Assembly (NCBI RefSeq): GCF_012926505.1 | Contig: NZ_JABBNT010000007.1 | Span: 1 to 64,000, forward strand | Source of the DNA: Pacificispira spongiicola | Lineage (GTDB): Bacteria; Pseudomonadota; Alphaproteobacteria; UBA8366; Aestuariispiraceae | Direction: 5' to 3' | Length of the DNA: 64,000 bases | In this document: one piece after another, positions 1-64,000 of the stretch | How positions within the stretch are numbered: the stretch's first letter is position 1 | Layout of the letters: each line of letters opens with the position of its first letter | Made by a program: the position numbers and the translations under genes | Notes under the pieces: generated by a model | Database searches by the model: none | The model's input: only the letters and a program-made list of their open reading frames with translations | Told to the model about the DNA's origin: nothing

Positions 1-119
1 ACATCTCGATGGATGTCGAGCTGATCGCGCCGATCGCGATGGATGAAGGCCTGCGCTTCGCGATCCGCGAAGGTGGCCGCACCGTCGGCGCCGGCGTCGT
101 CGCGTCCATCATTAAGTAA
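1..119 (+). CDS. tuf: Elongation factor Tu, C-terminal end (partial)
   Basis: The first 119 bases read in frame from base 3 as the last 38 residues of EF-Tu, the GTPase that carries aminoacyl-tRNA to the ribosome. The family's typical C-terminal end is visible: residues reading [17 protein letters not shown], then a terminal lysine and TAA at 117-119. The 5' part lies outside the window. Its position directly before rpsJ matches the usual join of the str and S10 operons, so fusA and rpsG are expected upstream. Identification is secure despite the truncation by the window edge. Confidence 0.96.
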
Positions 120-134
120 ACAAGGGTATCCATT

Positions 135-164
135 GCGGCGGCACCTAGGTATCGGAGCCGCCGC
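135..164 (+). other. Inverted repeat in the tuf-rpsJ spacer
   Basis: An 8-bp perfect stem (135-142 with 157-164, GC-only) encloses a 14-base loop in the 104-base gap between tuf and rpsJ. No T-run follows, so it is not a classic intrinsic terminator. It could be a processing or attenuation site at the start of the S10 message. Role inferred only from position. Confidence 0.35.
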
Positions 165-223
165 TATCCTTCCCCGGACTGGGCCAAGATTGGCCGACGG
201 CGGGGATGACAGAGGGTGAAGGC

Positions 224-532
224 ATGGAAAGCCAGAACATTCGCATCCGCCTGAAGGCGTTTGATCACCGGGTCCTCGATCAGTCGACCAAGGAGATCTG
301 CAACACCGCCAAGCGGACCGGCGCGGAAGTCCGGGGACCGATCCCCCTTCCGACCCGCATCGAGAAGTTCACGGTGCTGCGCTCGCCGCACATCGATAAG
401 AAGAGCCGTGAACAGTTCGAAGTTCGCACGCATAAGCGCGTGCTGGATATTGTCGACCCGACCCCGCAGACCGTGGACGCGCTGATGAAGCTCGACCTGG
501 CCGCCGGTGTCGATGTCGAGATTAAGCTCTAA
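224..532 (+). CDS. rpsJ: 30S ribosomal protein S10
   Basis: S10 of the small ribosomal subunit, also known as transcription factor NusE. The protein is 102 residues and has the family core [17 protein letters not shown] near the N-terminus and [19 protein letters not shown] in the middle. An in-frame ATG at 206 exists, but the start at 224 gives the normal length (E. coli S10 is 103) and is preceded by a purine-rich GAGGGTGAAGG. First gene of the S10 operon, 17 bases before rplC. Confidence 0.98.
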
Positions 533-549
533 TCGCGGGGGACGGATCT

Positions 550-1302
550 ATGCGAACCGGCGTTATCGCGAAAAAACTGGGCATGACCCGCGTCTGGACG
601 GACGACGGTGTTCATGTGCCGGTCACCGTGTTGCAGATGGACGGCCTTCAGGTGACGGCCGTGCGGACGGACGAGACCGACGGCTACACGGCCGTACAGC
701 TCGGCCTGGGCAAGCGGAAAGTGAAGCACACGAGCAAGGCCATGCGCGGCCACTTCGCCAAGGCGAGCGTGGAACCGAAGCGCAAGCTGGCCGAATTCCG
801 CGTCTCGGCGGACGGTCTGCTCAATCCGGGTGACGAACTGCAGGCGGACCACTTCGTGGCCGGCCAGTATGTCGACGCCACGGGCATCAGCATCGGTAAG
901 GGCTTTGCCGGCGCGATGAAGCGGCACAACTTCGGCGGTCTGCGGGCCAGCCATGGTGTGTCGATCTCGCACCGCGCGCACGGCTCCACCGGTCAGTGTC
1001 AGGACCCGGGTAAGGTGTTCAAGGGCAAGAAAATGGCCGGTCATATGGGCGCGTCCCAGGTGACGAAGCAGAATCTGGAAGTCGTGTTGACCGATGTCGA
1101 TCGCGGCCTGGTTCTGGTGAAAGGCGCCATTCCGGGTGCGAAGAACGGTTGGGTCCTGCTGAAGGACGCGGTGAAGAAGGTTGCGCCGGAAGGCCTGCCT
1201 TTCCCGGGTTCGATCAAGGCCGCCGTTGCTGACGCGCCTGCCGAAATTCCGGCTGAAACCCCGGCGGAAGCGGCTCCCGAAGCCGTGACCGACGGCGAAT
1301 AA
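550..1302 (+). CDS. rplC: 50S ribosomal protein L3
   Basis: L3, which folds into the 23S rRNA early in assembly and reaches towards the peptidyl transferase centre. 250 residues: the N-terminus [20 protein letters not shown] and the conserved [20 protein letters not shown] (about residues 142-161) are diagnostic. The last 35 or so residues form an Ala/Pro/Glu-rich tail that shorter L3 proteins such as E. coli's (209 residues) lack. C-terminal extensions of L3 are common in alphaproteobacteria. Lies between rpsJ and rplD in normal S10 order. Confidence 0.98.
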
Positions 1303-1329
1303 TCCGGCGATGCGTAGAAGGTGAAGACA

Positions 1330-1950
1330 ATGAAAACTACGATCCTCACGCTCGATAACAAGGCCGCCGGCGACATCGATCTTTCCGACGATGTTTTCGG
1401 CCTCGAGCCGCGCAAGGATATCCTGGCGCGCATGGTCAATTACCAGCTGGCAAAGCGCCGCGCGGGCACCCACAAGGTGAAAAACCGTGCAGAGGTTGCC
1501 GGCAACAGCCAGAAGATTTACAAGCAGAAAGGCACCGGTCGCGCCCGTCAGGGTAACGGCAAGGCCCCGCATTTCCGCGGTGGTGGACGTGCCTTCGGCC
1601 CGACGCCGCGTGACCATGCTCACGATCTGCCGAAAAAGGTCCGTCGTCTGGCGCTGAAAATGGCGCTGTCCGCGAAGGCGGCCGACGGCAAGCTGATCAT
1701 CCTGGATGATGCGGTTGCCGCCGAACCGAAAACCAAAGCCGTGAAGGCGCAGTTCCTGGGTCTCGGCCTGAACAGCGCGCTGATCGTCGGCGGTGCGGAA
1801 GTCGATCGCAACTTCGCGCTGGCGGCTCGCAACATCGCCCAAATCGATGTCCTGCCGATCCAGGGCGCGAACGTTTACGACATCCTGCGCCGCGACACCT
1901 TGGTCCTGACCAAGGCGGCCGTCGAAGGTCTGGAGGCCCGGTTGAAATGA
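1330..1950 (+). CDS. rplD: 50S ribosomal protein L4
   Basis: L4, a 23S rRNA-binding protein whose extended loop lines the peptide exit tunnel; in E. coli it also represses its own operon. 206 residues from the ATG at 1330. A GTG at 1321 would add three residues, but AAGG at 1318-1321 is well placed as Shine-Dalgarno for 1330. The tunnel-loop signature [20 protein letters not shown] is present. The gene overlaps rplW by 4 bases (ATGA), implying translational coupling. Confidence 0.97.
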
Positions 1951-2270
1951 GCTGGAAATTTCTGAATAAGTCGACGCCGAGCCTGGAGCGTATGTATCGC
2001 GTTATCGTCGCCCCGGTTATCACCGAAAAGGCGACGCTGGCCGGCGAACACGGCGCGGTGGTCTTCAAGGTCGCGAAAGACGCGACCAAGCCGGAGATCA
2101 AGGCGGCGGTTGAGCAGATCTTCGACGTGAAGGTGAAAGCCGTGAACACGTCGGTGGTTAAGGGCAAGACCAAGCGTTTCCGGGGCCGTCTGGGCGTTCG
2201 GAACGATTGGAAAAAGGCGGTCGTAAGTCTTGAAGAAGGGCATTCGATCGACGTCGGTTCGGGCATTTGA
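1947..2270 (+). CDS. rplW: 50S ribosomal protein L23
   Basis: L23, at the tunnel exit, is the docking site for trigger factor and SRP. 107 residues; the family start [16 protein letters not shown] begins at residue 16, so there is a 15-residue N-terminal extension if translation starts at 1947. The start at 1947 overlaps the rplD stop as ATGA and is preferred. The internal ATG at 1992 would give a more canonical 92-residue protein and cannot be excluded. Confidence 0.95.
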
Positions 2271-2310
2271 CCTGAACGCCGACGGATAGAGATCGAGAAG
2301 GAGTTAAGCC

Positions 2311-3141
2311 ATGGCGCTTAAGAGCTACAAGCCGATCACCCCGGGCCAGCGCGGCCTGGTGCTGGTCGACCGCTCCGACCTGCATAAGGGCGAGCCGGTA
2401 AAGGCACTCACGGAAGGCCTGACCAAGAAGGGTGGCCGCAACAATACGGGCCGCATCACCCAACGCCGTCGTGGCGGCGGGGCGAAGCGCCGCTATCGCG
2501 TCGTCGATTTCAAACGCGCGAAGTGGGACGTGTCCGCGACCGTCGAACGTCTGGAATATGACCCGAACCGCACCGCGTTCATCGCGCTGATAACCTATGA
2601 CGACGGCGAGCAGGCCTATATCCTGGCCCCGCAGCGTCTGAAGGCCGGCGACAAGGTTATCGCGGGCAAGAAGGTCGACGTGAAGCCGGGCAACAGCATG
2701 CCGATGGCGAACATGCCGATCGGTACCATCATCCACAATGTGGAGATGAAGCCGGGCAAGGGCGGTCAGATCGCCCGTTCCGCCGGGACCTACGCCCAAC
2801 TGGTCGGTCGTGACCAGGGCTATGCCCAGCTGAAACTGTCTTCCGGTGAACTGCGTGTCGTCCGCGCGGAATGCGTCGCCACTGTCGGCGCCGTGTCCAA
2901 CCCGGACCAGCAGAACATCAACCTGGGTAAGGCCGGTCGCAACCGCCACCTGGGTCGCCGCCCGTCGGTGCGCGGCGTGGTCATGAACCCGGTCGATCAC
3001 CCGCATGGCGGTGGTGAAGGCCGGACCTCCGGCGGTCGCCATCCGGTGTCCCCGTGGGGCAAGCCGACCAAGGGCAAGCGCACCCGTTCCAACAAGTCGA
3101 CGGACAAGTACATTATCCGCCGTCGCCACGCGAAGAAGTAA
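2311..3141 (+). CDS. rplB: 50S ribosomal protein L2
   Basis: L2, needed for subunit association and the integrity of the peptidyl transferase centre. 276 residues, full length. The conserved C-terminal block [20 protein letters not shown] contains the histidine region near the active site, and the end is typically basic. A clear AAGGAG Shine-Dalgarno lies about 9 bases before the ATG. Fifth gene of the S10 cluster. Confidence 0.98.
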
Positions 3142-3153
3142 GGGTTAGAGACC

Positions 3154-3432
3154 ATGGCACGCTCGGTATGGAAAGGCCCCTTCGTGGAGCTGAGCCTTCT
3201 GAAGAAGGCGGACAAAACCCGCGAATCCGGTCGCAAGGAGGTGATCAAGACTTGGTCCCGCCGTTCGACCATCCTGCCGCAATTCGTCGGACTGACGTTC
3301 GGCGTTCACAATGGTCAGAAGTTCGTGCCCGTCATGGTCAACGAACAGATGATCGGCCACAAGTTCGGCGAATTCGCGCCGTCGCGCACCTATTACGGTC
3401 ACGCGGCCGATAAGAAGGCGAAGAGGAAGTAA
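3154..3432 (+). CDS. rpsS: 30S ribosomal protein S19
   Basis: S19 of the 30S head, which contacts S13 and the A-site finger. 92 residues, normal length; begins [19 protein letters not shown] and contains the family motif [20 protein letters not shown]. Lies 12 bases after rplB and 3 bases before rplV, so it is tightly co-transcribed. Confidence 0.98.
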
Positions 3433-3435
3433 TCG

Positions 3436-3816
3436 ATGGGCAAGGCGGCAAGAGAACGCACCCTGGCCGACACGGAAGCCCGCTCGGTCGTGAACGCGAT
3501 CCGGGTCAGCCCGCAAAAGCTGAACCTGGTTGCGATGATGATCCGCGGCAAGGATGTCGGCGCGGCGCTGAACGATCTGGCTTTCAGCCGTCGTCGGATT
3601 TCCGACACGGTCAAGAAGGCGCTGGAATCGGCGGTGGCGAACGCGGAAAACAACCATCAGCTGGACGTTGACCGGCTGTATGTGAAGGAAGCTTACGTCG
3701 GTAAGGCCTTCGTGATGAAGCGGTTCCGTCCGCGCGCCCGTGGCCGCGTCGGTAAAATCCAGAAACCGTTCTCGAACCTGACCATCGTCGTTCGCGAGCG
3801 CGAGGAGATCGAATAA
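3436..3816 (+). CDS. rplV: 50S ribosomal protein L22
   Basis: L22, a 23S rRNA-binding protein with a beta-hairpin lining the exit tunnel. 126 residues, slightly longer than E. coli's 110 because of a short N-terminal extension. The C-terminal hairpin [20 protein letters not shown] is recognisable. Its TAA overlaps the rpsC ATG by one base (TAATG). Confidence 0.97.
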
Positions 3817-4514
3817 TGGGTCAGAAAATCAATCCGATCGGCCTGCGCGTCGGGATCAACCGGACCTGGGATTCCCGCTGGTACGCCGGTAAGAACTATG
3901 CCGACCTCCTGCATAAGGACGTCGCCATGCGCGAATACCTGCAGGACAAGCTGAAGGCGGCGGGTGTGTCCCGTGTCGTCATTGAGCGTCCGGCCGGCCG
4001 CGCCCGCGTCACCATTCACACCGCCCGTCCGGGTGTCGTGATCGGTCGCAAGGGTCAGGATATCGAGAAGCTGCGCCGCGATTTGTCGACGCGTTTCGGT
4101 GGCGACGTCGCCCTGAACATCGTCGAAATCCGCAAGCCGGAACTGGATGCGAAGCTGGTGGCCGAAAACATCGCCCAGCAGTTGGAGCGCCGCGTTGCGT
4201 TCCGTCGCGCCATGAAGCGTGCGGTTCAGAACGCCATGCGCATGGGCGCCGAAGGCATCCGCATCAACTGCGGCGGCCGTCTGGGCGGCGCGGAAATCGC
4301 GCGGACCGAATGGTACCGTGAAGGTCGCGTTCCGCTGCACACGCTGCGTGCGGATATCGACTACGGCACCGCTGAAGCGGCGACGACCTACGGCATCTGC
4401 GGCGTGAAGGTCTGGATCTTCAAAGGCGAGATCATGGCCCACGACCCCTATGCCCAGGACAAGCGCCTGGCGGATCAACAGGGCAGCGCCACGTCTAGCG
4501 GCAACAACCGCTAA
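3816..4514 (+). CDS. rpsC: 30S ribosomal protein S3
   Basis: S3 forms part of the mRNA entry channel. 232 residues; begins [20 protein letters not shown] and has the KH-domain GXXG element within [14 protein letters not shown] (about residues 75-88). The C-terminal domain [20 protein letters not shown] is intact. Its start overlaps rplV by one base. A 78-base spacer follows before rplP, the longest gap inside this part of the operon. Confidence 0.98.
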
Positions 4515-4592
4515 GTCACGCGACGCCCGATAGGTATGGAACTAGGATAGGCGGCAACTGCGCCGCCGATCGTAAGAGACGGATTTAAGACG

Positions 4593-5006
4593 ATGCTGTC
4601 ACCGAAGCGCACGAAATTCCGCAAACAGCACAAGGGCCGGATCCATGGCAACGCCAAGGGCGGTACCTCGCTGAATTTCGGTTCTATCGGCCTGAAGGCG
4701 ATGGAACCGGGCCGCATCACCGCGCGCCAGATCGAAGCGGCCCGTCGCGCCTTGGTGCGTCGGATCCGCCGTCAGGGCAAGGTGTGGATCCGGGTTTTCC
4801 CGGATGTGCCGGTCTCCCAAAAGCCCGCCGAAGTGCGTATGGGTAAGGGTAAGGGGACGCCTGAATACTGGGCGGCCCGCGTGAAACCCGGCCGTATCAT
4901 GTTCGAAATGGACGGTGTGCCGAACGAATTGGCTGCCGAAGCCTTCGAACTTGCCGCGGCCAAGATGCCGATCAAGTGCAAGATCGTCACCCGCATTGGT
5001 GCGTAA
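4593..5006 (+). CDS. rplP: 50S ribosomal protein L16
   Basis: L16 binds near the A site and the 5S rRNA side of the large subunit. 137 residues, the usual length; starts [16 protein letters not shown] and has the conserved [18 protein letters not shown]. Followed 12 bases later by rpmC as in most bacteria. Confidence 0.98.
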
Positions 5007-5018
5007 GGAAGCGAAACC

Positions 5019-5231
5019 ATGACTAAGATCGCCGATCTGCGTCCGAAGACGGACGACGAATTGAAAGATCAGCTCACCGAGCTGCAGAAAGAACAGTTCA
5101 ACCTGCGTTTCCAGGCGGCTTCCGGCCAGCTGGAAAATAGCGCGCGGGTTCGTACGGTGCGCCGCGATATCGCGCGTATCAAGACGCTGTTGAACGATCG
5201 TCGGCGCGCCGCGCCGTCGGCCCAGGCCTGA
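5019..5231 (+). CDS. rpmC: 50S ribosomal protein L29
   Basis: L29, a small helical protein next to L23 at the tunnel exit. 70 residues with the typical helix-turn-helix pattern, including [20 protein letters not shown] and [15 protein letters not shown]. The Ala/Pro tail is ordinary. AAGGAAG lies a few bases before the ATG. Confidence 0.97.
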
Positions 5232-5258
5232 AGCCGGGCATAACGGAGGTTCGGATAA

Positions 5259-5498
5259 ATGCCGAAACGCATTCTTCAGGGGACGGTAGTCTCCAGCGCA
5301 GCCGAAAAAACGGTTGTGGTTAAGGTCGAACGTCGGGTAAAACACCCCGTTTTTGGCAAGTTCGTTCGCCTGTCCAAAAAGTTCATGGCGCACGACGAGA
5401 ATAACACGGCGCAAGTTGGCGACGTGGTCCGCATCCGCGAATGCCGTCCGATTTCCAAGCGTAAGACTTGGGAATTGGTGACGGGCGCGGACGCTTGA
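5259..5498 (+). CDS. rpsQ: 30S ribosomal protein S17
   Basis: S17, an OB-fold primary 16S rRNA-binding protein. 79 residues; [20 protein letters not shown] and the conserved [20 protein letters not shown] are present. Preceded by a GGAGG Shine-Dalgarno, 27 bases after rpmC. Last small gene before rplN. Confidence 0.97.
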
Positions 5499-5530
5499 CG
5501 TCGTTTCAACTCTGATCGGGAGTAGGTGCA

Positions 5531-5899
5531 ATGATTCAGATGCAAACCACCCTCGATGTAGCGGACAATTCCGGTGCCCGGAAAGTCCAGTGCATCAAGG
5601 TTCTTGGCGGTTCTAAACGCCGCTTCGCTTCTGTCGGCGACGTCATCGTCGTTTCCGTAAAAGAAGCCATTCCGCGCGGTCGTGTGAAAAAGGGTGCGGT
5701 TCACCGTGCCGTTATCGTGCGTACGGCGAAGGAAATCGCCCGTCCGGATGGGTCGACGATTAAGTTCGACACCAACGCGGCGGTGCTGATCAACAAATCG
5801 AAAGATCCGATCGGTACCCGTATTTTCGGCCCGGTCGTTCGTGAACTGCGTGCGAAGTCGTTCATGAAGATCGTTTCGCTGGCGCCGGAGGTCATCTGA
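5531..5899 (+). CDS. rplN: 50S ribosomal protein L14
   Basis: L14, at the intersubunit face and the binding site of the silencing factor RsfS. 122 residues, exactly the normal length; begins [20 protein letters not shown] and ends with the conserved [16 protein letters not shown]. Only one base separates its stop from the rplX start, so the two are probably translationally coupled. First gene of the spc part of the cluster. Confidence 0.98.
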
Positions 5900-5900
5900 T

Positions 5901-6218
5901 ATGGCTGCGAAGATCAAAAAGGGCGACACCGTCGTTGTTCTGACGGGCCGTGACAAAGGCAAGGAAGGCGAAGTTCTGAAGGTTCTGCCGAGCGAAGGCC
6001 GGGCGATCGTTCAGGGCATCAACGTGGCCAAGCGCCACACCCGCCCGAGCCAGATGTCCCAAGGCGGCATCGTCGATAAGGAATTGGGTATCAATCTGTC
6101 GAACATCGCGATCAAGGATCCGAAGTCCGGCGAGGCGACCCGTGTTGGGTTCAAGACCCTGGAAGATGGCCGTAAGGTGCGTGTCGCCAAACGGTCCGGT
6201 GAAATCATCGACGCCTAA
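5901..6218 (+). CDS. rplX: 50S ribosomal protein L24
   Basis: L24, an assembly initiator protein with a KOW motif. 105 residues; the KOW element [19 protein letters not shown] is at residues 7-25. Normal spc order (L14-L24-L5). Confidence 0.97.
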
Positions 6219-6257
6219 GTTGGGCGACGATCATTAAGAAGGTAAGGGATACGAGCG

Positions 6258-6815
6258 ATGGCTGAAGATCGTTACGTCCCGCGGCTGAAGCAGCTTTACG
6301 ACGAAAAAGTCAAAGCTGATATGCTGAAGGAATTCGGTTATTCGAATTCCCATCAGGTGCCGCGGCTGGACAAGATCGTCATCAACATGGGTGTCGGCGA
6401 AGCGGTCAACGACCGCAAAAAGCTCACCAATGCGATGGCGGAACTTGCCAAAATCACTGGGCAAAAGCCCGTCGCCACCAAAGCGAAGAAGTCGGTTGCC
6501 GGCTTCAAAATCCGCGACGGTATGGCGATCGGCTGCAAGGTGACCCTGCGCCGTGAGCGTATGTGGGAATTCCTGGATCGCCTGATCAACATCGCGCTGC
6601 CGCGCGTCCGCGACTTCCGCGGCGTGCCGGGCAAGAGCTTCGACGGCAGCGGCAACTACGCCATGGGCCTCAAGGAACAGATCGTCTTCCCGGAAATCGA
6701 TTTCGACCAAGTCGACGAAACCCGGGGCATGGACATCGTGATCTGCACCACGGCGAACTCGAATGAGGAGGCCAAAAGCCTGCTCACGAAGTTCAACATG
6801 CCGTTCGTGGCTTAA
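6258..6815 (+). CDS. rplE: 50S ribosomal protein L5
   Basis: L5 binds 5S rRNA and contacts the P-site tRNA. 185 residues; the motifs [16 protein letters not shown] and [20 protein letters not shown] are characteristic. Full length, with a purine-rich AAGGTAAGG upstream of the ATG at 6258. Confidence 0.98.
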
Positions 6816-6832
6816 GGCGGGGGATAGACGAT

Positions 6833-7138
6833 ATGGCTAAGAAAAGCGCCGTTGAAAAGAACAACCGCCGTCGTGGGCTGTCGCAGCGCTACGCTAAGAA
6901 GCGTGCCGCGCTGAAGGCGCTGATCCACGATCGCGAATTGCCGCCGGAAGATCGGTTCCAGGCCGTCATCAAGCTTGACGCCCTGCCGAAGAATGCCAGC
7001 CCGATCCGTGTTCGCAACCGTTGCGAAATCACGGGCCGCCCGCGCGCGTTCTACCGCAAATTCCGTATTTCCCGTATCGCGCTGCGCGACATGGCCGCTC
7101 TCGGCCACGTCCCCGGTGTGGTCAAGTCGAGCTGGTAA
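6833..7138 (+). CDS. rpsN: 30S ribosomal protein S14 (C- form)
   Basis: S14 of the 30S head. 101 residues: this is the longer, zinc-independent (C-) paralog type, because the CxxC pairs of the short zinc form are absent and only one Cys is seen, in [17 protein letters not shown]. Its TAA is part of a TAAGGAGG sequence that serves as the Shine-Dalgarno of rpsH 12 bases on, which links the two. Confidence 0.97.
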
Positions 7139-7150
7139 GGAGGATCTATC

Positions 7151-7549
7151 ATGTCGATGAGTGATCCGCTCGGCGATATGCTGACCCGCATCCGGAACGG
7201 TCAACACGCCCGCAAGGCCGTGGTTCCTGTTCCGGCATCCAAGCTGCGTCAACGCGTCCTGGACGTGCTGCAGCGCGAAGGGTTCATCCGTGGTTACTCC
7301 GAGGCGGAAGTCCGCCCGGGCATCCGCGAGCTGTCGGTCGAACTGAAGTATAATGACGGCGAGCCCGTCATTAAGGAAATGGCGCGCGTGTCCAAGCCGG
7401 GCCGCCGCGTCTATTCGAAAATTAAGGATCTGCCCCGTTTCTATAACGGTCTTGGCATTCAGATTCTCTCCACCCCGCGTGGTGTGATGTCTGACGCCGA
7501 AGCCCGTGAAGCGAATGTCGGCGGCGAGATCCTGTGCCGCGTCTTCTAA
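7151..7549 (+). CDS. rpsH: 30S ribosomal protein S8
   Basis: S8, a primary 16S rRNA-binding protein and, in E. coli, the repressor of the spc operon. 132 residues; begins with MSDPLGDMLTRIRNGQHA two codons into the reading frame and has the RNA-binding C-terminal GVMSDAEAREANVGGEIL. ATG codons at 7151 and 7157 are both possible; AAGGAGG at 7137-7143 fits the first better. Confidence 0.97.
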   Translation: MSMSDPLGDMLTRIRNGQHARKAVVPVPASKLRQRVLDVLQREGFIRGYSEAEVRPGIRELSVELKYNDGEPVIKEMARVSKPGRRVYSKIKDLPRFYNGLGIQILSTPRGVMSDAEAREANVGGEILCRVF

Positions 7550-7564
7550 GAGGGAGGTAGGATC

Positions 7565-8104
7565 ATGTCACGTATCGGTGTCAATCCGGTTGCCATCCCC
7601 AGCGGTGTCGAGGTCACTCTGGCCGACGGCGTGGTGAAGGCAAAAGGCAAGAAGGGCGAACAGTTCGTCACGGTTCTGGACGGCGTCGAAGTCAAGATCG
7701 AAGACGGTAAGGTTACCGTCGTTCCGGTCGCGACGACGAAGCGTGCCCGTCAGGCCTGGGGCACGACCCGCGCGTTGATCGCGAATGCGGTGACGGGGGC
7801 CAATGAAGGCTTCGTCCGCCGCCTGGAAGTCAACGGTGTCGGCTATCGTGCGCAGGTCCAGGGCTCGACCCTGAAGCTGTCGCTCGGTTTCAGCCACGAC
7901 ATCAACTACCCGATCCCGTCGGACCTGACGATCGCGGTGGAAGGTGATCGTAACAACGTCATCGCGATTTCCGGCGCCTCCAAGCAGCGCGTCGGCCAAA
8001 TCGCCAGCGAGATCCGCGCTTTCCGTCCGCCGGAGCCTTACAAGGGCAAGGGTGTGAAATATGCGGAGGAAACCATCCTCCGTAAGGAAGGCAAGAAGAA
8101 GTAA
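7565..8104 (+). CDS. rplF: 50S ribosomal protein L6
   Basis: L6, near the sarcin-ricin loop and factor-binding site. 179 residues, with two similar alpha/beta domains; begins [17 protein letters not shown] and contains [20 protein letters not shown], and the second domain ends in [21 protein letters not shown] strong GAGGGAGG Shine-Dalgarno precedes the ATG. Confidence 0.98.
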
Positions 8105-8115
8105 GGAACCGGAAA

Positions 8116-8478
8116 ATGCTCAACGCGAAAGAACTTTTCGAGCGTCGCAAAGAGCGGACCCGGTTCCGGGTTCGCAAACTGGCGAAGGGTCGTCCGCGTC
8201 TGTCGGTCTTCCGTTCGTCCAAGCAGATCTATGCGCAGATCATCGACGATGGTGCGGGCGTTACGCTCGCCGCTGCGTCCTCGGTCGACAAGGATCTGAA
8301 GGGCAAGCTGAAGACCGGTGCAACGGTCGACGCCGCCGTCGAAGTCGGCAAATTGCTGGCGGAGCGTGCGAAGAAGGCCGGTGTCGAAGAAGTCGTCTTC
8401 GACCGTGGCGGTTACAAATTTCATGGTCGGGTCAAGGCGCTGGCGGATGCCGCGCGTGAATCCGGCCTGACGTTCTAA
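8116..8478 (+). CDS. rplR: 50S ribosomal protein L18
   Basis: L18 binds 5S rRNA together with L5. 120 residues; [20 protein letters not shown] and the C-terminal [20 protein letters not shown] are typical. Eleven bases downstream of rplF and 16 before rpsE, so it sits inside one transcript. Confidence 0.98.
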
Positions 8479-8494
8479 GTCGGGAGCCGCGAAA

Positions 8495-9100
8495 ATGGCA
8501 CGAGGACCCAAGGAAGATCGGGGCGGTCGCAATCGCGATCGCGATCGTGATAACCGGGAAAGCAACGAACCGGAACTGACCGAAAAGCTCGTCGCGATCA
8601 ATCGCGTCGCGAAGGTCGTGAAGGGTGGCCGTCGCTTCGGCTTCGCCGCCCTGGTCGTGGTCGGTGACGGCCGTGGCCGCGTCGGCTTCGGTTCGGGCAA
8701 GGCCCGTGAAGTTCCTGAAGCGATCCGCAAGGCGACGGACCAGGCTCGCAAGACCATGGTTCGGGTTCCGCTGCGTGAAGGTCGTACCCTGCACCACGAC
8801 ACCAAAGGTCATTTCGGTGCCGGTCACGTTATGATGCGCGCCGCCCCTCCGGGCACGGGCATCATCGCGGGCGGTCCGACGCGTGCGGTGTTCGAAGCGC
8901 TGGGCGTTCAGGACGTTGTCGCGAAGTCGGTTGGCACGTCCAACCCGTACAACATGATCAAGGCCGCGTTCGACGGTCTGACCAACAGCCAGTCGCCGCG
9001 CATGGTCGCGTCGCGCCGTGGCCTGAAGGTCGCCGATCTCGTTGGCCGTCGCACCGACGGCGTCGATGACAGCGCGCAGGAGGCCGTGAGCAATGGCTGA
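8495..9100 (+). CDS. rpsE: 30S ribosomal protein S5
   Basis: S5, involved in decoding fidelity and mRNA helicase activity. 201 residues, longer than E. coli's 166 because of a highly charged N-terminal extension (about 25 residues rich in R/D/N, including an RDRDRD run) and a C-terminal tail. The core is intact: [20 protein letters not shown] and the [20 protein letters not shown] block. Overlaps rpmD by 8 bases. Confidence 0.97.
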
Positions 9101-9287
9101 TACGAAGACCGTGACGGTACGGCAGACCGGTTCGCCGATCCGCCGTCCTAAGGAGCAGCGCGACACCCTGATCGGGCTGGGCCTTAACAAGATGGGCCGT
9201 GTCCGCACGCTGGAAGATACTCCGGCGGTGCGCGGCATGATCCGCAAGGTCCACCACATGGTGGAAATCGTCGAGGAGTCGAAGTAA
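9093..9287 (+). CDS. rpmD: 50S ribosomal protein L30
   Basis: L30, a small large-subunit protein. 64 residues; [20 protein letters not shown] and [20 protein letters not shown] are typical. Starts inside the end of rpsE (8-base overlap) with a GGAGG in the rpsE coding sequence as its Shine-Dalgarno, so it is translationally coupled. Confidence 0.97.
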
Positions 9288-9338
9288 TCCGGCCCGTGCC
9301 GGTCTTCGCCTCCCGCAAGCGTACCAAGGATGAGTGTT

Positions 9339-9881
9339 ATGAAACTCAACGAAATCTCCGATAACGACGGTGCCCACAAGGACCGTATGCGTGTCGGTCG
9401 CGGCGCCGGGTCCGGCAAGGGCAAGACGGCCGGCCGTGGTGTGAAAGGTCAGAAGTCCCGCACCGGGGTTTCGATCAACGGCTTCGAAGGCGGTCAGATG
9501 CCGCTGTATCGTCGCCTGCCGAAGCGCGGGTTCAACAACCCGACGGCGTCTGATTTCTCCGAGGTCAACCTCGGGCGGGTTCAGAAGGCGATCGATGCCG
9601 GTAAGCTGGATGCGAAGGCCACCGTCGACGGGGCCGCTCTGGTCGCCGCCGGTGTGATCTCCAAGGTCAAGGACGGCGTTCGCCTGCTGGCGAAAGGCGA
9701 CCTGACCGCGAAGGTTTCCTTCGATGTTGCCGGTGCCTCCGCGTCCGCTGTTGCGGCCGTTGAAAAGGCCGGTGGTTCGGTCACCCTTCCGGCGCCGGTT
9801 GCGCCGCTGAAGGAAGGCAAGCGCGTCGCCCGCCGCAAGGAAGCGGCCGAGAAGCGCGCTGCCCGCCTGGCCGGAGAGTAA
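9339..9881 (+). CDS. rplO: 50S ribosomal protein L15
   Basis: L15, a late-assembly 23S rRNA-binding protein. 180 residues from the ATG at 9339. An ATG at 9330 is in frame, but AAGGA at 9326-9330 is the likely ribosome-binding site and would overlap that start, so 9339 is preferred and gives the expected MKLNEI N-terminus. The Gly/Arg-rich [20 protein letters not shown] is present. A Lys/Ala/Arg-rich C-terminal tail makes it longer than E. coli L15 (144). Last ribosomal gene before secY. Confidence 0.96.
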
Positions 9882-10066
9882 TCGCGTTTCGACCTGTTCG
9901 GGTCGGGTGATTGGTGCGCGGGTAGGGGGCAGGCGACAATTCGTCCTGTAACCTCTCCCGCGCGCTTCCTATATAAGACATGCCGTCGGCAAGACGGGAT
10001 CGTAATGGGGACCGGTCAGGCCGGGCGATAAACGCCTTACCGCACCGGAAAGAGGACAAACGGACC

Positions 10067-11419
10067 ATGGCTTCAGCCGCGGAACAACTGGCAGCGAATT
10101 TCAATTTCGGCTCCATCGCCAAGGCGACAGAACTGAAGCAAAGGCTCTGGTTCACCCTGGGTGCGCTGGTCGTCTACCGGATCGGGACCTACATCCCGCT
10201 GCCGGGTATCGATCCGACGATCCTTTCCGACATTTTCGATCAACAGCGCGGCGGTGTCCTGGACATGGTCAACGCCTTCGCCGGCGGCGCCATCGGGCGC
10301 ATGGCGATTTTCGCGCTGAACATCATGCCGTACATTTCCGCCTCCATCATCATGCAGCTTCTGACCGCGGTCTTCCCGACCCTGGAAGCGCTGAAGAAGG
10401 AAGGCGAATCCGGCCGTAAGAAGATCAACCAATATACGCGCTACCTGACGGTCGTTTTGGCCGCTGTTCAGGGCTACGGCATCGCGGTCGGCCTGGAAGG
10501 GCTGAATACCTCCGCCGGGGCCAGCGCGGTGATCGATCCGGGCTGGTATTTCCGGGCCTCCGCGGTGGTGACGCTTGTGGGCGGCACGGTTTTCCTGATG
10601 TGGCTGGGCGAACAGATCACGCAGCGTGGCGTCGGCAACGGTATTTCGCTGATTATTTTCGCCGGTATCGTCGCGGAATTCCCGGCGGCGCTCGCCTCCA
10701 CCTTCGAGCTTGGCCGGTCCGGTCAGCTGTCGACCCCGCTGCTGCTGGGTTTCCTGATCCTGGCGGTCGGCGTCATCGTCGGTATCGTCTTCATGGAACG
10801 CGCACAGCGCCGAATCCTGATCCAATATCCGAAAAGGCAAGTCGGCAATAAGATGTTCGGTGGGGACAGTTCCCATCTACCGCTTAAGATCAACACAGCC
10901 GGTGTGATCCCGCCGATTTTCGCCAGCTCCATCCTGCTGATGCCTCTGACGGTCGCGAATTTCTCCGGCCCGGGCGGCGCGGATGGCGGTCTGCTGGCGC
11001 AGATTTCCTCCTATCTCGGCCGTGGGCAGCCTCTCTACATGGCGCTCTATGTCGGGATGATCGTGTTCTTCGCGTTCTTCTACACCTCGGTCGTCTTCAA
11101 TCCGCAGGATACGGCGGACAACCTGAAACGGAATGGCGGCTTCGTGCCGGGTATCCGTCCGGGGAAGAATACCGCGGATTATCTCGACTATGTCTTGACC
11201 CGCTTGACGGTCGTCGGTGCGGCTTACCTGTCGGTGGTTTGCATGTTGCCGGAATTGTTGATCAGCCAGTTTGCCGTGCCGTTCTATCTGGGCGGTACGA
11301 CCCTGCTGATCGTGGTAACGGTCACGATGGACACGGTCACGCAGATTCAGAGCCATCTGATCGCGCATCAGTATGAAGGGCTGATCAAGAAGTCAAAACT
11401 GCGGGGGAAAAAACGATGA
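10067..11419 (+). CDS. secY: Protein translocase subunit SecY
   Basis: SecY is the pore-forming inner-membrane subunit of the Sec translocon and works with SecE, SecG and SecA. 450 residues with about ten hydrophobic segments, the first around residues 22-42. The cytoplasmic loop element [20 protein letters not shown] and the C-terminal [13 protein letters not shown] are characteristic. The reading frame is open from 9980, but the ATG at 10067, after AGAGGA, gives the usual [15 protein letters not shown] start. Lies 185 bases after rplO. Its stop overlaps the adk start (ATGA). Confidence 0.97.
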
Positions 11420-12060
11420 ACATCATTCTGCTGGGCCCGCCGGGCGCAGGGAAGGGGACGCAAGCCAAGCGGTTGGAAGACAGTCGCGGCCTTATCCAGC
11501 TTTCGACCGGCGACATGCTGCGCGCCGAAGTGCAGAGCGGCAGCGAACTCGGCAAGACGGCGAAGGCCGTCATGGATGCCGGGCAACTGGTCACCGACGA
11601 ATTGGTCATCGGCATTATTTCTTCCCGGATCTCGCAGCCGGATTGCGCCAAGGGGTTCATTCTTGACGGTTTCCCGCGCACGGTCGCCCAGGCGGAAGCC
11701 TTGGATGCGATGCTGGCGGAAAAGGGCATGCAGCTCGGCGCGGTGATCGAAATGGCCGTCGACGACGCGGCCCTGACGGAACGCATTACCGGGCGCTATA
11801 CCTGCGCCAAATGCGGCCAGGGCTATCACGATACGTTCCAGAAGCCCGCGAAAGAGGGCGTCTGCGACAAATGCGGCAGCACGGAATTCAAGCGCCGGGC
11901 TGACGACAATGCCGAAACCGTCACTGCACGGCTGGAGGCCTACCACGCCCAAACCGCGCCGATCCTGCCTTACTATAAGGACAAGGGGATGCTGAAAGCG
12001 GTCGACGGCATGGCGGATATCGACGAGGTGACGCGTCAGATCGAGGCGATTTTGGGCTAA
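11416..12060 (+). CDS. adk: Adenylate kinase (zinc-lid type)
   Basis: Adenylate kinase interconverts ATP+AMP and 2 ADP in the cytoplasm. 214 residues. The P-loop [10 protein letters not shown] is at residues 7-16 and FILDGFPRT lies around residues 81-89. The LID domain carries four cysteines in two CxxC pairs, CAKCGQGYH and CDKCGS, separated by about 20 residues. This is the zinc-binding lid form, unlike the cysteine-free lid of E. coli. Translationally coupled to secY by a 4-base overlap. secY-adk linkage is standard. Confidence 0.97.
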
Positions 12061-12389
12061 CAGCCCGAATTCGCACGGTGTTTCGCGACAGGCGGCATGG
12101 TCTCGCGGAAAATTCGAGAAATCTCGGCTTTTCTGCTTGCTGTGACGTTGACAACCGGGCGCATTTCCCTATACTCCGCGCGCTTCGCCGGGCGGAAATG
12201 ACGGAAGCGCTTGATAAATAAGCGACTTCGCCCCCAACACGCGGGGCGAGGCCGAAAAACGGACCGGATTGGTCGGGCATACTGGAAATCGATAGGGTTT
12301 CCGCCGCTCGCCGACAGGTTCGATCGAGATGGAATGATGGACGGGGACGTCGTAGGCGTCTCCTAAACACGTTTGAAGGAGTACGCGAC
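12061..12389 (+). promoter_or_regulatory. adk-rpsM intergenic region (329 bases)
   Basis: No gene is supported here. In particular no rpmJ (L36) or infA reading frame is visible between secY/adk and rpsM, positions where they occur in some other bacteria. The region holds a strong sigma70-type promoter (annotated separately) and a roughly 210-base 5' leader before the rpsM GTG. A long leader is a plausible place for ribosomal-protein feedback control, but I see no recognisable binding structure. Confidence 0.7.
12148..12175 (+). promoter_or_regulatory. Sigma70-type promoter of the alpha operon
   Basis: TTGACA at 12148-12153 and TATACT at 12170-12175, spaced by 16 bases. The -35 matches consensus at all six positions and the -10 at five. 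It lies in the only long gap of the ribosomal cluster and would drive rpsM-rpsK-rpoA-rplQ separately from the spc genes. Confidence 0.85.
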
Positions 12390-12758
12390 GTGGCACGTAT
12401 CGCGGGCGTTAACATTCCGACCAACAAGCGGGTGCTGGTCGCGCTGACCTACATCACGGGTATCGGGCGCACCACTTCCGAAGGTATTCTTGCCAAGTGC
12501 AATGTCGATCCGACGCGTCGGGTCAACGAGCTGGGCGAAGACGAACTCGCGCGCATTCGTGAAGTCATCGACCGCGATCATGTGGTTGAAGGCGACCTGC
12601 GCCGTGAAGTGGCGATGAACATCAAGCGTCTGATGGACCTGGGTTGCTATCGCGGCCTGCGTCATCGTAAGGGCCTGCCGGTCCGCGGTCAGCGCACGCA
12701 CACCAACGCACGTACCCGCAAGGGTCCGGCGAAGGCGATCGCCGGTAAGAAGAAATAA
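12390..12758 (+). CDS. rpsM: 30S ribosomal protein S13 (GTG start)
   Basis: S13 of the 30S head, which contacts the P-site tRNA and 50S bridges. 122 residues; begins with [20 protein letters not shown] and ends in the basic [14 protein letters not shown]. The start codon is GTG at 12390, with AAGGAG at 12376-12381 at good spacing; no ATG lies nearby in frame. The less common start may lower its expression relative to neighbours. First gene of the alpha operon. Confidence 0.97.
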
Positions 12759-12825
12759 TTCTTGATCGGCATTTGCCGGTCGGCGCGGGCAGGTCGGCCC
12801 GTGCGCAGTGAAGGACGGAAGAAAT

Positions 12826-13212
12826 ATGGCTAAGGCTCCGGTTCGTAAGCGCAAGGAACGGAAGAATATCGCGTCGGGTATCGCCCACGTGAACTCCACG
12901 TTCAACAACACGATGATCACCATCACCGACGTCCAGGGGAATGCGATTTCCTGGTCCTCCGCCGGTTCCAAGGGTTTCAAGGGCAGCCGGAAATCGACGC
13001 CCTTCGCTGCCCAGATGGCCGCGGAAGAAGCCGGTCAGAAGGCGCAGGAACACGGCGTTAAGACCCTGGAAGTGAACGTCAAGGGTCCGGGTTCGGGACG
13101 TGAATCGGCCCTGCGTGCGTTGCAGTCGGTCGGCTTCCAGATCACGGCCATCCGTGACGTGACGCCGATCCCGCACAACGGCTGCCGTCCGCGCAAGCGC
13201 CGTCGGGTCTAA
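12826..13212 (+). CDS. rpsK: 30S ribosomal protein S11
   Basis: S11 on the 30S platform. 128 residues from the ATG at 12826; an upstream in-frame GTG at 12808 is rejected because AAGGACGGAAG at 12811-12821 is the probable ribosome-binding site. [20 protein letters not shown] and [13 protein letters not shown] are diagnostic. The 67-base spacer before it contains two short inverted repeats (12764-12781, 12783-12804). Confidence 0.97.
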
Positions 13213-13226
13213 CAGACCGATATTTG

Positions 13227-13299
13227 GCGCCCGCCTTTTACGACGGGCGCATGCGAGACCCGGGGTCCGGTCCATATTCGATCGGACCGTTCCGGGTCT
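13227..13299 (+). other. Two hairpins between rpsK and rpoA
   Basis: The 121-base spacer holds a 7-bp perfect stem (13227-13233 with 13244-13250) and a larger nested structure: an outer 8-bp perfect stem (13256-13263 with 13292-13299) and an inner 6-bp stem (13268-13273 with 13284-13289). No T-run follows either. They may set the ratio of ribosomal to RNA polymerase protein, by processing or partial termination; that is inference. Confidence 0.5.
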
Positions 13300-13333
13300 A
13301 AAGCTTACCTAAAGCGATGAGGCTGGAACCGAA

Positions 13334-14368
13334 ATGAGTGATATTGCCGCGAACGCCCAAAAGAACTGGCAAGCGCTGATTAAGCCGAAGAAGCTGGAAG
13401 TGACCGCCGGCTACGATGCGCGTCGCATTGCGACCGTCGTCGCCGAGCCGCTGGAACGCGGATTCGGTCTGACGCTCGGCAACGCGCTGCGTCGGGTTCT
13501 GTTGAGCTCCCTCCAGGGTGCGGCGGTGACCTCGATCCAGATCGACGGCGTGCTGCATGAATTTTCGTCCATTGCGGGCGTGCGTGAAGACGTGACGGAC
13601 ATCGTCCTGAACGTGAAGGCCCTGGCCCTGCGCATGCACGGCGAAGGCCCAAAGAAAATGCGCCTGTTCTGCGAAGGCCCGTGTGAAGCGACCGCCGGCA
13701 TGATCGAAACCGGTCATGACATCGAAGTCATGAACCCGGACCTCGTGCTCTGCACGCTCGACAGCGGCGCCAAGCTGAACATCGAATTCACCGTCGACAA
13801 CGGGATGGGCTATGTTCCGGCGACCCAGAACCGCCCGGAAGATGCGCCGATCGGCCTGATCCCGGTCGATTCTGTGTTCAGCCCGGTCCGTAAGGTCTCC
13901 TACAAGGTGGAAAACACCCGCGTCGGTCAGGTCACGGACTATGACAAGCTGTCCATGAGCCTGGAAACCAACGGTGCGGTGACCCCGGAAGACGCCGTGG
14001 CGCTCGCCGCCCGCGTCCTGCAGGATCAGCTCCAGATCTTCATCAACTTCGAAGAGCCGGAAGTCCGCACCGAAGAAGACCGTCCGTCGGAACTGCCGTT
14101 CAACAAGAACCTGCTGCGCAAGGTGGACGAACTGGAACTGTCCGTCCGCTCCGCGAACTGCCTGAAGAACGACAACATCGTCTATATCGGCGATCTGGTT
14201 CAGAAGACGGAATCCGAAATGCTGCGCACGCCGAACTTCGGCCGCAAGTCCCTGAACGAGATCAAGGAAGTTCTCGGTCACATGGGCCTGTCGCTCGGCA
14301 TGGAAATTGCCAATTGGCCGCCTGAGAATATCGAAGACCTGGCCAAGAAGCTGGAAGAGCCGTTTTAA
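13334..14368 (+). CDS. rpoA: RNA polymerase alpha subunit
   Basis: The alpha subunit nucleates RNA polymerase assembly, and its C-terminal domain contacts UP elements and activators. 344 residues. The N-terminal domain (about 1-235) contains [20 protein letters not shown]. The C-terminal domain (about 255-330) has the helix-hairpin-helix [18 protein letters not shown] and [20 protein letters not shown]. Follows a structured 121-base spacer after rpsK and precedes rplQ by 131 bases. Confidence 0.98.
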
Positions 14369-14456
14369 GGAACGGTTCTCCGCGAGAGTAAACGCGTACC
14401 GTCCCCCGTCGGCTGTAGCCTAGAGCGACCGGCGGAGACGCGACCCGAAACCACCC

Positions 14457-14474
14457 CCCGGTACAGAAACCGGG
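14457..14474 (+). other. Short hairpin upstream of rplQ
   Basis: A 6-bp perfect stem (14457-14462 with 14469-14474) in the rpoA-rplQ spacer, 25 bases before the rplQ ATG. A second stem with one G-T pair lies upstream around 14405-14435. Possible intercistronic processing or regulatory element; function not shown. Confidence 0.3.
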
Positions 14475-14499
14475 CAGTACTATAGAAAGGACGCAGATT

Positions 14500-14919
14500 A
14501 TGCGGCATCTTAAGCAAGGGCGTAAGCTCAACCGTACGGCCGAACACCGCAAGGCGATGTTCGCCAACATGGCCAACGCGCTGATCAAGCACGAGCAGAT
14601 CGTGACGACCCTGCCGAAGGCGAAAGAACTGAAGCGCGTCGCCGACAAGCTGATCACCATGGGCAAGAAGGGCGGCCTGCACCGTCGCCGTCAGGCTCAT
14701 TCGCAGCTGCGCGACGACGCCATGGTGTCCAAGCTGTTCGACGTTCTGGGCCCGCGTTACGAAACCCGCCCGGGCGGTTATACCCGCGTTCTGAAGGCCG
14801 GTTTCCGCTATGGCGACAGCGCGCCGATGGCCGTCATCGAACTGGTCGACCGCGACGAAAGCGCGAAGGGCCAGGACAGCGGCCCGACCCAAGAGGTCGA
14901 GGCGGCGGACGAGGAATAA
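14500..14919 (+). CDS. rplQ: 50S ribosomal protein L17
   Basis: L17, near the tunnel exit. 139 residues; starts [20 protein letters not shown] and contains [21 protein letters not shown] short acidic tail (EVEAADEE) ends the protein, which is ordinary in alphaproteobacteria. Last gene of the alpha operon, followed 23 bases later by a strong terminator. Confidence 0.98.
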
Positions 14920-14942
14920 GATCCTCTTCCGACAGGAATTAA

Positions 14943-14980
14943 GAAAGGGCGGCATCTTTCGGATGCCGCCCTTTCCTTTT
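14943..14980 (+). terminator. Intrinsic terminator of the alpha operon
   Basis: A perfect 14-bp stem (14943-14956 with 14962-14975), GC-rich in the centre, with a 5-base loop and followed by CTTTTC. This marks the end of the ribosomal protein block. The symmetric A/T flanks could also let it serve the reverse-strand PAS gene that ends at 15021. Confidence 0.88.
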
Positions 14981-15020
14981 CGGATCGATACAACGAGTGG
15001 GTGGGGAGATCGTATCGATC

Positions 15021-15557
15021 CTAAGCGGCTGTGGGGGCCGCATAGCGCCCGTGCTCCGACCGGGCCTTACGCCAGATGTCGAGTTCGGGGGAAGAGGTTT
15101 CGGACTGCACCCGCTTGGTCACGTCGCGCACGGTGATCGGATAACCGGTTTCGGTGAACAGGCCGATATTGATTTCAAGAAAGCGTTCCGGTCCGGCGAG
15201 CACGCAGACGGCGATGCCGTTACCGTTTCGACGTTGCATCGCGCTTTCCAGATCCGGGCCGCAGGTTTCGTCCCAGATATTCCGGAACCCGACATCCTTC
15301 ATGACCGCGCACAGTTTCATGCCGTCCAGGGAATAACATGCCGGCAGGTTGAGCAGACGGCCCAATGCCTGATTGGCGATCAGGATCATCCCGTCGCGGT
15401 CAACGATGGCGAACCCGTCGGGAATGGCATTGAGCGAGATGTCCAGCATTTGGCGATGTTCGTCGAGAAGCTCATGCACGATAAACAACTCGGCACTCCG
15501 CGCGGCCATGGCGTCATCATGGGTTTCAGTCAGTTTCGTTGCGGTCGCCATCTGCAT
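15021..15557 (-). CDS. PAS-domain protein
   Basis: A 178-residue cytoplasmic protein with one PAS-like sensory domain: ISLNAIPDGFAIVDRDGMIL followed by IANQALGRLLNLP around residues 40-75, and ITVRDVTKRVQ near residue 145, where PAS folds usually end. A helical N-terminal segment precedes it, and there is no kinase, GGDEF or HTH domain, so it is a stand-alone sensor or partner of another protein. The start is uncertain: ATG at 15557 or 15551, or GTG at 15566. A strong AAGGAGG at 15586-15592 instead serves an overlapping 16-codon frame. Convergent to rplQ, divergent from the Deg protease gene. Confidence 0.75.
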   Translation of the reverse strand: MQMATATKLTETHDDAMAARSAELFIVHELLDEHRQMLDISLNAIPDGFAIVDRDGMILIANQALGRLLNLPACYSLDGMKLCAVMKDVGFRNIWDETCGPDLESAMQRRNGNGIAVCVLAGPERFLEINIGLFTETGYPITVRDVTKRVQSETSSPELDIWRKARSEHGRYAAPTAA

Positions 15558-15576
15558 GTCCCTCACGGTCGGTCAT
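15526..15576 (-). CDS. Possible 16-codon leader peptide
   Basis: ATG at 15576 (reverse strand) with a textbook AAGGAGG 9 bases upstream opens a 16-codon frame (MTDREGHADGDRNETD) that ends at 15526, inside the start of the PAS gene in another frame. The best Shine-Dalgarno in the region therefore belongs to this short frame. It may be a leader peptide coupling translation to the PAS gene, or a sign of a sequence frameshift at the PAS start. Confidence 0.3.
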   Translation of the reverse strand: MTDREGHADGDRNETD

Positions 15577-15678
15577 TTTTCCTGACCTCCTTCTCGCAGA
15601 AGCGACGCGATGCCGGTATCCGCATTTGGGGGTGAATTGCGCCTTCCAAATCCGGCTGGCGCTTCCTAGATTGGGGGC

Positions 15679-17094
15679 ATGACTGAAAGACATCCCCTTC
15701 TCGCCGCCGTTTCGGCGGTCGTTCTTGTCGCCCTGGGTTTCCTGTGTACCGGATCGGTGCGGGCGGAAACCGTCGCGGTACCCCAATCGGCGGAGCAGGT
15801 GCGGCTTAGCTATGCCCCCCTGGTGGAGCAGGTCGCGCCCGCCGTGGTGAATATCTACACCCGCAAGATCGTGGAAACGCGCAGTCCGCTGTTCAACGAT
15901 CCGTTTTTCCAGAAATTCTTCGGACAACAATTCGGCGGGACGCGTAAACGCGCGGAAACGGCGCTCGGCTCCGGCGTGATCGTTGAAGGTGACGGCATCG
16001 TCATCACCAACCATCACGTCATCGCCGATGCGACCGACATCCGCGTCATCCTGCGCGACAAACGGCAATACAATGCCCAGGTCGTCTTGTCCGACGAACG
16101 CACCGACCTTGCGATCCTAAAGCTGGAAGATGTGAAGCAAACCCTGCCGACGGTGACATTGGGTAACTCCGACGCCGTACATGTCGGCGATCTGGTGCTC
16201 GCTATCGGCAACCCTTTCGGGGTCGGCCAGACGGTGACCAGCGGTATCGTATCCGGGCTGGCGCGGACTCAGGTCGACGTTGCCGACTATCAGTCCTTCA
16301 TCCAGACCGACGCGGCGATCAATCCCGGCAACTCCGGCGGCGCCCTGGTGGCGATGGATGGGTCGATCATCGGCATCAACACGGCCATCTTTTCCAAATC
16401 CGGCGGGTCCCACGGCATCGGATTCGCCATCCCCGTCAATATGGTCCAAGCGGTGTTGAAAAGCGCACTGTCCGGGCAGCCGCTGGTGCGGCCTTGGCTG
16501 GGTTTCGACGGCAAGGATGTCGATTGGGACATGGCGATGGCCTTGGGCATGAACGCGCCGCACGGTGTGATCGTGGAACAGGTTCGAGACGGCGGTCCGG
16601 CGGATGATGCGGGGCTGGAATCCGGTGACATCATCACCGCGATCGACGATATCATCGTCGACGACGCCCAGAATCTGCGCTTTCGCGCGGCGACAAAAGG
16701 TGTCGGCGAACATATCCGCCTGGGCATCCTGCGGGATGGGAGGGAGATGGAAAAGGACCTGATCCTGATCGCCCCACCGGAAGACCCACCGCAGGATCCC
16801 GTCGCCATTCGGCGCGATGCTCCGATTGCGGGCGCCCGTTTCGTCAACCTGTCGCCGGCCCTGTGCATGCAGTTGGGCATCCAACCGGAACGGGACGGTG
16901 TCATGGTGATCGAACTGCTGCGCAACAGCCCCGCCGCGCGGCTGGGCCTTCAGGTCGGCGATATCCTGGTGTCGATCAGCGGGCGGGAAATCGACCTTAC
17001 CGAGGATTTGCGGGCGGTCCTGGATAACCCGCCATCGTCCTGGTCCCTGGTGATCAACCGGAACGGCGAGAAACTGTCGGTGCAATTGCGATGA
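15679..17094 (+). CDS. Periplasmic serine protease, HtrA/Deg family
   Basis: A Do-like ATP-independent protease for periplasmic quality control. 471 residues. An N-terminal signal peptide (hydrophobic about 7-28, ending SVRA) is followed by the trypsin-like domain with the catalytic triad visible: His113 in TNHHVIAD, Asp143 in ERTDLAIL and Ser218 in NPGNSGGAL. Two PDZ domains follow, about 265-365 (GVIVEQVRDGGPADDAGLES) and 385-470 (GVMVIELLRNSPAARLGLQV). DegP and DegQ cannot be separated by eye. Overlaps rarA by 4 bases (ATGA), so the two are probably translationally coupled. Confidence 0.95.
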   Translation: MTERHPLLAAVSAVVLVALGFLCTGSVRAETVAVPQSAEQVRLSYAPLVEQVAPAVVNIYTRKIVETRSPLFNDPFFQKFFGQQFGGTRKRAETALGSGVIVEGDGIVITNHHVIADATDIRVILRDKRQYNAQVVLSDERTDLAILKLEDVKQTLPTVTLGNSDAVHVGDLVLAIGNPFGVGQTVTSGIVSGLARTQVDVADYQSFIQTDAAINPGNSGGALVAMDGSIIGINTAIFSKSGGSHGIGFAIPVNMVQAVLKSALSGQPLVRPWLGFDGKDVDWDMAMALGMNAPHGVIVEQVRDGGPADDAGLESGDIITAIDDIIVDDAQNLRFRAATKGVGEHIRLGILRDGREMEKDLILIAPPEDPPQDPVAIRRDAPIAGARFVNLSPALCMQLGIQPERDGVMVIELLRNSPAARLGLQVGDILVSISGREIDLTEDLRAVLDNPPSSWSLVINRNGEKLSVQLR

Positions 17095-18419
17095 GCAAGG
17101 CCCCGGCCTCCGGCATGACTGGCCTGTTCGAAGCGGACGCCCCCCGTCCGCTGGCGGACAGGCTGCGTCCCAAGGCCTTGTCGGAGGTCGTGGGCCAGGA
17201 TCATCTGATCGGCCCGGAGGGGACCCTGCGCCGTATGCTGGATCAGGGGCGCCTGTCGTCCATGATCCTGTGGGGCGGGCCGGGTTGTGGGAAAACGACG
17301 CTGGCCCGGTTGGTGGCGGAACAAAGCGGTCTGGCATTCGAACCCCTGTCGGCCATCTTTTCCGGCGTGGCCGATCTGCGGAAGGTCTTCGAACGGGCCG
17401 CATCCCGACGTCAGACCGGCCAGGGCACGTTGCTGTTCGTGGATGAAATCCACCGCTTCAACCGGGCACAGCAGGACGGCTTCCTTCCCTATGTCGAGGA
17501 CGGCACGGTCATTCTGATCGGTGCGACGACGGAAAATCCCAGTTTCGAGCTGAATGCTGCCTTGTTGTCGCGGTGTCAGGTTTTCGTCCTGAACCGCCTG
17601 GACGAGGCCGCGATGTCGTCGATGCTGGAACGTGCGGAGAAGGAAGAGCAGCGCGCCCTGCCCGTCGACGACGAGGCGCGCCGCGCCCTGATCGCCATGG
17701 CGGACGGCGACGGGCGTTACCTCCTGAACATGGTGGAGGCCCTGTTCAACCTGGGGACCACCGAAAAGATGACGCCCAAGAAATTGGCGGAGGTGGTACA
17801 GCGCCGCCTGCCGGTTTACGACAAGGGTCAGGACAGTCACTACAATCTGATGAGCGCCCTGCACAAATCCCTGCGTGGGTCGGATTGCGACGCCGGTCTT
17901 TATTGGCTGGGCCGTATGTTGGAAGGCGGGGAGGACCCGCTCTATATTGCGCGACGATTGGTCCGTTTCGCCTATGAAGACGTTGGGCTGGCCGATCCGG
18001 CGGCGGCGCATCAGGCCCTGATGGGCTGGGATACCTATGAACGGCTGGGCAGTCCGGAAGGGGAATTGGCCCTGGCGCAGGTCGTGATCTATCTGGCGAC
18101 GGCACCGAAATCGAATGCTGCCTATGTCGCCTATAAGGCGGCGCGCCGGACCGCGAAGGAAACCGGTTCGCTGATGCCGCCAAAACATATTCTGAACGCG
18201 CCGACGCGGATGATGAAGGATCAGGGCTATGGCAAGGGCTATGCCTATGATCACGACGCCCAGGACGGATTTTCCGGTCAGAACTATTTCCCGGAAACCA
18301 TGTCGCGGGTGGCGCTGTACCAACCGGTGGAGCGCGGGTTCGAACGGGAAATCCGCAAGCGGTTGGAATACTGGGAGGGATTGCGTCGCAAGCGGCGCAT
18401 AACAGAAACGGAAGATTGA
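17091..18419 (+). CDS. rarA: Replication-associated recombination protein RarA (MgsA)
   Basis: An AAA+ ATPase related to clamp-loader subunits and RuvB that acts at stalled replication forks. 442 residues. Walker A GGPGCGKTT at 62-70, Walker B LLFVDEIHRFN at about 114-124, sensor 1 region IGATTENPSFELNAALLSRC, and the C-terminal tetramerisation domain ending NYFPE...YQPVERGFEREI. Starts in the end of the Deg protease gene (ATGA) and lies 3 bases before the terC-like gene. Confidence 0.95.
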   Translation: MSKAPASGMTGLFEADAPRPLADRLRPKALSEVVGQDHLIGPEGTLRRMLDQGRLSSMILWGGPGCGKTTLARLVAEQSGLAFEPLSAIFSGVADLRKVFERAASRRQTGQGTLLFVDEIHRFNRAQQDGFLPYVEDGTVILIGATTENPSFELNAALLSRCQVFVLNRLDEAAMSSMLERAEKEEQRALPVDDEARRALIAMADGDGRYLLNMVEALFNLGTTEKMTPKKLAEVVQRRLPVYDKGQDSHYNLMSALHKSLRGSDCDAGLYWLGRMLEGGEDPLYIARRLVRFAYEDVGLADPAAAHQALMGWDTYERLGSPEGELALAQVVIYLATAPKSNAAYVAYKAARRTAKETGSLMPPKHILNAPTRMMKDQGYGKGYAYDHDAQDGFSGQNYFPETMSRVALYQPVERGFEREIRKRLEYWEGLRRKRRITETED

Positions 18420-18422
18420 TCC

Positions 18423-19172
18423 ATGGAAGTCGCGCATCTGATCGTTAGCCCGGAGGCATGGCTGGCCCTGGGAACCCTGATCGTCATGGAAGTGGTGCTG
18501 GGGATCGACAACCTGGTCTTCATTTCGATCCTGACCAACAAGCTGCCGGAGGACATCCGCCCCAAGGCCCGTATGGTGGGGTTGAGCGGGGCCCTGATCC
18601 TGCGGCTCGTCCTCTTGAGTCTGCTGTTCGTCCTTGTCGGGCTGACGACGCCGGTTTTCACCCTGTGGGACCACGGCTTTTCCTGGCGCGATTTGATCCT
18701 GCTGGCGGGCGGTTTGTTCCTGGTTTGGAAGGCGACGACGGAAATCCATCACCATGTCGATCCCGATGAGGATGAAGAAGAAGGCACCCCGGTGAAAAAG
18801 GGCGCCGGACTGGGTTTCGGAATCGCCATCGTGCAGATTCTGCTGCTCGATCTCGTGTTTTCGGTCGACAGCATCCTGACCGCCGTCGGCATGACGACGC
18901 ATCTGCCGATCATGTTCGCCGCCGTGATCACGTCCGTCATCCTGATGCTGTTCGCCAGCGGCCCCCTGGCCAATTTCATCAACAAGAATCCGACCGTCGT
19001 CATGCTGGCGCTCAGCTTCCTGTTGATGATCGGCATGTTGCTGATCGCGGAAGGCTTCGGTTTCCACGTTCCCAAGGGCTACGTTTATGCCGCCATGGCG
19101 TTTTCCGGCCTGGTGGAAGGCCTCAACATGCTGGCGCGGCGGGCGCGGAAGAAACGCGCTCCTTCGACGTAA
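18423..19172 (+). CDS. TerC family integral membrane protein
   Basis: A 249-residue protein with about seven hydrophobic segments. It carries the two acidic family motifs, [15 protein letters not shown] (about residue 21) and [12 protein letters not shown] (about residue 141), which probably bind metal in the membrane. An acidic, His-containing loop ([13 protein letters not shown]) separates the halves. TerC-family proteins have been linked to metal export, including manganese, and to tellurite resistance; the ion here is not known. Follows rarA by 3 bases in the same operon. Confidence 0.9.
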
Positions 19173-19221
19173 TGACAGGACCTTGCCGTAACCGCCTGTC
19201 CGCGCCTATTGTCACCGCGAT

Positions 19222-19602
19222 ATGAAGACCTTGCTCGCCATCGCCGCGGGGGGCGCCGTCGGCGCCCTGGCCCGCCATTTCTTCGCCGCGCAGGTGATGC
19301 GCTGGATGGGGACCGGATTCCCGTGGGGTATCTTCGCCGCGAACATCCTGGGGTCGTTCCTGATGGGCATCGTGGTGCAGGTCTTCATGCATCTGTCCGA
19401 ACCGATGCCGTCCCTGCGCGCCTTCATTGCCGTCGGCGTTCTGGGGGCCTTTACCACGTTTTCGACCTATTCATTGGATATCGTATTGTTGATGGAGCGT
19501 GGACAATGGGGCCTCGCTCTGGTCTATGCGCTGGCATCGGTCGGCCTTGCGGTCGTCGGTCTGATGGCTGGCATGGCCCTGATGCGGTTGGTTTTCGCCT
19601 GA
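19222..19602 (+). CDS. crcB: Fluoride ion channel FluC/CrcB
   Basis: A small membrane protein that exports fluoride as a dual-topology dimer. 126 residues with four hydrophobic helices. The family markers GGAVGALARHF (9-19), WGIFAANILGSFLMG (about 35-49) and GVLGAFTTFSTYSLD (about 73-87) are intact. The 49 bases upstream are too short for, and do not resemble, a fluoride riboswitch, so expression is probably constitutive within the rarA operon. Confidence 0.95.
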   Translation: MKTLLAIAAGGAVGALARHFFAAQVMRWMGTGFPWGIFAANILGSFLMGIVVQVFMHLSEPMPSLRAFIAVGVLGAFTTFSTYSLDIVLLMERGQWGLALVYALASVGLAVVGLMAGMALMRLVFA

Positions 19603-19626
19603 TCGGCGTTTTTTAAGGATTATTCG

Positions 19627-20628
19627 ATGCCCGGTGTTCAGACCCTGGAGGTCAAACCCGACGAAGACGGCATGCGTCTGGATCGTTGGATCAAGGCCCG
19701 TTGCCCCGACATGCCCCATTCCCGCATGCAAAAAGCCCTGCGCAAGGGGGAGGTCCGACTGGACGGCGCGCGGGCGAAGACGGATACGCGCATCGCCGCC
19801 GGACAGGCCGTGCGCCTGCCGCCCTACGAGCCGTCCGAACCCGTGCCCAAGGACGGGACGGTTCGGGCGCCGAAGCTGAAACCGGGGGATGAGGCCTTCG
19901 CCAAATCGCTGGTCATCTTCCGCAACAAGGCGATCCTGGCGATCGACAAACCGGCGGGCCTTGCCGTTCAGGGCGGCAGCAAGACCGAACGCCATCTGGA
20001 TGCGATGTTGGATTTCTTGCAATTCGACGCGGACGAACGCCCGCGTCTGGTGCACCGCCTGGACAAGGATACCAGCGGCGTAATGTTGCTGGCCCGAACG
20101 CGGGAAAGCGCGACCCTGCTGGGGCAGGCGCTGAAAAGCCGCCAGATGCAGAAAATTTATTGGGCGATCACGGTCCGCGTACCCGACCCGTCCGAAGGCA
20201 CGATCCGCCTGCCCCTGTCCAAACAGGGGGCGAAGGGCGGCGAACGTGTCGTCCCGGATGAGGAAGACGGCCAGATGGCGATCACCGAATTCCGCGTTAT
20301 GGACCGCGCCGCGCAGAAGGCGGCGCTGGTCGCCCTGTGGCCGCGCACCGGTCGGACGCACCAGATTCGCGCCCATCTGGCCGCCATCGGCACGCCGATC
20401 CTGGGGGACGGGAAATATGGCGGGGCCGATGCCTTTCCGTCGGGCGATATTCTGCCGAAGGGGCTGCATCTGCATGCGCGCTCCCTGGTCCTGCCGCCCG
20501 GCGTGCCGGGGGCGGGCGCGCGGATCGTCGCGGCGCCGTCCGATCATTTCAAACGAACGCTGAAGGAATTCGAATTCGATACGACCGGTCCGGATATCGA
20601 CGATCCGTTCGAAGATTGGGAAGACTGA
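19627..20628 (+). CDS. rluC: RluA-family pseudouridine synthase
   Basis: Converts specific uridines of 23S rRNA to pseudouridine. 333 residues. An N-terminal S4 RNA-binding domain (about 14-70: MRLDRWIKARCPDMPHSRMQ) is followed by the catalytic domain with LVHRLDKDTSGVMLLART, whose Asp is the catalytic residue, and GRTHQIRAHLAAIGTPILGD. The family (RluA/C/D) is certain. The choice of RluC rests on the rarA-crcB neighbourhood seen in alphaproteobacteria and is less certain. A short acidic tail ends the protein. Confidence 0.88.
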   Translation: MPGVQTLEVKPDEDGMRLDRWIKARCPDMPHSRMQKALRKGEVRLDGARAKTDTRIAAGQAVRLPPYEPSEPVPKDGTVRAPKLKPGDEAFAKSLVIFRNKAILAIDKPAGLAVQGGSKTERHLDAMLDFLQFDADERPRLVHRLDKDTSGVMLLARTRESATLLGQALKSRQMQKIYWAITVRVPDPSEGTIRLPLSKQGAKGGERVVPDEEDGQMAITEFRVMDRAAQKAALVALWPRTGRTHQIRAHLAAIGTPILGDGKYGGADAFPSGDILPKGLHLHARSLVLPPGVPGAGARIVAAPSDHFKRTLKEFEFDTTGPDIDDPFEDWED

Positions 20629-20632
20629 TCCC

Positions 20633-21310
20633 ATGGATGGCGGGCCTTACCTGATCGTCTTCGATTGCGACGGCACCTTGGTCGACAGCGGCCATATCAT
20701 CGTCGACACGATGAGCGCCGCCTGGCGCGCGGAAGGGCTGACCCCGCCCGCGGCGGACGACATTCGGCATCAGATCGGCCTGCCGCTGGGACAGGCCATC
20801 GCCAATCTGCACCCGGACGGGGACCGCGATTCGGTCGACCGCTTGTGCGACGCGTATAAGAACGTGTTCGTGTCCGGACGGAATATCGGCGCGCATCAGG
20901 AACCGCTGTATGACGGATGCGCGGATGTGCTGGCCCTGCTGGCGGCGGAAGACGCGTATTTGCTGGGCGTCGCGACGGGCAAGGGGCGTCGCGGCCTGGA
21001 CCATACGCTTGAAAGACACGGGATTGGTCGCCACTTCCATGTATTGAAGACGGCGGACGACGGTCCGGGAAAACCCAATCCGCACATCCTGCAGGACGCA
21101 ATGGCGGAAACGGGCGCATCACCCTGGAACACCGTGGTGATAGGCGATACGATATTCGATATCGGCATGGCGGTGTCGGCCGGGGCCCACGCAATCGGCG
21201 TGTCCTGGGGCTATCATCCGCCGCACGAATTACGGAAGGCCGGGGCGCGATCCGTAGCGGATCTTTTCCACGACATTCCGGCATTAGTGCGAGAAATTTG
21301 GACTGCTTAA
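20633..21310 (+). CDS. HAD-superfamily phosphatase (phosphoglycolate phosphatase-like)
   Basis: 225 residues with the HAD motifs: nucleophile region IVFDCDGTLVDSG at about 8-20, motif II GVATGKGRRGL, and motif IV VIGDTIFDIGMA. A helical cap sits between motifs I and II (subfamily IA). The closest familiar products are phosphoglycolate phosphatases and similar nucleotide or sugar phosphatases; substrate not determinable. Four bases after the rluC-like gene, matching a common alphaproteobacterial gene order. Confidence 0.88.
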   Translation: MDGGPYLIVFDCDGTLVDSGHIIVDTMSAAWRAEGLTPPAADDIRHQIGLPLGQAIANLHPDGDRDSVDRLCDAYKNVFVSGRNIGAHQEPLYDGCADVLALLAAEDAYLLGVATGKGRRGLDHTLERHGIGRHFHVLKTADDGPGKPNPHILQDAMAETGASPWNTVVIGDTIFDIGMAVSAGAHAIGVSWGYHPPHELRKAGARSVADLFHDIPALVREIWTA

Positions 21311-21330
21311 CGACAACGGAGCAGCATGAC

Positions 21331-24291
21331 ATGGGTCGTTTCCTGAAAATTCTTGGTGGCGTTCTGGCCGTCCTCATCGTCTTTGTCGTCGGTGCGGTCG
21401 CTTACATTCTGAGTGACCTCAACGCGTGGAAGCCGGAAATCGAAGAGAAGGTTAAGGAGGAGACGGGCCGTGATCTGACGATCGCCGGACCGATCGACTT
21501 TACGCTCGGAGCGGATACCAGTCTGAAAGTGTCCGGCGTTACGCTGTCCAATGCGGAGTGGGGCTCCCGCCCGAATATGGTGGAAATCGGCTCCGTCGAA
21601 ATCGGGTTCAAGCTGTTCTCTCTGCTGGGGACGCCGGATATCTCCGTGATCCATGTCGATAAGGTCCGCGCCATCGTGGAAAAGGCCGCCGACGGGACGT
21701 CGAACACCGATTTCGGCCCGTCGGAACCGTCCGAACCCTCAAGCGGCGGTGGCGGGGGAATCACCCTGCCGATCATCCGCGACCTGCGCATCGCCGATGT
21801 TCAGGTGGTGATGAAGGATGCCGCGGCCGGGACGGAACAGACGTTCACCCTGCGCGAACTGACCATGGGCAGCGAGTCCACGGCAACGCCGCTGGCGCTG
21901 AACATGGACGCGTCCTTCGATGACCTCGCGCTGATCATGACGGGGACGCTCGGCGCCCTCGACACCATGACCAATTCCGGCGAAGTGACGCCGGTTGATC
22001 TGGTCGGCAATCTGGCCGGGGTCGATGTGTCGATCCAGGGCGGCATTCAGGACCTCGCGGGGCAAAGCGGGATTGACCTGACGGTATCCGCCATCGGTCA
22101 GGAATTGGCCGACACGGCGAAACTGGCAGGTCTGTCTCTGCCGAATCTCGGCGGATTTTCCGTTGCCGCCACGCTGAAGGGCGACGGCGACGATCTGGCC
22201 GTCAATCCGTTGAAGGTCGATCTGGGAACCAGCGACCGGATTCATGTCACGATCGACGGCACCATCGAAAACGCCGCAGCGGTCGAAGGCGTGAACTTGG
22301 CCATCGCCGTGGCCAGCGATCAAATCGGCAATCTGTCGCCGGTCACGCAGGCGCTGGCCGGGCAATCCGTGCCGCCGCTGGGGCCGCTGAAGGTCGGTCT
22401 GAACGTTACCGGCAGCATGGAAGACGCGCTGTCGGCGGAAGATATCGCCGTGCGCTTGGGCACCGAATCGTCGCTGCTGGTGGGCGTCACCGGGGATGTT
22501 GAAGATTTGATGCGTCAGTCCGGCATCGATCTGGACCTGTCCGTCGCCTCGCCGGAGCTTGGCAACCTGTCGGATATCGCGAAACAGTATTCCGGCCAGG
22601 GCATCCCTAAAATGGGCCCGATGTCGCTTGCCGCCTCCATCAAGGGCGGGATGACCAAGGGCATCGAACTCAAGGACCTCGCACTCGACTTCGGCAAGGC
22701 TGAAACCATCCTGGTGAGGGCGAATGGCGAAATCGACAACCTGCTGACGCAGGAGGGGGTGGATCTTCAAATCAGTGCGACCTCGCCGGAAATCGGCAAT
22801 CTGTCGCCGCTGGTTGAGGCCTTCACGCCGATGGCCGTGCCGAAGCTGGGTCCGCTGAACCTCGCCATGAAGGTGGCGGGCGACGCCCAGGGCACGATGA
22901 CGCTCAGCGATCTGGCGCTGGCCTTGGGTAAGGCCGAAACCCTGCGGGTCGAAGCCAACGGGTCGGTCGCCGATCTGGTCAAGCTGTCGGGCGCCAATTT
23001 GGGCTTTTCCGTCAAGTCGCCGGACTTGTCGATCCTGTCCGATCTGGCGGGCTCCGACGTGCCGCCCATCGGCCCGGTCGATATCGCGGGCAGCGTGAAG
23101 GGCGACAATGGCAAGCCGATCACCCTGGACCCGTTCACCGCCAAGGTGGGCGGCAGCGACGTCGCCGGGACCGTGGTGTTCGACGGAACGGGCGACGTGC
23201 CCAGCATCGTGGCGCGCCTCGTCTCCACCCGCTTCGATCTGGCCGATGTGACGCCCCCGTCTAAGGGCGGTTCCGCTGGTGGTTCCGGCGGTGCGGCGTC
23301 GGGTGGAGGCTCCGGCGGTGCGGGCGATGGCCGCCTGATCCCGAACGATCCGCTGCCGTTGGACGCCTTGAAGTCGATCAACGCCGATATCGAATACAAG
23401 GCCGCGACCTTCGTCGCGACCGCGCCGGAACTGACCAGCCTGGACCTGAAGGTCGTGTTGCAGGGCGGCAAGCTGACGGTCAGCCCGTTCAAGGCCGGGA
23501 TCGGTGAAGGCACGCTGGACGGGACGATTAGCCTGGACGGCAGTCAGGCGACCCCGCCCCTGTCCGTGAAACTGAACGGCAGTCAGATGGGGCTGAATGC
23601 CCTTTTGGCCGGGGCGGGCATGCGCGACAAGATCGTCGGGCCGCTGGACCTGACCGTCAATCTGGATGGGGCGGGCACCAGCCCGCGCGCCATCGCGTCC
23701 TCGTTGAACGGCGAATTCATGATGAGCATGTATGACAGCCGCGTCCTGAAGAAGGCGTTCGACGATGCGATGGGCGAAACGCTGTCCGGTTTGCTGGCCA
23801 GCGAGAATGGCTGGGTCGTTATCGATTGCGCCGTTTTCGATTATCCGATCAAACAAGGGCTGGCGGAAACCAAAGCCGGTTATACCGCGTCCGGGTCGAT
23901 CACCGTCGCAACCGAAGGCACAATCAATCTGGGCACCGAACAGCTGGACCTGAAGGCGAAGCCGGCGGGCGGCGGCGGCCTGACCAGCGTGCCGGTCCTG
24001 ATCACCGGCAGCTTCGCCAATCCGTCGATCATTCCCGACCCGGTGGCGATCGGGACCGGTCTGCTGGCCGGTATCCTGACCGGCGGCATCGCCCCGGCGC
24101 TGCTGGCGGTTGTCGCGGACCTGCCGGAAGGTCACCCCTGTAAGAAGGAAGTGGCCGAAAGCCAGGAACAGCTCGAAAACGCGAAAGAATCGGATAGCGG
24201 TTCGTCGCAACCGTCCAATCCGGTCGAAGGCGTCGGCAAGGCGTTGGAAGAAGGCCTGGGTGGCGCGGTGAAGGGGCTGTTCGGCAACTGA
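21331..24291 (+). CDS. AsmA-family protein with tandem internal repeats
   Basis: A 986-residue envelope protein with one N-terminal membrane anchor (about 3-25, FLKILGGVLAVLIVFVVGAV) and a long periplasmic part. AsmA/TamB-like proteins form hydrophobic-groove bridges thought to move phospholipids to the outer membrane. The family's N-terminal ADTSLKVSGVTLSNAEWGS and C-terminal LNGEFMMSMYDSRVLKKAFD are visible. The middle (22069 to about 23200) contains five tandem units of 73-78 residues, and a Gly/Ser linker follows near 23262-23330. The frame opens at TTG 21298, but ATG 21331 after GGAG is the better start. Ends before a terminator. Confidence 0.88.
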   Translation: MGRFLKILGGVLAVLIVFVVGAVAYILSDLNAWKPEIEEKVKEETGRDLTIAGPIDFTLGADTSLKVSGVTLSNAEWGSRPNMVEIGSVEIGFKLFSLLGTPDISVIHVDKVRAIVEKAADGTSNTDFGPSEPSEPSSGGGGGITLPIIRDLRIADVQVVMKDAAAGTEQTFTLRELTMGSESTATPLALNMDASFDDLALIMTGTLGALDTMTNSGEVTPVDLVGNLAGVDVSIQGGIQDLAGQSGIDLTVSAIGQELADTAKLAGLSLPNLGGFSVAATLKGDGDDLAVNPLKVDLGTSDRIHVTIDGTIENAAAVEGVNLAIAVASDQIGNLSPVTQALAGQSVPPLGPLKVGLNVTGSMEDALSAEDIAVRLGTESSLLVGVTGDVEDLMRQSGIDLDLSVASPELGNLSDIAKQYSGQGIPKMGPMSLAASIKGGMTKGIELKDLALDFGKAETILVRANGEIDNLLTQEGVDLQISATSPEIGNLSPLVEAFTPMAVPKLGPLNLAMKVAGDAQGTMTLSDLALALGKAETLRVEANGSVADLVKLSGANLGFSVKSPDLSILSDLAGSDVPPIGPVDIAGSVKGDNGKPITLDPFTAKVGGSDVAGTVVFDGTGDVPSIVARLVSTRFDLADVTPPSKGGSAGGSGGAASGGGSGGAGDGRLIPNDPLPLDALKSINADIEYKAATFVATAPELTSLDLKVVLQGGKLTVSPFKAGIGEGTLDGTISLDGSQATPPLSVKLNGSQMGLNALLAGAGMRDKIVGPLDLTVNLDGAGTSPRAIASSLNGEFMMSMYDSRVLKKAFDDAMGETLSGLLASENGWVVIDCAVFDYPIKQGLAETKAGYTASGSITVATEGTINLGTEQLDLKAKPAGGGGLTSVPVLITGSFANPSIIPDPVAIGTGLLAGILTGGIAPALLAVVADLPEGHPCKKEVAESQEQLENAKESDSGSSQPSNPVEGVGKALEEGLGGAVKGLFGN
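22069..23200 (+). repeat. Five tandem ~234-bp coding repeats in the AsmA-like gene
   Basis: Units begin near 22069, 22288, 22522, 22756 and 22990, coding 73, 78, 78, 78 and about 70 residues. Each starts G-[IV]-[DN]-L, followed by a SPELGNLS-like turn, a P-x-[LM]-GP element and a LG-(KA)-E-(ST) strand. The protein pattern repeats clearly while the DNA has diverged, so the duplication is old. Confidence 0.8.
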
Positions 24292-24313
24292 TCCGTCTGA
24301 CACGCGTATCCTG

Positions 24314-24353
24314 AAAAAGGGCCGATGCGGAATGCCGCATCGGCCCTTTCTTG
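24314..24353 (+). terminator. Intrinsic terminator after the AsmA-like gene
   Basis: A perfect 15-bp stem (24316-24330 with 24335-24349), 4-base loop AATG, A-rich 5' flank and TTTCTTGATT on the 3' side. It lies 25 bases after the AsmA stop and ends the 15.7-24.3 kb transcript. Confidence 0.85.
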
Positions 24354-24406
24354 ATTCTATCCGTCCCGCATGGTGAATAGCGCCGACATTTTAGGGATCC
24401 GTGTCG

Positions 24407-25105
24407 ATGAAGCGATTTTACAAATCCAGCACTGCGGTTGAAACGGATGGCGGTTTCGCGGTCCATCTGGATGGGCGCGCGGTGCGTAGCCCGGCGAAGG
24501 CGCCGTTGATTCTGCCGACTTTGGCGCTGGCGCAGGCCGTTGCCGACGAATGGAACGCACAGGGCGACAAGATCGTCCCGGACAGTATGGCGCAGATGTC
24601 CCTGGGCTCGACGGCCATCGACCGCGTCGTGCCGAACCGCGAGGTCGTGGCGGATGAGGCCTCGGGCTTCGCCGGGTCCGATCTGCTGTGCTATCGCGCG
24701 GAACGGCCGGAAAGCCTTACGTCCTTGCAGGCCGACGGCTGGGACCCGATCCTGGACTGGGTGGCGCAGCGTTATGACGTGCATTTCGAAACGACGGCGG
24801 GGATCATGCCCGTCGCGCAGCCGGACGCGACCCTGACCCGCATGCGGGAGGTTGCCCACGCCCTGGACCCGTTCGAACTGACAGCCGTGCATGTCATGAC
24901 CACGGCTTATGGCTCCTTCCTGCTCGCGCTCAGCGTCCTCAACGGGGAACGCTCGCCGCAGCAAGCGCTGGACCTGTCCCGGATAGACGAGGCCCACCAG
25001 GCCGAACGCTGGGGAGAGGAAGATGAGGCGCGGAAGCGTCGCGAGCGCCTGTCCGGGGAGGTTGAGGCCGCCCATCGCTTTCTGACCCTCTTGCGGCAGG
25101 GGTGA
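24407..25105 (+). CDS. ATP12 family chaperone (F1-ATPase assembly)
   Basis: 232 residues from the ATG at 24407 (GTG at 24401 is also possible). Begins KRFYKSSTAVETDGGFAVHL; the motif DGRAVRSPAKAPLILPT and the conserved VADEWNAQGD are those of ATP12, the mitochondrial chaperone for the F1 alpha subunit that is shared with alphaproteobacteria. LDPFELTAVHVMTTAYGSFL in the C-terminal half also fits. Follows the AsmA terminator, so it probably has its own promoter. Useful as a lineage marker. Confidence 0.9.
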   Translation: MKRFYKSSTAVETDGGFAVHLDGRAVRSPAKAPLILPTLALAQAVADEWNAQGDKIVPDSMAQMSLGSTAIDRVVPNREVVADEASGFAGSDLLCYRAERPESLTSLQADGWDPILDWVAQRYDVHFETTAGIMPVAQPDATLTRMREVAHALDPFELTAVHVMTTAYGSFLLALSVLNGERSPQQALDLSRIDEAHQAERWGEEDEARKRRERLSGEVEAAHRFLTLLRQG

Positions 25106-25141
25106 TGCGCCACTGGAAAACAGCGTAACCGCCCTGTACAA

Positions 25142-25165
25142 CTTTCCTTGTAAGAACAAGGAGAG
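25142..25165 (+). promoter_or_regulatory. Hairpin covering the pccB ribosome-binding site
   Basis: A 10-bp stem with one G-T pair (25142-25151 with 25156-25165) and a 4-base loop. The 3' arm contains AAGGAGAG, the Shine-Dalgarno region of pccB, whose ATG is at 25175. The structure would hide the site when folded. This suggests translational control of pccB; the signal is not known. Confidence 0.45.
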
Positions 25166-25174
25166 GGGACTTCC

Positions 25175-26707
25175 ATGGAGGATATTCTTATCCGCCTAGA
25201 GGAAATGCGCAACGCGGCGCAGCTCGGCGGTGGTCAGGCCCGGATCGATTCCCAACATGCGAAAGGTAAGCTGACGGCGCGCGAACGCCTCGTCCTGTTG
25301 ATGGACGAAGGGTCCTTCGAAGAATGGGACATGTTCGTCGAACACGACTGCACCGATTTCGGCATGGGGGACAATAAGGTACCGGGCGACGGCGTCGTTA
25401 CCGGTCACGGCCTGGTCAACGGGCGTCGGGTCTTCGCCTTCTCACAAGATTTCACGGTTTTCGGCGGTTCCCTCTCCGCCGCCCATGCCCGCAAGATTTG
25501 CAAGATCATGGATCAGGCGATGAAGGTCGGCGTGCCCGTCATCGGGCTGAACGATTCCGGCGGCGCGCGCATTCAGGAAGGCGTCGCCTCCCTGGCCGGA
25601 TACGCCGACGTGTTTCAGCGCAATGTGCTGGCATCGGGCGTCGTGCCGCAGATTTCAATGATCATGGGCCCCTGTGCCGGGGGCGCGGTCTATTCCCCCG
25701 CCATGACCGATTTCATCTTCATGGTGAAAGATTCCTCCTACATGTTCGTGACGGGGCCGGAGGTCGTGAAGACCGTCACGAACGAAACCGTGACGGCGGA
25801 AGAACTGGGCGGCGCGTCCACCCACACGTCCAAATCCGGGGTGGCGGATCTGGCCTTCGAAAACGATGTCGAGGCGCTGCTGGAGCTGCGGCGCTTCCTG
25901 GGCTTCCTGCCGCTGAACAACAAGGAACAGCCGCCGCATCGACCGACCGACGATCCGCTGGACCGCCCGGATATGTCGCTGGACACGCTGGTCCCGGCAA
26001 ATCCGAACAAGCCCTACGATATGAAGGAACTGATCGAAAAGATCGTGGATGAGGGCGACTTCTTCGAAATCCAGCCGACGAATGCCGCAAACATCATCAC
26101 CGGCTTCGGACGCATGGAAGGCCATCCGGTCGGCATCGTCGCGAACCAGCCGATGGTGCTGGCGGGCTGCCTGGATATCGCCAGTTCGATCAAGGCGGGT
26201 CGGTTCGTGCGCTTCTGCGATGCGTTCAATATCCCGATCGTTACCCTGGTCGACGTACCCGGCTTCCTGCCCGGTACGGCGCAGGAATATGGCGGCATCA
26301 TCAAGCACGGCGCGAAACTGCTCTATGCCTATGCCGAAGCGACGGTGCCGAAGGTGACCGTTATCACGCGCAAGGCCTATGGCGGGGCCTATGACGTCAT
26401 GTCGTCCAAACATCTGCGCGGCGACGTGAACTATGCCTGGCCGTCGGCGGAAATCGCGGTCATGGGGCCGAAGGGCGCGGTGGAGATCATCTTCCGCGGC
26501 GACCGCGACGACCCGGCGAAGCTGGCGGAACGAGAAGCGGCATATCGCGAGAAATTCGCCAATCCCTTCGTCGCCGGTCAATACGGCTTCATCGACGACG
26601 TGATCCGCCCGCACAATACCCGCCGCCGGATCGGCCGGGCGTTGAGCATGCTGCGCACCAAGGACATCCAGAATCCTTGGAAGAAACACGGCAACATTCC
26701 GCTGTGA
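25175..26707 (+). CDS. pccB: Propionyl-CoA carboxylase beta subunit
   Basis: Carboxyltransferase subunit that moves CO2 from biotin to propionyl-CoA, giving methylmalonyl-CoA. 510 residues, the PccB length. Two crotonase-like halves are visible: N-terminal [20 protein letters not shown] and [20 protein letters not shown], and C-terminal [20 protein letters not shown] and [19 protein letters not shown]. The acyl-CoA specificity follows from overall resemblance to PccB and from the nearby pccA. The biotin subunit gene lies 2.3 kb downstream, beyond an inverted chemoreceptor gene. Confidence 0.93.
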
Positions 26708-26735
26708 CGGTAGACCCTATCCGCGGCGAACCGGC

Positions 26736-28805
26736 TTAGGAAGACCGGATTCTGGATACGAACTCGTCCATCTGGGTGCTTAGCGCACGGGATTGACCTT
26801 CGAGATCATCGATAGTCTGCGCGACGGAGGCGGCGGAGTTTTCAGTTTCCTCGCTCGCCTTGTCCACGGTTCTGATCGTAACGTTGATTTCATGCATGCT
26901 GCTGGACAGCCTGCCGATATGATCCGCGATCTGATGAGTGGCGGCCCCTTGTTCCTCAATGGCGCTGGCGATGCCTGTGCTGACCTCGCTGATCCGCCCG
27001 ATGATTGTGCCGATCCGGCCGATAGCGGAAACAGTAAGATTCGTTTCGGACTGAACCGCATTGATACTCGCTTCAATCTCTTCGGTTGCTTTCGCCGTCT
27101 GGTTGGCGAGTGCTTTCACCTCATTCGCCACCACGGCGAAACCCTTGCCGGATTCACCGGCCCGCGCCGCTTCAATCGTGGCGTTAAGGGCGAGAAGATT
27201 CGTTTGTTCCGCGATGTCGGTGATCAACTTCACCACCTCGCCAATGCGTGCAGTATTGTCCGATAGCGAGCGCACGGTTTTGTCAGTCGATTGTGCCTCT
27301 CCGACAGCCTCCGACGCGATGTTGGCCGCTTCCTGGATTCGCGCGGATATTTCCTGTATCGACGAGGACAGCTCCTCCGATGCACTAGACATCGCGGTGA
27401 CGCCGGCTGTCGCTTCCTCGATTGTTGTCGCCGCGTTTTCCGTTTGCCCCCGCGTGTCGGAAGCAACTTGCGCCATGTCGGACGTTTGGCGATGGACAGA
27501 AGAAACGGCGCCGTTGATTTCGCCGACCACGGATTTAACCCTGGTTTCGAAATCCTGGGCCAAATTGGACAGTAGTGCGCGGCGGTCTTCTTCTGCTTGG
27601 CGATGTTGTTCGGCCTCGCGTTCTTCAAGGCGCTGCTTTTCAATCGCGTTTTCCCGAAACACTTCCAAGGCGCCGGCCATAAGGCCGATTTCATCTTTTC
27701 GGTCGATGCCTTGAGACTCGAAATCCGTGTCGCCCTGTGACAGGCGTCGCATGGAATCCGCGAGACGGCGCAGGGCGTTGCTGATCGACGTGCCGACAAC
27801 AGCGATCGCCGCGACCACGATGATGACCGCCACAACGGCGATGACGATCAGCAACGCAATAAGGTCGTTTGCGTCGGCCAACATTTCCGGCACCGGCGCG
27901 GAGACGACAACACCCCAGACGGTGTCGCTTGCACCGAAATTAACGGGGGTAATGGCGACAAAATGTGCGTCGCCGGTTTCCGGGTTTGCTATGGTAGCGG
28001 TGACCGGCGTCCCCGGTTCTAGCCTACGGACGAGGTTCAACAGCTCCCCGTCCGCTATCGGTTGCGCCAATAGCCCGCTATCGGGGTTGGACACCCACAG
28101 GCCGGTCGCGGTTACCAAACTGACATTGCCGGTATCGAACACTGCGATCTGGGACAGACGATCCTGGATATCGGACAGGGCCATGTCGATGGTGGTAACG
28201 CCAACGGCGGCGTTCTTTCCGTCATAAAACGGCACCGCGGCGGTCGTCATGAGCACGTCCACACCGCCCACCGGGTAGAGATAGGGATCGGTAACGACCT
28301 CGCGGCGCGTATTCTTGGGAAGGTCGTACCAAAGTTCAGACCCGCTGTCGCCGCCCATCACCAGGGATTCCCAGGCGACGGCCCCATCGTCGTGGAAGAA
28401 GTAGGGAACCAGCCGTCCTTTGTCGTCGTTGTACGGCGATCCGACATGATCGGTGTCATTCCCTGCAACGTCGGAATCAATGCCGATTCCCGCGCCGACA
28501 TAGCCCGGGTTGGCGGCCAGGGTTGTCTCCACAACCCGCGCCATGGCGGTTCGGTCCGGTGCACCGGAGGTCAGGATCGATTGTTCCGCATAGGACATGC
28601 CGCGTGCCGTATACAGGGCGGCCTCAATGTCTTTCTGCACCCGATTGGCATGTTGGGCGGACAGCGATTGGACAAATCCTTCTTGCGTTTCTTTGGCAAG
28701 GTCGCTGAACAGAACCGTTGCGACCGCGAAAGCTGCGGCAAATCCAACCGTTACGATGGCGGCGGTCACGCCGACAATTTTAGTCCGAATGCCAAAAGAA
28801 CGCAT
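26736..28805 (-). CDS. Methyl-accepting chemotaxis protein with periplasmic Cache-type sensor
   Basis: A 689-residue chemoreceptor. First membrane segment about residues 9-33; a large periplasmic domain (about 34-305) with dCache-like features such as ANPGYVGAGIGIDSD and WYDLPKNTRREVVTDPYLYP; second membrane segment about 310-335; a HAMP domain (SISNALRRLADSMRRLSQGD); then the signalling helices with the MA hairpin tip EQTNLLALNATIEAARAGES. It signals to CheA/CheW. Ligand unknown; the position between the propionyl-CoA carboxylase genes might hint at an organic acid, but that is speculation. Less GC-rich than its neighbours. Confidence 0.93.
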   Translation of the reverse strand: MRSFGIRTKIVGVTAAIVTVGFAAAFAVATVLFSDLAKETQEGFVQSLSAQHANRVQKDIEAALYTARGMSYAEQSILTSGAPDRTAMARVVETTLAANPGYVGAGIGIDSDVAGNDTDHVGSPYNDDKGRLVPYFFHDDGAVAWESLVMGGDSGSELWYDLPKNTRREVVTDPYLYPVGGVDVLMTTAAVPFYDGKNAAVGVTTIDMALSDIQDRLSQIAVFDTGNVSLVTATGLWVSNPDSGLLAQPIADGELLNLVRRLEPGTPVTATIANPETGDAHFVAITPVNFGASDTVWGVVVSAPVPEMLADANDLIALLIVIAVVAVIIVVAAIAVVGTSISNALRRLADSMRRLSQGDTDFESQGIDRKDEIGLMAGALEVFRENAIEKQRLEEREAEQHRQAEEDRRALLSNLAQDFETRVKSVVGEINGAVSSVHRQTSDMAQVASDTRGQTENAATTIEEATAGVTAMSSASEELSSSIQEISARIQEAANIASEAVGEAQSTDKTVRSLSDNTARIGEVVKLITDIAEQTNLLALNATIEAARAGESGKGFAVVANEVKALANQTAKATEEIEASINAVQSETNLTVSAIGRIGTIIGRISEVSTGIASAIEEQGAATHQIADHIGRLSSSMHEINVTIRTVDKASEETENSAASVAQTIDDLEGQSRALSTQMDEFVSRIRSS

Positions 28806-29012
28806 AAGTACCCCCGAACGGTAATGTTAACCCACACATCCTGAAACAGACTATACATGGTGCCTCAAGATTATTAAGACGCTGTTTTAATGTGCTTGTA
28901 TTGTCTTTTGATGAAATGACGAACTATGCCCAAGTGTCGTCGTGAAACTTGCCTTGAAGTATATCAGATGGCATCGAACATGGGCGCACAGGTACGGTGT
29001 CGAGGAAAAGCG

Positions 29013-31022
29013 ATGTTCAAGAAGATCCTGATCGCCAATCGGGGCGAAATCGCCTGCCGGGTGATGCGGACGGCGCATAAAATGGGGATCACGCCGGTCG
29101 CGGTGTATTCCGAACCGGATGCCCAGGCGCTTCATGTGCGCACGGCGCTGGAACTGGGGGGCGAGGCGGTGGCCGTCGGTCCGGCGGCGTCTTCCGAAAG
29201 CTATCTGGTCATCGACAAGATCGTGGAGGCCTGCAAACAGACGGGGGCGGAGGCGGTCCACCCCGGCTATGGCTTCCTGTCGGAAAACAAGGCTTTCGCC
29301 GCGCGTCTGGAAAAGGAAGGGATCACCTTCATCGGCCCGCCGGTCGGCGCGATCGAGGCCATGGGCGACAAGATCGAATCCAAGAAACTGGCCCAGGCGG
29401 CGGGCGTCTCTACCGTGCCGGGCTATCTGGACGCCGTGCGCGATCCGGAAGAGGCGGTTCGGATTTCCAAGGAAATCGGCTATCCGGTGATGCTGAAGGC
29501 CTCCGCCGGGGGCGGCGGCAAGGGCATGCGGCTGGCCTGGAACGACGACGAGGCGCGATCCGGCCTTGTTTCCGCGATGAACGAGGGGCGCAACAGCTTC
29601 GGCGACGACCGGGTCTTCATCGAAAAATTCGTGCAGGAACCCCGGCATATCGAAATTCAGGTCATGGCCGACGGTTACGGCAATTGCGTCTATCTGGGCG
29701 AACGCGAATGTTCGATTCAGCGCCGCCATCAAAAGGTGATCGAGGAAGCGCCGTCGCCGTTCCTGGACGAAGCGACGCGCAAGGCGATGGGCGAGCAGGC
29801 CGTCGCCCTGGCGCAGCAGGTGAACTACAAAACCGCCGGGACGGTAGAATTCATCGTCGATAAGGATCGGGACTTCTATTTCCTGGAAATGAACACGCGG
29901 CTTCAGGTCGAACATCCGGTGACGGAACTGGTCACCGGTTACGATCTGGTCGAATTGATGATCCGTGTCGCGCATGGCGAGAAACTGCCCTTCACGCAAA
30001 AGGATGTGACGCTGACCGGCTGGGCCATGGAAGCCCGCTTGTATGCGGAGGATGCCGAACGCGGATTCCTGCCGTCGACCGGGCGTCTGACCCGCTATAT
30101 CGAACCGGCCCCGGTCGAAAACACGGTGCGCGTCGACAGCGGCTGTTACGAAGGCGCGGAAATTTCCATGTTCTACGATCCGATGATCTCCAAACTGATC
30201 GTCGGCGGGAAAGACCGGGCGGAGGCCATCGAGAACATGCGAAAAGCCATCGACGGCTATGTCGTCCGGGGCCTGAGCCACAACATGCCCTTCCTGGCCA
30301 ATCTGGTGAAACATCCGCGTTTCGGGGAAGGCCGGATCACGACGAATTTCATTGCCGAGGAATATCCGGAAGGCCTGACCGAAGATCACTTGAAGCCGAC
30401 GGATCTGGGCCTGTTCGCCGCCGTTGCCGCCGTCGTGCAGGACAAGATCGAGGCCCGCGAACGGCGCCTGTCGGGGCAGGAGGAAAACCGCGCCCCCGAT
30501 CTGCCGTCGGATTACGCCGTCTTTCTGGGCGACAAGGATTTGGAAGAGGTCGCCCTGCATCTGGCGCGGGGTGAGGACTGCCACCGCCTGACCGTCGATG
30601 GACGCGAGATTTTCGTGGAAAGCGATTGGAAACCCGGCTTTGCGATCTTCAAGGCGCGGATCGACGATGTCGAGCGCCTGTTCCAGGTCGATAAGGATGG
30701 GGCCGGGTTCGTGCTCAGCCACGACGGTGCGCGCATCCGGGCGCTCGTGTTGGAGGCGCGGCACGCGCCGCTGCGCCGCCTGATGCCGTATAAGCCGCCG
30801 CCCGACATGTCGAAATTCCTGCTGTCGCCGATGCCGGGATTGCTGGTCCGACTGACGGTGAAGGAAGGCGATATCGTCGAGGCCGGGTCCGAATTGGCGG
30901 TTGTCGAGGCGATGAAGATGGAAAACGTCCTGCGCGCCGGCGCGGGCGGCACCGTCAGGATCGCCCATGCGAAAGAAGGCGACAGCCTTGCCGTCGATCA
31001 GCCGATCCTGGAATTCGAGTAA
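29013..31022 (+). CDS. pccA: Propionyl-CoA carboxylase alpha (biotin) subunit
   Basis: Biotin carboxylase plus biotin carrier subunit; charges biotin with bicarbonate using ATP. 669 residues from the ATG at 29013 (GAGGA upstream); an upstream frame from 28926 is not needed. Biotin carboxylase domain about 1-450 with KILIANRGEIACRVMRTAHK, the ATP-grasp loop KASAGGGGKGMR and FLEMNTRLQVEHPVTE. A middle PCC-type BT linker follows, then the carrier domain with biotinyl-lysine in VVEAMKMEN about 36 residues from the end. Partner of pccB across the chemoreceptor gene. Confidence 0.94.
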   Translation: MFKKILIANRGEIACRVMRTAHKMGITPVAVYSEPDAQALHVRTALELGGEAVAVGPAASSESYLVIDKIVEACKQTGAEAVHPGYGFLSENKAFAARLEKEGITFIGPPVGAIEAMGDKIESKKLAQAAGVSTVPGYLDAVRDPEEAVRISKEIGYPVMLKASAGGGGKGMRLAWNDDEARSGLVSAMNEGRNSFGDDRVFIEKFVQEPRHIEIQVMADGYGNCVYLGERECSIQRRHQKVIEEAPSPFLDEATRKAMGEQAVALAQQVNYKTAGTVEFIVDKDRDFYFLEMNTRLQVEHPVTELVTGYDLVELMIRVAHGEKLPFTQKDVTLTGWAMEARLYAEDAERGFLPSTGRLTRYIEPAPVENTVRVDSGCYEGAEISMFYDPMISKLIVGGKDRAEAIENMRKAIDGYVVRGLSHNMPFLANLVKHPRFGEGRITTNFIAEEYPEGLTEDHLKPTDLGLFAAVAAVVQDKIEARERRLSGQEENRAPDLPSDYAVFLGDKDLEEVALHLARGEDCHRLTVDGREIFVESDWKPGFAIFKARIDDVERLFQVDKDGAGFVLSHDGARIRALVLEARHAPLRRLMPYKPPPDMSKFLLSPMPGLLVRLTVKEGDIVEAGSELAVVEAMKMENVLRAGAGGTVRIAHAKEGDSLAVDQPILEFE

Positions 31023-31054
31023 GCGAACTGTCCTCCGCGTCGGTTTCGGTGGTG

Positions 31055-31624
31055 TTAGTTGTTTTGCCGGCGCGCCCGGTGTTGCGAAACGTGCCAGCGG
31101 TTCGCGCAGCGGGTGCTGCAGAATCGGCGCGACCCGTTTTTCGACATGTCGACAAAGGCGTCCCTGCACGGTTCCGCCAGGCAGGACTTAAGCCTGTTGA
31201 GCCCATAGCGTTCGGCTGCATTCACGACATCGATCAGACAGGCGTCCCGGATTACCGTGAAAGCAGTGTCGTCTGACGTTGCCTTGAGCGTCAGGCAGAA
31301 TCTCTCTTCGGATACGGGGATCAATTCGACGCCGACGGAAATACCGTCCAACATTTGGTTTAGCGCGGAAAGCCGAACAGGATCCGGTGTCGATGCGTCG
31401 AACAGGCGACGCAATGAGTCCCGAAAGCGTTTGGTAGAGGCCAATTGATTTTCGTCCGCTGGGCGTGTTGTCAGGCCATGGCGGTCTGCAAACGCGTCCA
31501 AATCACCCGGATCATTCAGATGTTCAGGCTCGGCCAGGGCCACCTCGTAGGTTTTCAGCAAGGCTTCGGCGAGCCCGTTTGACGAAGATTGCGTCATGTA
31601 AGCACCAATATTTGTTTGACTCAT
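31055..31624 (-). CDS. CGNR-type zinc-finger regulator (ABATE family), variant motif
   Basis: 189 residues. The C-terminal 40 hold a treble-clef type zinc finger with CLAEPCRDAFVD then FCSTRCANRWHVSQHRARR. The family signature C-G-N-R reads C-A-N-R here. The N-terminal domain (about 20-120) matches the stress-induced ABATE type in pattern. Such proteins are putative transcriptional regulators. It faces the MFS gene across a 115-base shared promoter region, the usual regulator-transporter arrangement. Convergent with pccA (32-base gap). Confidence 0.8.
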   Translation of the reverse strand: MSQTNIGAYMTQSSSNGLAEALLKTYEVALAEPEHLNDPGDLDAFADRHGLTTRPADENQLASTKRFRDSLRRLFDASTPDPVRLSALNQMLDGISVGVELIPVSEERFCLTLKATSDDTAFTVIRDACLIDVVNAAERYGLNRLKSCLAEPCRDAFVDMSKNGSRRFCSTRCANRWHVSQHRARRQNN

Positions 31625-31739
31625 TTCACATTCGCGGCGATGTAATGATTAAAGTTATCTTAGGGGGTTACAAAGGTCTTGTCGACCGACGCTCGTCGGG
31701 TGCGGCGGGCAGGGCCGGGGATTGGGGCGGGGATTTGGG

Positions 31740-32924
31740 ATGCCGGGCTATTTGACGCAACAGCTCCATGACGTGCCCAGGGACATGCGGGGGCTCCTGT
31801 TCCTGCAATTTTTGATGAGTTTGTCGTCCTTGATGGCGTTGCCCTTGATGGCCGTCCATATGTCGGCGCATCTCGACTTGAACGCATTCGTGATCGGCTC
31901 CGTCTTCACGATACACTTGGCCTTCGGTCGTGCCTTGCCCATCGTCACGGGCCCGATGGTCGATCGCTTCGGCTTTAGGGGGGCGATGGTCTTCGGGTTG
32001 CTCGTCCGGGGCTGCGGCTTTTTGCTCTTCGGCTCCGCGGAAGCTTCGGAAGGCGTGATCGGTTCCGCCCTTCTTATCGGCTTGGGCACGGCAACTTACG
32101 AATCGGCACTGTACGGTGTGTTCGGCCGCCAGCCAGCCGCCATTCTATCGCGTGTCTTTGTCATCAATAATTTTGCGCTGAATCTCGGCGTGGTGATCGG
32201 ACCGTTTTTGGGGGTCTTATTGGCGGACGGCGATGTTGTCGTTCCCTTCCGTGCTGCGGGAATTTTGTTCGTTCTGCTGGGCTTTTGGTCCGTTCGGTTC
32301 AGTTATCTGGATCGGTGCTACTCCAGCCGCTCCGCCGTTACGAAAAGCTGGTTATCCGTGATCCGAAATCGCCGTTTCCTGGTTTTCCTCGCGGTTACCT
32401 TGCCATGGTGGATTGTTTACGCGCAGCTCTTTGTCGGATTTCCGGTCATGGCGGTGCAAATCACCGGGCAGGAAAGTGCCGCGAACCTCGTTTTTATTAC
32501 AAACGGGGCAACGGGGCTGATCTTCGTTGCCGTTTCCCTATTTGCATTTCGTTGGATTTCGGCCCCGGCAATGACGACGCTAAGCTATATGCTGTTGGTT
32601 TCAGCTTATTTGATGCCTTTGCTTGGTTCGGGTTTGGTTTGGTTTCTGGCGGTGGTCTTCGTTTATACGATTGCCGAAACGCTTATCCTGCCCTCATTGG
32701 AGACGATTACGGCCGCCTTGGCACCCGACGGAAGCCAATCGACATATTTCGGTGCGCTCGGCCTCGTTTGGGGAGTGGGAAGCGCGGTCGGCAGCTATGT
32801 CGGAAGCTGGCTCGTCTTGGATGTTCGAACATCATCCGTGATTTGGGTGATCTATGCGGCGATTGCCGCGACAGGTTTGATGGGGGCTTTCCTGTTCAAG
32901 CGGCAGGTCGCCGTGTCGACCTGA
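31740..32924 (+). CDS. MFS transporter (MdtH-like)
   Basis: A 394-residue major facilitator with about twelve hydrophobic segments. The loop between helices 2 and 3 carries GPMVDRFGFRGAMVFGLLVR, the MFS signature loop. Start ATG at 31740 chosen over TTG at 31722. Overall build resembles drug-efflux MFS proteins; substrate unknown. Divergent from the CGNR regulator, which probably controls it. Codon use is visibly more A/T-tolerant than in the flanking pcc genes, which is compatible with acquisition by transfer. Confidence 0.88.
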   Translation: MPGYLTQQLHDVPRDMRGLLFLQFLMSLSSLMALPLMAVHMSAHLDLNAFVIGSVFTIHLAFGRALPIVTGPMVDRFGFRGAMVFGLLVRGCGFLLFGSAEASEGVIGSALLIGLGTATYESALYGVFGRQPAAILSRVFVINNFALNLGVVIGPFLGVLLADGDVVVPFRAAGILFVLLGFWSVRFSYLDRCYSSRSAVTKSWLSVIRNRRFLVFLAVTLPWWIVYAQLFVGFPVMAVQITGQESAANLVFITNGATGLIFVAVSLFAFRWISAPAMTTLSYMLLVSAYLMPLLGSGLVWFLAVVFVYTIAETLILPSLETITAALAPDGSQSTYFGALGLVWGVGSAVGSYVGSWLVLDVRTSSVIWVIYAAIAATGLMGAFLFKRQVAVST

Positions 32925-32932
32925 TTTCTGAT

Positions 32933-34426
32933 TTAGGCCGACGAACCGAAGCCGCCTTGTAGCGGCGCTTTCATCCGATCCAGGGCCTCATGAAGGGCCT
33001 GACGCCGGATTTTGCCGCTTGTCGTGCGGGGAATTTGCTTTGTCGTGATCAGAACAATGTTCCCGATCAGCGACGGCAAGGCCTCGGCAACCAGTTTTCC
33101 CAAGGCGTCCAGCGGCAGGTCGTCCTTTTTGACGAGGACGACCCATATCTCATTCTCGCCGCGGGCATTCGGCCGGGTCAAAAGGCACGCATCCGAAATT
33201 TCCGGTAGGGCGGTCAGGGCGCGTTCGTGTTCCTCGGCGGAGAATTTTACTCCGCCGACATTCATCAGCGTGTCTTCCCGACCCAGGACGCGGAACCGCG
33301 TTTCGTCGGGCTGCACACCGATATCGCCGGGATAGAACCAGCCGTCGCGGAATTTCTCGGCACTGGCCCGCGGGTCATAGACATAGCCCGCCACCATCCC
33401 GGTTTTGCGAATCCGAACGGTCCCTTGCGTACCGGGGGGCAGGGGGCGGTGCGTGTCGTCGACGATCTGCACCTCCGATCCGGGGCAGCTCCGGTAGCTA
33501 CCGTCCGTCAGGCGCACGGCGATCGTCCCCAATTCGTTCGTGGCATAGGTTTCGAACAATCGGACATCCGGTCGGATTTGTTGAAAACGGGCGCGCATCG
33601 GATCGGGGACCGGACCGCCATAGGAGGTGATCGTCAGGCCTTCGGGCAGGGTGCGCAGCATATCGTCGGACTGCAACTGCGTGAAATGAAACGGCAGGAC
33701 GGCTGTATGGGTTGCCTTCAAGGCGCTGAGCGCCCTCCAAAAGTCCGTGACGGTCACGTGGATGTTGACGCCTCCGGCCCGCAGGCAGGTCATCGCCTGA
33801 AAATGGGCGCCCTGAAATGTGTAGGGCATGCTGTGCACGAAACGGGAGTGGCTGGAATATCCGACCATCCATTGGATGACCTCCAACCGACGCTCCGTCT
33901 GGCTCAGGGTGATCGCGATCACCTTCGGCGCGCCGGTGGTGCCGGAACTGGTGACCATGCGGAAGACGGAGGTGGGATCGATCGGCGTGTCCGGAAGGGG
34001 AGCGGTGTCGTCGGGTCCATCGCCGGTGACCGCATCGATGCGGACCCTGCGGCCCGGCAGGTCGCCTTGCGCGAACCGGTCGACAAAAATCAGGGCGGCA
34101 TTTTGCAGGATTTGTGCATTGTCCTGCGGCTGAGCGTCATGCAGAAAGGTTGCACTGGCCGCCCCCAGGTTTTCGAGCGCCAGCAACAGGGGCATATGGT
34201 CCAACAGGCCGGTCCATTCCACGCAGGCGAAATCACCGGGCCGAACGCCAAGATTCGTTAGGGCGCCAATGGTCTTGCGGACTCTGTCTTGCAATGCGTC
34301 GAAGGTCAGCGTTTCCCCGGCATCCGCCAGTGCGGTCGCCTGCGGCCGAAAGGCCGCATGGAAGGACAGGTAATCGCCGGTTCGACCGATACCGTCTTCC
34401 GGCGCAGAGGGCGGTGTATCAGGCAC
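32933..34426 (-). CDS. AMP-dependent ligase (ANL superfamily)
   Basis: 497 residues, GTG start at 34426 with GAGGGG upstream. Forms an acyl-adenylate from ATP and a carboxylic acid. Core motifs in order: TSSGTTGAPKVIAI (about 155-168), FETYATNELGTIAV, YPGDIGVQPDETRFRVLGRE, and PRTTSGKIRRQAL with the catalytic Lys near the C-terminus. No thiolation domain is fused. Product could be an acyl-CoA or be passed to a carrier; the acid is unknown. Ends 9 bases from the MFS stop, convergently. Confidence 0.88.
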   Translation of the reverse strand: MPDTPPSAPEDGIGRTGDYLSFHAAFRPQATALADAGETLTFDALQDRVRKTIGALTNLGVRPGDFACVEWTGLLDHMPLLLALENLGAASATFLHDAQPQDNAQILQNAALIFVDRFAQGDLPGRRVRIDAVTGDGPDDTAPLPDTPIDPTSVFRMVTSSGTTGAPKVIAITLSQTERRLEVIQWMVGYSSHSRFVHSMPYTFQGAHFQAMTCLRAGGVNIHVTVTDFWRALSALKATHTAVLPFHFTQLQSDDMLRTLPEGLTITSYGGPVPDPMRARFQQIRPDVRLFETYATNELGTIAVRLTDGSYRSCPGSEVQIVDDTHRPLPPGTQGTVRIRKTGMVAGYVYDPRASAEKFRDGWFYPGDIGVQPDETRFRVLGREDTLMNVGGVKFSAEEHERALTALPEISDACLLTRPNARGENEIWVVLVKKDDLPLDALGKLVAEALPSLIGNIVLITTKQIPRTTSGKIRRQALHEALDRMKAPLQGGFGSSA

Positions 34427-34526
34427 TTTTGGCGATCCCCTCGTATCCCGCGCGACTCCAGGACGCGCTTGAACGACAAGCCGAACCTTAGCGGAACCCC
34501 GGCAAGATCGCCATCGCCACGGAACA

Positions 34527-34553
34527 AGCCCCCTCCTGAGCCGGGAGGGGGCT
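34527..34553 (-). terminator. Hairpin terminator of the SMP-30-like gene
   Basis: 10-bp GC-rich perfect stem (34527-34536 with 34544-34553), 7-base loop. On the reverse strand it is followed by TTGTTCC, a weak T-tract, 23 bases past the SMP-30-like stop. Confidence 0.6.
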
Positions 34554-34575
34554 GTCCGATCGGGAGGCTGTTCGG

Positions 34576-35442
34576 TTAGGGATCGGGGGTGAACGCGATC
34601 AAACCGCCCTCGAACATCATCGGTATGAACAGCGTATCAGCGCTCCCGCCGAGATCGGCGCTGCCGGGTTCTAGGCGTGCGACTTCGGACAGGGTGCCGT
34701 CGGCGTCGAGGCGCAACAAAACGCCCTTCATATAGTCCGTCATGAAGACCGTATCGCCGTCGAGCACGACACCGTCGATATTGCCGGCGGCTTCCGCACC
34801 GTGAACATCGGTGATCGCCTTGGACGCCAGATCGATTGCGATCAATCCGCCGGGACCATCGGTCGAGAAATCGGCATGCATGTTCGGACCCCAGCTTCCG
34901 ACGAACAGCGTGTTTCCATCGGCGGCAAGACCGTTCGGGGTGTTGAGGCGTGCATCCCGCAGCCAGGATTCGACGATGCCGTCCTTCAGGCGATAGATCG
35001 TATCCGCCGTCATGTCCGACACATAGACGCTGCCGTCTTCGGATGCGGTCACATCGTTCAGAAACTGCGCGCCTTCGACAGGGTAGGACGCAACCAGGGT
35101 GCCGGATGTCACATCGACTTCCCGGATCACCGTCAGGTCCGCCACGAACAGTCGGTCGCCGACCATGGCCATGCCTTTCGGCGCGTCGAATCCATCCACC
35201 CAATGCAGTGTGTCGATGTGACCGTCCACCGTGACCAGGGAGAGAAAGCCGTTGCCGTCCGCATCGCCTGGGGACCCGTTGATGTTGCTGACCACGATGC
35301 GGTTGCGGGCCGTATCGAACAGCGCCGATTCCGGTGTGGCCAGTCCCTCGATGCGCCACAGTTCGGCAGCGGGTGCCGCCTGCGGTGCCGTCCAGATCGC
35401 GATAGCGGCGGCGACGGCCTTGAAAATGTGTTTTCGTTTCAT
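34576..35442 (-). CDS. Secreted SMP-30/gluconolactonase-like beta-propeller protein
   Basis: 288 residues with a signal peptide (KRKHIFKAVAAAIAIWTAP, ending APAA). The rest is a six-bladed propeller type with repeats such as FDAPKGMAMVGDRLFVADLT and LNTPNGLAADGNTLFVGSWG, as in SMP-30-like esterases and lactonases. Export is predicted, so it acts in the periplasm. Substrate unknown. Divergent from an HTH regulator 115 bases away that may control it. Confidence 0.8.
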   Translation of the reverse strand: MKRKHIFKAVAAAIAIWTAPQAAPAAELWRIEGLATPESALFDTARNRIVVSNINGSPGDADGNGFLSLVTVDGHIDTLHWVDGFDAPKGMAMVGDRLFVADLTVIREVDVTSGTLVASYPVEGAQFLNDVTASEDGSVYVSDMTADTIYRLKDGIVESWLRDARLNTPNGLAADGNTLFVGSWGPNMHADFSTDGPGGLIAIDLASKAITDVHGAEAAGNIDGVVLDGDTVFMTDYMKGVLLRLDADGTLSEVARLEPGSADLGGSADTLFIPMMFEGGLIAFTPDP

Positions 35443-35557
35443 GAGGGTCTCCTGTTGTTGGAACCCTTGGTATAGAAAACTAAGATAAATTGATCTTTAT
35501 GAACGAGAATGGTATCGGAATTCGATACGAAATCGCCAGAAGAGGTTCCGGAAAACG

Positions 35558-36370
35558 ATGACCGCCCTGGTTTTTGACGCGCTGAAACGAACCCTTCGGG
35601 CGAAGGGAATTACCTATGCCGAACTGGCGGATCGGTTGGGCGTGTCCGAGCCGACGGTCAAACGGATATTCCATGAAAAGGACTGCAAGCTGGGCCGATT
35701 GTCGGAAATATGCGACGCGATCGGCGTGGAACTGGACAGTATCTTCGCCACGATCGGCAACCGTCCGGTGCCGGGCGCGCGGCTGTCGCGCGACGTTGAA
35801 TGGAAGCTTGCGGAACAACCGGCGCTGCTGGACGTGCTCATCCTGCTGACGGAGAAATTCACGCCCGACGGTATTCTGCAGGCAAGCGGGATCAGCCCGG
35901 CCAGCCTATTCCTGTATTTCCGCGATTTGGAGAAACTGGGGTTGGTCGAATGCGGACGGGGCCTGACCGTGCGTCTAACCGTCGATCTACCCATTCAATG
36001 GGATTTGGGCGGACCGTTGAAACCGCATATTCAGAAAATCAATCAGGCCTTCACCGGCTGGGTGATCGACCGGACGCAGGTTGCGCCCGACGATGCGTAT
36101 TTCAACAGTTTCTCCCGACGGATGCGGCCGGAAACCGTCATGCGGTTGGAAGCGGAAGTGTCGGACTTGGTTGACCGTGCGAAGACGCTGGCATGGCACG
36201 ATCAACACACGACGCCGGATGCCGAATTGGCCCCGTTCAAATGGGCGTTTGCCGTCGGTCGATCCCCCTTCGCGGACATTTTCAGCATCGGTCCCCATCC
36301 GAAGGACGCGGGCGCCGACGCAGCCGACGGCGACCCCGGCCCCAAAACGGCTTTTGTCGTTAACGGCTGA
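35558..36370 (+). CDS. XRE-type helix-turn-helix regulator
   Basis: 270 residues. N-terminal HTH at about 14-60 (TYAELADRLGVSEPTVKRIF then LGRLSEICDAIGVEL). The rest is a non-catalytic domain of unknown role; its pattern around DDAYFNSFSRRMRPETVMRL vaguely recalls the DUF4423/TIGR02147 group, but I cannot confirm that. Divergent from the SMP-30-like gene, and its 3' end overlaps the convergent dehydrogenase gene by 11 bases. Confidence 0.8.
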   Translation: MTALVFDALKRTLRAKGITYAELADRLGVSEPTVKRIFHEKDCKLGRLSEICDAIGVELDSIFATIGNRPVPGARLSRDVEWKLAEQPALLDVLILLTEKFTPDGILQASGISPASLFLYFRDLEKLGLVECGRGLTVRLTVDLPIQWDLGGPLKPHIQKINQAFTGWVIDRTQVAPDDAYFNSFSRRMRPETVMRLEAEVSDLVDRAKTLAWHDQHTTPDAELAPFKWAFAVGRSPFADIFSIGPHPKDAGADAADGDPGPKTAFVVNG

Positions 36371-37307
36371 CCTCGTAGCCCGGTTCTTCCGGTTCGTCGT
36401 CTACCAGTTCCGCCGGGAAGCCGGGGGCGGTGATGTGAATGTCACAGGCATCTTCCAGGCGGCGGATGATATTCGACGACCATTCGCGCGGCCCGTATCG
36501 ATCCTGTCCGTCCTCGAATATCTTGATCAACAGCGGGTTCAATTCCAAGGGCACCCCGACCTTGTCGGCGACGCTTTGGAACAGGCCGATATCCTTCAAG
36601 ACCAAATCCATGGTGAAGCTGATATTGCGACTGCCGTTCAGGATGACCTGGCTTTCCGTTTCATGGACGAAGGAATTGCCGGACGAAATCTTGATCCCTT
36701 CGAAGGCCATGCCCAGATCCAGGCCCGCCTTGCCCGCGACGGTCAGGGCTTCGGCCACGCTGACAAGATTGGCGGTCGCCAGATAGTTGGTAATGACCTT
36801 CAGGACCGACGCGCTGCCCAGCGGCCCGGTATGCAGGACCCGACGCCCCAAAATGGTAAGGAAGGGCAGCAGGCGGTCGAAGGTTTCTCGCTCGCAACCG
36901 GCGAAGATGGCGATGTTGCCCGTCGCGGCGCGGTGGCATCCGCCGGAAACAGGGCAATCGACCGGCGATGCGCCTTTCGCCTCCACCAGTTTGCCCAAGC
37001 GGCCGACTTCCGTGCTGTCGGTCGTGCTCATCTCCGCCCAAATCTTGCCCGGGGACAGGCCCGCCAGGATGCCGTCCTCGGCCTCCATCACCGCCGCGCA
37101 GGCGGCCGGGCTGGGCAGGCAGGTAATGACGATATCGCAGAGCTCCGCCATTTCCTTGGGGCTGTCGGCCCAGGCGGCGCCGCCGTCCAGGAAGGGGCGC
37201 GCCGTGTCCTTGTTCAAATCCCGAACGACCAGATCCGCGCCGTTGCGCAGCAGGCTTCCCGCCAATTTTCCACCGACATTCCCCAACCCGATGAACCCGA
37301 CCTTCAT
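36360..37307 (-). CDS. NAD(P)-dependent beta-hydroxyacid dehydrogenase
   Basis: 315 residues. Rossmann start KVGFIGLGNVGGKLAGSLL, then the family's substrate motif region SPVDCPVSGGCHRAATGNIA and the catalytic Lys helix LKVITNYLATANLVSVAEAL. Resembles 3-hydroxyisobutyrate dehydrogenase and tartronate semialdehyde reductase; exact substrate uncertain. Divergent from ipdC (186-base gap). Confidence 0.88.
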   Translation of the reverse strand: MKVGFIGLGNVGGKLAGSLLRNGADLVVRDLNKDTARPFLDGGAAWADSPKEMAELCDIVITCLPSPAACAAVMEAEDGILAGLSPGKIWAEMSTTDSTEVGRLGKLVEAKGASPVDCPVSGGCHRAATGNIAIFAGCERETFDRLLPFLTILGRRVLHTGPLGSASVLKVITNYLATANLVSVAEALTVAGKAGLDLGMAFEGIKISSGNSFVHETESQVILNGSRNISFTMDLVLKDIGLFQSVADKVGVPLELNPLLIKIFEDGQDRYGPREWSSNIIRRLEDACDIHITAPGFPAELVDDEPEEPGYEVSR

Positions 37308-37427
37308 ATTTGCCGTCCTTCGCCTGCGTGTGACTGAAATAGTGTTGCGCCGGAAGCGCTTTCACGGTGCCACCGTTTCACGCTTTTTCGACGATTCATA
37401 CCGTTCGTTTCGAATTTTCCCGACCGG

Positions 37428-37456
37428 TTGCGGCGAAAAAATTCAATGGTCATAGT
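37428..37456 (+). promoter_or_regulatory. Weak promoter candidate for ipdC
   Basis: TTGCGG at 37428-37433 and CATAGT at 37451-37456, 17 bases apart, 38 bases before the ipdC ATG. Matches are partial (3/6 and 4/6). Confidence 0.3.
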
Positions 37457-37493
37457 GTTTGGATAACCAATAATGAACGGGTGAGGTAATACG

Positions 37494-39128
37494 ATGCCGG
37501 GATTGGCTGAAGCTGTGTTGCTGGCGCTGAAAGACCGCGGCGCGGGGGAGGTGTTCGGCATTCCGGGCGACTTCGCCTTGCCGTTTTTCAAGATATTGGA
37601 ATCCAGCGACATCCTGCCGCTGTATACATTGAGCCACGAGCCGGGGGTCGGTTTCGCGGCGGACGGGGCGGCGCGGTTTACCAGCCGTTTGTCGGTCGCA
37701 TGCGTCACCTATGGGGCGGGGGCGTTGAACATGATCAACCCTGTCGCCCAGGCCTATGCCGAAAAGACGCCGATGGTCGTGATTTCCGGCGCGCCGGGCG
37801 CGGGGGAAGCCGCGAACGGTCTGTTGTTGCATCATCAGGTCAAACGACTCGATTCCCAATGGGAGATATTCAAGGAATTGACCTGCGCGCAGGCCCGGCT
37901 GGATGACCCGGCGGTCGCGCACCGGGAAATCGCGCGCGTGCTGGATCGTTGTCTGCACGAATCCCGACCGGTTTATCTGGAAATACCGCGCGATCTCGTC
38001 GCCACGCCGGTTAATCCGGTTCCTGCCTATTTACCGCCATCCGGCAATTCCGAGGCCGCGCAATCCGCGGCACGCGAAGTCCTGTCCAGATTGGCTGCAG
38101 CGTCCCGCCCCGCCCTGATGGTCGGGGTGGAGGCCCGACGCTACGGTATCGAAGACAAGGTTGCGGAACTGGCCGCCATCCTGAAGGTGCCGGTCACGAC
38201 GAGTTTTATGGGCCGGGGCCTTATGGCCGGGAAGAATGTTCCCTTGGCGGGAACCTATCTGGGGGCGGCCGGCAAACCGGACGTCAGCGCGGTGGTCGAA
38301 GAGTCGGATTGCCTGTTGATGCTCGGCGTGATTTTGAGCGATACGAATTTCGGCGTGTCCGGCGGGAAGGTCGATATGCGCCATGCCGTTCACGCCTTCG
38401 ACGGGCAGGTGCGTGTCGGTCTGCATTACTATCCGGATGTACTGTTGCGTGACTTCGTGGACCGGATGATCGCGGAGGCCCGCCCCCTGGATCGGGCGGG
38501 GCCGAGTGCGGCGGAAGAGGAGATCGGCGCGCTGATCGAAGATGCCGATACCCTGCATCCGATGGATATCGCCCGTGCGATCAACGGCTTGTTCGCGGAG
38601 GTCGGCCCCATGCCGATGACGTCCGATATGGGCGATTGCCTGTTCACCGCAATGGATATCGACAATACCGAACTGGCCGCGCCCGGCTATTACGCCAGCA
38701 TGGGCTTCGGGGTTCCCGGCGGTTTGGGCGTGCAGGCCGCGACCGGGCGCAGACCCCTGATTCTTGTCGGCGACGGCGCGTTTCAGATGACCGGTTGGGA
38801 ATTGGGGAATTGCCGGAAATACGGTTGGAACCCGATTGTCGTGCTGTTCAACAACACCAGTTGGGAAATGCTGCGGGTGTTCCAGCCCGGACCGGCCTAT
38901 CACGATCTGCCGGATTGGCACTATGCCGATTTGGCGACCGGATTGGGCGGGCGCGGACACCGCGTGTCGACTCGGGCGGAACTGGCAAAAGCTCTGCGTG
39001 ACGCATATGCCGATGAAAGCCGGTTTCAATTGATTGAAGCAATGCTTCCGCGCGGGGCTATTTCCGATACTCTGCAACGGTTCGTGAACGCGATTCGATC
39101 GCTGTCCGCGTTGTCGCAGGAAGCGTGA
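37494..39128 (+). CDS. ipdC: Indolepyruvate/phenylpyruvate decarboxylase
   Basis: Thiamine diphosphate enzyme that decarboxylates aromatic 2-oxo acids to aldehydes. 544 residues. N-terminal pyrimidine-binding domain FGIPGDFALPFFK and LSHEPGVGFAADGAARF with the catalytic Glu; middle domain about 190-340; C-terminal ThDP motif GDGAFQMTGWELGN ending in LFNNTSWEMLRVFQPGP. From memory it closely resembles the Azospirillum brasilense ipdC product used in indole-3-acetate synthesis, an enzyme also described as preferring phenylpyruvate. Followed 14 bases later by the acylphosphatase gene. Confidence 0.88.
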   Translation: MPGLAEAVLLALKDRGAGEVFGIPGDFALPFFKILESSDILPLYTLSHEPGVGFAADGAARFTSRLSVACVTYGAGALNMINPVAQAYAEKTPMVVISGAPGAGEAANGLLLHHQVKRLDSQWEIFKELTCAQARLDDPAVAHREIARVLDRCLHESRPVYLEIPRDLVATPVNPVPAYLPPSGNSEAAQSAAREVLSRLAAASRPALMVGVEARRYGIEDKVAELAAILKVPVTTSFMGRGLMAGKNVPLAGTYLGAAGKPDVSAVVEESDCLLMLGVILSDTNFGVSGGKVDMRHAVHAFDGQVRVGLHYYPDVLLRDFVDRMIAEARPLDRAGPSAAEEEIGALIEDADTLHPMDIARAINGLFAEVGPMPMTSDMGDCLFTAMDIDNTELAAPGYYASMGFGVPGGLGVQAATGRRPLILVGDGAFQMTGWELGNCRKYGWNPIVVLFNNTSWEMLRVFQPGPAYHDLPDWHYADLATGLGGRGHRVSTRAELAKALRDAYADESRFQLIEAMLPRGAISDTLQRFVNAIRSLSALSQEA

Positions 39129-39142
39129 CGGAGGGGCCGACG

Positions 39143-39424
39143 ATGCCGGTGAAATCGGTCAAAGCCCGTATCGAAGGAAAGGTGCAGGGTGTCTGGTTCC
39201 GGGCCTGGACGGAGAAAACGGCCGTCGGGCTGGGACTGGACGGCTGGGTCCGGAACCGGCCGGACGGCAGTGTCGAGGCCGTGTTCAGCGGCCCCACGGA
39301 GACGGTGGAGCGGATGTTGGCCGACTGCTGGAACGGACCGCCGCTGTCGCGTGTCACGGCAGTGCAGACCGATCCCGCGGAAACCCCGGATCAAGCCGGG
39401 TTCATTATTCGGCCGGATGGATAG
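39143..39424 (+). CDS. acyP: Acylphosphatase
   Basis: Small enzyme that hydrolyses acyl phosphates. 93 residues from the ATG at 39143 (GGAGG at 39130-39134); a GTG at 39125 overlapping the ipdC stop is the alternative. Active-site elements are clear: GKVQGVWFRAW with the phosphate-binding Arg, and GWVRNRPDGSVEAVFSG with the catalytic Asn. Probably co-transcribed with ipdC. Confidence 0.93.
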   Translation: MPVKSVKARIEGKVQGVWFRAWTEKTAVGLGLDGWVRNRPDGSVEAVFSGPTETVERMLADCWNGPPLSRVTAVQTDPAETPDQAGFIIRPDG

Positions 39425-39640
39425 TATTTCCCGTTACCGTTCGGTTTCAGCCAGGCATATGCTGCGCTGCAAGATAGTTGATGCATAGTATAAGAAGCGG
39501 GAATCTGTCGTAATTCACCTATAATCCGTCGGTTTTTACTTAATGTGGCCTGTAAATTGCGTTAGGGTTCGTGACTATACCGGTTCGCGGGGGCGGACCG
39601 GACGGTCGTAACGCAAACGACAACACCCTGGTAGGTCGAC

Positions 39641-39706
39641 ATGACGATGCAATCGAAGGATCGGGAACAGGATCACCCTTTGCAGGGCCCGCACCCGACC
39701 GACTGA
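39641..39706 (+). CDS. Possible 21-residue peptide
   Basis: An ATG-TGA frame coding MTMQSKDREQDHPLQGPHPTD in the 293-base gap between acyP and lipB. Upstream TAGG is a weak Shine-Dalgarno. The gap also holds a TATAAT at 39519-39524 without a clear -35. Hydrophilic, not recognised; could be chance. Confidence 0.25.
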   Translation: MTMQSKDREQDHPLQGPHPTD

Positions 39707-39717
39707 GGTATTAGGGT

Positions 39718-40437
39718 TTAGAGGTTTGTTTCGGTTCCCGGCGGGATGGCTCCCGGCGGCCCGAAAACCTCCGCAAAGGCGGAAGCCAGCGCGACATCGA
39801 GATCGGCCATCGTCACCGGTAGACCGAGATCGACAAGGGACGTGACGCCCAAATTCTCCTCCCCGATGCCGCAGGGCACGATCCCGCCGAAATGCGACAG
39901 GTCCGGTTCCACGTTGATGGAAATGCCGTGGAAGGTGATCCAGTGCCGGACCCGAACGCCGATCGCGGCGATCTTGTCCTCGCGCCCATCGCCCCTATCC
40001 ACCCAGATGCCGACACGTCCGTCGCGCCGTTCGCCGACGACGTTGAACTGCGCCAGCGCCCGGATGACCCATTCTTCCAGATCGTGCACGAAACAGCGGA
40101 CATCGCGCCCGCGCCGGGTCAGGTCCAACATCGTATAGGCGATGCGCTGACCCGGACCGTGATAGGTATATTGCCCGCCGCGACCGGCCTTATAGACCGG
40201 GAAGCGATCGGGGGTCAGCAGGTCCTGGGCCTTCGCACTGGTCCCGGCCGTGTAGAGCGGCGGGTGTTCCAGCAGCCAGACAAGCTCCCCCGCCGTCCCG
40301 GCATGAATATCGGCGACGCGCGCTTCCATTTCGGCCAGCGCCGTTTCATAAGCGACGGGGCTTTCGCTGATCCGCCATTCCGGCAGGGTGATGTCGGTAC
40401 GGCGCGGAACGGCACAGGATTCGGCAGCCTGGGACAT
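39718..40437 (-). CDS. lipB: Octanoyltransferase LipB
   Basis: Transfers octanoate from acyl carrier protein to lipoyl domains, the first step of lipoate synthesis. 239 residues from the ATG at 40437; TTG at 40443 is possible and has the better Shine-Dalgarno spacing. Motifs: [39 protein letters not shown], the catalytic Lys in [10 protein letters not shown], and [14 protein letters not shown] with the catalytic Cys. Monocistronic; head-to-head with the tRNA gene. Confidence 0.95.
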
Positions 40438-40544
40438 GGGCAAACAATTTCCCTAATGCAAAACAACGGCGCTTGATCGCGAAGGTGCGATTGGCTATAC
40501 CATCGCGCGCTCAGGCCTTAAAGACCTGAGGCGGAAGATGGTGC

Positions 40545-40631
40545 GCGGTCGTGGCGGAATTGGTAGACGCGCAGCGTTGAGGTCGCTGTCCGGTAACACG
40601 GGTGGAAGTTCGAGTCTTCTCGACCGCACCA
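40545..40631 (+). tRNA. tRNA-Leu (anticodon GAG)
   Basis: An 87-base class II tRNA with CCA encoded. Acceptor stem GCGGTCG pairs with CGACCGC, discriminator A, CCA at 40629-40631. The anticodon arm CAGCG/CGCTG encloses the loop TTGAGGT, anticodon GAG at 40579-40581. The long variable arm and T arm (GGTTCGA-type AAGTTCGAGTC) fit tRNA-Leu. Confidence 0.96.
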
Positions 40632-40847
40632 TCATCCCCCTCCCCGAAATAGCCTCCCGAGGGATTTAGCATCTTGGTCCGATGGGCCGGGGTGGAGCCG
40701 TTCGATTGCGGATTCCGTTTCTCATTTCGACGATTTAAATGATTTTCGCTTGATCCGGGATTGCACCGGGCGATCCGGTTGGCCCATAAGGATTTGCGGA
40801 TCAATGATCGGCGCGGTGACGTCGAAAACGGGGCAGGCCTGAGGCAA

Positions 40848-42464
40848 ATGGAAACCTTCGATTTTGTCATTATCGGCGCTGGTTCAGCGGGTTGCGTTCT
40901 GGCCAATCGCCTCAGCGAAGACGGAAAGCGGTCTGTTCTCCTGCTTGAAGCGGGCGGCCGGGACTGGAGTCCCTTCATTCATATGCCGATCGGCTATGGC
41001 CTTTCCTTCTACAACGCCCGAATCAACTGGAAGTACATGGCCGAAACCGGTCCGGGGCTTGGCGACCGCCAGTCTTACTGGCCGCGGGGGAAAGTGCTGG
41101 GCGGGTCAAGCGCGATCAATGCGATGGTCTGGGCGCGGGGATTGCCCAACGATTTCGAGGATTGGGTCACCGCCGGCGCGGACGGTTGGGGCTGGGACAC
41201 CGCCCAGCGGTATTACAAGAAACTCGAAAACTGGTCGAGGGGCGGCGACGATGTCCGTGGCGGCGACGGTCCGCTGGCTGTGCAGGACATTTCGGGACGG
41301 ATTCATCCCCTGTGCGATGACTATTTTGAAGCCGCGCGGCAATTGGGGCTGCCGGTCACGGACGATTACAACGGCGCGGAAGCCGAAGGCGCAGCCGCCT
41401 ATCAGATAACCACCCGAAACGGCATTCGCGCATCGACCGCGCTGTGCTATCTGAACCCGGCCAGGGGTCGCAAAAACCTTGAAATCACCACCCACGCCGA
41501 TGTTACCGGCATCGATATCGAAGACGGCCGGGCGAAGGGGGTTCGGTATTCGGTAAAGGGGCAAAGACGCGTCGCCCTGGCCCGGGCCTGCGTGATCCTG
41601 TCCGCCGGTGCGGTCAACTCGCCGCAGATACTGCAGCTTTCAGGCGTCGGTCCTGGCGAGGTGCTGCAAGACAAGAACATTGCCGTAACGCGCGATTTGC
41701 CGGCGGTGGGGCGCCATCTGCAGGACCATCTGGGCGCGGATTTTCATTTTGAAACCCGGGTGCCCACGCTCAATCAAATGCTGCGCCCGTGGCACAGGCG
41801 GATTTTGTATGGGATTCAGTATGTCTTGACGCGGCAAGGCCCGCTTTCGCTCAGCGTCAATCAGGCCGGGGGGTTCCTGAAAACGAGACCGGATCTGCAG
41901 GCGCCCAATGTGCAACTCTACTTCAACCCGGTCAGCTATACCCGCAGCCCCAAGATGAAACGGGCGCTCATGAGCCCGGACCCGTTCCCTGGACTGCTTT
42001 TCGGTTTCGACATGTGCCGTCCGACGAGCCGCGGTGAGATCATGATCCGCTCCGACGACCCGTTCGACCCGCCGGTCATTCGCCCGAATTACCTGTCGAC
42101 CAGCGAGGATGTCGCCGACATGCTCGAAGCGTCAAAATTTGTTCGCCGCATCAGTGAAGCCCCCGCGCTTGCGTCGGTTATCAAGCGCGAAATTTCGCCC
42201 GGCGCCGACATTCGGACCGATGAGGGCTACCTGAAACATATCCGTGATACGGCCTGGACGGTGTATCATCCGTGTTCGACCTGCCGGATCGGCAAGGATC
42301 CCCAGAAGTCCGTCGTCGACCCCTCCCTTCGCGTCCATGGGGTGGAAGGGTTGCGCGTTGTCGACGCGTCGGTTTTCCCGAATGTCACGTCCGGGAATAT
42401 CAATGCCCCGGTTATCATGGTCGCGGAGCGGGCGTCGGACCTGATCCGGGAAGATTACCGGTAA
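40848..42464 (+). CDS. GMC-family FAD oxidoreductase (choline dehydrogenase-like)
   Basis: 538 residues from the ATG at 40848 (GAGG upstream). FAD motif FVIIGAGSAGCVLANRLSED at the N-terminus, GMC signature 1 GKVLGGSSAINAMVWARG, signature 2 GAVNSPQILQLSGVGPGEVL, and the C-terminal HPCSTCRIG (active-site His region) and VVDASVFPNVTSGNINAPVI. Oxidises an alcohol; which one is unknown. No betaine genes are adjacent. Lies 216 bases after the tRNA-Leu gene. Confidence 0.92.
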   Translation: METFDFVIIGAGSAGCVLANRLSEDGKRSVLLLEAGGRDWSPFIHMPIGYGLSFYNARINWKYMAETGPGLGDRQSYWPRGKVLGGSSAINAMVWARGLPNDFEDWVTAGADGWGWDTAQRYYKKLENWSRGGDDVRGGDGPLAVQDISGRIHPLCDDYFEAARQLGLPVTDDYNGAEAEGAAAYQITTRNGIRASTALCYLNPARGRKNLEITTHADVTGIDIEDGRAKGVRYSVKGQRRVALARACVILSAGAVNSPQILQLSGVGPGEVLQDKNIAVTRDLPAVGRHLQDHLGADFHFETRVPTLNQMLRPWHRRILYGIQYVLTRQGPLSLSVNQAGGFLKTRPDLQAPNVQLYFNPVSYTRSPKMKRALMSPDPFPGLLFGFDMCRPTSRGEIMIRSDDPFDPPVIRPNYLSTSEDVADMLEASKFVRRISEAPALASVIKREISPGADIRTDEGYLKHIRDTAWTVYHPCSTCRIGKDPQKSVVDPSLRVHGVEGLRVVDASVFPNVTSGNINAPVIMVAERASDLIREDYR

Positions 42465-42508
42465 CGGGAAGAAACGGCGACTATTCCGGGTGGCTGTCCC
42501 CAACCGGA

Positions 42509-43273
42509 TCAGGCGTTGGCCTCCTGGATGTGTTGAAGCAGGAAGGCTTTCATCTCGCTCAGGTTCTTTTGGTGGTTTTGGTACAGATCTTCCATGCGGG
42601 CCAGATGGTCGCGGGCCGCCGCCAGGTTTGAGGCATGGTCGTTGACGGCGCTGTGTCCCGGATACCAAGCCGCCGCGAATTCCCGCTTCATCGGCATGGT
42701 GTCTTCCGTATAGTCGGTTACCTTTAGGGCACCGAACCGCCCGGACAGTGCCGCCGTGGCATGGTCGCGAATATAGGCGATCTTGTCTTCGCCGGTCAGG
42801 TTCAGCGTATTCGCCTGCCGTGCCAAATCCTGTAGCGCGCTTCCGCCGGAATGGGACACGACGCTGCCGTCCTCGTTGATATAGCCGAGGATGCGGTCAC
42901 CACTGGAAAAGACGGTGCGGACGCCGGAGGACGTATCCGGGCCGTCCTGTTTGAGATGCTCAACCATTTTGCGGGCGCTTTCCACGCTGTTTTCCGTCAT
43001 TTCCGTCATGCGCTGGGTGAAGGTGGATTGAAAATCCAGCCAGTCGTCGAAACTGGGAATGGCGGCGCGATATTGGGCGGCGCTGATTTCCTTGGCCTCG
43101 ACCGTTTCCCCATTCGGACCGCGCACGCTAATGGTTTGCTGTCCGGCGGCACCTTTTTCCTCCATCGCGTCGATACGGTCGTAAATTGCCGAGTATTTTT
43201 CGTCATACAGCGCCTTCAAATGCGGACGCATCGTCGGATCGGAGAACATCTCCGCGTTGAAATTCAAATCCAT
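42509..43273 (-). CDS. Unrecognised 254-residue protein
   Basis: Hydrophilic, no signal peptide or membrane segment. Predicted mostly helical, with charged stretches such as YDEKYSAIYDRIDAMEEKGA near the N-terminus and LARMEDLYQNHQKNLSEMKA near the C-terminus; the centre has a beta-like RTVFSSGDRILGYINEDGSV. The ATG at 43273 (GGGGAG upstream) is preferred over that at 43291. Codon usage fits the host, and it is convergent with the GMC gene (44-base gap). I do not recognise a family. Confidence 0.6.
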   Translation of the reverse strand: MDLNFNAEMFSDPTMRPHLKALYDEKYSAIYDRIDAMEEKGAAGQQTISVRGPNGETVEAKEISAAQYRAAIPSFDDWLDFQSTFTQRMTEMTENSVESARKMVEHLKQDGPDTSSGVRTVFSSGDRILGYINEDGSVVSHSGGSALQDLARQANTLNLTGEDKIAYIRDHATAALSGRFGALKVTDYTEDTMPMKREFAAAWYPGHSAVNDHASNLAAARDHLARMEDLYQNHQKNLSEMKAFLLQHIQEANA

Positions 43274-43473
43274 GACACCCGATCTCCCCATAGTCTGATC
43301 TGAATCGTTCCGAATGCATCACGCATGCCAAAGCTACCTATGGGGCAGGCATGCAACGAAACCGTCATGCCTTAGAGGTTCCGGTTCGTGTTCATCCGTG
43401 ATATTGCAGTGCACAATAAGGGCGAACAGCCGATCCGTGTTCTTGGGAGGACCAAGGCGAAAGGGATATAGCC

Positions 43474-44247
43474 ATGGGCTCCGCAGTATCATTGGCCGGG
43501 AAAAAGGGCGTCGTTCTCGGCATCGCCAACGAACATTCCATCGCCTACGGCTGCGCCAGGGCCTTCAAGGATTTGGGCGCGGACCTGGCCGTATCGTATC
43601 TAAACGACAAGGCGAAACCCTATGTCGAACCCTTGGCGCAGGAATTGGAAGCCGATTTGTTCCTGCCGCTGGACGTGCGCGAACAGGGCAGCCTGGAAGC
43701 CTTTTTCGACGCGGTGGGTAAAAAATGGGGGAAGATCGATTTCGCCCTGCATTCCATCGCCTTCGCGCCGCGCGAGGACCTGCATGGGCGGGTGACGGAT
43801 TGTTCGCGCGAAGGCTTCGCCATGGCGATGGATGTCAGTTGCCACAGCTTCATCCGAATGGCCAAGCTGGCGGAACCCCTGATGCCCGACGGCGGGGCGC
43901 TGTTCACGATGAGCTATTACGGCGCGGAAAAGGTGGTTGAAAACTACAACCTGATGGGGCCGGTGAAGGCAGCGCTGGAAAGCGCGGTCCGCTATATGGC
44001 GCATGAATTGGGGCCGAAGGGCATCCGCGTGCATGCGATATCCCCCGGCCCGGTGATGACCCGCGCCGCGTCCGGCATCGACCGGTTCGACGAATTAATC
44101 AATCGCGCCACGGAATCGGCGCCCGCCCATCGCCTTGCGTCGATCGAAGATGTCGGCAACACGACGGCCTATCTGGCGACCGATGCGGCGAAACTGATGA
44201 CCGGCGATACGATTTATATCGACGGTGGCGTCCACCTGATGGCGTAA
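43474..44247 (+). CDS. fabI: Enoyl-[acyl-carrier-protein] reductase (NADH), FabI
   Basis: Last step of each fatty-acid elongation cycle; the target of triclosan and isoniazid-type inhibitors. 257 residues. Cofactor loop GIANEHSIAYGCARAFKDLG (16-35). The active site has the FabI spacing Tyr148-Tyr158-(x6)-Lys165 in SYYGAEKVVENYNLMGPVKA. C-terminal VGNTTAYLATDAAKLMTGDT is typical. Stand-alone gene with its own 182-base upstream region. Confidence 0.94.
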   Translation: MGSAVSLAGKKGVVLGIANEHSIAYGCARAFKDLGADLAVSYLNDKAKPYVEPLAQELEADLFLPLDVREQGSLEAFFDAVGKKWGKIDFALHSIAFAPREDLHGRVTDCSREGFAMAMDVSCHSFIRMAKLAEPLMPDGGALFTMSYYGAEKVVENYNLMGPVKAALESAVRYMAHELGPKGIRVHAISPGPVMTRAASGIDRFDELINRATESAPAHRLASIEDVGNTTAYLATDAAKLMTGDTIYIDGGVHLMA

Positions 44248-44248
44248 G

Positions 44249-44659
44249 TCAGGACGGCAGTTCGTCCCAATGCGGGACGTCTTCCAGGCAATCGTCCCAA
44301 TTCGCCCGGCTGGCGCAGAAGATATGCGCGTTGGGCCGGATGTCGACCGGACTATCCAGGCTGCCCGCCGGAACGATCAGCCGGTTTACCGTGGGCTGGA
44401 CACGCGGCAGCGCCCCGCCGCAATCGGTGCAGAAACATTTCGAATGCCGCGCGCCGGGAACCTGATAGGTCTTCTGCTTGTCTTCCCCGGACAGCCAGCG
44501 GAGTCGTGCCGTGGTCGAAAACAGGTTGGAAGCATGGGCGGAACCGGTCCCTTTTCGGCAGCGGCTGCAATGACACAGAAAGAACCCGTCGAAGGCACCG
44601 GCGATTTCGAACCGGACCCCGCCGCACAGGCACGACCCTTGATATGTCTGATCCGTCAT
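44249..44659 (-). CDS. GFA-family (glutathione-dependent formaldehyde-activating-like) protein
   Basis: 136 residues with two zinc sites in the GFA/CENP-V pattern: CLCGGVRFE, LCHCSRCRKGTGSAHASNLF and CFCTDCGGALP. AGGAAA precedes the ATG at 44659. The frame stays open far upstream on this strand, but that extension lies antisense to the malic enzyme gene and is not coding. Function within the family is uncertain; many members are not formaldehyde enzymes. Ends one base after fabI, convergently. Confidence 0.88.
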   Translation of the reverse strand: MTDQTYQGSCLCGGVRFEIAGAFDGFFLCHCSRCRKGTGSAHASNLFSTTARLRWLSGEDKQKTYQVPGARHSKCFCTDCGGALPRVQPTVNRLIVPAGSLDSPVDIRPNAHIFCASRANWDDCLEDVPHWDELPS

Positions 44660-44896
44660 CGTCTTTCCTGTTTTCAGACTGACGTGTGATGAGGCGCAGG
44701 CTATGGGAAAGCCGAAAACTTGTCCAATGGATCGATCCCGGCTTCCCGGTAATTGCCGGACGTGACGAATTCCGGTGCGGAAGGCCCCATGTCCACTTTC
44801 CTCCATGGTAAAAATGGATAGACTGCGGCGGGTACGGCGTGACCCGATGGCCGGTCCCGGCCGAGGTGTATCTGATTGGGAGAGAAGGGAAAGCTC

Positions 44897-47176
44897 ATGG
44901 CGAAGAATTTCGACCAGGAGGCGCTGTACTATCACCGGCTGGCCCCGGCAGGGAAGTTGAGCGTCGTTGCGACCAAGCCTCTCGCCAACCAGCGCGACCT
45001 CAGCCTTGCCTATTCTCCCGGCGTCGCCGCCGCCTGCCGCGAAATCGAACGCGACCCGGCGGAGGCCGCGACCCTGACGGCACGCGGCAACCTTGTCGGC
45101 GTGATCACCAATGGGACCGCCGTTTTGGGCCTGGGGCCGATCGGCCCGCTGGCCTCCAAGCCGGTGATGGAGGGCAAGGCCGTCCTGTTCAAGAAATTCG
45201 CCGGGATCGACGTGTTCGATATCGAGGTCGACGAATTGGATGTCGACAAATTCTGCGACATCGTCGCGGCGCTGGAACCGACCTTCGGCGGCATCAATCT
45301 GGAAGACATCAAGGCGCCGGAATGTTTCGAAATCGAACGCTGCCTGCGCGAACGCATGAATATCCCGGTCTTCCACGACGACCAACACGGCACGGCGATC
45401 ATCGTATCCGCCGCCGTCTTCAACGCGCTGGAACTGGTCGGCAAGAAATTCGAGGATATCAAGATCGTCGCGTCCGGCGCGGGCGCGGCGGCGCTGGCCT
45501 GCCTCGCCATGTTGGAGGCGATGGGCGCGAAGCGGGAAAACATCTGGGTCTGCGATATCGATGGGCTGGTCTATGAAGGCCGCAACCAGATGGACCAGTA
45601 TAAAGGCATCTATGCCAAGGATACGGACAAGCGGACGCTGGCCGATGTGATCGGCGGCGCGGATGTCTTCCTGGGCCTGTCGGCGCCGAAGGTTCTGACG
45701 CAGGACATGGTGAAGACCATGGCCGACAATCCGGTGATCCTGGCCTTGGCCAATCCGACGCCGGAAATCCTGCCGGAAGAGGTGGAAGAGGTGCGCCCGG
45801 ACGCTGTCGTCGCGACGGGACGGTCGGACTATCCGAACCAGGTGAACAACGTCCTGTGCTTCCCCTTCATTTTCCGCGGCGCGCTGGATGTCGGCGCGAC
45901 GACGATCAACGAGGAAATGAAGGTCGCCGCCGTCAAGGCGATTGCCAGTCTCGCCCGGCGCGAAGTGTCGGAAGTCGTGGCCAAGGCCTATGGCAGTTCC
46001 TCCGGGTTCGGCCGCGATCACCTGATCCCGAAGCCGTTCGATCCGCGCCTGATCCTGGAAATCGCCCCCGCCGTGGCGCGCGCGGCCATGGAGAGCGGCG
46101 TGGCGACGCGCCCGATTGAGGATTTCGAGGCCTATAACGCGCGACTGGAAAGCTTCGTCTATCGCTCCGGCACCGTGATGAAGCCGATTTTCGACCGGGC
46201 GACCGCCGATCCGAAGCGGGTCGTCTATGCCGAAGGGGAAGAGGAACGCGTGCTGCGCGCGGTTCAGGTCGTGGTCGATGACGGCATCGCCTTCCCGATC
46301 CTGATCGGCCGACGCAAGGTCGTGCAGTCCCGCATCGAACGGCTGGGCCTGCGCCTGCGCATGGACGAGGATTTCGAACTGTGCGACCCGGAAGACGATC
46401 CCCGCTATAAGGACTACTGGACGACCTATCTGGAAATTGCCGGGCGACAGGGCACGTCGCCGGAATGGGCGCGGGAAGTGGTGCGCACGCGGACCGGCGT
46501 GATCGGGGCGCTGATGGTGCGGATGGGGCAGGCGGATGCACTGATCTGCGGCACCATCGGCCGGTTCCGCGATCACTTGAAACATGTCCGCCGGGTGATC
46601 GGCCTGCGCGACGGCGCGCGGGACCTGTCGACGCTGAACCTGTTGATCCTGAACAAGGGCGTGTTCTTTTTCGCCGATACCCATGTCAGCTACGATCCGT
46701 CGGCGGAAGAACTGGCCGAAATGACGGTTATGGCGGCGGAGGAAGTCCGGCGCTTCGGCATCGAACCGAAGGTCGCTTTGTTGTCCCATGCGAATTTCGG
46801 CAGCGCCGATACGCCGTCGGCGGCGAAGATGCGCAAGGCGGTCGAATTGCTGCAGGCCGAAACAGATCTGGAAGTGGAAGGCGAAATGCACGCCGACACC
46901 GCGCTGGACGAGGTGCTGCGCGAAACCCTGCTTCCCGGCAATAAATTGACCGGCGCGGCAAACTTAATGGTAATGCCATCGCTCGACGCCGCGAATATCG
47001 CCTACAATGCGGTGAAGATGTTGGCGGACGGGCTATCCGTTGGGCCGATCATGATCGGCGCGGCCCGGCCGGTGCATATCCTGACGACGTCGGTGACGGC
47101 GCGGGGTATCGTCAACATGACCGCGGTCGCGGTGGTCGACGCACAGACGGAAGCGGCGAAAGGCGGCGTGGCTTAA
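44897..47176 (+). CDS. maeB: NADP-dependent malic enzyme with phosphotransacetylase-like domain
   Basis: Converts malate to pyruvate with NADP reduction. 759 residues, the length of bacterial MaeB. The malic enzyme part (about 1-430) shows [40 protein letters not shown] and [20 protein letters not shown]. The C-terminal part (about 435-755) is a phosphotransacetylase-like regulatory domain, with [20 protein letters not shown] and [23 protein letters not shown] at 44897 follows AAGGGA. Supplies pyruvate and NADPH, useful when growing on acids or amino acids. Confidence 0.94.
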
Positions 47177-47225
47177 GCAAGCAGGCCCTAACGGGTAAAC
47201 CCTAGCCGAAGAAGGCGGGCCGTCG

Positions 47226-48638
47226 ATGTCCGACGTGCTGGAAAAGACGGAAGAAACCGAAGGCGATGCCTTCGACGATCTCTACGGTCTTACAAAAGAG
47301 ACGGTGGCGGCGGTCGAGGCTGCGCTGGAGGAAGGCGCCGGACCGGAAACCATCCGGCCGCTCGTCGTGCCGCTGCACGCCGCCGACCTTGCCGACCTTC
47401 TGGAACGCCTGACAAAAGACGAGCGCCTGTCGGTCGTCCATGCGTTGGGCGAGGAACTGGATTCCGACGTCTTCGCCTATCTGGACGATACCGTTCAGGA
47501 AACCATTACCGACGCGCTGCCGAACTCCGTCCTCTCCACCTTCGTCCAGGACCTCGATTCCGACGACGTGGTCGATTTCCTCGAGGATATGGACGAGGAG
47601 GATCAGAAGGAAATTCTGTCCTTCGTCCCGGCGGAAGACCGCGCGCTCTACGAACAGGCACTCAGCTACCCGGAATATACCGCCGGTCGCTTGATGCGCC
47701 GGGAAACGGTGACGATCCCGGAATTCTGGACCGTCGGTCAGACCATCGATTTCATGCGCGATTCCGATGGGGAGGGCGGCAGCGACCTGCCGGACGATTT
47801 CTACAACATCATCGTCGTGTCTCCGAACCATAAGCCCGTCGGCCTCGTCCAATTGTCGAAGCTGCTACGCACCAAGCGGATCGTGCCTGTCTCCGCCATC
47901 ATGGAAACTGATCCGAAACTGATCCCGGTCGACCTGGATCAGGAGGACGCGGCCTTCCTGTTCCGGCAATACGGGTTGGTCGAAGCGCCGGTGATCGACG
48001 AGTCCGGGCGGCTGGTCGGTGTCCTGACCATCGACGACATCGTCGACGTCATGGATGAAGAACACGAAGACGACATGCTGAAACTCGGCGGGGTCAGCGA
48101 GGACGACTTCTATTCCGACTTCCTGAAGACGACGCGGCTGCGCTTTTCCTGGCTGCTGGTGAATCTGGGCACGGCCATCGTTGCGTCCCTGGTCATCGCT
48201 CTGTTCGAAACCGCCCTGTCGAAGGTCGTGGCCCTGGCTGTCCTGATGCCGATCGTGGCCAGTATGGGCGGCAATGCCGGAACGCAGACACTGACGGTCG
48301 CCGTGCGCGCGCTCGCCACCAACGAACTGACGACACGCAACGCGCTGCGCATCCTGACGAAGGAAGTCCTGGTCGGCAGCGCCAACGGCATCCTGTTCGC
48401 CATCATCATGGGCATCGTCGCCTGGCTGTGGTTCAGCGACCCTGTCCTGGGCGGCGTGATTGCGACGGCCATGATCCTGAACCTGATGATTGCGGGGTTG
48501 AGCGGCGTTCTCATCCCCCTGGCCATCGAGAAGATCGGGCAGGATCCGGCCATCGCCTCAACGGTTTTCCTGACCACGATTACCGATGTCGTCGGTTTCT
48601 TCGTTTTCCTGGGACTCGCCAGCGTTGTCTTGATGTAA
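47226..48638 (+). CDS. mgtE: Magnesium transporter MgtE
   Basis: 470 residues. N-terminal acidic MgtE_N domain (about 35-140), CBS pair (about 145-270, with VGQTIDFMRD and GRLVGVLTIDDIVDVMDEEH), the plug helix, then five membrane segments from about 300. The pore motif region LMPIVASMGGNAGTQTLTVA is intact. The CBS domain senses cytosolic Mg2+. 49 bases after maeB, so possibly co-transcribed. Confidence 0.94.
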   Translation: MSDVLEKTEETEGDAFDDLYGLTKETVAAVEAALEEGAGPETIRPLVVPLHAADLADLLERLTKDERLSVVHALGEELDSDVFAYLDDTVQETITDALPNSVLSTFVQDLDSDDVVDFLEDMDEEDQKEILSFVPAEDRALYEQALSYPEYTAGRLMRRETVTIPEFWTVGQTIDFMRDSDGEGGSDLPDDFYNIIVVSPNHKPVGLVQLSKLLRTKRIVPVSAIMETDPKLIPVDLDQEDAAFLFRQYGLVEAPVIDESGRLVGVLTIDDIVDVMDEEHEDDMLKLGGVSEDDFYSDFLKTTRLRFSWLLVNLGTAIVASLVIALFETALSKVVALAVLMPIVASMGGNAGTQTLTVAVRALATNELTTRNALRILTKEVLVGSANGILFAIIMGIVAWLWFSDPVLGGVIATAMILNLMIAGLSGVLIPLAIEKIGQDPAIASTVFLTTITDVVGFFVFLGLASVVLM

Positions 48639-48697
48639 AGCATGTTCTGGCACGCGGTTTGCTCATTCCGGTGACGTAACGAAACCGGAGCGTCCCG

Positions 48698-49198
48698 ATG
48701 CTGTCGAACAACAATTCCGAAATCTTCCGTGTGGCCACGGCCTATGCCGCCGCGAAAAAATCCGCGACCGTGGAACCCGACGCCGCGCAGGCCGTGCGGG
48801 ACCTGGGGCGCGACCGGTTCTACGACGCGCTGGCCAACGACTATAGGGCAAAGAACGCGACATCCGGGATGGGCGGGCTGGGGCTGCTGTCCGGGTCGAC
48901 CGTGTCCGGTTTTGCCGGGTTCCTGGGCGTGCAGCAGGACAGCACATCGGAATGGATTGCCGATCAGGAAGCCCAGATCGAACAGATGGTCGAAGACGGG
49001 GCCGACGCGAAGGAGCTGCAGGGTGCCTATAACGTCCTCGCCCAGCTTCGTCTCTATCAGGCGGAACAGGCCATGTATGCGCAGATGTTCCCGGAAGACG
49101 ACGACCGGGAAAACACCGGCTTCGGCCCCTTCGGGGCATCGATCGACACGAATTCGATGCCGTCCGACGCCCTGGCGCTTTTTGCCCAGTACGGCTAG
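48698..49198 (+). CDS. Unrecognised 166-residue protein
   Basis: Soluble; no signal peptide. A helical N-terminal part (FRVATAYAAAKKSATVEPDA, then RDLGRDRFYDALANDY), a glycine-rich hydrophobic stretch (SGMGGLGLLSGSTVSGFAGF, about 56-75) that could insert in or touch a membrane, a coiled-coil-like segment (IADQEAQIEQMVEDGADAKE), and an acidic C-terminal end. I do not recognise the family. 59 bases after mgtE, same strand. Confidence 0.6.
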   Translation: MLSNNNSEIFRVATAYAAAKKSATVEPDAAQAVRDLGRDRFYDALANDYRAKNATSGMGGLGLLSGSTVSGFAGFLGVQQDSTSEWIADQEAQIEQMVEDGADAKELQGAYNVLAQLRLYQAEQAMYAQMFPEDDDRENTGFGPFGASIDTNSMPSDALALFAQYG

Positions 49199-49321
49199 GC
49201 GTGGCGGTCGGTGCACGCCCGGTCAAAAAATTAATGTCAGGCTGAAATTTTTCGATCTATTCGGCGGCATGAAAACGGCGTAGCGTCCGGTTCGTTTCCT
49301 TGAAAACAGAGTGTCACGCGA

Positions 49322-50329
49322 ATGGCCGTCACGGTTGCGCCGTCCGCTGGGAGTGTGGAGAATTCTCCGGTTCTCAGTGTCTTTTTGCTGTGCTTTGGGC
49401 TGCTGATCTTTTCGATTCAGGATGTCATCGTGCGGTCCTTGAGCGGCACCCTGCCGGTGCATGAGCTTGTCTTTCTGCGGGGTGGGATCGCCTTGTGGCT
49501 GATGGCGGCTTTCGTCTATTGGCGATACGGCAAGGCCGGATTCCGGATCGTGCGGCCGGGCATCATCGTGTTGCGCGGCTTTTTCGGCTTCTCCTGCTTT
49601 ACTTTCTATTATCTCGCCATCGCGCGGCTGCCCCTGGCCGATGCGGTGACGATCGGGTTTTCGTCGCCGCTGTTCATCTGCGCCCTGTCCGTGCCCATGC
49701 TGGGCGAACGGGTCGGCTGGCGGCGTTGGACGGCGGTGCTGATCGGATTTGCCGGCGTCATCGTCGTGGTCGGGCCTTCCGGTCATTTATTGGACCCGGC
49801 GGTCCTATTCGCGATCGCGGGCACCGCGACCTATGCGGTTCAGACCTTACTGACCCGGCTGCTGCGCGACGGCATGGTCGGCCCGGGTATCGCCTTCTAC
49901 CAGATGGTCGGCTTCATCGCCTTCGCCGGTCTGATGGGCCTGTTGCTGGGACATGGCGGATTTGAGGGGGTGTCCAGCCACCCCAGTCTGCAATTCCTGC
50001 TGCGCGCCTGGGTCGTCCCGGCCTGGACGGATGTGCGGCTGATCCTGGCGATCGGGTTCATCGCGGCGGCGGGGTTCATCATGTTGGCCACGGCCTATGC
50101 CCGCAGCGACGCGTCCGTGGTCGCCCCGTTCGAATATTCCGGCGTTCTGTGGGGCACCCTGGCCGGCTGGATATTCTTTTCCGAAGTGCCCGGCATCTGG
50201 ACCTATATCGGCGCATCCCTGATCGTCGGCAGCGGGCTGTTCATCCTGTCGCGGGAAATACGCTGGACGCGCGGCCCACGCTCGCTGCGCAATCCTGCCC
50301 ACAGCCTCGCGGAACCCAAGTCGCCCTAG
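49322..50329 (+). CDS. DMT-superfamily (EamA) transporter
   Basis: 335 residues with about ten hydrophobic segments in two EamA halves (about 20-155 and 165-315). Motifs: LLIFSIQDVIVRSLSGTLPV, RGFFGFSCFTFYYLAIARLP and, in the second half, ASVVAPFEYSGVLWGTLAGW with FFSEVPGIWTYIGASLIVGS. Probably exports a small metabolite; substrate unknown. Upstream of, but separate from, the leucine operon promoter. Confidence 0.9.
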   Translation: MAVTVAPSAGSVENSPVLSVFLLCFGLLIFSIQDVIVRSLSGTLPVHELVFLRGGIALWLMAAFVYWRYGKAGFRIVRPGIIVLRGFFGFSCFTFYYLAIARLPLADAVTIGFSSPLFICALSVPMLGERVGWRRWTAVLIGFAGVIVVVGPSGHLLDPAVLFAIAGTATYAVQTLLTRLLRDGMVGPGIAFYQMVGFIAFAGLMGLLLGHGGFEGVSSHPSLQFLLRAWVVPAWTDVRLILAIGFIAAAGFIMLATAYARSDASVVAPFEYSGVLWGTLAGWIFFSEVPGIWTYIGASLIVGSGLFILSREIRWTRGPRSLRNPAHSLAEPKSP

Positions 50330-50392
50330 ACCGCAAACGACAGCCCAGGATCGATACCAGGCAATCGTCACGGAATTATCAAGATTTCGCAG

Positions 50393-50420
50393 TTGACGTT
50401 TACGTAAACGTAAATACTAT
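50393..50420 (+). promoter_or_regulatory. Promoter of the leucine-catabolism operon
   Basis: TTGACG (50393-50398) and TACTAT (50415-50420) spaced by 16 bases, 27 bases before the MerR gene start. The spacer is filled by a palindromic operator (annotated separately), the arrangement expected for a MerR-family regulator controlling its own operon. Confidence 0.75.
50396..50411. promoter_or_regulatory. 16-bp perfect palindrome, probable LiuR operator
   Basis: ACGTTTACGTAAACGT reads the same on both strands; a further half-site TAAA extends it. It overlaps the -35 and spacer. From memory, the LiuR motif described for proteobacterial leucine-utilisation genes is similar in composition (TTTACG/CGTAAA halves). 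Confidence 0.8.
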
Positions 50421-50446
50421 TTCCACCCATAACAGGGAGGGACGGG

Positions 50447-50848
50447 ATGACGGATAAGGCGGTCAGTACGATTGCCGAACTGGCGCGGGACTTCGGCGTC
50501 ACTGCGCGGACCATCCGCTTTTATGAGGCGGAGGGCATGATCTCCCCCGAACGGCAGGGCAGCCAGCGCCTGTATCACCCGCGCGACCGGGTGCGCTTGA
50601 AACTCATTCTGCGCGGCAAGCGGCTGGGCTTCTCGCTCGCCGAGATTCGCGAAATCATCGATCTCTACGACTCGGCGCCCGGGGAACGCGGGCAGCTCGA
50701 CTTCTTCCTGGACATGATCGAAAAACGGCGTGTCGACCTGGAACAGAAACGCCGCGACATCGACCTGACCCTGTCGGAACTGGCGGAGGTCGAACGGAAT
50801 TGCCGCAACCGGCTGTCCGAATTGGCGAAGGGGAGGGAACAGGCATGA
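50447..50848 (+). CDS. liuR: MerR-family regulator, LiuR-like
   Basis: 133 residues. N-terminal winged HTH with IAELARDFGVTARTIRFYEA and the wing GMISPERQGSQRLYHPRDR, then a dimerisation helix (about 80-125). No cysteines are in the positions of metal sensors, so the ligand is probably organic, for example an acyl-CoA intermediate. It heads the operon of isovaleryl-CoA dehydrogenase and methylcrotonyl-CoA carboxylase genes, the place LiuR occupies in other proteobacteria. Overlaps the next gene as ATGA. Confidence 0.85.
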   Translation: MTDKAVSTIAELARDFGVTARTIRFYEAEGMISPERQGSQRLYHPRDRVRLKLILRGKRLGFSLAEIREIIDLYDSAPGERGQLDFFLDMIEKRRVDLEQKRRDIDLTLSELAEVERNCRNRLSELAKGREQA

Positions 50849-51309
50849 CGGAAAACATCGATCCGGTGACGGCGCAGGGCACGATCTACGCCGACGAGTG
50901 CGATCATATGGGGCATTTCAATGTCGCGGCCTATACCCGCCGCTTTGACGAGGCGACCTGGGCGATGTGGTCCGGGCTGGGGTTGAGCGTCGAGGTCATG
51001 GAACGCGATAGGATCGGGATCGCGGCGCTGGAATCGCGCCTGACCTACCACAAGGAACTGTTTCCGGGACAGACGATCCGCACCCGGTCGCGCGTGATCA
51101 CGCTGGGCGGCAAGACCGCCGGTTTTCATCACCGCATGTATCTGGTGGAAGATCGGGACGGCGCGGAGGTGGAAACCCTGTCCGCGACCTGCACCTATAC
51201 CGTCGCCTGCCTGGACCGGACAGCGCGAAAGGCGCGTGTTTGGCCCGACGAGATTGCGGCCCGTGTCAAGGCACGCGTCCGCCCCCTGGAAGAAGGAGCC
51301 CCGGCATGA
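50845..51309 (+). CDS. Hotdog-fold acyl-CoA thioesterase (4-hydroxybenzoyl-CoA type)
   Basis: 154 residues; start ATG at 50845 overlaps the liuR stop. Hotdog pattern with ADECDHMGHFNVAAYTRRFD, where the Asp and GHFN loop match the 4HBT-type active site, and LESRLTYHKELFPGQTIRTR. Hydrolyses a CoA thioester; in this operon it could release CoA from stalled branched acyl-CoAs. Followed by a second thioesterase with a 4-base overlap. Confidence 0.87.
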   Translation: MTENIDPVTAQGTIYADECDHMGHFNVAAYTRRFDEATWAMWSGLGLSVEVMERDRIGIAALESRLTYHKELFPGQTIRTRSRVITLGGKTAGFHHRMYLVEDRDGAEVETLSATCTYTVACLDRTARKARVWPDEIAARVKARVRPLEEGAPA

Positions 51310-51764
51310 GCGGTTTTCAACCCCGGAACCCGGATTTCGAATCCCGCACGCGGGAAAGCTTCGGTCGGCAGCGGTTCATGGAAACCCTGGGCGCGGAATT
51401 GACGGTGGTGGAGCCGGGCCATGCCGAGATGCGCCTGCCCTATCGTGAAGAACTGGGACAGCAGCACGGTTTCTTTCATGGCGGCGTGATCGGCACGCTG
51501 GCGGATAATGTCGGCGGTTATGCCGCGTTCACCATGCTCGACGCCAAGGACTCCATTCTGACGGTGGAGTATAAGATGAACATCGTTTCGCCTGGGCGCG
51601 GGGATGCGTTGATCGCCATCGGCACGGTGATCAAGCCCGGCCGCCGCCTGATTATTTGCGAGGCCCGCATTTACGCGGAGACGGACGGCAAGCGAGCGCT
51701 CTGCGCCACCGCGCTGTGCACATTGATGACCATGGAAAACATGTCGGACGACAAGGCCGCCTGA
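51306..51764 (+). CDS. PaaI-family hotdog thioesterase
   Basis: 152 residues from the ATG at 51306 (ATGA overlap with the previous gene). Contains QQHGFFHGGVIGTLADNVGG, the PaaI/YigI-type HGG...D active-site loop. Same strand and tightly linked; probably helps recycle CoA. Substrate not determinable. Confidence 0.87.
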   Translation: MSGFQPRNPDFESRTRESFGRQRFMETLGAELTVVEPGHAEMRLPYREELGQQHGFFHGGVIGTLADNVGGYAAFTMLDAKDSILTVEYKMNIVSPGRGDALIAIGTVIKPGRRLIICEARIYAETDGKRALCATALCTLMTMENMSDDKAA

Positions 51765-51791
51765 GCGGATAACAAAGAGGAAACGACCATC

Positions 51792-52964
51792 ATGATCCCC
51801 AATTCCTATCCCGTGCTGGATTTCGATCTCGGCGAGACCGCCGAACTGATGAAGGAAAGCGTCGCCGGATTCTCCGCCGACGAGATCGCGCCGCGTGCGG
51901 CGGAAATCGACCGCACCGATCAGTTCCCGATGGACCTGTGGAAGAAGATGGGCGACATGGGGCTCCTCGGCATTACCGTGGAGGAGGAATATGGCGGCGC
52001 CAATATGGGCTATCTGGAACACTGCATCGCGATGCAGGAAATCAGCCGTGCCTCCGCCTCCGTCGGTCTCAGTTACGGTGCGCATTCGAATCTGTGCGTG
52101 AACCAGATCCGCCGAAATGGAAACGCGGATCAGAAGCAGCGTTATCTGCCGAAACTGATTTCCGGCGATCATGTCGGGGCGCTGGCCATGTCGGAACCGG
52201 GCGCCGGGTCGGATGTCGTGTCCATGCGCCTGCGCGCGGACAAGAAGGGTGACCGCTACGTCCTGAACGGCAACAAGATGTGGATCACCAACGGCCCGGA
52301 TGCCGATGTCATGGTGATCTATGCCAAGACCGATATGGATGCCGGGTCGAAAGGCATCACCGCCTTTCTGGTGGAAAAGAGTTTCAAAGGCTTCTCCGTC
52401 GCGCAGAAGCTGGACAAGCTGGGCATGCGCGGATCCCATACTGGGGAGCTGGTCTTCGAGGATTGCGAGGTCCCGGAAGAAAACGTCCTGGGGGAGGTCG
52501 GCAAGGGCGTCCGCGTCCTGATGAGCGGTCTGGATTACGAACGCGCGGTGCTGGCCGCCGGTCCGATCGGTATCATGGACGCCTGCATGGATGTCGTGAT
52601 CCCCTATATCCACGAACGCAAACAGTTCGGGCAGGCGATCGGCGAATTCCAACTGATGCAGGGCAAGATTGCCGACATGTATACGACGATGAATGCCTGC
52701 AAAGCCTATGTCTACGCGGTCGCGAAAGCCTGCGACCGGGGACAGACGACGCGCAAGGACGCGGCGGGCGCGATTCTGTATGCCGGGGAAAAGGCCACTT
52801 GGATGGCGCTGGAGGCGATCCAGATTCTGGGCGGTATGGGCTATATCAACGAAAGCCCGACGGGCCGCCTGCTGCGCGACGCGAAACTCTATGAAATCGG
52901 CGCGGGCACGTCCGAAATCCGCCGCATGCTGATCGGCCGCGAACTCTTCGCCGAAACGGCGTAA
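51792..52964 (+). CDS. ivd: Isovaleryl-CoA dehydrogenase
   Basis: FAD enzyme that oxidises isovaleryl-CoA to 3-methylcrotonyl-CoA, third step of leucine breakdown. 390 residues. Acyl-CoA dehydrogenase motifs [20 protein letters not shown] and [17 protein letters not shown]; the catalytic Glu lies at residue 250 in [16 protein letters not shown], the position specific to isovaleryl-CoA dehydrogenases. The usual C-terminal Glu is replaced by Gly in [11 protein letters not shown]. This residue swap makes the substrate call strong. Donates electrons to ETF. Confidence 0.95.
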
Positions 52965-52991
52965 GGCGCGGCAAGAGGAAAGGAAACGGGA

Positions 52992-54182
52992 ATGACCACG
53001 CAAGACCCCATCGTCATCGTCGGTGCCGCGCGGACCCCCATGGGCGGGTTCCAAGGCGACCTGAAGGAAATGAACGCATCCCAACTGGGCGCGGCAGCGA
53101 TCAAGGAAGCGCTGTCCCGCGCGGGCGTCGCACCGGCGGATGTCGACGAGTTGATCTTCGGCAACGTCCTCCCCGCCGGTCAGGGGCAGGCCCCGGCCCG
53201 TCAGGCCAGCAAGGGCGCGGGCATCCCGGATGCCACGGGCTGCACGACCATCAACAAAATGTGCGGGTCCGGCATGAAGGCGACGATGCTGGCAACGGAT
53301 CTGCTGACCGCCGGGACGAACGCGATCATGGTCGCGGGCGGCATGGAAAGCATGACCAATGCCCCCTATCTGCTGCCCAAGGCGCGCGGTGGCATGCGCC
53401 TGGGTCATGGTCAGGTGCTGGATCACATGTTCCTGGACGGGCTGGAAGACGCCTATGACAAGGGCCGCCTGATGGGCACCTTCGCCGAAGAAACGGCGAC
53501 GCATTTCCAGTTTACGCGCGAGGCCCAGGATGCTTTCGCTATAGAAAGCCTGAACCGCGCGAAGAAGGCGCAGGATGACGGCACTTTCGAAAGCGAGATC
53601 GTGCCGCTCACGGTCCAGACCCGGAAGGGGGAAGTTACTGTGGCGCTGGACGAACAGCCGCGCACGGCGAACCCGGACAAAATTCCGACCCTGAAACCGG
53701 CCTTCGCGAAGGACGGGACGGTGACGCCCGCGAATTCGTCGTCCATCTCCGATGGGGCGGCGGCCCTGGTGCTGATGCGTCGGTCCGAAGCGGAAAAGCG
53801 CGGCCTGACGCCGATTGCGGAAATCGTGTCCCACGCGACCCATGCCCAGGCCCCCGCCTGGTTCACGACCGCGCCGGTCGATGCGATCCGCAAATGCCTG
53901 GACAAGGCCGGGTGGTCGAAGGACGCGGTCGACCTGTATGAAGTCAACGAGGCCTTTGCCGTCGTCGCCATGGCGGCGATGCGGGAATTGGACCTGCCGC
54001 ATGATAAGGTGAATGTGCATGGCGGGGCCTGTGCCCTGGGCCATCCGATCGGCGCATCGGGTGCGCGCATCTTGGTGACGCTTCTGAACGCGTTGAAGAA
54101 ATACGATCTTGAAACCGGCGTTGCGTCCTTGTGCATCGGCGGTGGAGAGGCTACGGCGATGGCGGTGAAACGTCTTCAGTAA
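52992..54182 (+). CDS. Acetyl-CoA C-acyltransferase (thiolase)
   Basis: 396 residues. Nucleophilic Cys91 in INKMCGSGMKATML; the C-terminal GGACALGHPIGASGARILVT with the active-site His; and CIGGGEATAMAV with the second Cys. Degradative or biosynthetic direction cannot be told. In the leucine pathway it would cleave acetoacetyl-CoA made after HMG-CoA lyase to two acetyl-CoA. 27 bases after ivd. Confidence 0.93.
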   Translation: MTTQDPIVIVGAARTPMGGFQGDLKEMNASQLGAAAIKEALSRAGVAPADVDELIFGNVLPAGQGQAPARQASKGAGIPDATGCTTINKMCGSGMKATMLATDLLTAGTNAIMVAGGMESMTNAPYLLPKARGGMRLGHGQVLDHMFLDGLEDAYDKGRLMGTFAEETATHFQFTREAQDAFAIESLNRAKKAQDDGTFESEIVPLTVQTRKGEVTVALDEQPRTANPDKIPTLKPAFAKDGTVTPANSSSISDGAAALVLMRRSEAEKRGLTPIAEIVSHATHAQAPAWFTTAPVDAIRKCLDKAGWSKDAVDLYEVNEAFAVVAMAAMRELDLPHDKVNVHGGACALGHPIGASGARILVTLLNALKKYDLETGVASLCIGGGEATAMAVKRLQ

Positions 54183-54200
54183 CGGGCAGAGGAGTTGGAT

Positions 54201-54863
54201 ATGCCGACCATTCTGATTACCGGGGCCAGCCGTGGTATCGGTCGCCGTCTGGCGGAGTTATACAGCGCCGGCGGCTGGGAGGTGATTTCGGCTTGCCGGA
54301 ACCCGGCGGGCTGCGATCCGGTCGGCGAACCACTCGCGCTGGATGTCGGCGATGCGGGTTCCATCGCGGCGGCGGCGAAAGCTCTGTCCGGTCGATCCAT
54401 CGATGTTCTGTGGAACAATGCGGGCATCTATATCGACAAGGGGCAGGCGCTCAAAGACTTGCGTGCGGAAGACTGGCTGGAAAGTTTCCGCATCAACACG
54501 ATCGCGCCGATCATGCTATGCCGGGCCTTGCTGGAAAACGTCGCGGCGTCGGGATTGCGCAAACTGGCCTTCACGACCAGCAAGATGGGGTCGGTCGCGC
54601 TGAATTCCGGCGGGGCCTATGAATACCGGTCGTCGAAAGCGGCGCTGAACATGGCGGTGTCCAGTCTGGCGCAGGAATTGGCACCGCGCGGTATCCGCAC
54701 GGTCGTCCTGCATCCCGGTTGGGTGCGCACCGATATGGGCGGCGCGGGCGCGGATATCGACACGACGCAATCCGCGGCCGGTATGAAATCCGTGGTCGAC
54801 GGTCTTGCCGCCGGTCAAACCGGACAGTTTTTCAATTACGATGGAAAGGAGCTTCCCTGGTGA
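54201..54863 (+). CDS. Short-chain dehydrogenase (C-factor-like SDR)
   Basis: 220 residues from the ATG at 54201 (GAGGAG upstream; TTG at 54195 is not needed). NAD(P) motif TGASRGIGRRLAELY, then NNAGIY, and the catalytic Ser-Tyr-Lys with TTSKMGSV and YEYRSSKAALNM. Similar in layout to small C-signal-type SDRs. Substrate unknown. Its TGA overlaps the carbonic anhydrase GTG. Confidence 0.88.
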   Translation: MPTILITGASRGIGRRLAELYSAGGWEVISACRNPAGCDPVGEPLALDVGDAGSIAAAAKALSGRSIDVLWNNAGIYIDKGQALKDLRAEDWLESFRINTIAPIMLCRALLENVAASGLRKLAFTTSKMGSVALNSGGAYEYRSSKAALNMAVSSLAQELAPRGIRTVVLHPGWVRTDMGGAGADIDTTQSAAGMKSVVDGLAAGQTGQFFNYDGKELPW

Positions 54864-55510
54864 ATCCGATCAACCGTCTTCTCGCAGGCTATCGCAGCTA
54901 TCGTGCCCTCTATCACGAAAAACGCGGGGATATGACCCGGCGTCTGGCGGAAGAAGGGCAAAAGCCGAAGATCATGGTTATCGCCTGTTCGGACAGCCGC
55001 GTCGATCCGGCGATCCTGTTCAACGCCGATCCGGGGGAAATCTTCGTCGTTCGTAACGTGGCGGCGTTGGTGCCGCCTTACAGCCCGGATTCGTCGCATC
55101 ACGGCACCTCGTCGGCAATCGAATTCGCGGTTAAAGACCTGGGCGTTCAGGAAATCATCGTCCTGGGTCATTACAAATGCGGCGGGGTCGCCGCCATGCG
55201 GTCGATCCATGCCGGGAACCAACTGGAAGATCGGGAATTCATCGGGCCCTGGATGGCGCTGGCGGCGGAAGCGTGTTCCATGCATGGGGCGGACGATCCG
55301 GAGGCCGCGGCGGCGGTGGAAATGGCGACGATCAAGACGTCGATCCGCAATTTGAAGACCTTCCCCTGGGTTCAGAAGGGGATCGATAACGGGACGCTGC
55401 GCGTGCACGGCTGGTGGTTCGATATCAATTCGGGGAACCTGTTGGCCCACGATCCGCGCACCGGACAGTTCAGCATCGTGGATAGCATACCGGACCTCAG
55501 CGCAAAATAA
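54860..55510 (+). CDS. Beta-class carbonic anhydrase
   Basis: Interconverts CO2 and bicarbonate. 216 residues from the GTG at 54860, which overlaps the SDR stop as GTGA. Zinc ligands and the Asp-Arg dyad are visible in [12 protein letters not shown], and His and the second Cys in [25 protein letters not shown] and [13 protein letters not shown] complete the family pattern. In this operon it may feed bicarbonate to methylcrotonyl-CoA carboxylase. Confidence 0.94.
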
Positions 55511-55548
55511 TCCGGACAAATAGAGCCGGGCATCTGGGAGAAACGACC

Positions 55549-56682
55549 ATGATCCTTACCGAAGAACAGACGATGATCCGCGATATGGCGCGTCAGTTCG
55601 CGGCCGAACGCCTGACCCCGAATGCGGAGGAGTGGGACCGAGAGGCTCGCTTCCCCAAGGAGGCGATTGCGGAGATGGGCGCGCTGGGGCTTCTCGGCAT
55701 GCTCGTCCCGCCGGATTATGACGGGGCGGGAACGGATACAGTCTCCTATGCCATGGCGTTGGAGGAAATCTCCGCCGGGGACGGGGCGGTCGGCGCGATC
55801 ATGAGCGTCCATAACTCCGTCGGCTGCATGCCGATCCATCGTTTCGGCACGGAAGAGCAGAAGCAGGAATATCTGCGTCCCCTCGCCAGGGGGGAGACGA
55901 TCGGCTGTTTCTGTCTGACCGAACCGCAGGCAGGATCCGATGCTTCCGCCCTGAAAACCAAGGCGGTGCAGGCCGGCAATAAATGGGTTCTGGACGGGGC
56001 GAAGCAGTTCATCACCAATGGGTCGACGGCGGGGCTGGCCATCGTTTTCGCGGTGACCGATCCGGATGCGGGAAAACGCGGGATCACGGCCTTCCTGGTG
56101 CCGACGGACCGTCCCGGTTACATCGTCGAACGGATCGAAAAGAAGATGGGGCTCAATGCGTCCGACACCTGCGCGATCCGCTTGGAAGGGCTGGAACTGG
56201 AACCCGAACTGATGTTGGGGCAGCTGGGCGAAGGTTATAAAATCGCCCTGTCGAATCTGGAAGGCGGGCGTATCGGGATCGGCGCGCAGGCGCTTGGTAT
56301 CGCACAGGCGGCGCTGAACTATGCCGTTGCTTATGCCAAGGACCGCGTTTCCATGGGCCAACCGATCATCCAGCATCAGGCCGTCGGCTTCCGCCTTGCG
56401 GATTGCGCGACGAAGCTGGAGGCCGCGCGTCAATTGATCCTGCATGCAGCGGCCCTGAAGGATGCGGGACAGCCCTGCCTGACGGAGGCGTCGATGGCGA
56501 AACTGTTCGCGACGGAAACCGCCGAACAGGTTGTGTCCGACGCGCTGCAGACCTTGGGCGGCAACGGCTATATGCGCGATTACCCGGTGGAGCGCATGGC
56601 CCGCGACGTCCGCGTCACGAAAATCTATGAAGGGACCAGCGACATTCAGCGCATGGTCATTTCACGCATGTTGGCCGCCTAA
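55549..56682 (+). CDS. Acyl-CoA dehydrogenase (short/branched-chain type)
   Basis: 377 residues. [40 protein letters not shown] and the C-terminal catalytic Glu361 in [18 protein letters not shown], the canonical position, unlike the ivd gene in the same operon. Could act on isobutyryl-CoA, 2-methylbutyryl-CoA or butyryl-CoA; not resolvable by eye. Two acyl-CoA dehydrogenases in one operon suggest a role in more than one branched-chain amino acid. Confidence 0.92.
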
Positions 56683-56710
56683 GGGAGGCGGAACGAGAGG
56701 GGGCGGTCCC

Positions 56711-57451
56711 ATGGGAAACCTGACGGACAAGATCGTATTGGTCACCCATGTCACGGAATTCGTCGGCGCCGCTGCCGTCGAATCCTGCCTGGAGGAAGGT
56801 GCGACGGTTCTGGCCCAGGATCCCAGCTTCGCCGATATGGCGGCGCGCCACACATTCGAACAAGCCTATCGCGGGGCGATCGGACTGCATGACGAAGACC
56901 CGGACCGCCTGATCGGCAGCATCGTTTCGGCGCAAGGGCGTTTGGACGGCCTTGTCGCCAATGACGGCTTCCCGGCCATCCGGGCGAAAGTCGAAGACGC
57001 CGACCCGCAGGATATGCGCGACGGGTTGGAAGCCATGGTGGTGCAGCCCTTCCGCCTGATCGGGGCCGCCGTGCGTCAGATGAAAAAGCAAGGCGGCGGG
57101 CGGGTCGTCGTCGCATCCTCCGCCGTGCCGTTCCGCGGCCTGTCGAATTACGGCATGTATGTCACCGGACGTGGGGCGCAGAACGCAATGGTCCTGTCCC
57201 TGGCGCGGGAATTGGCGGGTCAGGCGATTTCCGTGAACGCAGTTGCGCCGAATTTCGTTGAAAACCCGTCCTATTTTTCGGAAGCCCTGCTGTCCGACGA
57301 CGCCGCACGGAACAAGATCCTGTCGCAAATCCCGATGGGCCGCTTCGGCAAGGGGCGGGAGGTGTCGGACCTGATCGCCTTCCTGTTGTCGGATAAGGCC
57401 GGGTTCATCACCGGTACCGTCGTGCCCGTCGCCGGCGGCTGGGCCTCGTAA
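56711..57451 (+). CDS. Halohydrin dehalogenase-like SDR
   Basis: 246 residues from the ATG at 56711. SDR fold, but both halohydrin dehalogenase (HheA-G) hallmarks are exact: T-x4-[FY]-x-G at T12-F17-G19 (THVTEFVG) in place of the Gly-rich NAD motif, and S-x12-Y-x3-R at S137-Y150-R154 (YVTGR), with Arg replacing the SDR Lys. Further stretches recalled from HheC align: LVANDGFPA, PFRLIGAAVRQMKK, APNFVENPSYF. Such enzymes close vicinal haloalcohols to epoxides and open epoxides with anions, without NAD. Native substrate here is unknown; a non-halogen epoxide role is possible. Confidence 0.85.
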   Translation: MGNLTDKIVLVTHVTEFVGAAAVESCLEEGATVLAQDPSFADMAARHTFEQAYRGAIGLHDEDPDRLIGSIVSAQGRLDGLVANDGFPAIRAKVEDADPQDMRDGLEAMVVQPFRLIGAAVRQMKKQGGGRVVVASSAVPFRGLSNYGMYVTGRGAQNAMVLSLARELAGQAISVNAVAPNFVENPSYFSEALLSDDAARNKILSQIPMGRFGKGREVSDLIAFLLSDKAGFITGTVVPVAGGWAS

Positions 57452-57460
57452 GGACACGCC

Positions 57461-58063
57461 ATGACCGATCCGATCGATTTCTACTTCGAATTTTCCTCCC
57501 CTTACGGCTATTTCGCGTCTGAACGGATCGCGGCGCTGGCGGACAAGCATGATCGCGCGGTGTCTTGGAAGCCGTTCTTGCTGGGGGCCGCCTTCAAACG
57601 GGAAGGGACGCAGTCGCTTGTGTCCTATCCGCTGAAAGGTCCGTATTCGAAGCGCGATATCGAACGGACCGCCGGATATCTGGGCTTGCCTTTCGTCTGG
57701 CCGCCAGGCTTTCCGATCCTGACGGTCCATGCGGCGCGCGCGACGTTATGGACACAGGAAAACGCGCCCGACCGGGCGGTCGACCTGATCCATGCCTTGT
57801 ACCGACGTCTCTTTGCGGACGGTGTGGATATCGGTCATGCGGGGGATGTCGTCGCGGTCGCGGAAGATGTCGGCCTTGATCCCATCGCCGTGGAATCGGG
57901 CATGAAATCCGATGATATCAAGGCCCGCTTGCGAACCGAAACGGACGCGGCACTGGATCGCGGTGTTTTCGGGTCGCCCTTCTTCATCGTCGATGAGGAG
58001 CGGTTCTGGGGCGCCGACCGGATGGACATGCTGGACGCCTGGCTGACGCGGGGCGGATGGTGA
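57461..58063 (+). CDS. 2-hydroxychromene-2-carboxylate isomerase-like (DsbA/kappa-GST fold)
   Basis: 200 residues. DsbA-like thioredoxin fold of the HCCA isomerase/kappa-class GST type; N-terminal FYFEFSSPYGYFASERIAAL with the glutathione-binding Ser, and C-terminal GVFGSPFFIVDEERFWGADR. Uses glutathione as cofactor in known members. 9 bases after the dehalogenase-like gene, so the pair may act on the same electrophile (epoxide opening with glutathione is an attractive guess). Confidence 0.88.
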   Translation: MTDPIDFYFEFSSPYGYFASERIAALADKHDRAVSWKPFLLGAAFKREGTQSLVSYPLKGPYSKRDIERTAGYLGLPFVWPPGFPILTVHAARATLWTQENAPDRAVDLIHALYRRLFADGVDIGHAGDVVAVAEDVGLDPIAVESGMKSDDIKARLRTETDAALDRGVFGSPFFIVDEERFWGADRMDMLDAWLTRGGW

Positions 58064-59022
58064 TGGCGGCGATGGAAACCGGCGTTTCCTTTGTCGTGCC
58101 GGTCTATAACAAGGCCGATTGGCTGCCCGCCGTTCTCGACAGAATCGCGGCGCAACGGGGGAACTTCGACCGGCAATATGTGTTCGTCGATGACGGATCG
58201 ACGGACGGGTCATTGGACATCCTGCGCGACAAGACGGCCGGCTGGGACAATCTGGTGATCGAATCCCAGACCAATGCCGGGTCTGCCGCCGCGACCAATC
58301 GGGGCATCGCGCTGGCGACCATGCCCTATATCAAATTCGTCGATGCGGACGATCTGTTGCATGCGGATGCGACGCGGGTTTTGCTGGATGCGCTGGCCGG
58401 CGATGAAAAGGCCTGCCTTGCCTTCGGCGGCGTTCAAACCTTTTCCGACGCGGCGACCCTCGACCTGGAGGGCGAGATCGGAACGCCGTCGGTGCGGCGC
58501 CTGGCGCGGCCCCTGCGGCAGGCGATTTCTCGGTCGCTGTTCAATCCGACACAGTTCCTGGCCCGCACCGACTGCCTGCGCGCCGTCGGCGGGTGCGACG
58601 AACGGGTCGTCTTCAGTCAGGAATATGCCCTGACCATGCGCCTTGCCCGGCAATGGGATTTCCTGGCGCTGGATGCGACCGTCGCCTTCCTGCCGCAGGA
58701 AGTCGGGTCGCGCCTGTCGAACAATCAAGGCCGTCAGTTGCAACGCGTGACCCGCGCCGTTCAGTACTTCCTGGAAGACTATCCCGATACGCCCTGGTCC
58801 TTGCGCCAGTATATTGCGCGGCGCATGGCGTATCGCGCCTGGAAATATCATCGCCGGGCGAACAAGGCCTTTTGGCCGACCAGTCCTGTATTCTGGCGTC
58901 AGGCCCGGGCATGGCTGCCCATCCTGGGGGGGCATGCAGCCTTTATCGAACGGTGCGGGCGGGTCTTCGAAACCGCCGACCGGCGCGCCGTACGCGGAAC
59001 CGAAGAGAAAGTTTTGGGATGA
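58063..59022 (+). CDS. Family 2 glycosyltransferase
   Basis: 319 residues. GT-A start SFVVPVYNKADWLPAVLDRI with VFVDDGSTDGSLDILRDKTA, then the DxD-like FVDADDLLHADATR; RVVFSQEYALTMRLARQWDF in the second half. No membrane anchor. The ATG at 58063 overlaps the preceding stop (TGATG); ATG 58057 also possible. Transfers a sugar to an unknown acceptor. First of three genes that look out of place in a leucine operon. Confidence 0.88.
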   Translation: MAAMETGVSFVVPVYNKADWLPAVLDRIAAQRGNFDRQYVFVDDGSTDGSLDILRDKTAGWDNLVIESQTNAGSAAATNRGIALATMPYIKFVDADDLLHADATRVLLDALAGDEKACLAFGGVQTFSDAATLDLEGEIGTPSVRRLARPLRQAISRSLFNPTQFLARTDCLRAVGGCDERVVFSQEYALTMRLARQWDFLALDATVAFLPQEVGSRLSNNQGRQLQRVTRAVQYFLEDYPDTPWSLRQYIARRMAYRAWKYHRRANKAFWPTSPVFWRQARAWLPILGGHAAFIERCGRVFETADRRAVRGTEEKVLG

Positions 59023-59807
59023 GTGAGCAGACCTACAATCCGGGATATGACCACGGATTCTATGCCGATCTTGAAAATACGGCCTTGCCGTCGGCGCGCC
59101 GGATCGTGCCGATCCTGAAGACATGGTTTCCGATCGGCAGCGCCGTCGACGCCGGATGCGGCGACGGATCCTGGCTATCCGTGATTTCGGAACTGGGGGC
59201 GGAAACCGTTCTGGGACTCGACGGCCCCTGGGTGGACGAAACCCAACTTAAAATCCCAAAGGACCGGTTCCGACGTTGCCGCATCGACGAGAAAATCGCC
59301 GTCGAACCGGGGGAGAGCTTCGATCTCGCCATCAGCCTGGAGGTCGCGGAACACCTGCCGGACAGCCGGGCGGGCAGCTTTGTCGCGGATTTGTGTGCGC
59401 TGGCGCCGGTCGTTCTGTTTTCCGCCGCCATTCCGGGACAGGGCGGGCATCATCACGTCAATGAACAATGGCCCGCCTATTGGGCGGACCTGTTCGCGGC
59501 ACAGGGCTACACGCCGGTCGATACGCTGCGGCTGACGGTCTGGAACGATCCCACCGTTTGCTGGTGGTACAAGCAGAACCTGATGGTCTTCGCGTCCGAA
59601 AAGGCGCTGGCCGACAATCCGGCCCTGAAGGCGGAAGCGGGCAAGTCCATTTCACCGCCCGTGCCGCTGGTCCATCCCGAAGTTTTCGAACAGGTACAGC
59701 GTCAGGCCAACCCGTCTTTCGGGCGGTGGTTGAAACAGGGGCGTAAGGCATGGTCCCGGTCTGTGGAGAAACGCCGGGCGAAACGCCGGGCGAAACGGGG
59801 ACGCTGA
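59019..59807 (+). CDS. SAM-dependent class I methyltransferase
   Basis: 262 residues; ATG at 59019 overlaps the glycosyltransferase stop (ATGA). Motif I SAVDAGCGDGSWLSVIS (about 42-57), then LGLDGPWVDE and the post-motif LAISLEVAEHLPD. GQGGHHHVNEQWPAYWADLF is reminiscent of sugar- or cell-surface-modifying methyltransferases. The C-terminal tail is a run of KRRA repeats encoded by a 12-bp tandem repeat (59768-59797), giving it a strongly basic end. Confidence 0.85.
   Translation: MSEQTYNPGYDHGFYADLENTALPSARRIVPILKTWFPIGSAVDAGCGDGSWLSVISELGAETVLGLDGPWVDETQLKIPKDRFRRCRIDEKIAVEPGESFDLAISLEVAEHLPDSRAGSFVADLCALAPVVLFSAAIPGQGGHHHVNEQWPAYWADLFAAQGYTPVDTLRLTVWNDPTVCWWYKQNLMVFASEKALADNPALKAEAGKSISPPVPLVHPEVFEQVQRQANPSFGRWLKQGRKAWSRSVEKRRAKRRAKRGR
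59768..59797 (+). repeat. 12-bp tandem repeat at the 3' end of the methyltransferase gene
   Basis: GAAACGCCGGGC occurs perfectly twice and half a third time. It encodes the basic KRRA tail, so copy-number slippage would stay in frame. Confidence 0.8.
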
Positions 59808-59813
59808 CCGGAT

Positions 59814-61709
59814 ATGTGCGGGATCGCGGGAACAGTCGATACGACGCGCGGACGGGGAGCGGCGGCGCTGGCCGGTATCGCGGAGGCGATGGCGGAGACG
59901 ATGCTGCATCGCGGCCCCGACGATTCCGGTGTCTGGACGGCGGAACAGGTCGGTGTCGCCTTGAGCTTCCGGCGCCTCGCGATCCAGGATTTGAGTGCCG
60001 ACGGCGCACAACCGATGCGGTCCCAGGACGACCGTTTTGCCATCGTCTTCAATGGTGAAATCTATAATTTCCTGGAATTGCGTCGGCAACTGGAGTCAGG
60101 CCGCACCTGGCGCGGCCATTCGGATACCGAAGTCATGCTGGCGGCCTTCGATGCCTGGGGTATCGAAGGGGCGCTGGACCGTTTCGACGGCATGTTCGCC
60201 TTTGCCCTCTACGACGCGAAGGCACGCACGCTGACTCTCGCCCGCGATCGAATGGGGGAAAAGCCGCTCTATTTCGGCTGGGCGGGGAAAAGCTTCGTCT
60301 TCGGGTCCGAATTGAAAGCCATCGCGTCGCATCCGGATTTCACCCCGGAAATCGATCCGCGCGCCGTTGATGCGATGATGCGCTATTCCTACATTCCCGC
60401 GCCGGTATCGATTTATCGCGGCATCGAAAAGCTGCCGCCCGGCGGAACGCTCACCCTCTCCCTGGAGAGTGGCGAGACGGTGCGCGGTCAATATTGGGAC
60501 CCGGTGTCGGAGGCGGAGAACGCCCCCACCTTCGAAGGCGACGAAGCGGCGGCGGCACGGGAGTTGGAACGTCTGCTGATGCGGTCCGTATCGCGCCGCA
60601 TGGTCGCTGACGTGCCGCTTGGCGCGTTTTTGTCCGGCGGGATCGACAGCGCGACCGTCGTGTCCCTGATGCAGAGTGTCGCCGCCAAGCCGGTGCGCAG
60701 TTTCACCATCGGCTTTACCGACCCGCGTTTCGACGAGGCGCCGCAGGCCCGCGCCATCGCCCAACATCTGGGCACCGATCATACGGAAGTCACGGTATCC
60801 CCCGCCGACAGTCTGGCGATGGTGGAACGGATGCCCTTCGTCTATGACGAACCCTTTGCCGATGTCAGCCAGTTGCCGACGCTGCTGTTGTCCCATCTGG
60901 CGCGACAGCAGGTGACGACGGCGCTGACCGGCGACGGCGGGGACGAGTTGTTCGGCGGCTATCCGCGTTACCGCAAGGCCGTTGAGCAATGGGAGCGAGG
61001 CCGCCCGTTTTCCCGCAGCTTGTTGAACCTTATTCCCTTCGGGCCGTTGAATGTCATTTCCTCCGGCGTCGGCAAACCGGGGCGGTTCGGGGACAAGTTG
61101 TACCGCAAGCTGTCGGATCGATCGAAGCCGTCGATTGAGCTTCTGTATGAAGGCTATATGTCCCGCTGGCGGGTATTCGAACGCCCGGCAGGCGACCCGG
61201 CGGTCGGCTATTTCGTCGAAGGCACGCGCCGCCCGCACAGCGACGACGATCTGCTGCGCTTGATGTTCTGCGATGCCGTGACCTATCTGCCCGACGACCT
61301 GCTGGTGAAAGTAGACCGCGCCAGCATGGCGGCGTCGCTGGAAACCCGCGCGCCCTTGCTGAACCACGATATCGTGCGTTTCGCCTGGGGCCTGCCCAGC
61401 CGTTTCAAGATCCGCGACGGGAAGGGGAAGCAGGTGCTGCGTGCCGTGCTCGACCGCCATGTGCCGCGCAGTCTGATGGACCGGCCTAAACAAGGTTTCG
61501 AACCGCCGCTTGCCGATTGGCTGCGCGGCCCGTTGCGCGATTGGGCGCAATCGCTGATCGCATCGGACCGTTTGGAAGACGGCGGGTTCCTGGATCCCGA
61601 ACCGATCCGCGCCGTCTGGGAAGAACATTTAAAAGGCCAGAGGAACTGGCATTTCGAACTATGGAACGTGCTGATGCTGCAAAGCTGGCGCGAAGCCTGG
61701 AAACTGTGA
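59814..61709 (+). CDS. asnB: Asparagine synthetase (glutamine-hydrolysing)-type amidotransferase
   Basis: 631 residues. N-terminal class II glutaminase with the nucleophilic Cys2 in [13 protein letters not shown] and the RRLAIQDLS and FNGEIYNF motifs; the synthetase domain has the PP-loop [10 protein letters not shown] at about residue 274 and [17 protein letters not shown]. In polysaccharide or O-antigen clusters such proteins amidate a sugar carboxyl or aminoacyl group rather than make asparagine; the glycosyltransferase and methyltransferase before it favour that reading. 6 bases after the methyltransferase gene. Confidence 0.88.
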
Positions 61710-61719
61710 GGAAGCGCCG

Positions 61720-63327
61720 ATGAATACGCTGACAACGACCCACGACCCGCGCAGTCCGGAAGCCGCCGACAACCGCGCGGCAATGGCAGCCCTGGTTGCC
61801 GAACTGAAATCCCGCCTGGAACAGGTGAAGCTGGGCGGCGGCGACAAGGCGCGGGAACGCCACCTGTCGCGCGGAAAGCTGTTGCCGCGCGAACGCGTGC
61901 GGACCTTGCTGGATCCGGGCTCGCCGTTTCTGGAGCTGTCGCAGCTTGCCGCCTATGACATGTATGGCGATACGATCGCCTCCGCCGGGGTGATCTGCGG
62001 GATCGGGCGCGTATCGGGCCAGGAATGCATGATCGTCGCGAACGACGCGACGGTGAAGGGCGGCACCTATTACCCGATGACGGTAAAAAAGCATGTGCGG
62101 GCCCAAGAAATCGCCTGGCAAAACCGGCTGCCCTGCATCTATTTGGTCGATTCCGGTGGGGCGAACCTGCCCAACCAGGATGAAGTGTTTCCGGACCGCG
62201 ACCATTTCGGGCGCATCTTTTATCATCAGGCCAATATGTCCGCAGACGGGATCGCGCAGATCGCCGTCGTCATGGGCTCCTGCACGGCGGGTGGTGCCTA
62301 TGTCCCGGCCATGTCCGACGAAAGCGTCATCGTGCGCAATCAAGGCACGATCTTCCTGGGCGGCCCGCCGTTGGTGAAGGCCGCGACGGGTGAAGTCGTG
62401 TCGGCGGAAGATCTGGGCGGGGCGGATGTCCATTCCCGCATTTCCGGCGTGACGGATCACATGGCGGAAAACGACACCCATGCCCTGTCCATCGCGCGCG
62501 GTATTGTCGCCAACTTGAACAGGATCAAGCCGACCAGCCTGAAGGTCCGCGAGCCGGTGGAGCCGATGCTGAACCCCGACGACCTCTACGGCGTCGTGTC
62601 CGCGGACCTGCGCAAGCCCTATGATGTGCGTGAGGTCATCGGGCGGATCGTCGATGGGTCCGAATTCGACGAGTTCAAGAAGCTCTACGGCACGACGCTG
62701 GTCTGCGGTTTCGCCCATCTGTGGGGCTATCCGGTCGGTATCGTCGCCAATAACGGCATTCTTTTTTCGGAATCGGCGCAGAAGGGCGCGCATTTCGTGG
62801 AACTGTGTTCCCAACGCGGCATTCCGCTGATCTTCCTGCAGAACATCACCGGCTTCATGGTCGGGTCGAAATACGAACAGGGTGGGATCGCCAAGGACGG
62901 GGCGAAACTGGTCACGGCGGTGGCCACGACATCCGTCCCGAAATTCACCGTGATCATCGGCGGCAGTTATGGGGCCGGAAACTACGGCATGTGCGGGCGG
63001 GCCTATTCGCCGCGCTTCCTGTGGATGTGGCCGAACGCCCGCATTTCCGTCATGGGCGGGGAGCAGGCGGCAAACGTCCTTGCCACCGTGAAGGAAGACA
63101 ATATGGAAAAGGCCGGGCAGTCCTGGACGGCGGAAGAACGGGAGGCCTTCATGGCCCCGGTTCGACAGCAATACGAGGATCAGGGCAATCCCTATTACGC
63201 TTCCGCGCGGCTGTGGGATGACGGGATCATCGATCCGAAGGATACGCGCATGGTTCTCGGCCTCGCCCTGTCCGCCAGTCAGAACGCCCCGATCGAGCCG
63301 ACGAAGTTCGGCGTCTTCCGGATGTGA
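61720..63327 (+). CDS. mccB: Methylcrotonyl-CoA carboxylase beta subunit
   Basis: Carboxyltransferase subunit (LiuB) that makes 3-methylglutaconyl-CoA from 3-methylcrotonyl-CoA. 535 residues, the MccB length and slightly longer than pcc[41 protein letters not shown] and [20 protein letters not shown] distinguish it from Pcc[21 protein letters not shown] and [17 protein letters not shown] are in the C-terminal half. The biotin subunit mccA is expected beyond the window. Confidence 0.95.
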
Positions 63328-63338
63328 GGAGGGATAGG

Positions 63339-64000
63339 ATGGCAAAGCTGGAACTCGTGAAGGACGGCGCGGTCGCCCGCGTGCGCCTCACCAATCCCGA
63401 TCTGCACAATGCCTTCGATGACGGGTTGATCGCGGATCTGACCCAGGCGTTTGGCAATGCGGGGGGCGACGATGCGATCCGCGTCGTGGTGCTGGAAGCG
63501 GAGGGCAAGAGCTTTTCCGCCGGGGCCGACCTGAACTGGATGAAGCGCGTCGCGACCTATGGGCTGGATGAGAATATAGAGGACGCCCGGGGCCTCGCCG
63601 GGATGTTGAAGACGATCAATTTCCTGCCCAAGCCGGTCATCGGGCGGGTACAGGGGGCGGCCTTCGGCGGCGGCGTCGGGCTGGTCGCCTGCTGCGATAT
63701 CGCCATCGGCACGCCGCGCGCCAGCTTCTCCCTGTCGGAAGTGAAGCTTGGCCTGATCCCTTCGGCGATCAGCCCCTATGTCGTCGCGGCCATCGGACAA
63801 CGCGCGGCCCGGCGCTATTTCACCACGGGCGAACGCTTCGACGCCGCAACGGCGCACAAGCTGGGCCTGCTGCATGACGTGGTGGAGGAAGCAGTCCTGG
63901 ACGACACCGTCGAGGGTTTGATCAACACGATCCTGGGCGTCGGGCCGAAAGCCGCTGCCGCCGCGAAGGATCTGGTCTTTGCCGTCGACCGCCCGCTCAC
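63339..64000 (+). CDS. liuC: Methylglutaconyl-CoA hydratase (enoyl-CoA hydratase family), 5' part
   Basis: The first 220 codons; the gene runs off the window. Crotonase fold: VVVLEAEGKSFSAGADLNWM with the oxyanion-hole alanine, and GRVQGAAFGGGVGLVACCDI, then SLSEVKLGLIPSAISPYVV. The ADLNWMKR string is typical of AUH/LiuC-type methylglutaconyl-CoA hydratases, which hydrate 3-methylglutaconyl-CoA to HMG-CoA. Eleven bases after mccB with GGAGGG upstream. Confidence 0.93.
   Translation, partial: MAKLELVKDGAVARVRLTNPDLHNAFDDGLIADLTQAFGNAGGDDAIRVVVLEAEGKSFSAGADLNWMKRVATYGLDENIEDARGLAGMLKTINFLPKPVIGRVQGAAFGGGVGLVACCDIAIGTPRASFSLSEVKLGLIPSAISPYVVAAIGQRAARRYFTTGERFDAATAHKLGLLHDVVEEAVLDDTVEGLINTILGVGPKAAAAAKDLVFAVDRPL

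Follow-up and report, generated by a model that had tools for sequence, protein, structure and literature searches.

The window analysed here is a stretch of 64,000 nucleotides from Pacificispira spongiicola (positions 1 to 64,000 of contig NZ_JABBNT010000007.1). From position 50447 its genes run in a single direction in the order merR, two hotdog-type genes, ivd, thiolase, SDR, carbonic anhydrase, a second acyl-CoA dehydrogenase (ACAD2) and a gene for a protein of the halohydrin dehalogenase (HHDH) family. These are followed by a dsbA-like gene, a GT2 glycosyltransferase gene, a methyltransferase gene, asnB, mccB and an enoyl-CoA hydratase-like gene, and past the window end by biotin-carboxylase-like and then HMG-CoA-lyase-like genes. 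The hotdog-type, asnB, hydratase, biotin-carboxylase and lyase genes were named from the sequence and lay outside the Pfam run on the operon neighbours.

The first gene (50447-50848, + strand) encodes a MerR-family regulator with Pfam MerR_1 and MerR-DNA-bind matches, which also heads the liu genes in relatives. In Rhodospirillum rubrum, LiuR is the MerR protein described for the liu cluster, together with an ILV box (PMC7238569), and by analogy the regulator in the window is a candidate LiuR. On the same strand follow ivd (liuA; 51792-52964), for an isovaleryl-CoA dehydrogenase-type protein with Pfam acyl-CoA dehydrogenase domains, an acetyl-CoA acetyltransferase/thiolase gene identified from family-library matches (52992-54182), a gene for a classical SDR oxidoreductase, SDRb (54201-54863; Pfam adh_short, cofactor loop TGASRGIG), which falls outside the HHDH clade described below, a carbonic anhydrase gene (54860-55510; Pfam Pro_CA) and ACAD2 (55549-56682). 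The substrate name given to ivd rests on the first-pass annotation and the operon context. Among 14 genomes of the window's family, ivd gave one match in each at E<=1e-150, and ACAD2 was present in 13 at E<=1e-90. Downstream of the HHDH gene lie the DsbA-like gene (57461-58063, +; Pfam DSBA) and a further block within the operon, comprising the GT2 glycosyltransferase, methyltransferase and asparagine-synthase-like genes (58057-61709, +), which was not called in the liu operons of three relatives (G001, G003 and G005). The carboxyltransferase subunit gene at 61720-63327 (+; Pfam Carboxyl_trans) holds a conserved operon position and is a candidate for methylcrotonyl-CoA carboxylase beta (mccB/liuB). 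The enoyl-CoA hydratase-like gene, a candidate liuC known from its gene call and the conserved order, runs on the + strand from 63339 to 64000 and extends to 64121.

This neighbourhood, with merR, ivd and mccB, is a liu operon, and the leucine-degradation setting first proposed for the HHDH gene therefore stands. Its supposed place next to ivd and mccB was correct as to the operon and not as to direct adjacency, as four genes intervene on each side. The R. rubrum cluster rru_A1940-A1948 likewise combines an ILV box, ivd (LiuA), a thiolase, an SDR, a DSBA protein and LiuBCDE (PMC7238569); unlike for the operon in the window, the section on that cluster mentions no HHDH. The carbonic anhydrase may perhaps supply bicarbonate to methylcrotonyl-CoA carboxylase; a plant mitochondrial beta-carbonic anhydrase has been linked to branched-chain catabolism (PMC13103436).

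The HHDH gene starts 28 bases after ACAD2 and ends 9 bases before the dsbA-like gene, all on one strand. A consensus scan of both strands between 50250 and 64000 gave a single sigma-70-like promoter match, TTGACG-16-TACTAT at 50393-50420 (+ strand, 9 of 12 positions). Since 3.4 such matches were expected by chance, the argument for this site lies in its position over a palindrome, not in its score. The palindrome, ACGTTTACGTAAACGT (50396-50411), is a candidate LiuR operator of the ILV-box type, by analogy with R. rubrum. An exact copy of ACGTTNACGTNAACGT occurs at one site in the whole 4.2 Mb genome; at two mismatches there are 10 sites, against a control level of 8. In exact or slightly changed form it precedes merR in the window as well as at 10 of the 11 other aligned family loci, and was missing at the remaining one (L120) within the 160 bases taken upstream. 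An excess of terminator-like stems over shuffled sequence (20 versus 11.7, sd 4.0) counts against continuous transcription, though the + strand from 54823 to 57946, spanning ACAD2 and the HHDH gene, was free of them. The HHDH gene is likely to be co-transcribed with the liu genes, in keeping with its earlier assignment to this transcription unit, and the lone promoter-like site overlapping a LiuR-type palindrome makes its induction alongside the leucine genes likely.

Placement in the halohydrin dehalogenase family

The frame at 56711-57451 (+ strand) is unbroken and translates to 246 residues. HHDHs are defined by the motifs T-x4-F/Y-x-G and S-x12-Y-x3-R (PMC4989007). Both are present in the translation and the alignment at the residues originally named, the first as THVTEFVG at residues 12-19 (T12, F17, G19) and the second as S137, Y150 and R154. 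The reported loss of the glycine-rich NAD loop and of the catalytic Lys was likewise borne out: the classical SDR loop TGxxxGxG is replaced by THVTEFVG, and the classical YxxxK reads Y150xxxR154.

A maximum-likelihood tree was built from 73 aligned sequences, made up of 41 rows for the window protein and its homologues (38 loci), three HHDHs from the PDB and 29 SDRs, so that the HHDH side comprised 44 rows and covered subtypes A and C, with B and D-G absent; the window protein is accordingly given no subtype letter. Short sequences (L138, L153, L154), loci at which the homologue was not called (L130, L150) and two loci taken to be from the same genomes as L118 and L125 (L002 and L004) were excluded. 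The window protein, 6a41, HheA and HheC shared a clade against the 29 SDRs with support of 100/99. A position of the window protein among NAD-dependent SDRs, the outcome named beforehand in the first-pass annotation as refuting, did not occur. The tree program flagged a long SDR row as joining the HHDH branch. Both motifs occurred together in 34 of the 44 HHDH-clade rows and in none of the 29 SDR rows, which indicates that the match in the window protein is not due to chance. Of the ten HHDH-clade rows without both motifs, three have Gln in place of Arg together with a non-aromatic motif 1. Thr is replaced by Ser in two rows and by Ile in one, Phe is replaced by Trp in two, and the Tyr column reads Pro in the last two.

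Individual alignment columns separated the two groups in the same way. Column 13 is Gly in 29/29 SDRs and in 1/44 HHDH rows, and His in the window protein. Column 17 is Phe, Tyr or Trp in 41/44 HHDH rows and Gly in 28/29 SDRs; column 154 is Arg in 41/44 HHDH rows, including the window protein, and Lys in 28/29 SDRs; column 181 is Asn in 41/44 HHDH rows and Gly in 29/29 SDRs. Tyr at column 188 (43/44) and Phe or Tyr at column 189 (44/44) were found in no SDR. The HHDH rows are also about seven residues shorter than the SDRs after the third strand, a stretch in which SDRs hold the adenine. Residues of the type expected in a nucleophile pocket and the shortened adenine region are thus visible in the alignment.

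A phmmer search against solved structures gave 533 matches, and among the best 60 the top one was 6a41 (230 bits), followed by HheA (4z9f, 134 bits), HheA2 (1zmo, 133 bits), HheC (104 bits), the best FabG (92 bits) and HheB (82 bits). Two structures whose names say no more than SDR, 7b73 (108 bits) and 8xxb (94 bits), rank among the HHDHs above FabG. An activity for 6a41 is indicated by its PDB title ('Dehalogenation enzyme', 2019), and a search of the open-licence literature found no paper on it as a dehalogenase. It carries both motifs in the alignment with the window protein, with which it is 46% identical over 241 residues, and is near-identical to the copy in genome G397 (locus L128), which belongs to another family; there transport-system genes follow, not liu genes. 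HheA and HheA2 align to the window protein across nearly the full length and score less than 60% of the value for 6a41, and HheA has a long branch in another part of the clade. With HheC (1pwx and variants) the window protein has the Ser-Tyr-Arg triad and the pocket plan in common. HheC has a C-terminal extension (PMC4989007), while the window protein stops at residue 246, just past the aligned part.

An AlphaFold2 monomer model built from a 32-row alignment reached a pLDDT of 89.9 and superseded an earlier model with a pLDDT of 78. Its best fold match was again 6a41 (Z 31.3, rmsd 2.4). Below this, FabG and HheC chains were intermixed (Z 28.5-29.9), as they had been with the earlier model. As the top FabG (Z 29.9) follows 6a41 so closely, the fold by itself is uninformative on chemistry, and fold comparison was dropped as a means of telling HHDHs from SDRs.

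This near-equality of fold matches would also fit a divergent NAD(P)-dependent SDR that has lost its typical motifs, as would the Pfam matches, which are to SDR families only, and the finding of no HHDH model and no curated cut-off reached among the best 25 of 194 NCBIfam families. The missing glycine loop, the Arg in place of Lys and the tree position outside the sampled SDRs argue against such a protein and make it scarcely credible. The motifs, the tree and the closest solved relative together support the family membership originally proposed. The window protein is a further member of the already known HHDH family, with an activity predicted by homology, and the sequence evidence for a putative cofactor-free enzyme of HHDH type is strong.

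Distribution within the family and beyond

The arrangement ACAD2-HHDH-dsbA was found in five genomes from two genera (G000, G002, G004, G007 and G012), the last four of which retain the gene order of the window. An HHDH-level match (at least 240 bits) was present in six of the 14 family genomes, and the other eight had SDR-level matches only, below 100 bits. Seven family genomes keep the liu genes with a site that lacks the HHDH gene, and in none of them was an HHDH-level match found genome-wide. In five of these (G001, G003, G005, G006 and G009) the dsbA-like gene lies directly after ACAD2 and starts 23-41 bases from it, so the HHDH gene cannot fit there; in the other two (G011 and G008) a carbonic anhydrase gene separates ACAD2 from the dsbA-like gene. 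The dsbA-like gene of G001, missed by the codon-score gene caller, was located by tblastn 38 bases after ACAD2. The same caller called no HHDH in L130 and L150 and left L166 and L167 (G010) nearly uncalled. As for the two remaining genomes, G013 has an HHDH at another locus (L122) and lacks ACAD2 at E<=1e-90, and G010, with no HHDH-level match, has ACAD2 and the dsbA-like gene on separate contigs. The DsbA-like gene was considered as a handler of epoxides made by the HHDH and was dropped, as it is present in liu clusters without an HHDH.

When mapped on a tree built from IVD, MccB and ACAD2, the occurrence of an HHDH gene in the operon requires a minimum of two changes, for example one insertion and two losses, or two insertions; the shared insertion point favours the first. 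The ratio dN/dS was 0.06 between two copies from one genus (L117 and L118), and for the window copy it was 0.16 against L117, 0.25 against L118 and 0.36 against L119. The gene is under purifying selection.

HHDHs had been described as rare. Homologues were found at E<=1e-40 in 41 of 385 sampled alphaproteobacterial genomes, which does not bear this out for the class. With five more at E<=1e-30 (G004, G007, G012, G013 and G037) there were 46 genomes with a homologue; G028, with a partial match of 31%, was set aside. The loci of 39 genomes besides that of the window were read, leaving out G075, G208, G265, G300, G305 and G320. Counting the window, the HHDH gene lies in a liu operon in five of 40 genomes, all from one family; among the 39 others it does so in four (G002, G004, G007 and G012) and lies outside in 35. 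Five contigs (L125, L150, L152, L153 and L154) end near the HHDH gene, so that the context there is incomplete. Matches to MccB in L131 (33%), IVD in L147 (30%) and ACAD2 in L149 (32%) were judged to be paralogues.

Outside the liu operons no pathway common to the HHDH neighbours was seen when 37 of 47 neighbours were run against Pfam, the other ten either being very short or closely resembling proteins already included. Possible partners there include COQ9 and a deformylase, a sulfatase and NIPSNAP, XdhC/CoxE-type genes, a sulfate permease, glutathione synthetase, an amidohydrolase and a 4HBT thioesterase. In three families (L121:7579-7902, L122:4127-4459 and L139:4538-4858) the HHDH gene is preceded by a NIPSNAP gene, which directly adjoins it in L122 and L139 and lies one gene further up in L121. 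Tandem HHDH-like pairs occur in three genomes of 1.6-2.3 Mb from one family (L149:9357-10837, L151:9147-10640 and L152:8777-10249), and in each pair the catalytic Arg of one copy is replaced by Gln and its motif 1 is non-aromatic. Two further homologues (L136:9288-10019 and L137:4576-5310) have Trp for Phe/Tyr in motif 1.

The closest homologues from outside the family come from two Kiloniellales MAGs (loci L001 and L003), whose HHDHs share 72-73% identity with the window protein and whose HHDH genes adjoin DUF2177 and TetR genes. The contig of L001 is without ivd and ACAD2, both of which that genome has elsewhere; the contig of L003 is without ACAD2, which is also found elsewhere in its genome, and no ivd match was found there at E<=1e-120. 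The same-family copies L119 and L120 are only 55-57% identical to the window HHDH, and the closer Kiloniellales copies suggest transfer. Together with the patchy presence in the family, these observations would suit a horizontally acquired gene that encodes HHDH activity and sits passively in an operon that is well expressed, without having been selected for any tie to leucine conditions. The common insertion point in both genera and the kept gene order point instead to one old event held by selection, and such a passive insert is considered rather unlikely.

Likely role of the enzyme

The explanation that we favour, with somewhat better than even confidence, is a cofactor-independent HHDH that was inserted into the liu operon, is probably co-transcribed under LiuR-type control and most likely has an accessory role. 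By homology, Ser137 would hold the hydroxyl of a vicinal haloalcohol and Tyr150, acidified by Arg154, would remove its proton. The halide would exit into a pocket at the position of the SDR NAD site, lined by the Thr12-Phe17-Gly19 loop and a Pro180-Asn181-Phe182 loop. The predicted product is an epoxide, and the reaction would also proceed in reverse with small anions. The gene would have been inserted between ACAD2 and the dsbA-like gene in an ancestor of part of the family, and its transcription from the LiuR-type promoter would probably bring about induction with leucine or isovalerate breakdown. The enzyme would most likely clear natural haloalcohols or epoxides met when feeding on the same organic matter, and would not be required for leucine degradation. 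The retention of the gene by two clades at its place in the operon, with purifying selection acting on it, speaks against an accessory role, as a mere accessory need not persist there in this manner.

The same retention at an identical site across five genomes and two genera, the purifying selection and the candidate LiuR control would be expected of a recruited pathway enzyme whose place in the operon is functional, feeding a branched C4-C5 haloalcohol or epoxide into isovaleryl-CoA or methylcrotonyl-CoA breakdown. No oxygenase or halogenase family was found among the 11 neighbouring operon proteins run against Pfam, which counts against this, as do the 35 of 39 further genomes with the HHDH gene outside a liu operon (five contigs end nearby) and the seven family genomes that retain the operon genes without it. 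Such recruitment is decidedly unlikely. A step in branched-chain acyl metabolism had been put forward in the first-pass annotation; because sister genomes keep the operon without the HHDH gene and no such theme recurs among its neighbours elsewhere, this step is unsupported. The enzyme could take a chemical part in leucine degradation, but the comparison lends this no support. Still more doubtful is the reading in which the HHDH was drafted into a LiuR-controlled leucine/isovalerate regulon for the salvage of branched C5 halohydrins or epoxides, formed for example by the addition of natural hypohalous acid to prenyl or methylcrotonyl double bonds. If it were true, it would give an HHDH a native, regulated pathway role beyond pollutant degradation.

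The HHDH family is already known, and what is unusual here is the location in a liu operon. The A-, B- and C-type HHDHs were first found in haloalcohol-degrading isolates (PMC4989007). One recent paper presumes that HHDHs serve in the detoxification and breakdown of natural haloalcohols (PMC11536340), and according to another the compounds tested are probably not the natural substrates of HheC (PMC11976700). In the open-licence literature no paper on the genomic context of HHDHs was found, a search for HHDH with leucine gave no mention of an HHDH among the matches listed, and one for HHDH with Alphaproteobacteria gave only papers on other subjects, as judged by title. The alphaproteobacterial homologues also offer enzymes for use in biocatalysis. 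What HHDHs do natively is more assumed than known, and a copy with a predictable inducer offers a test of when the enzyme is wanted.
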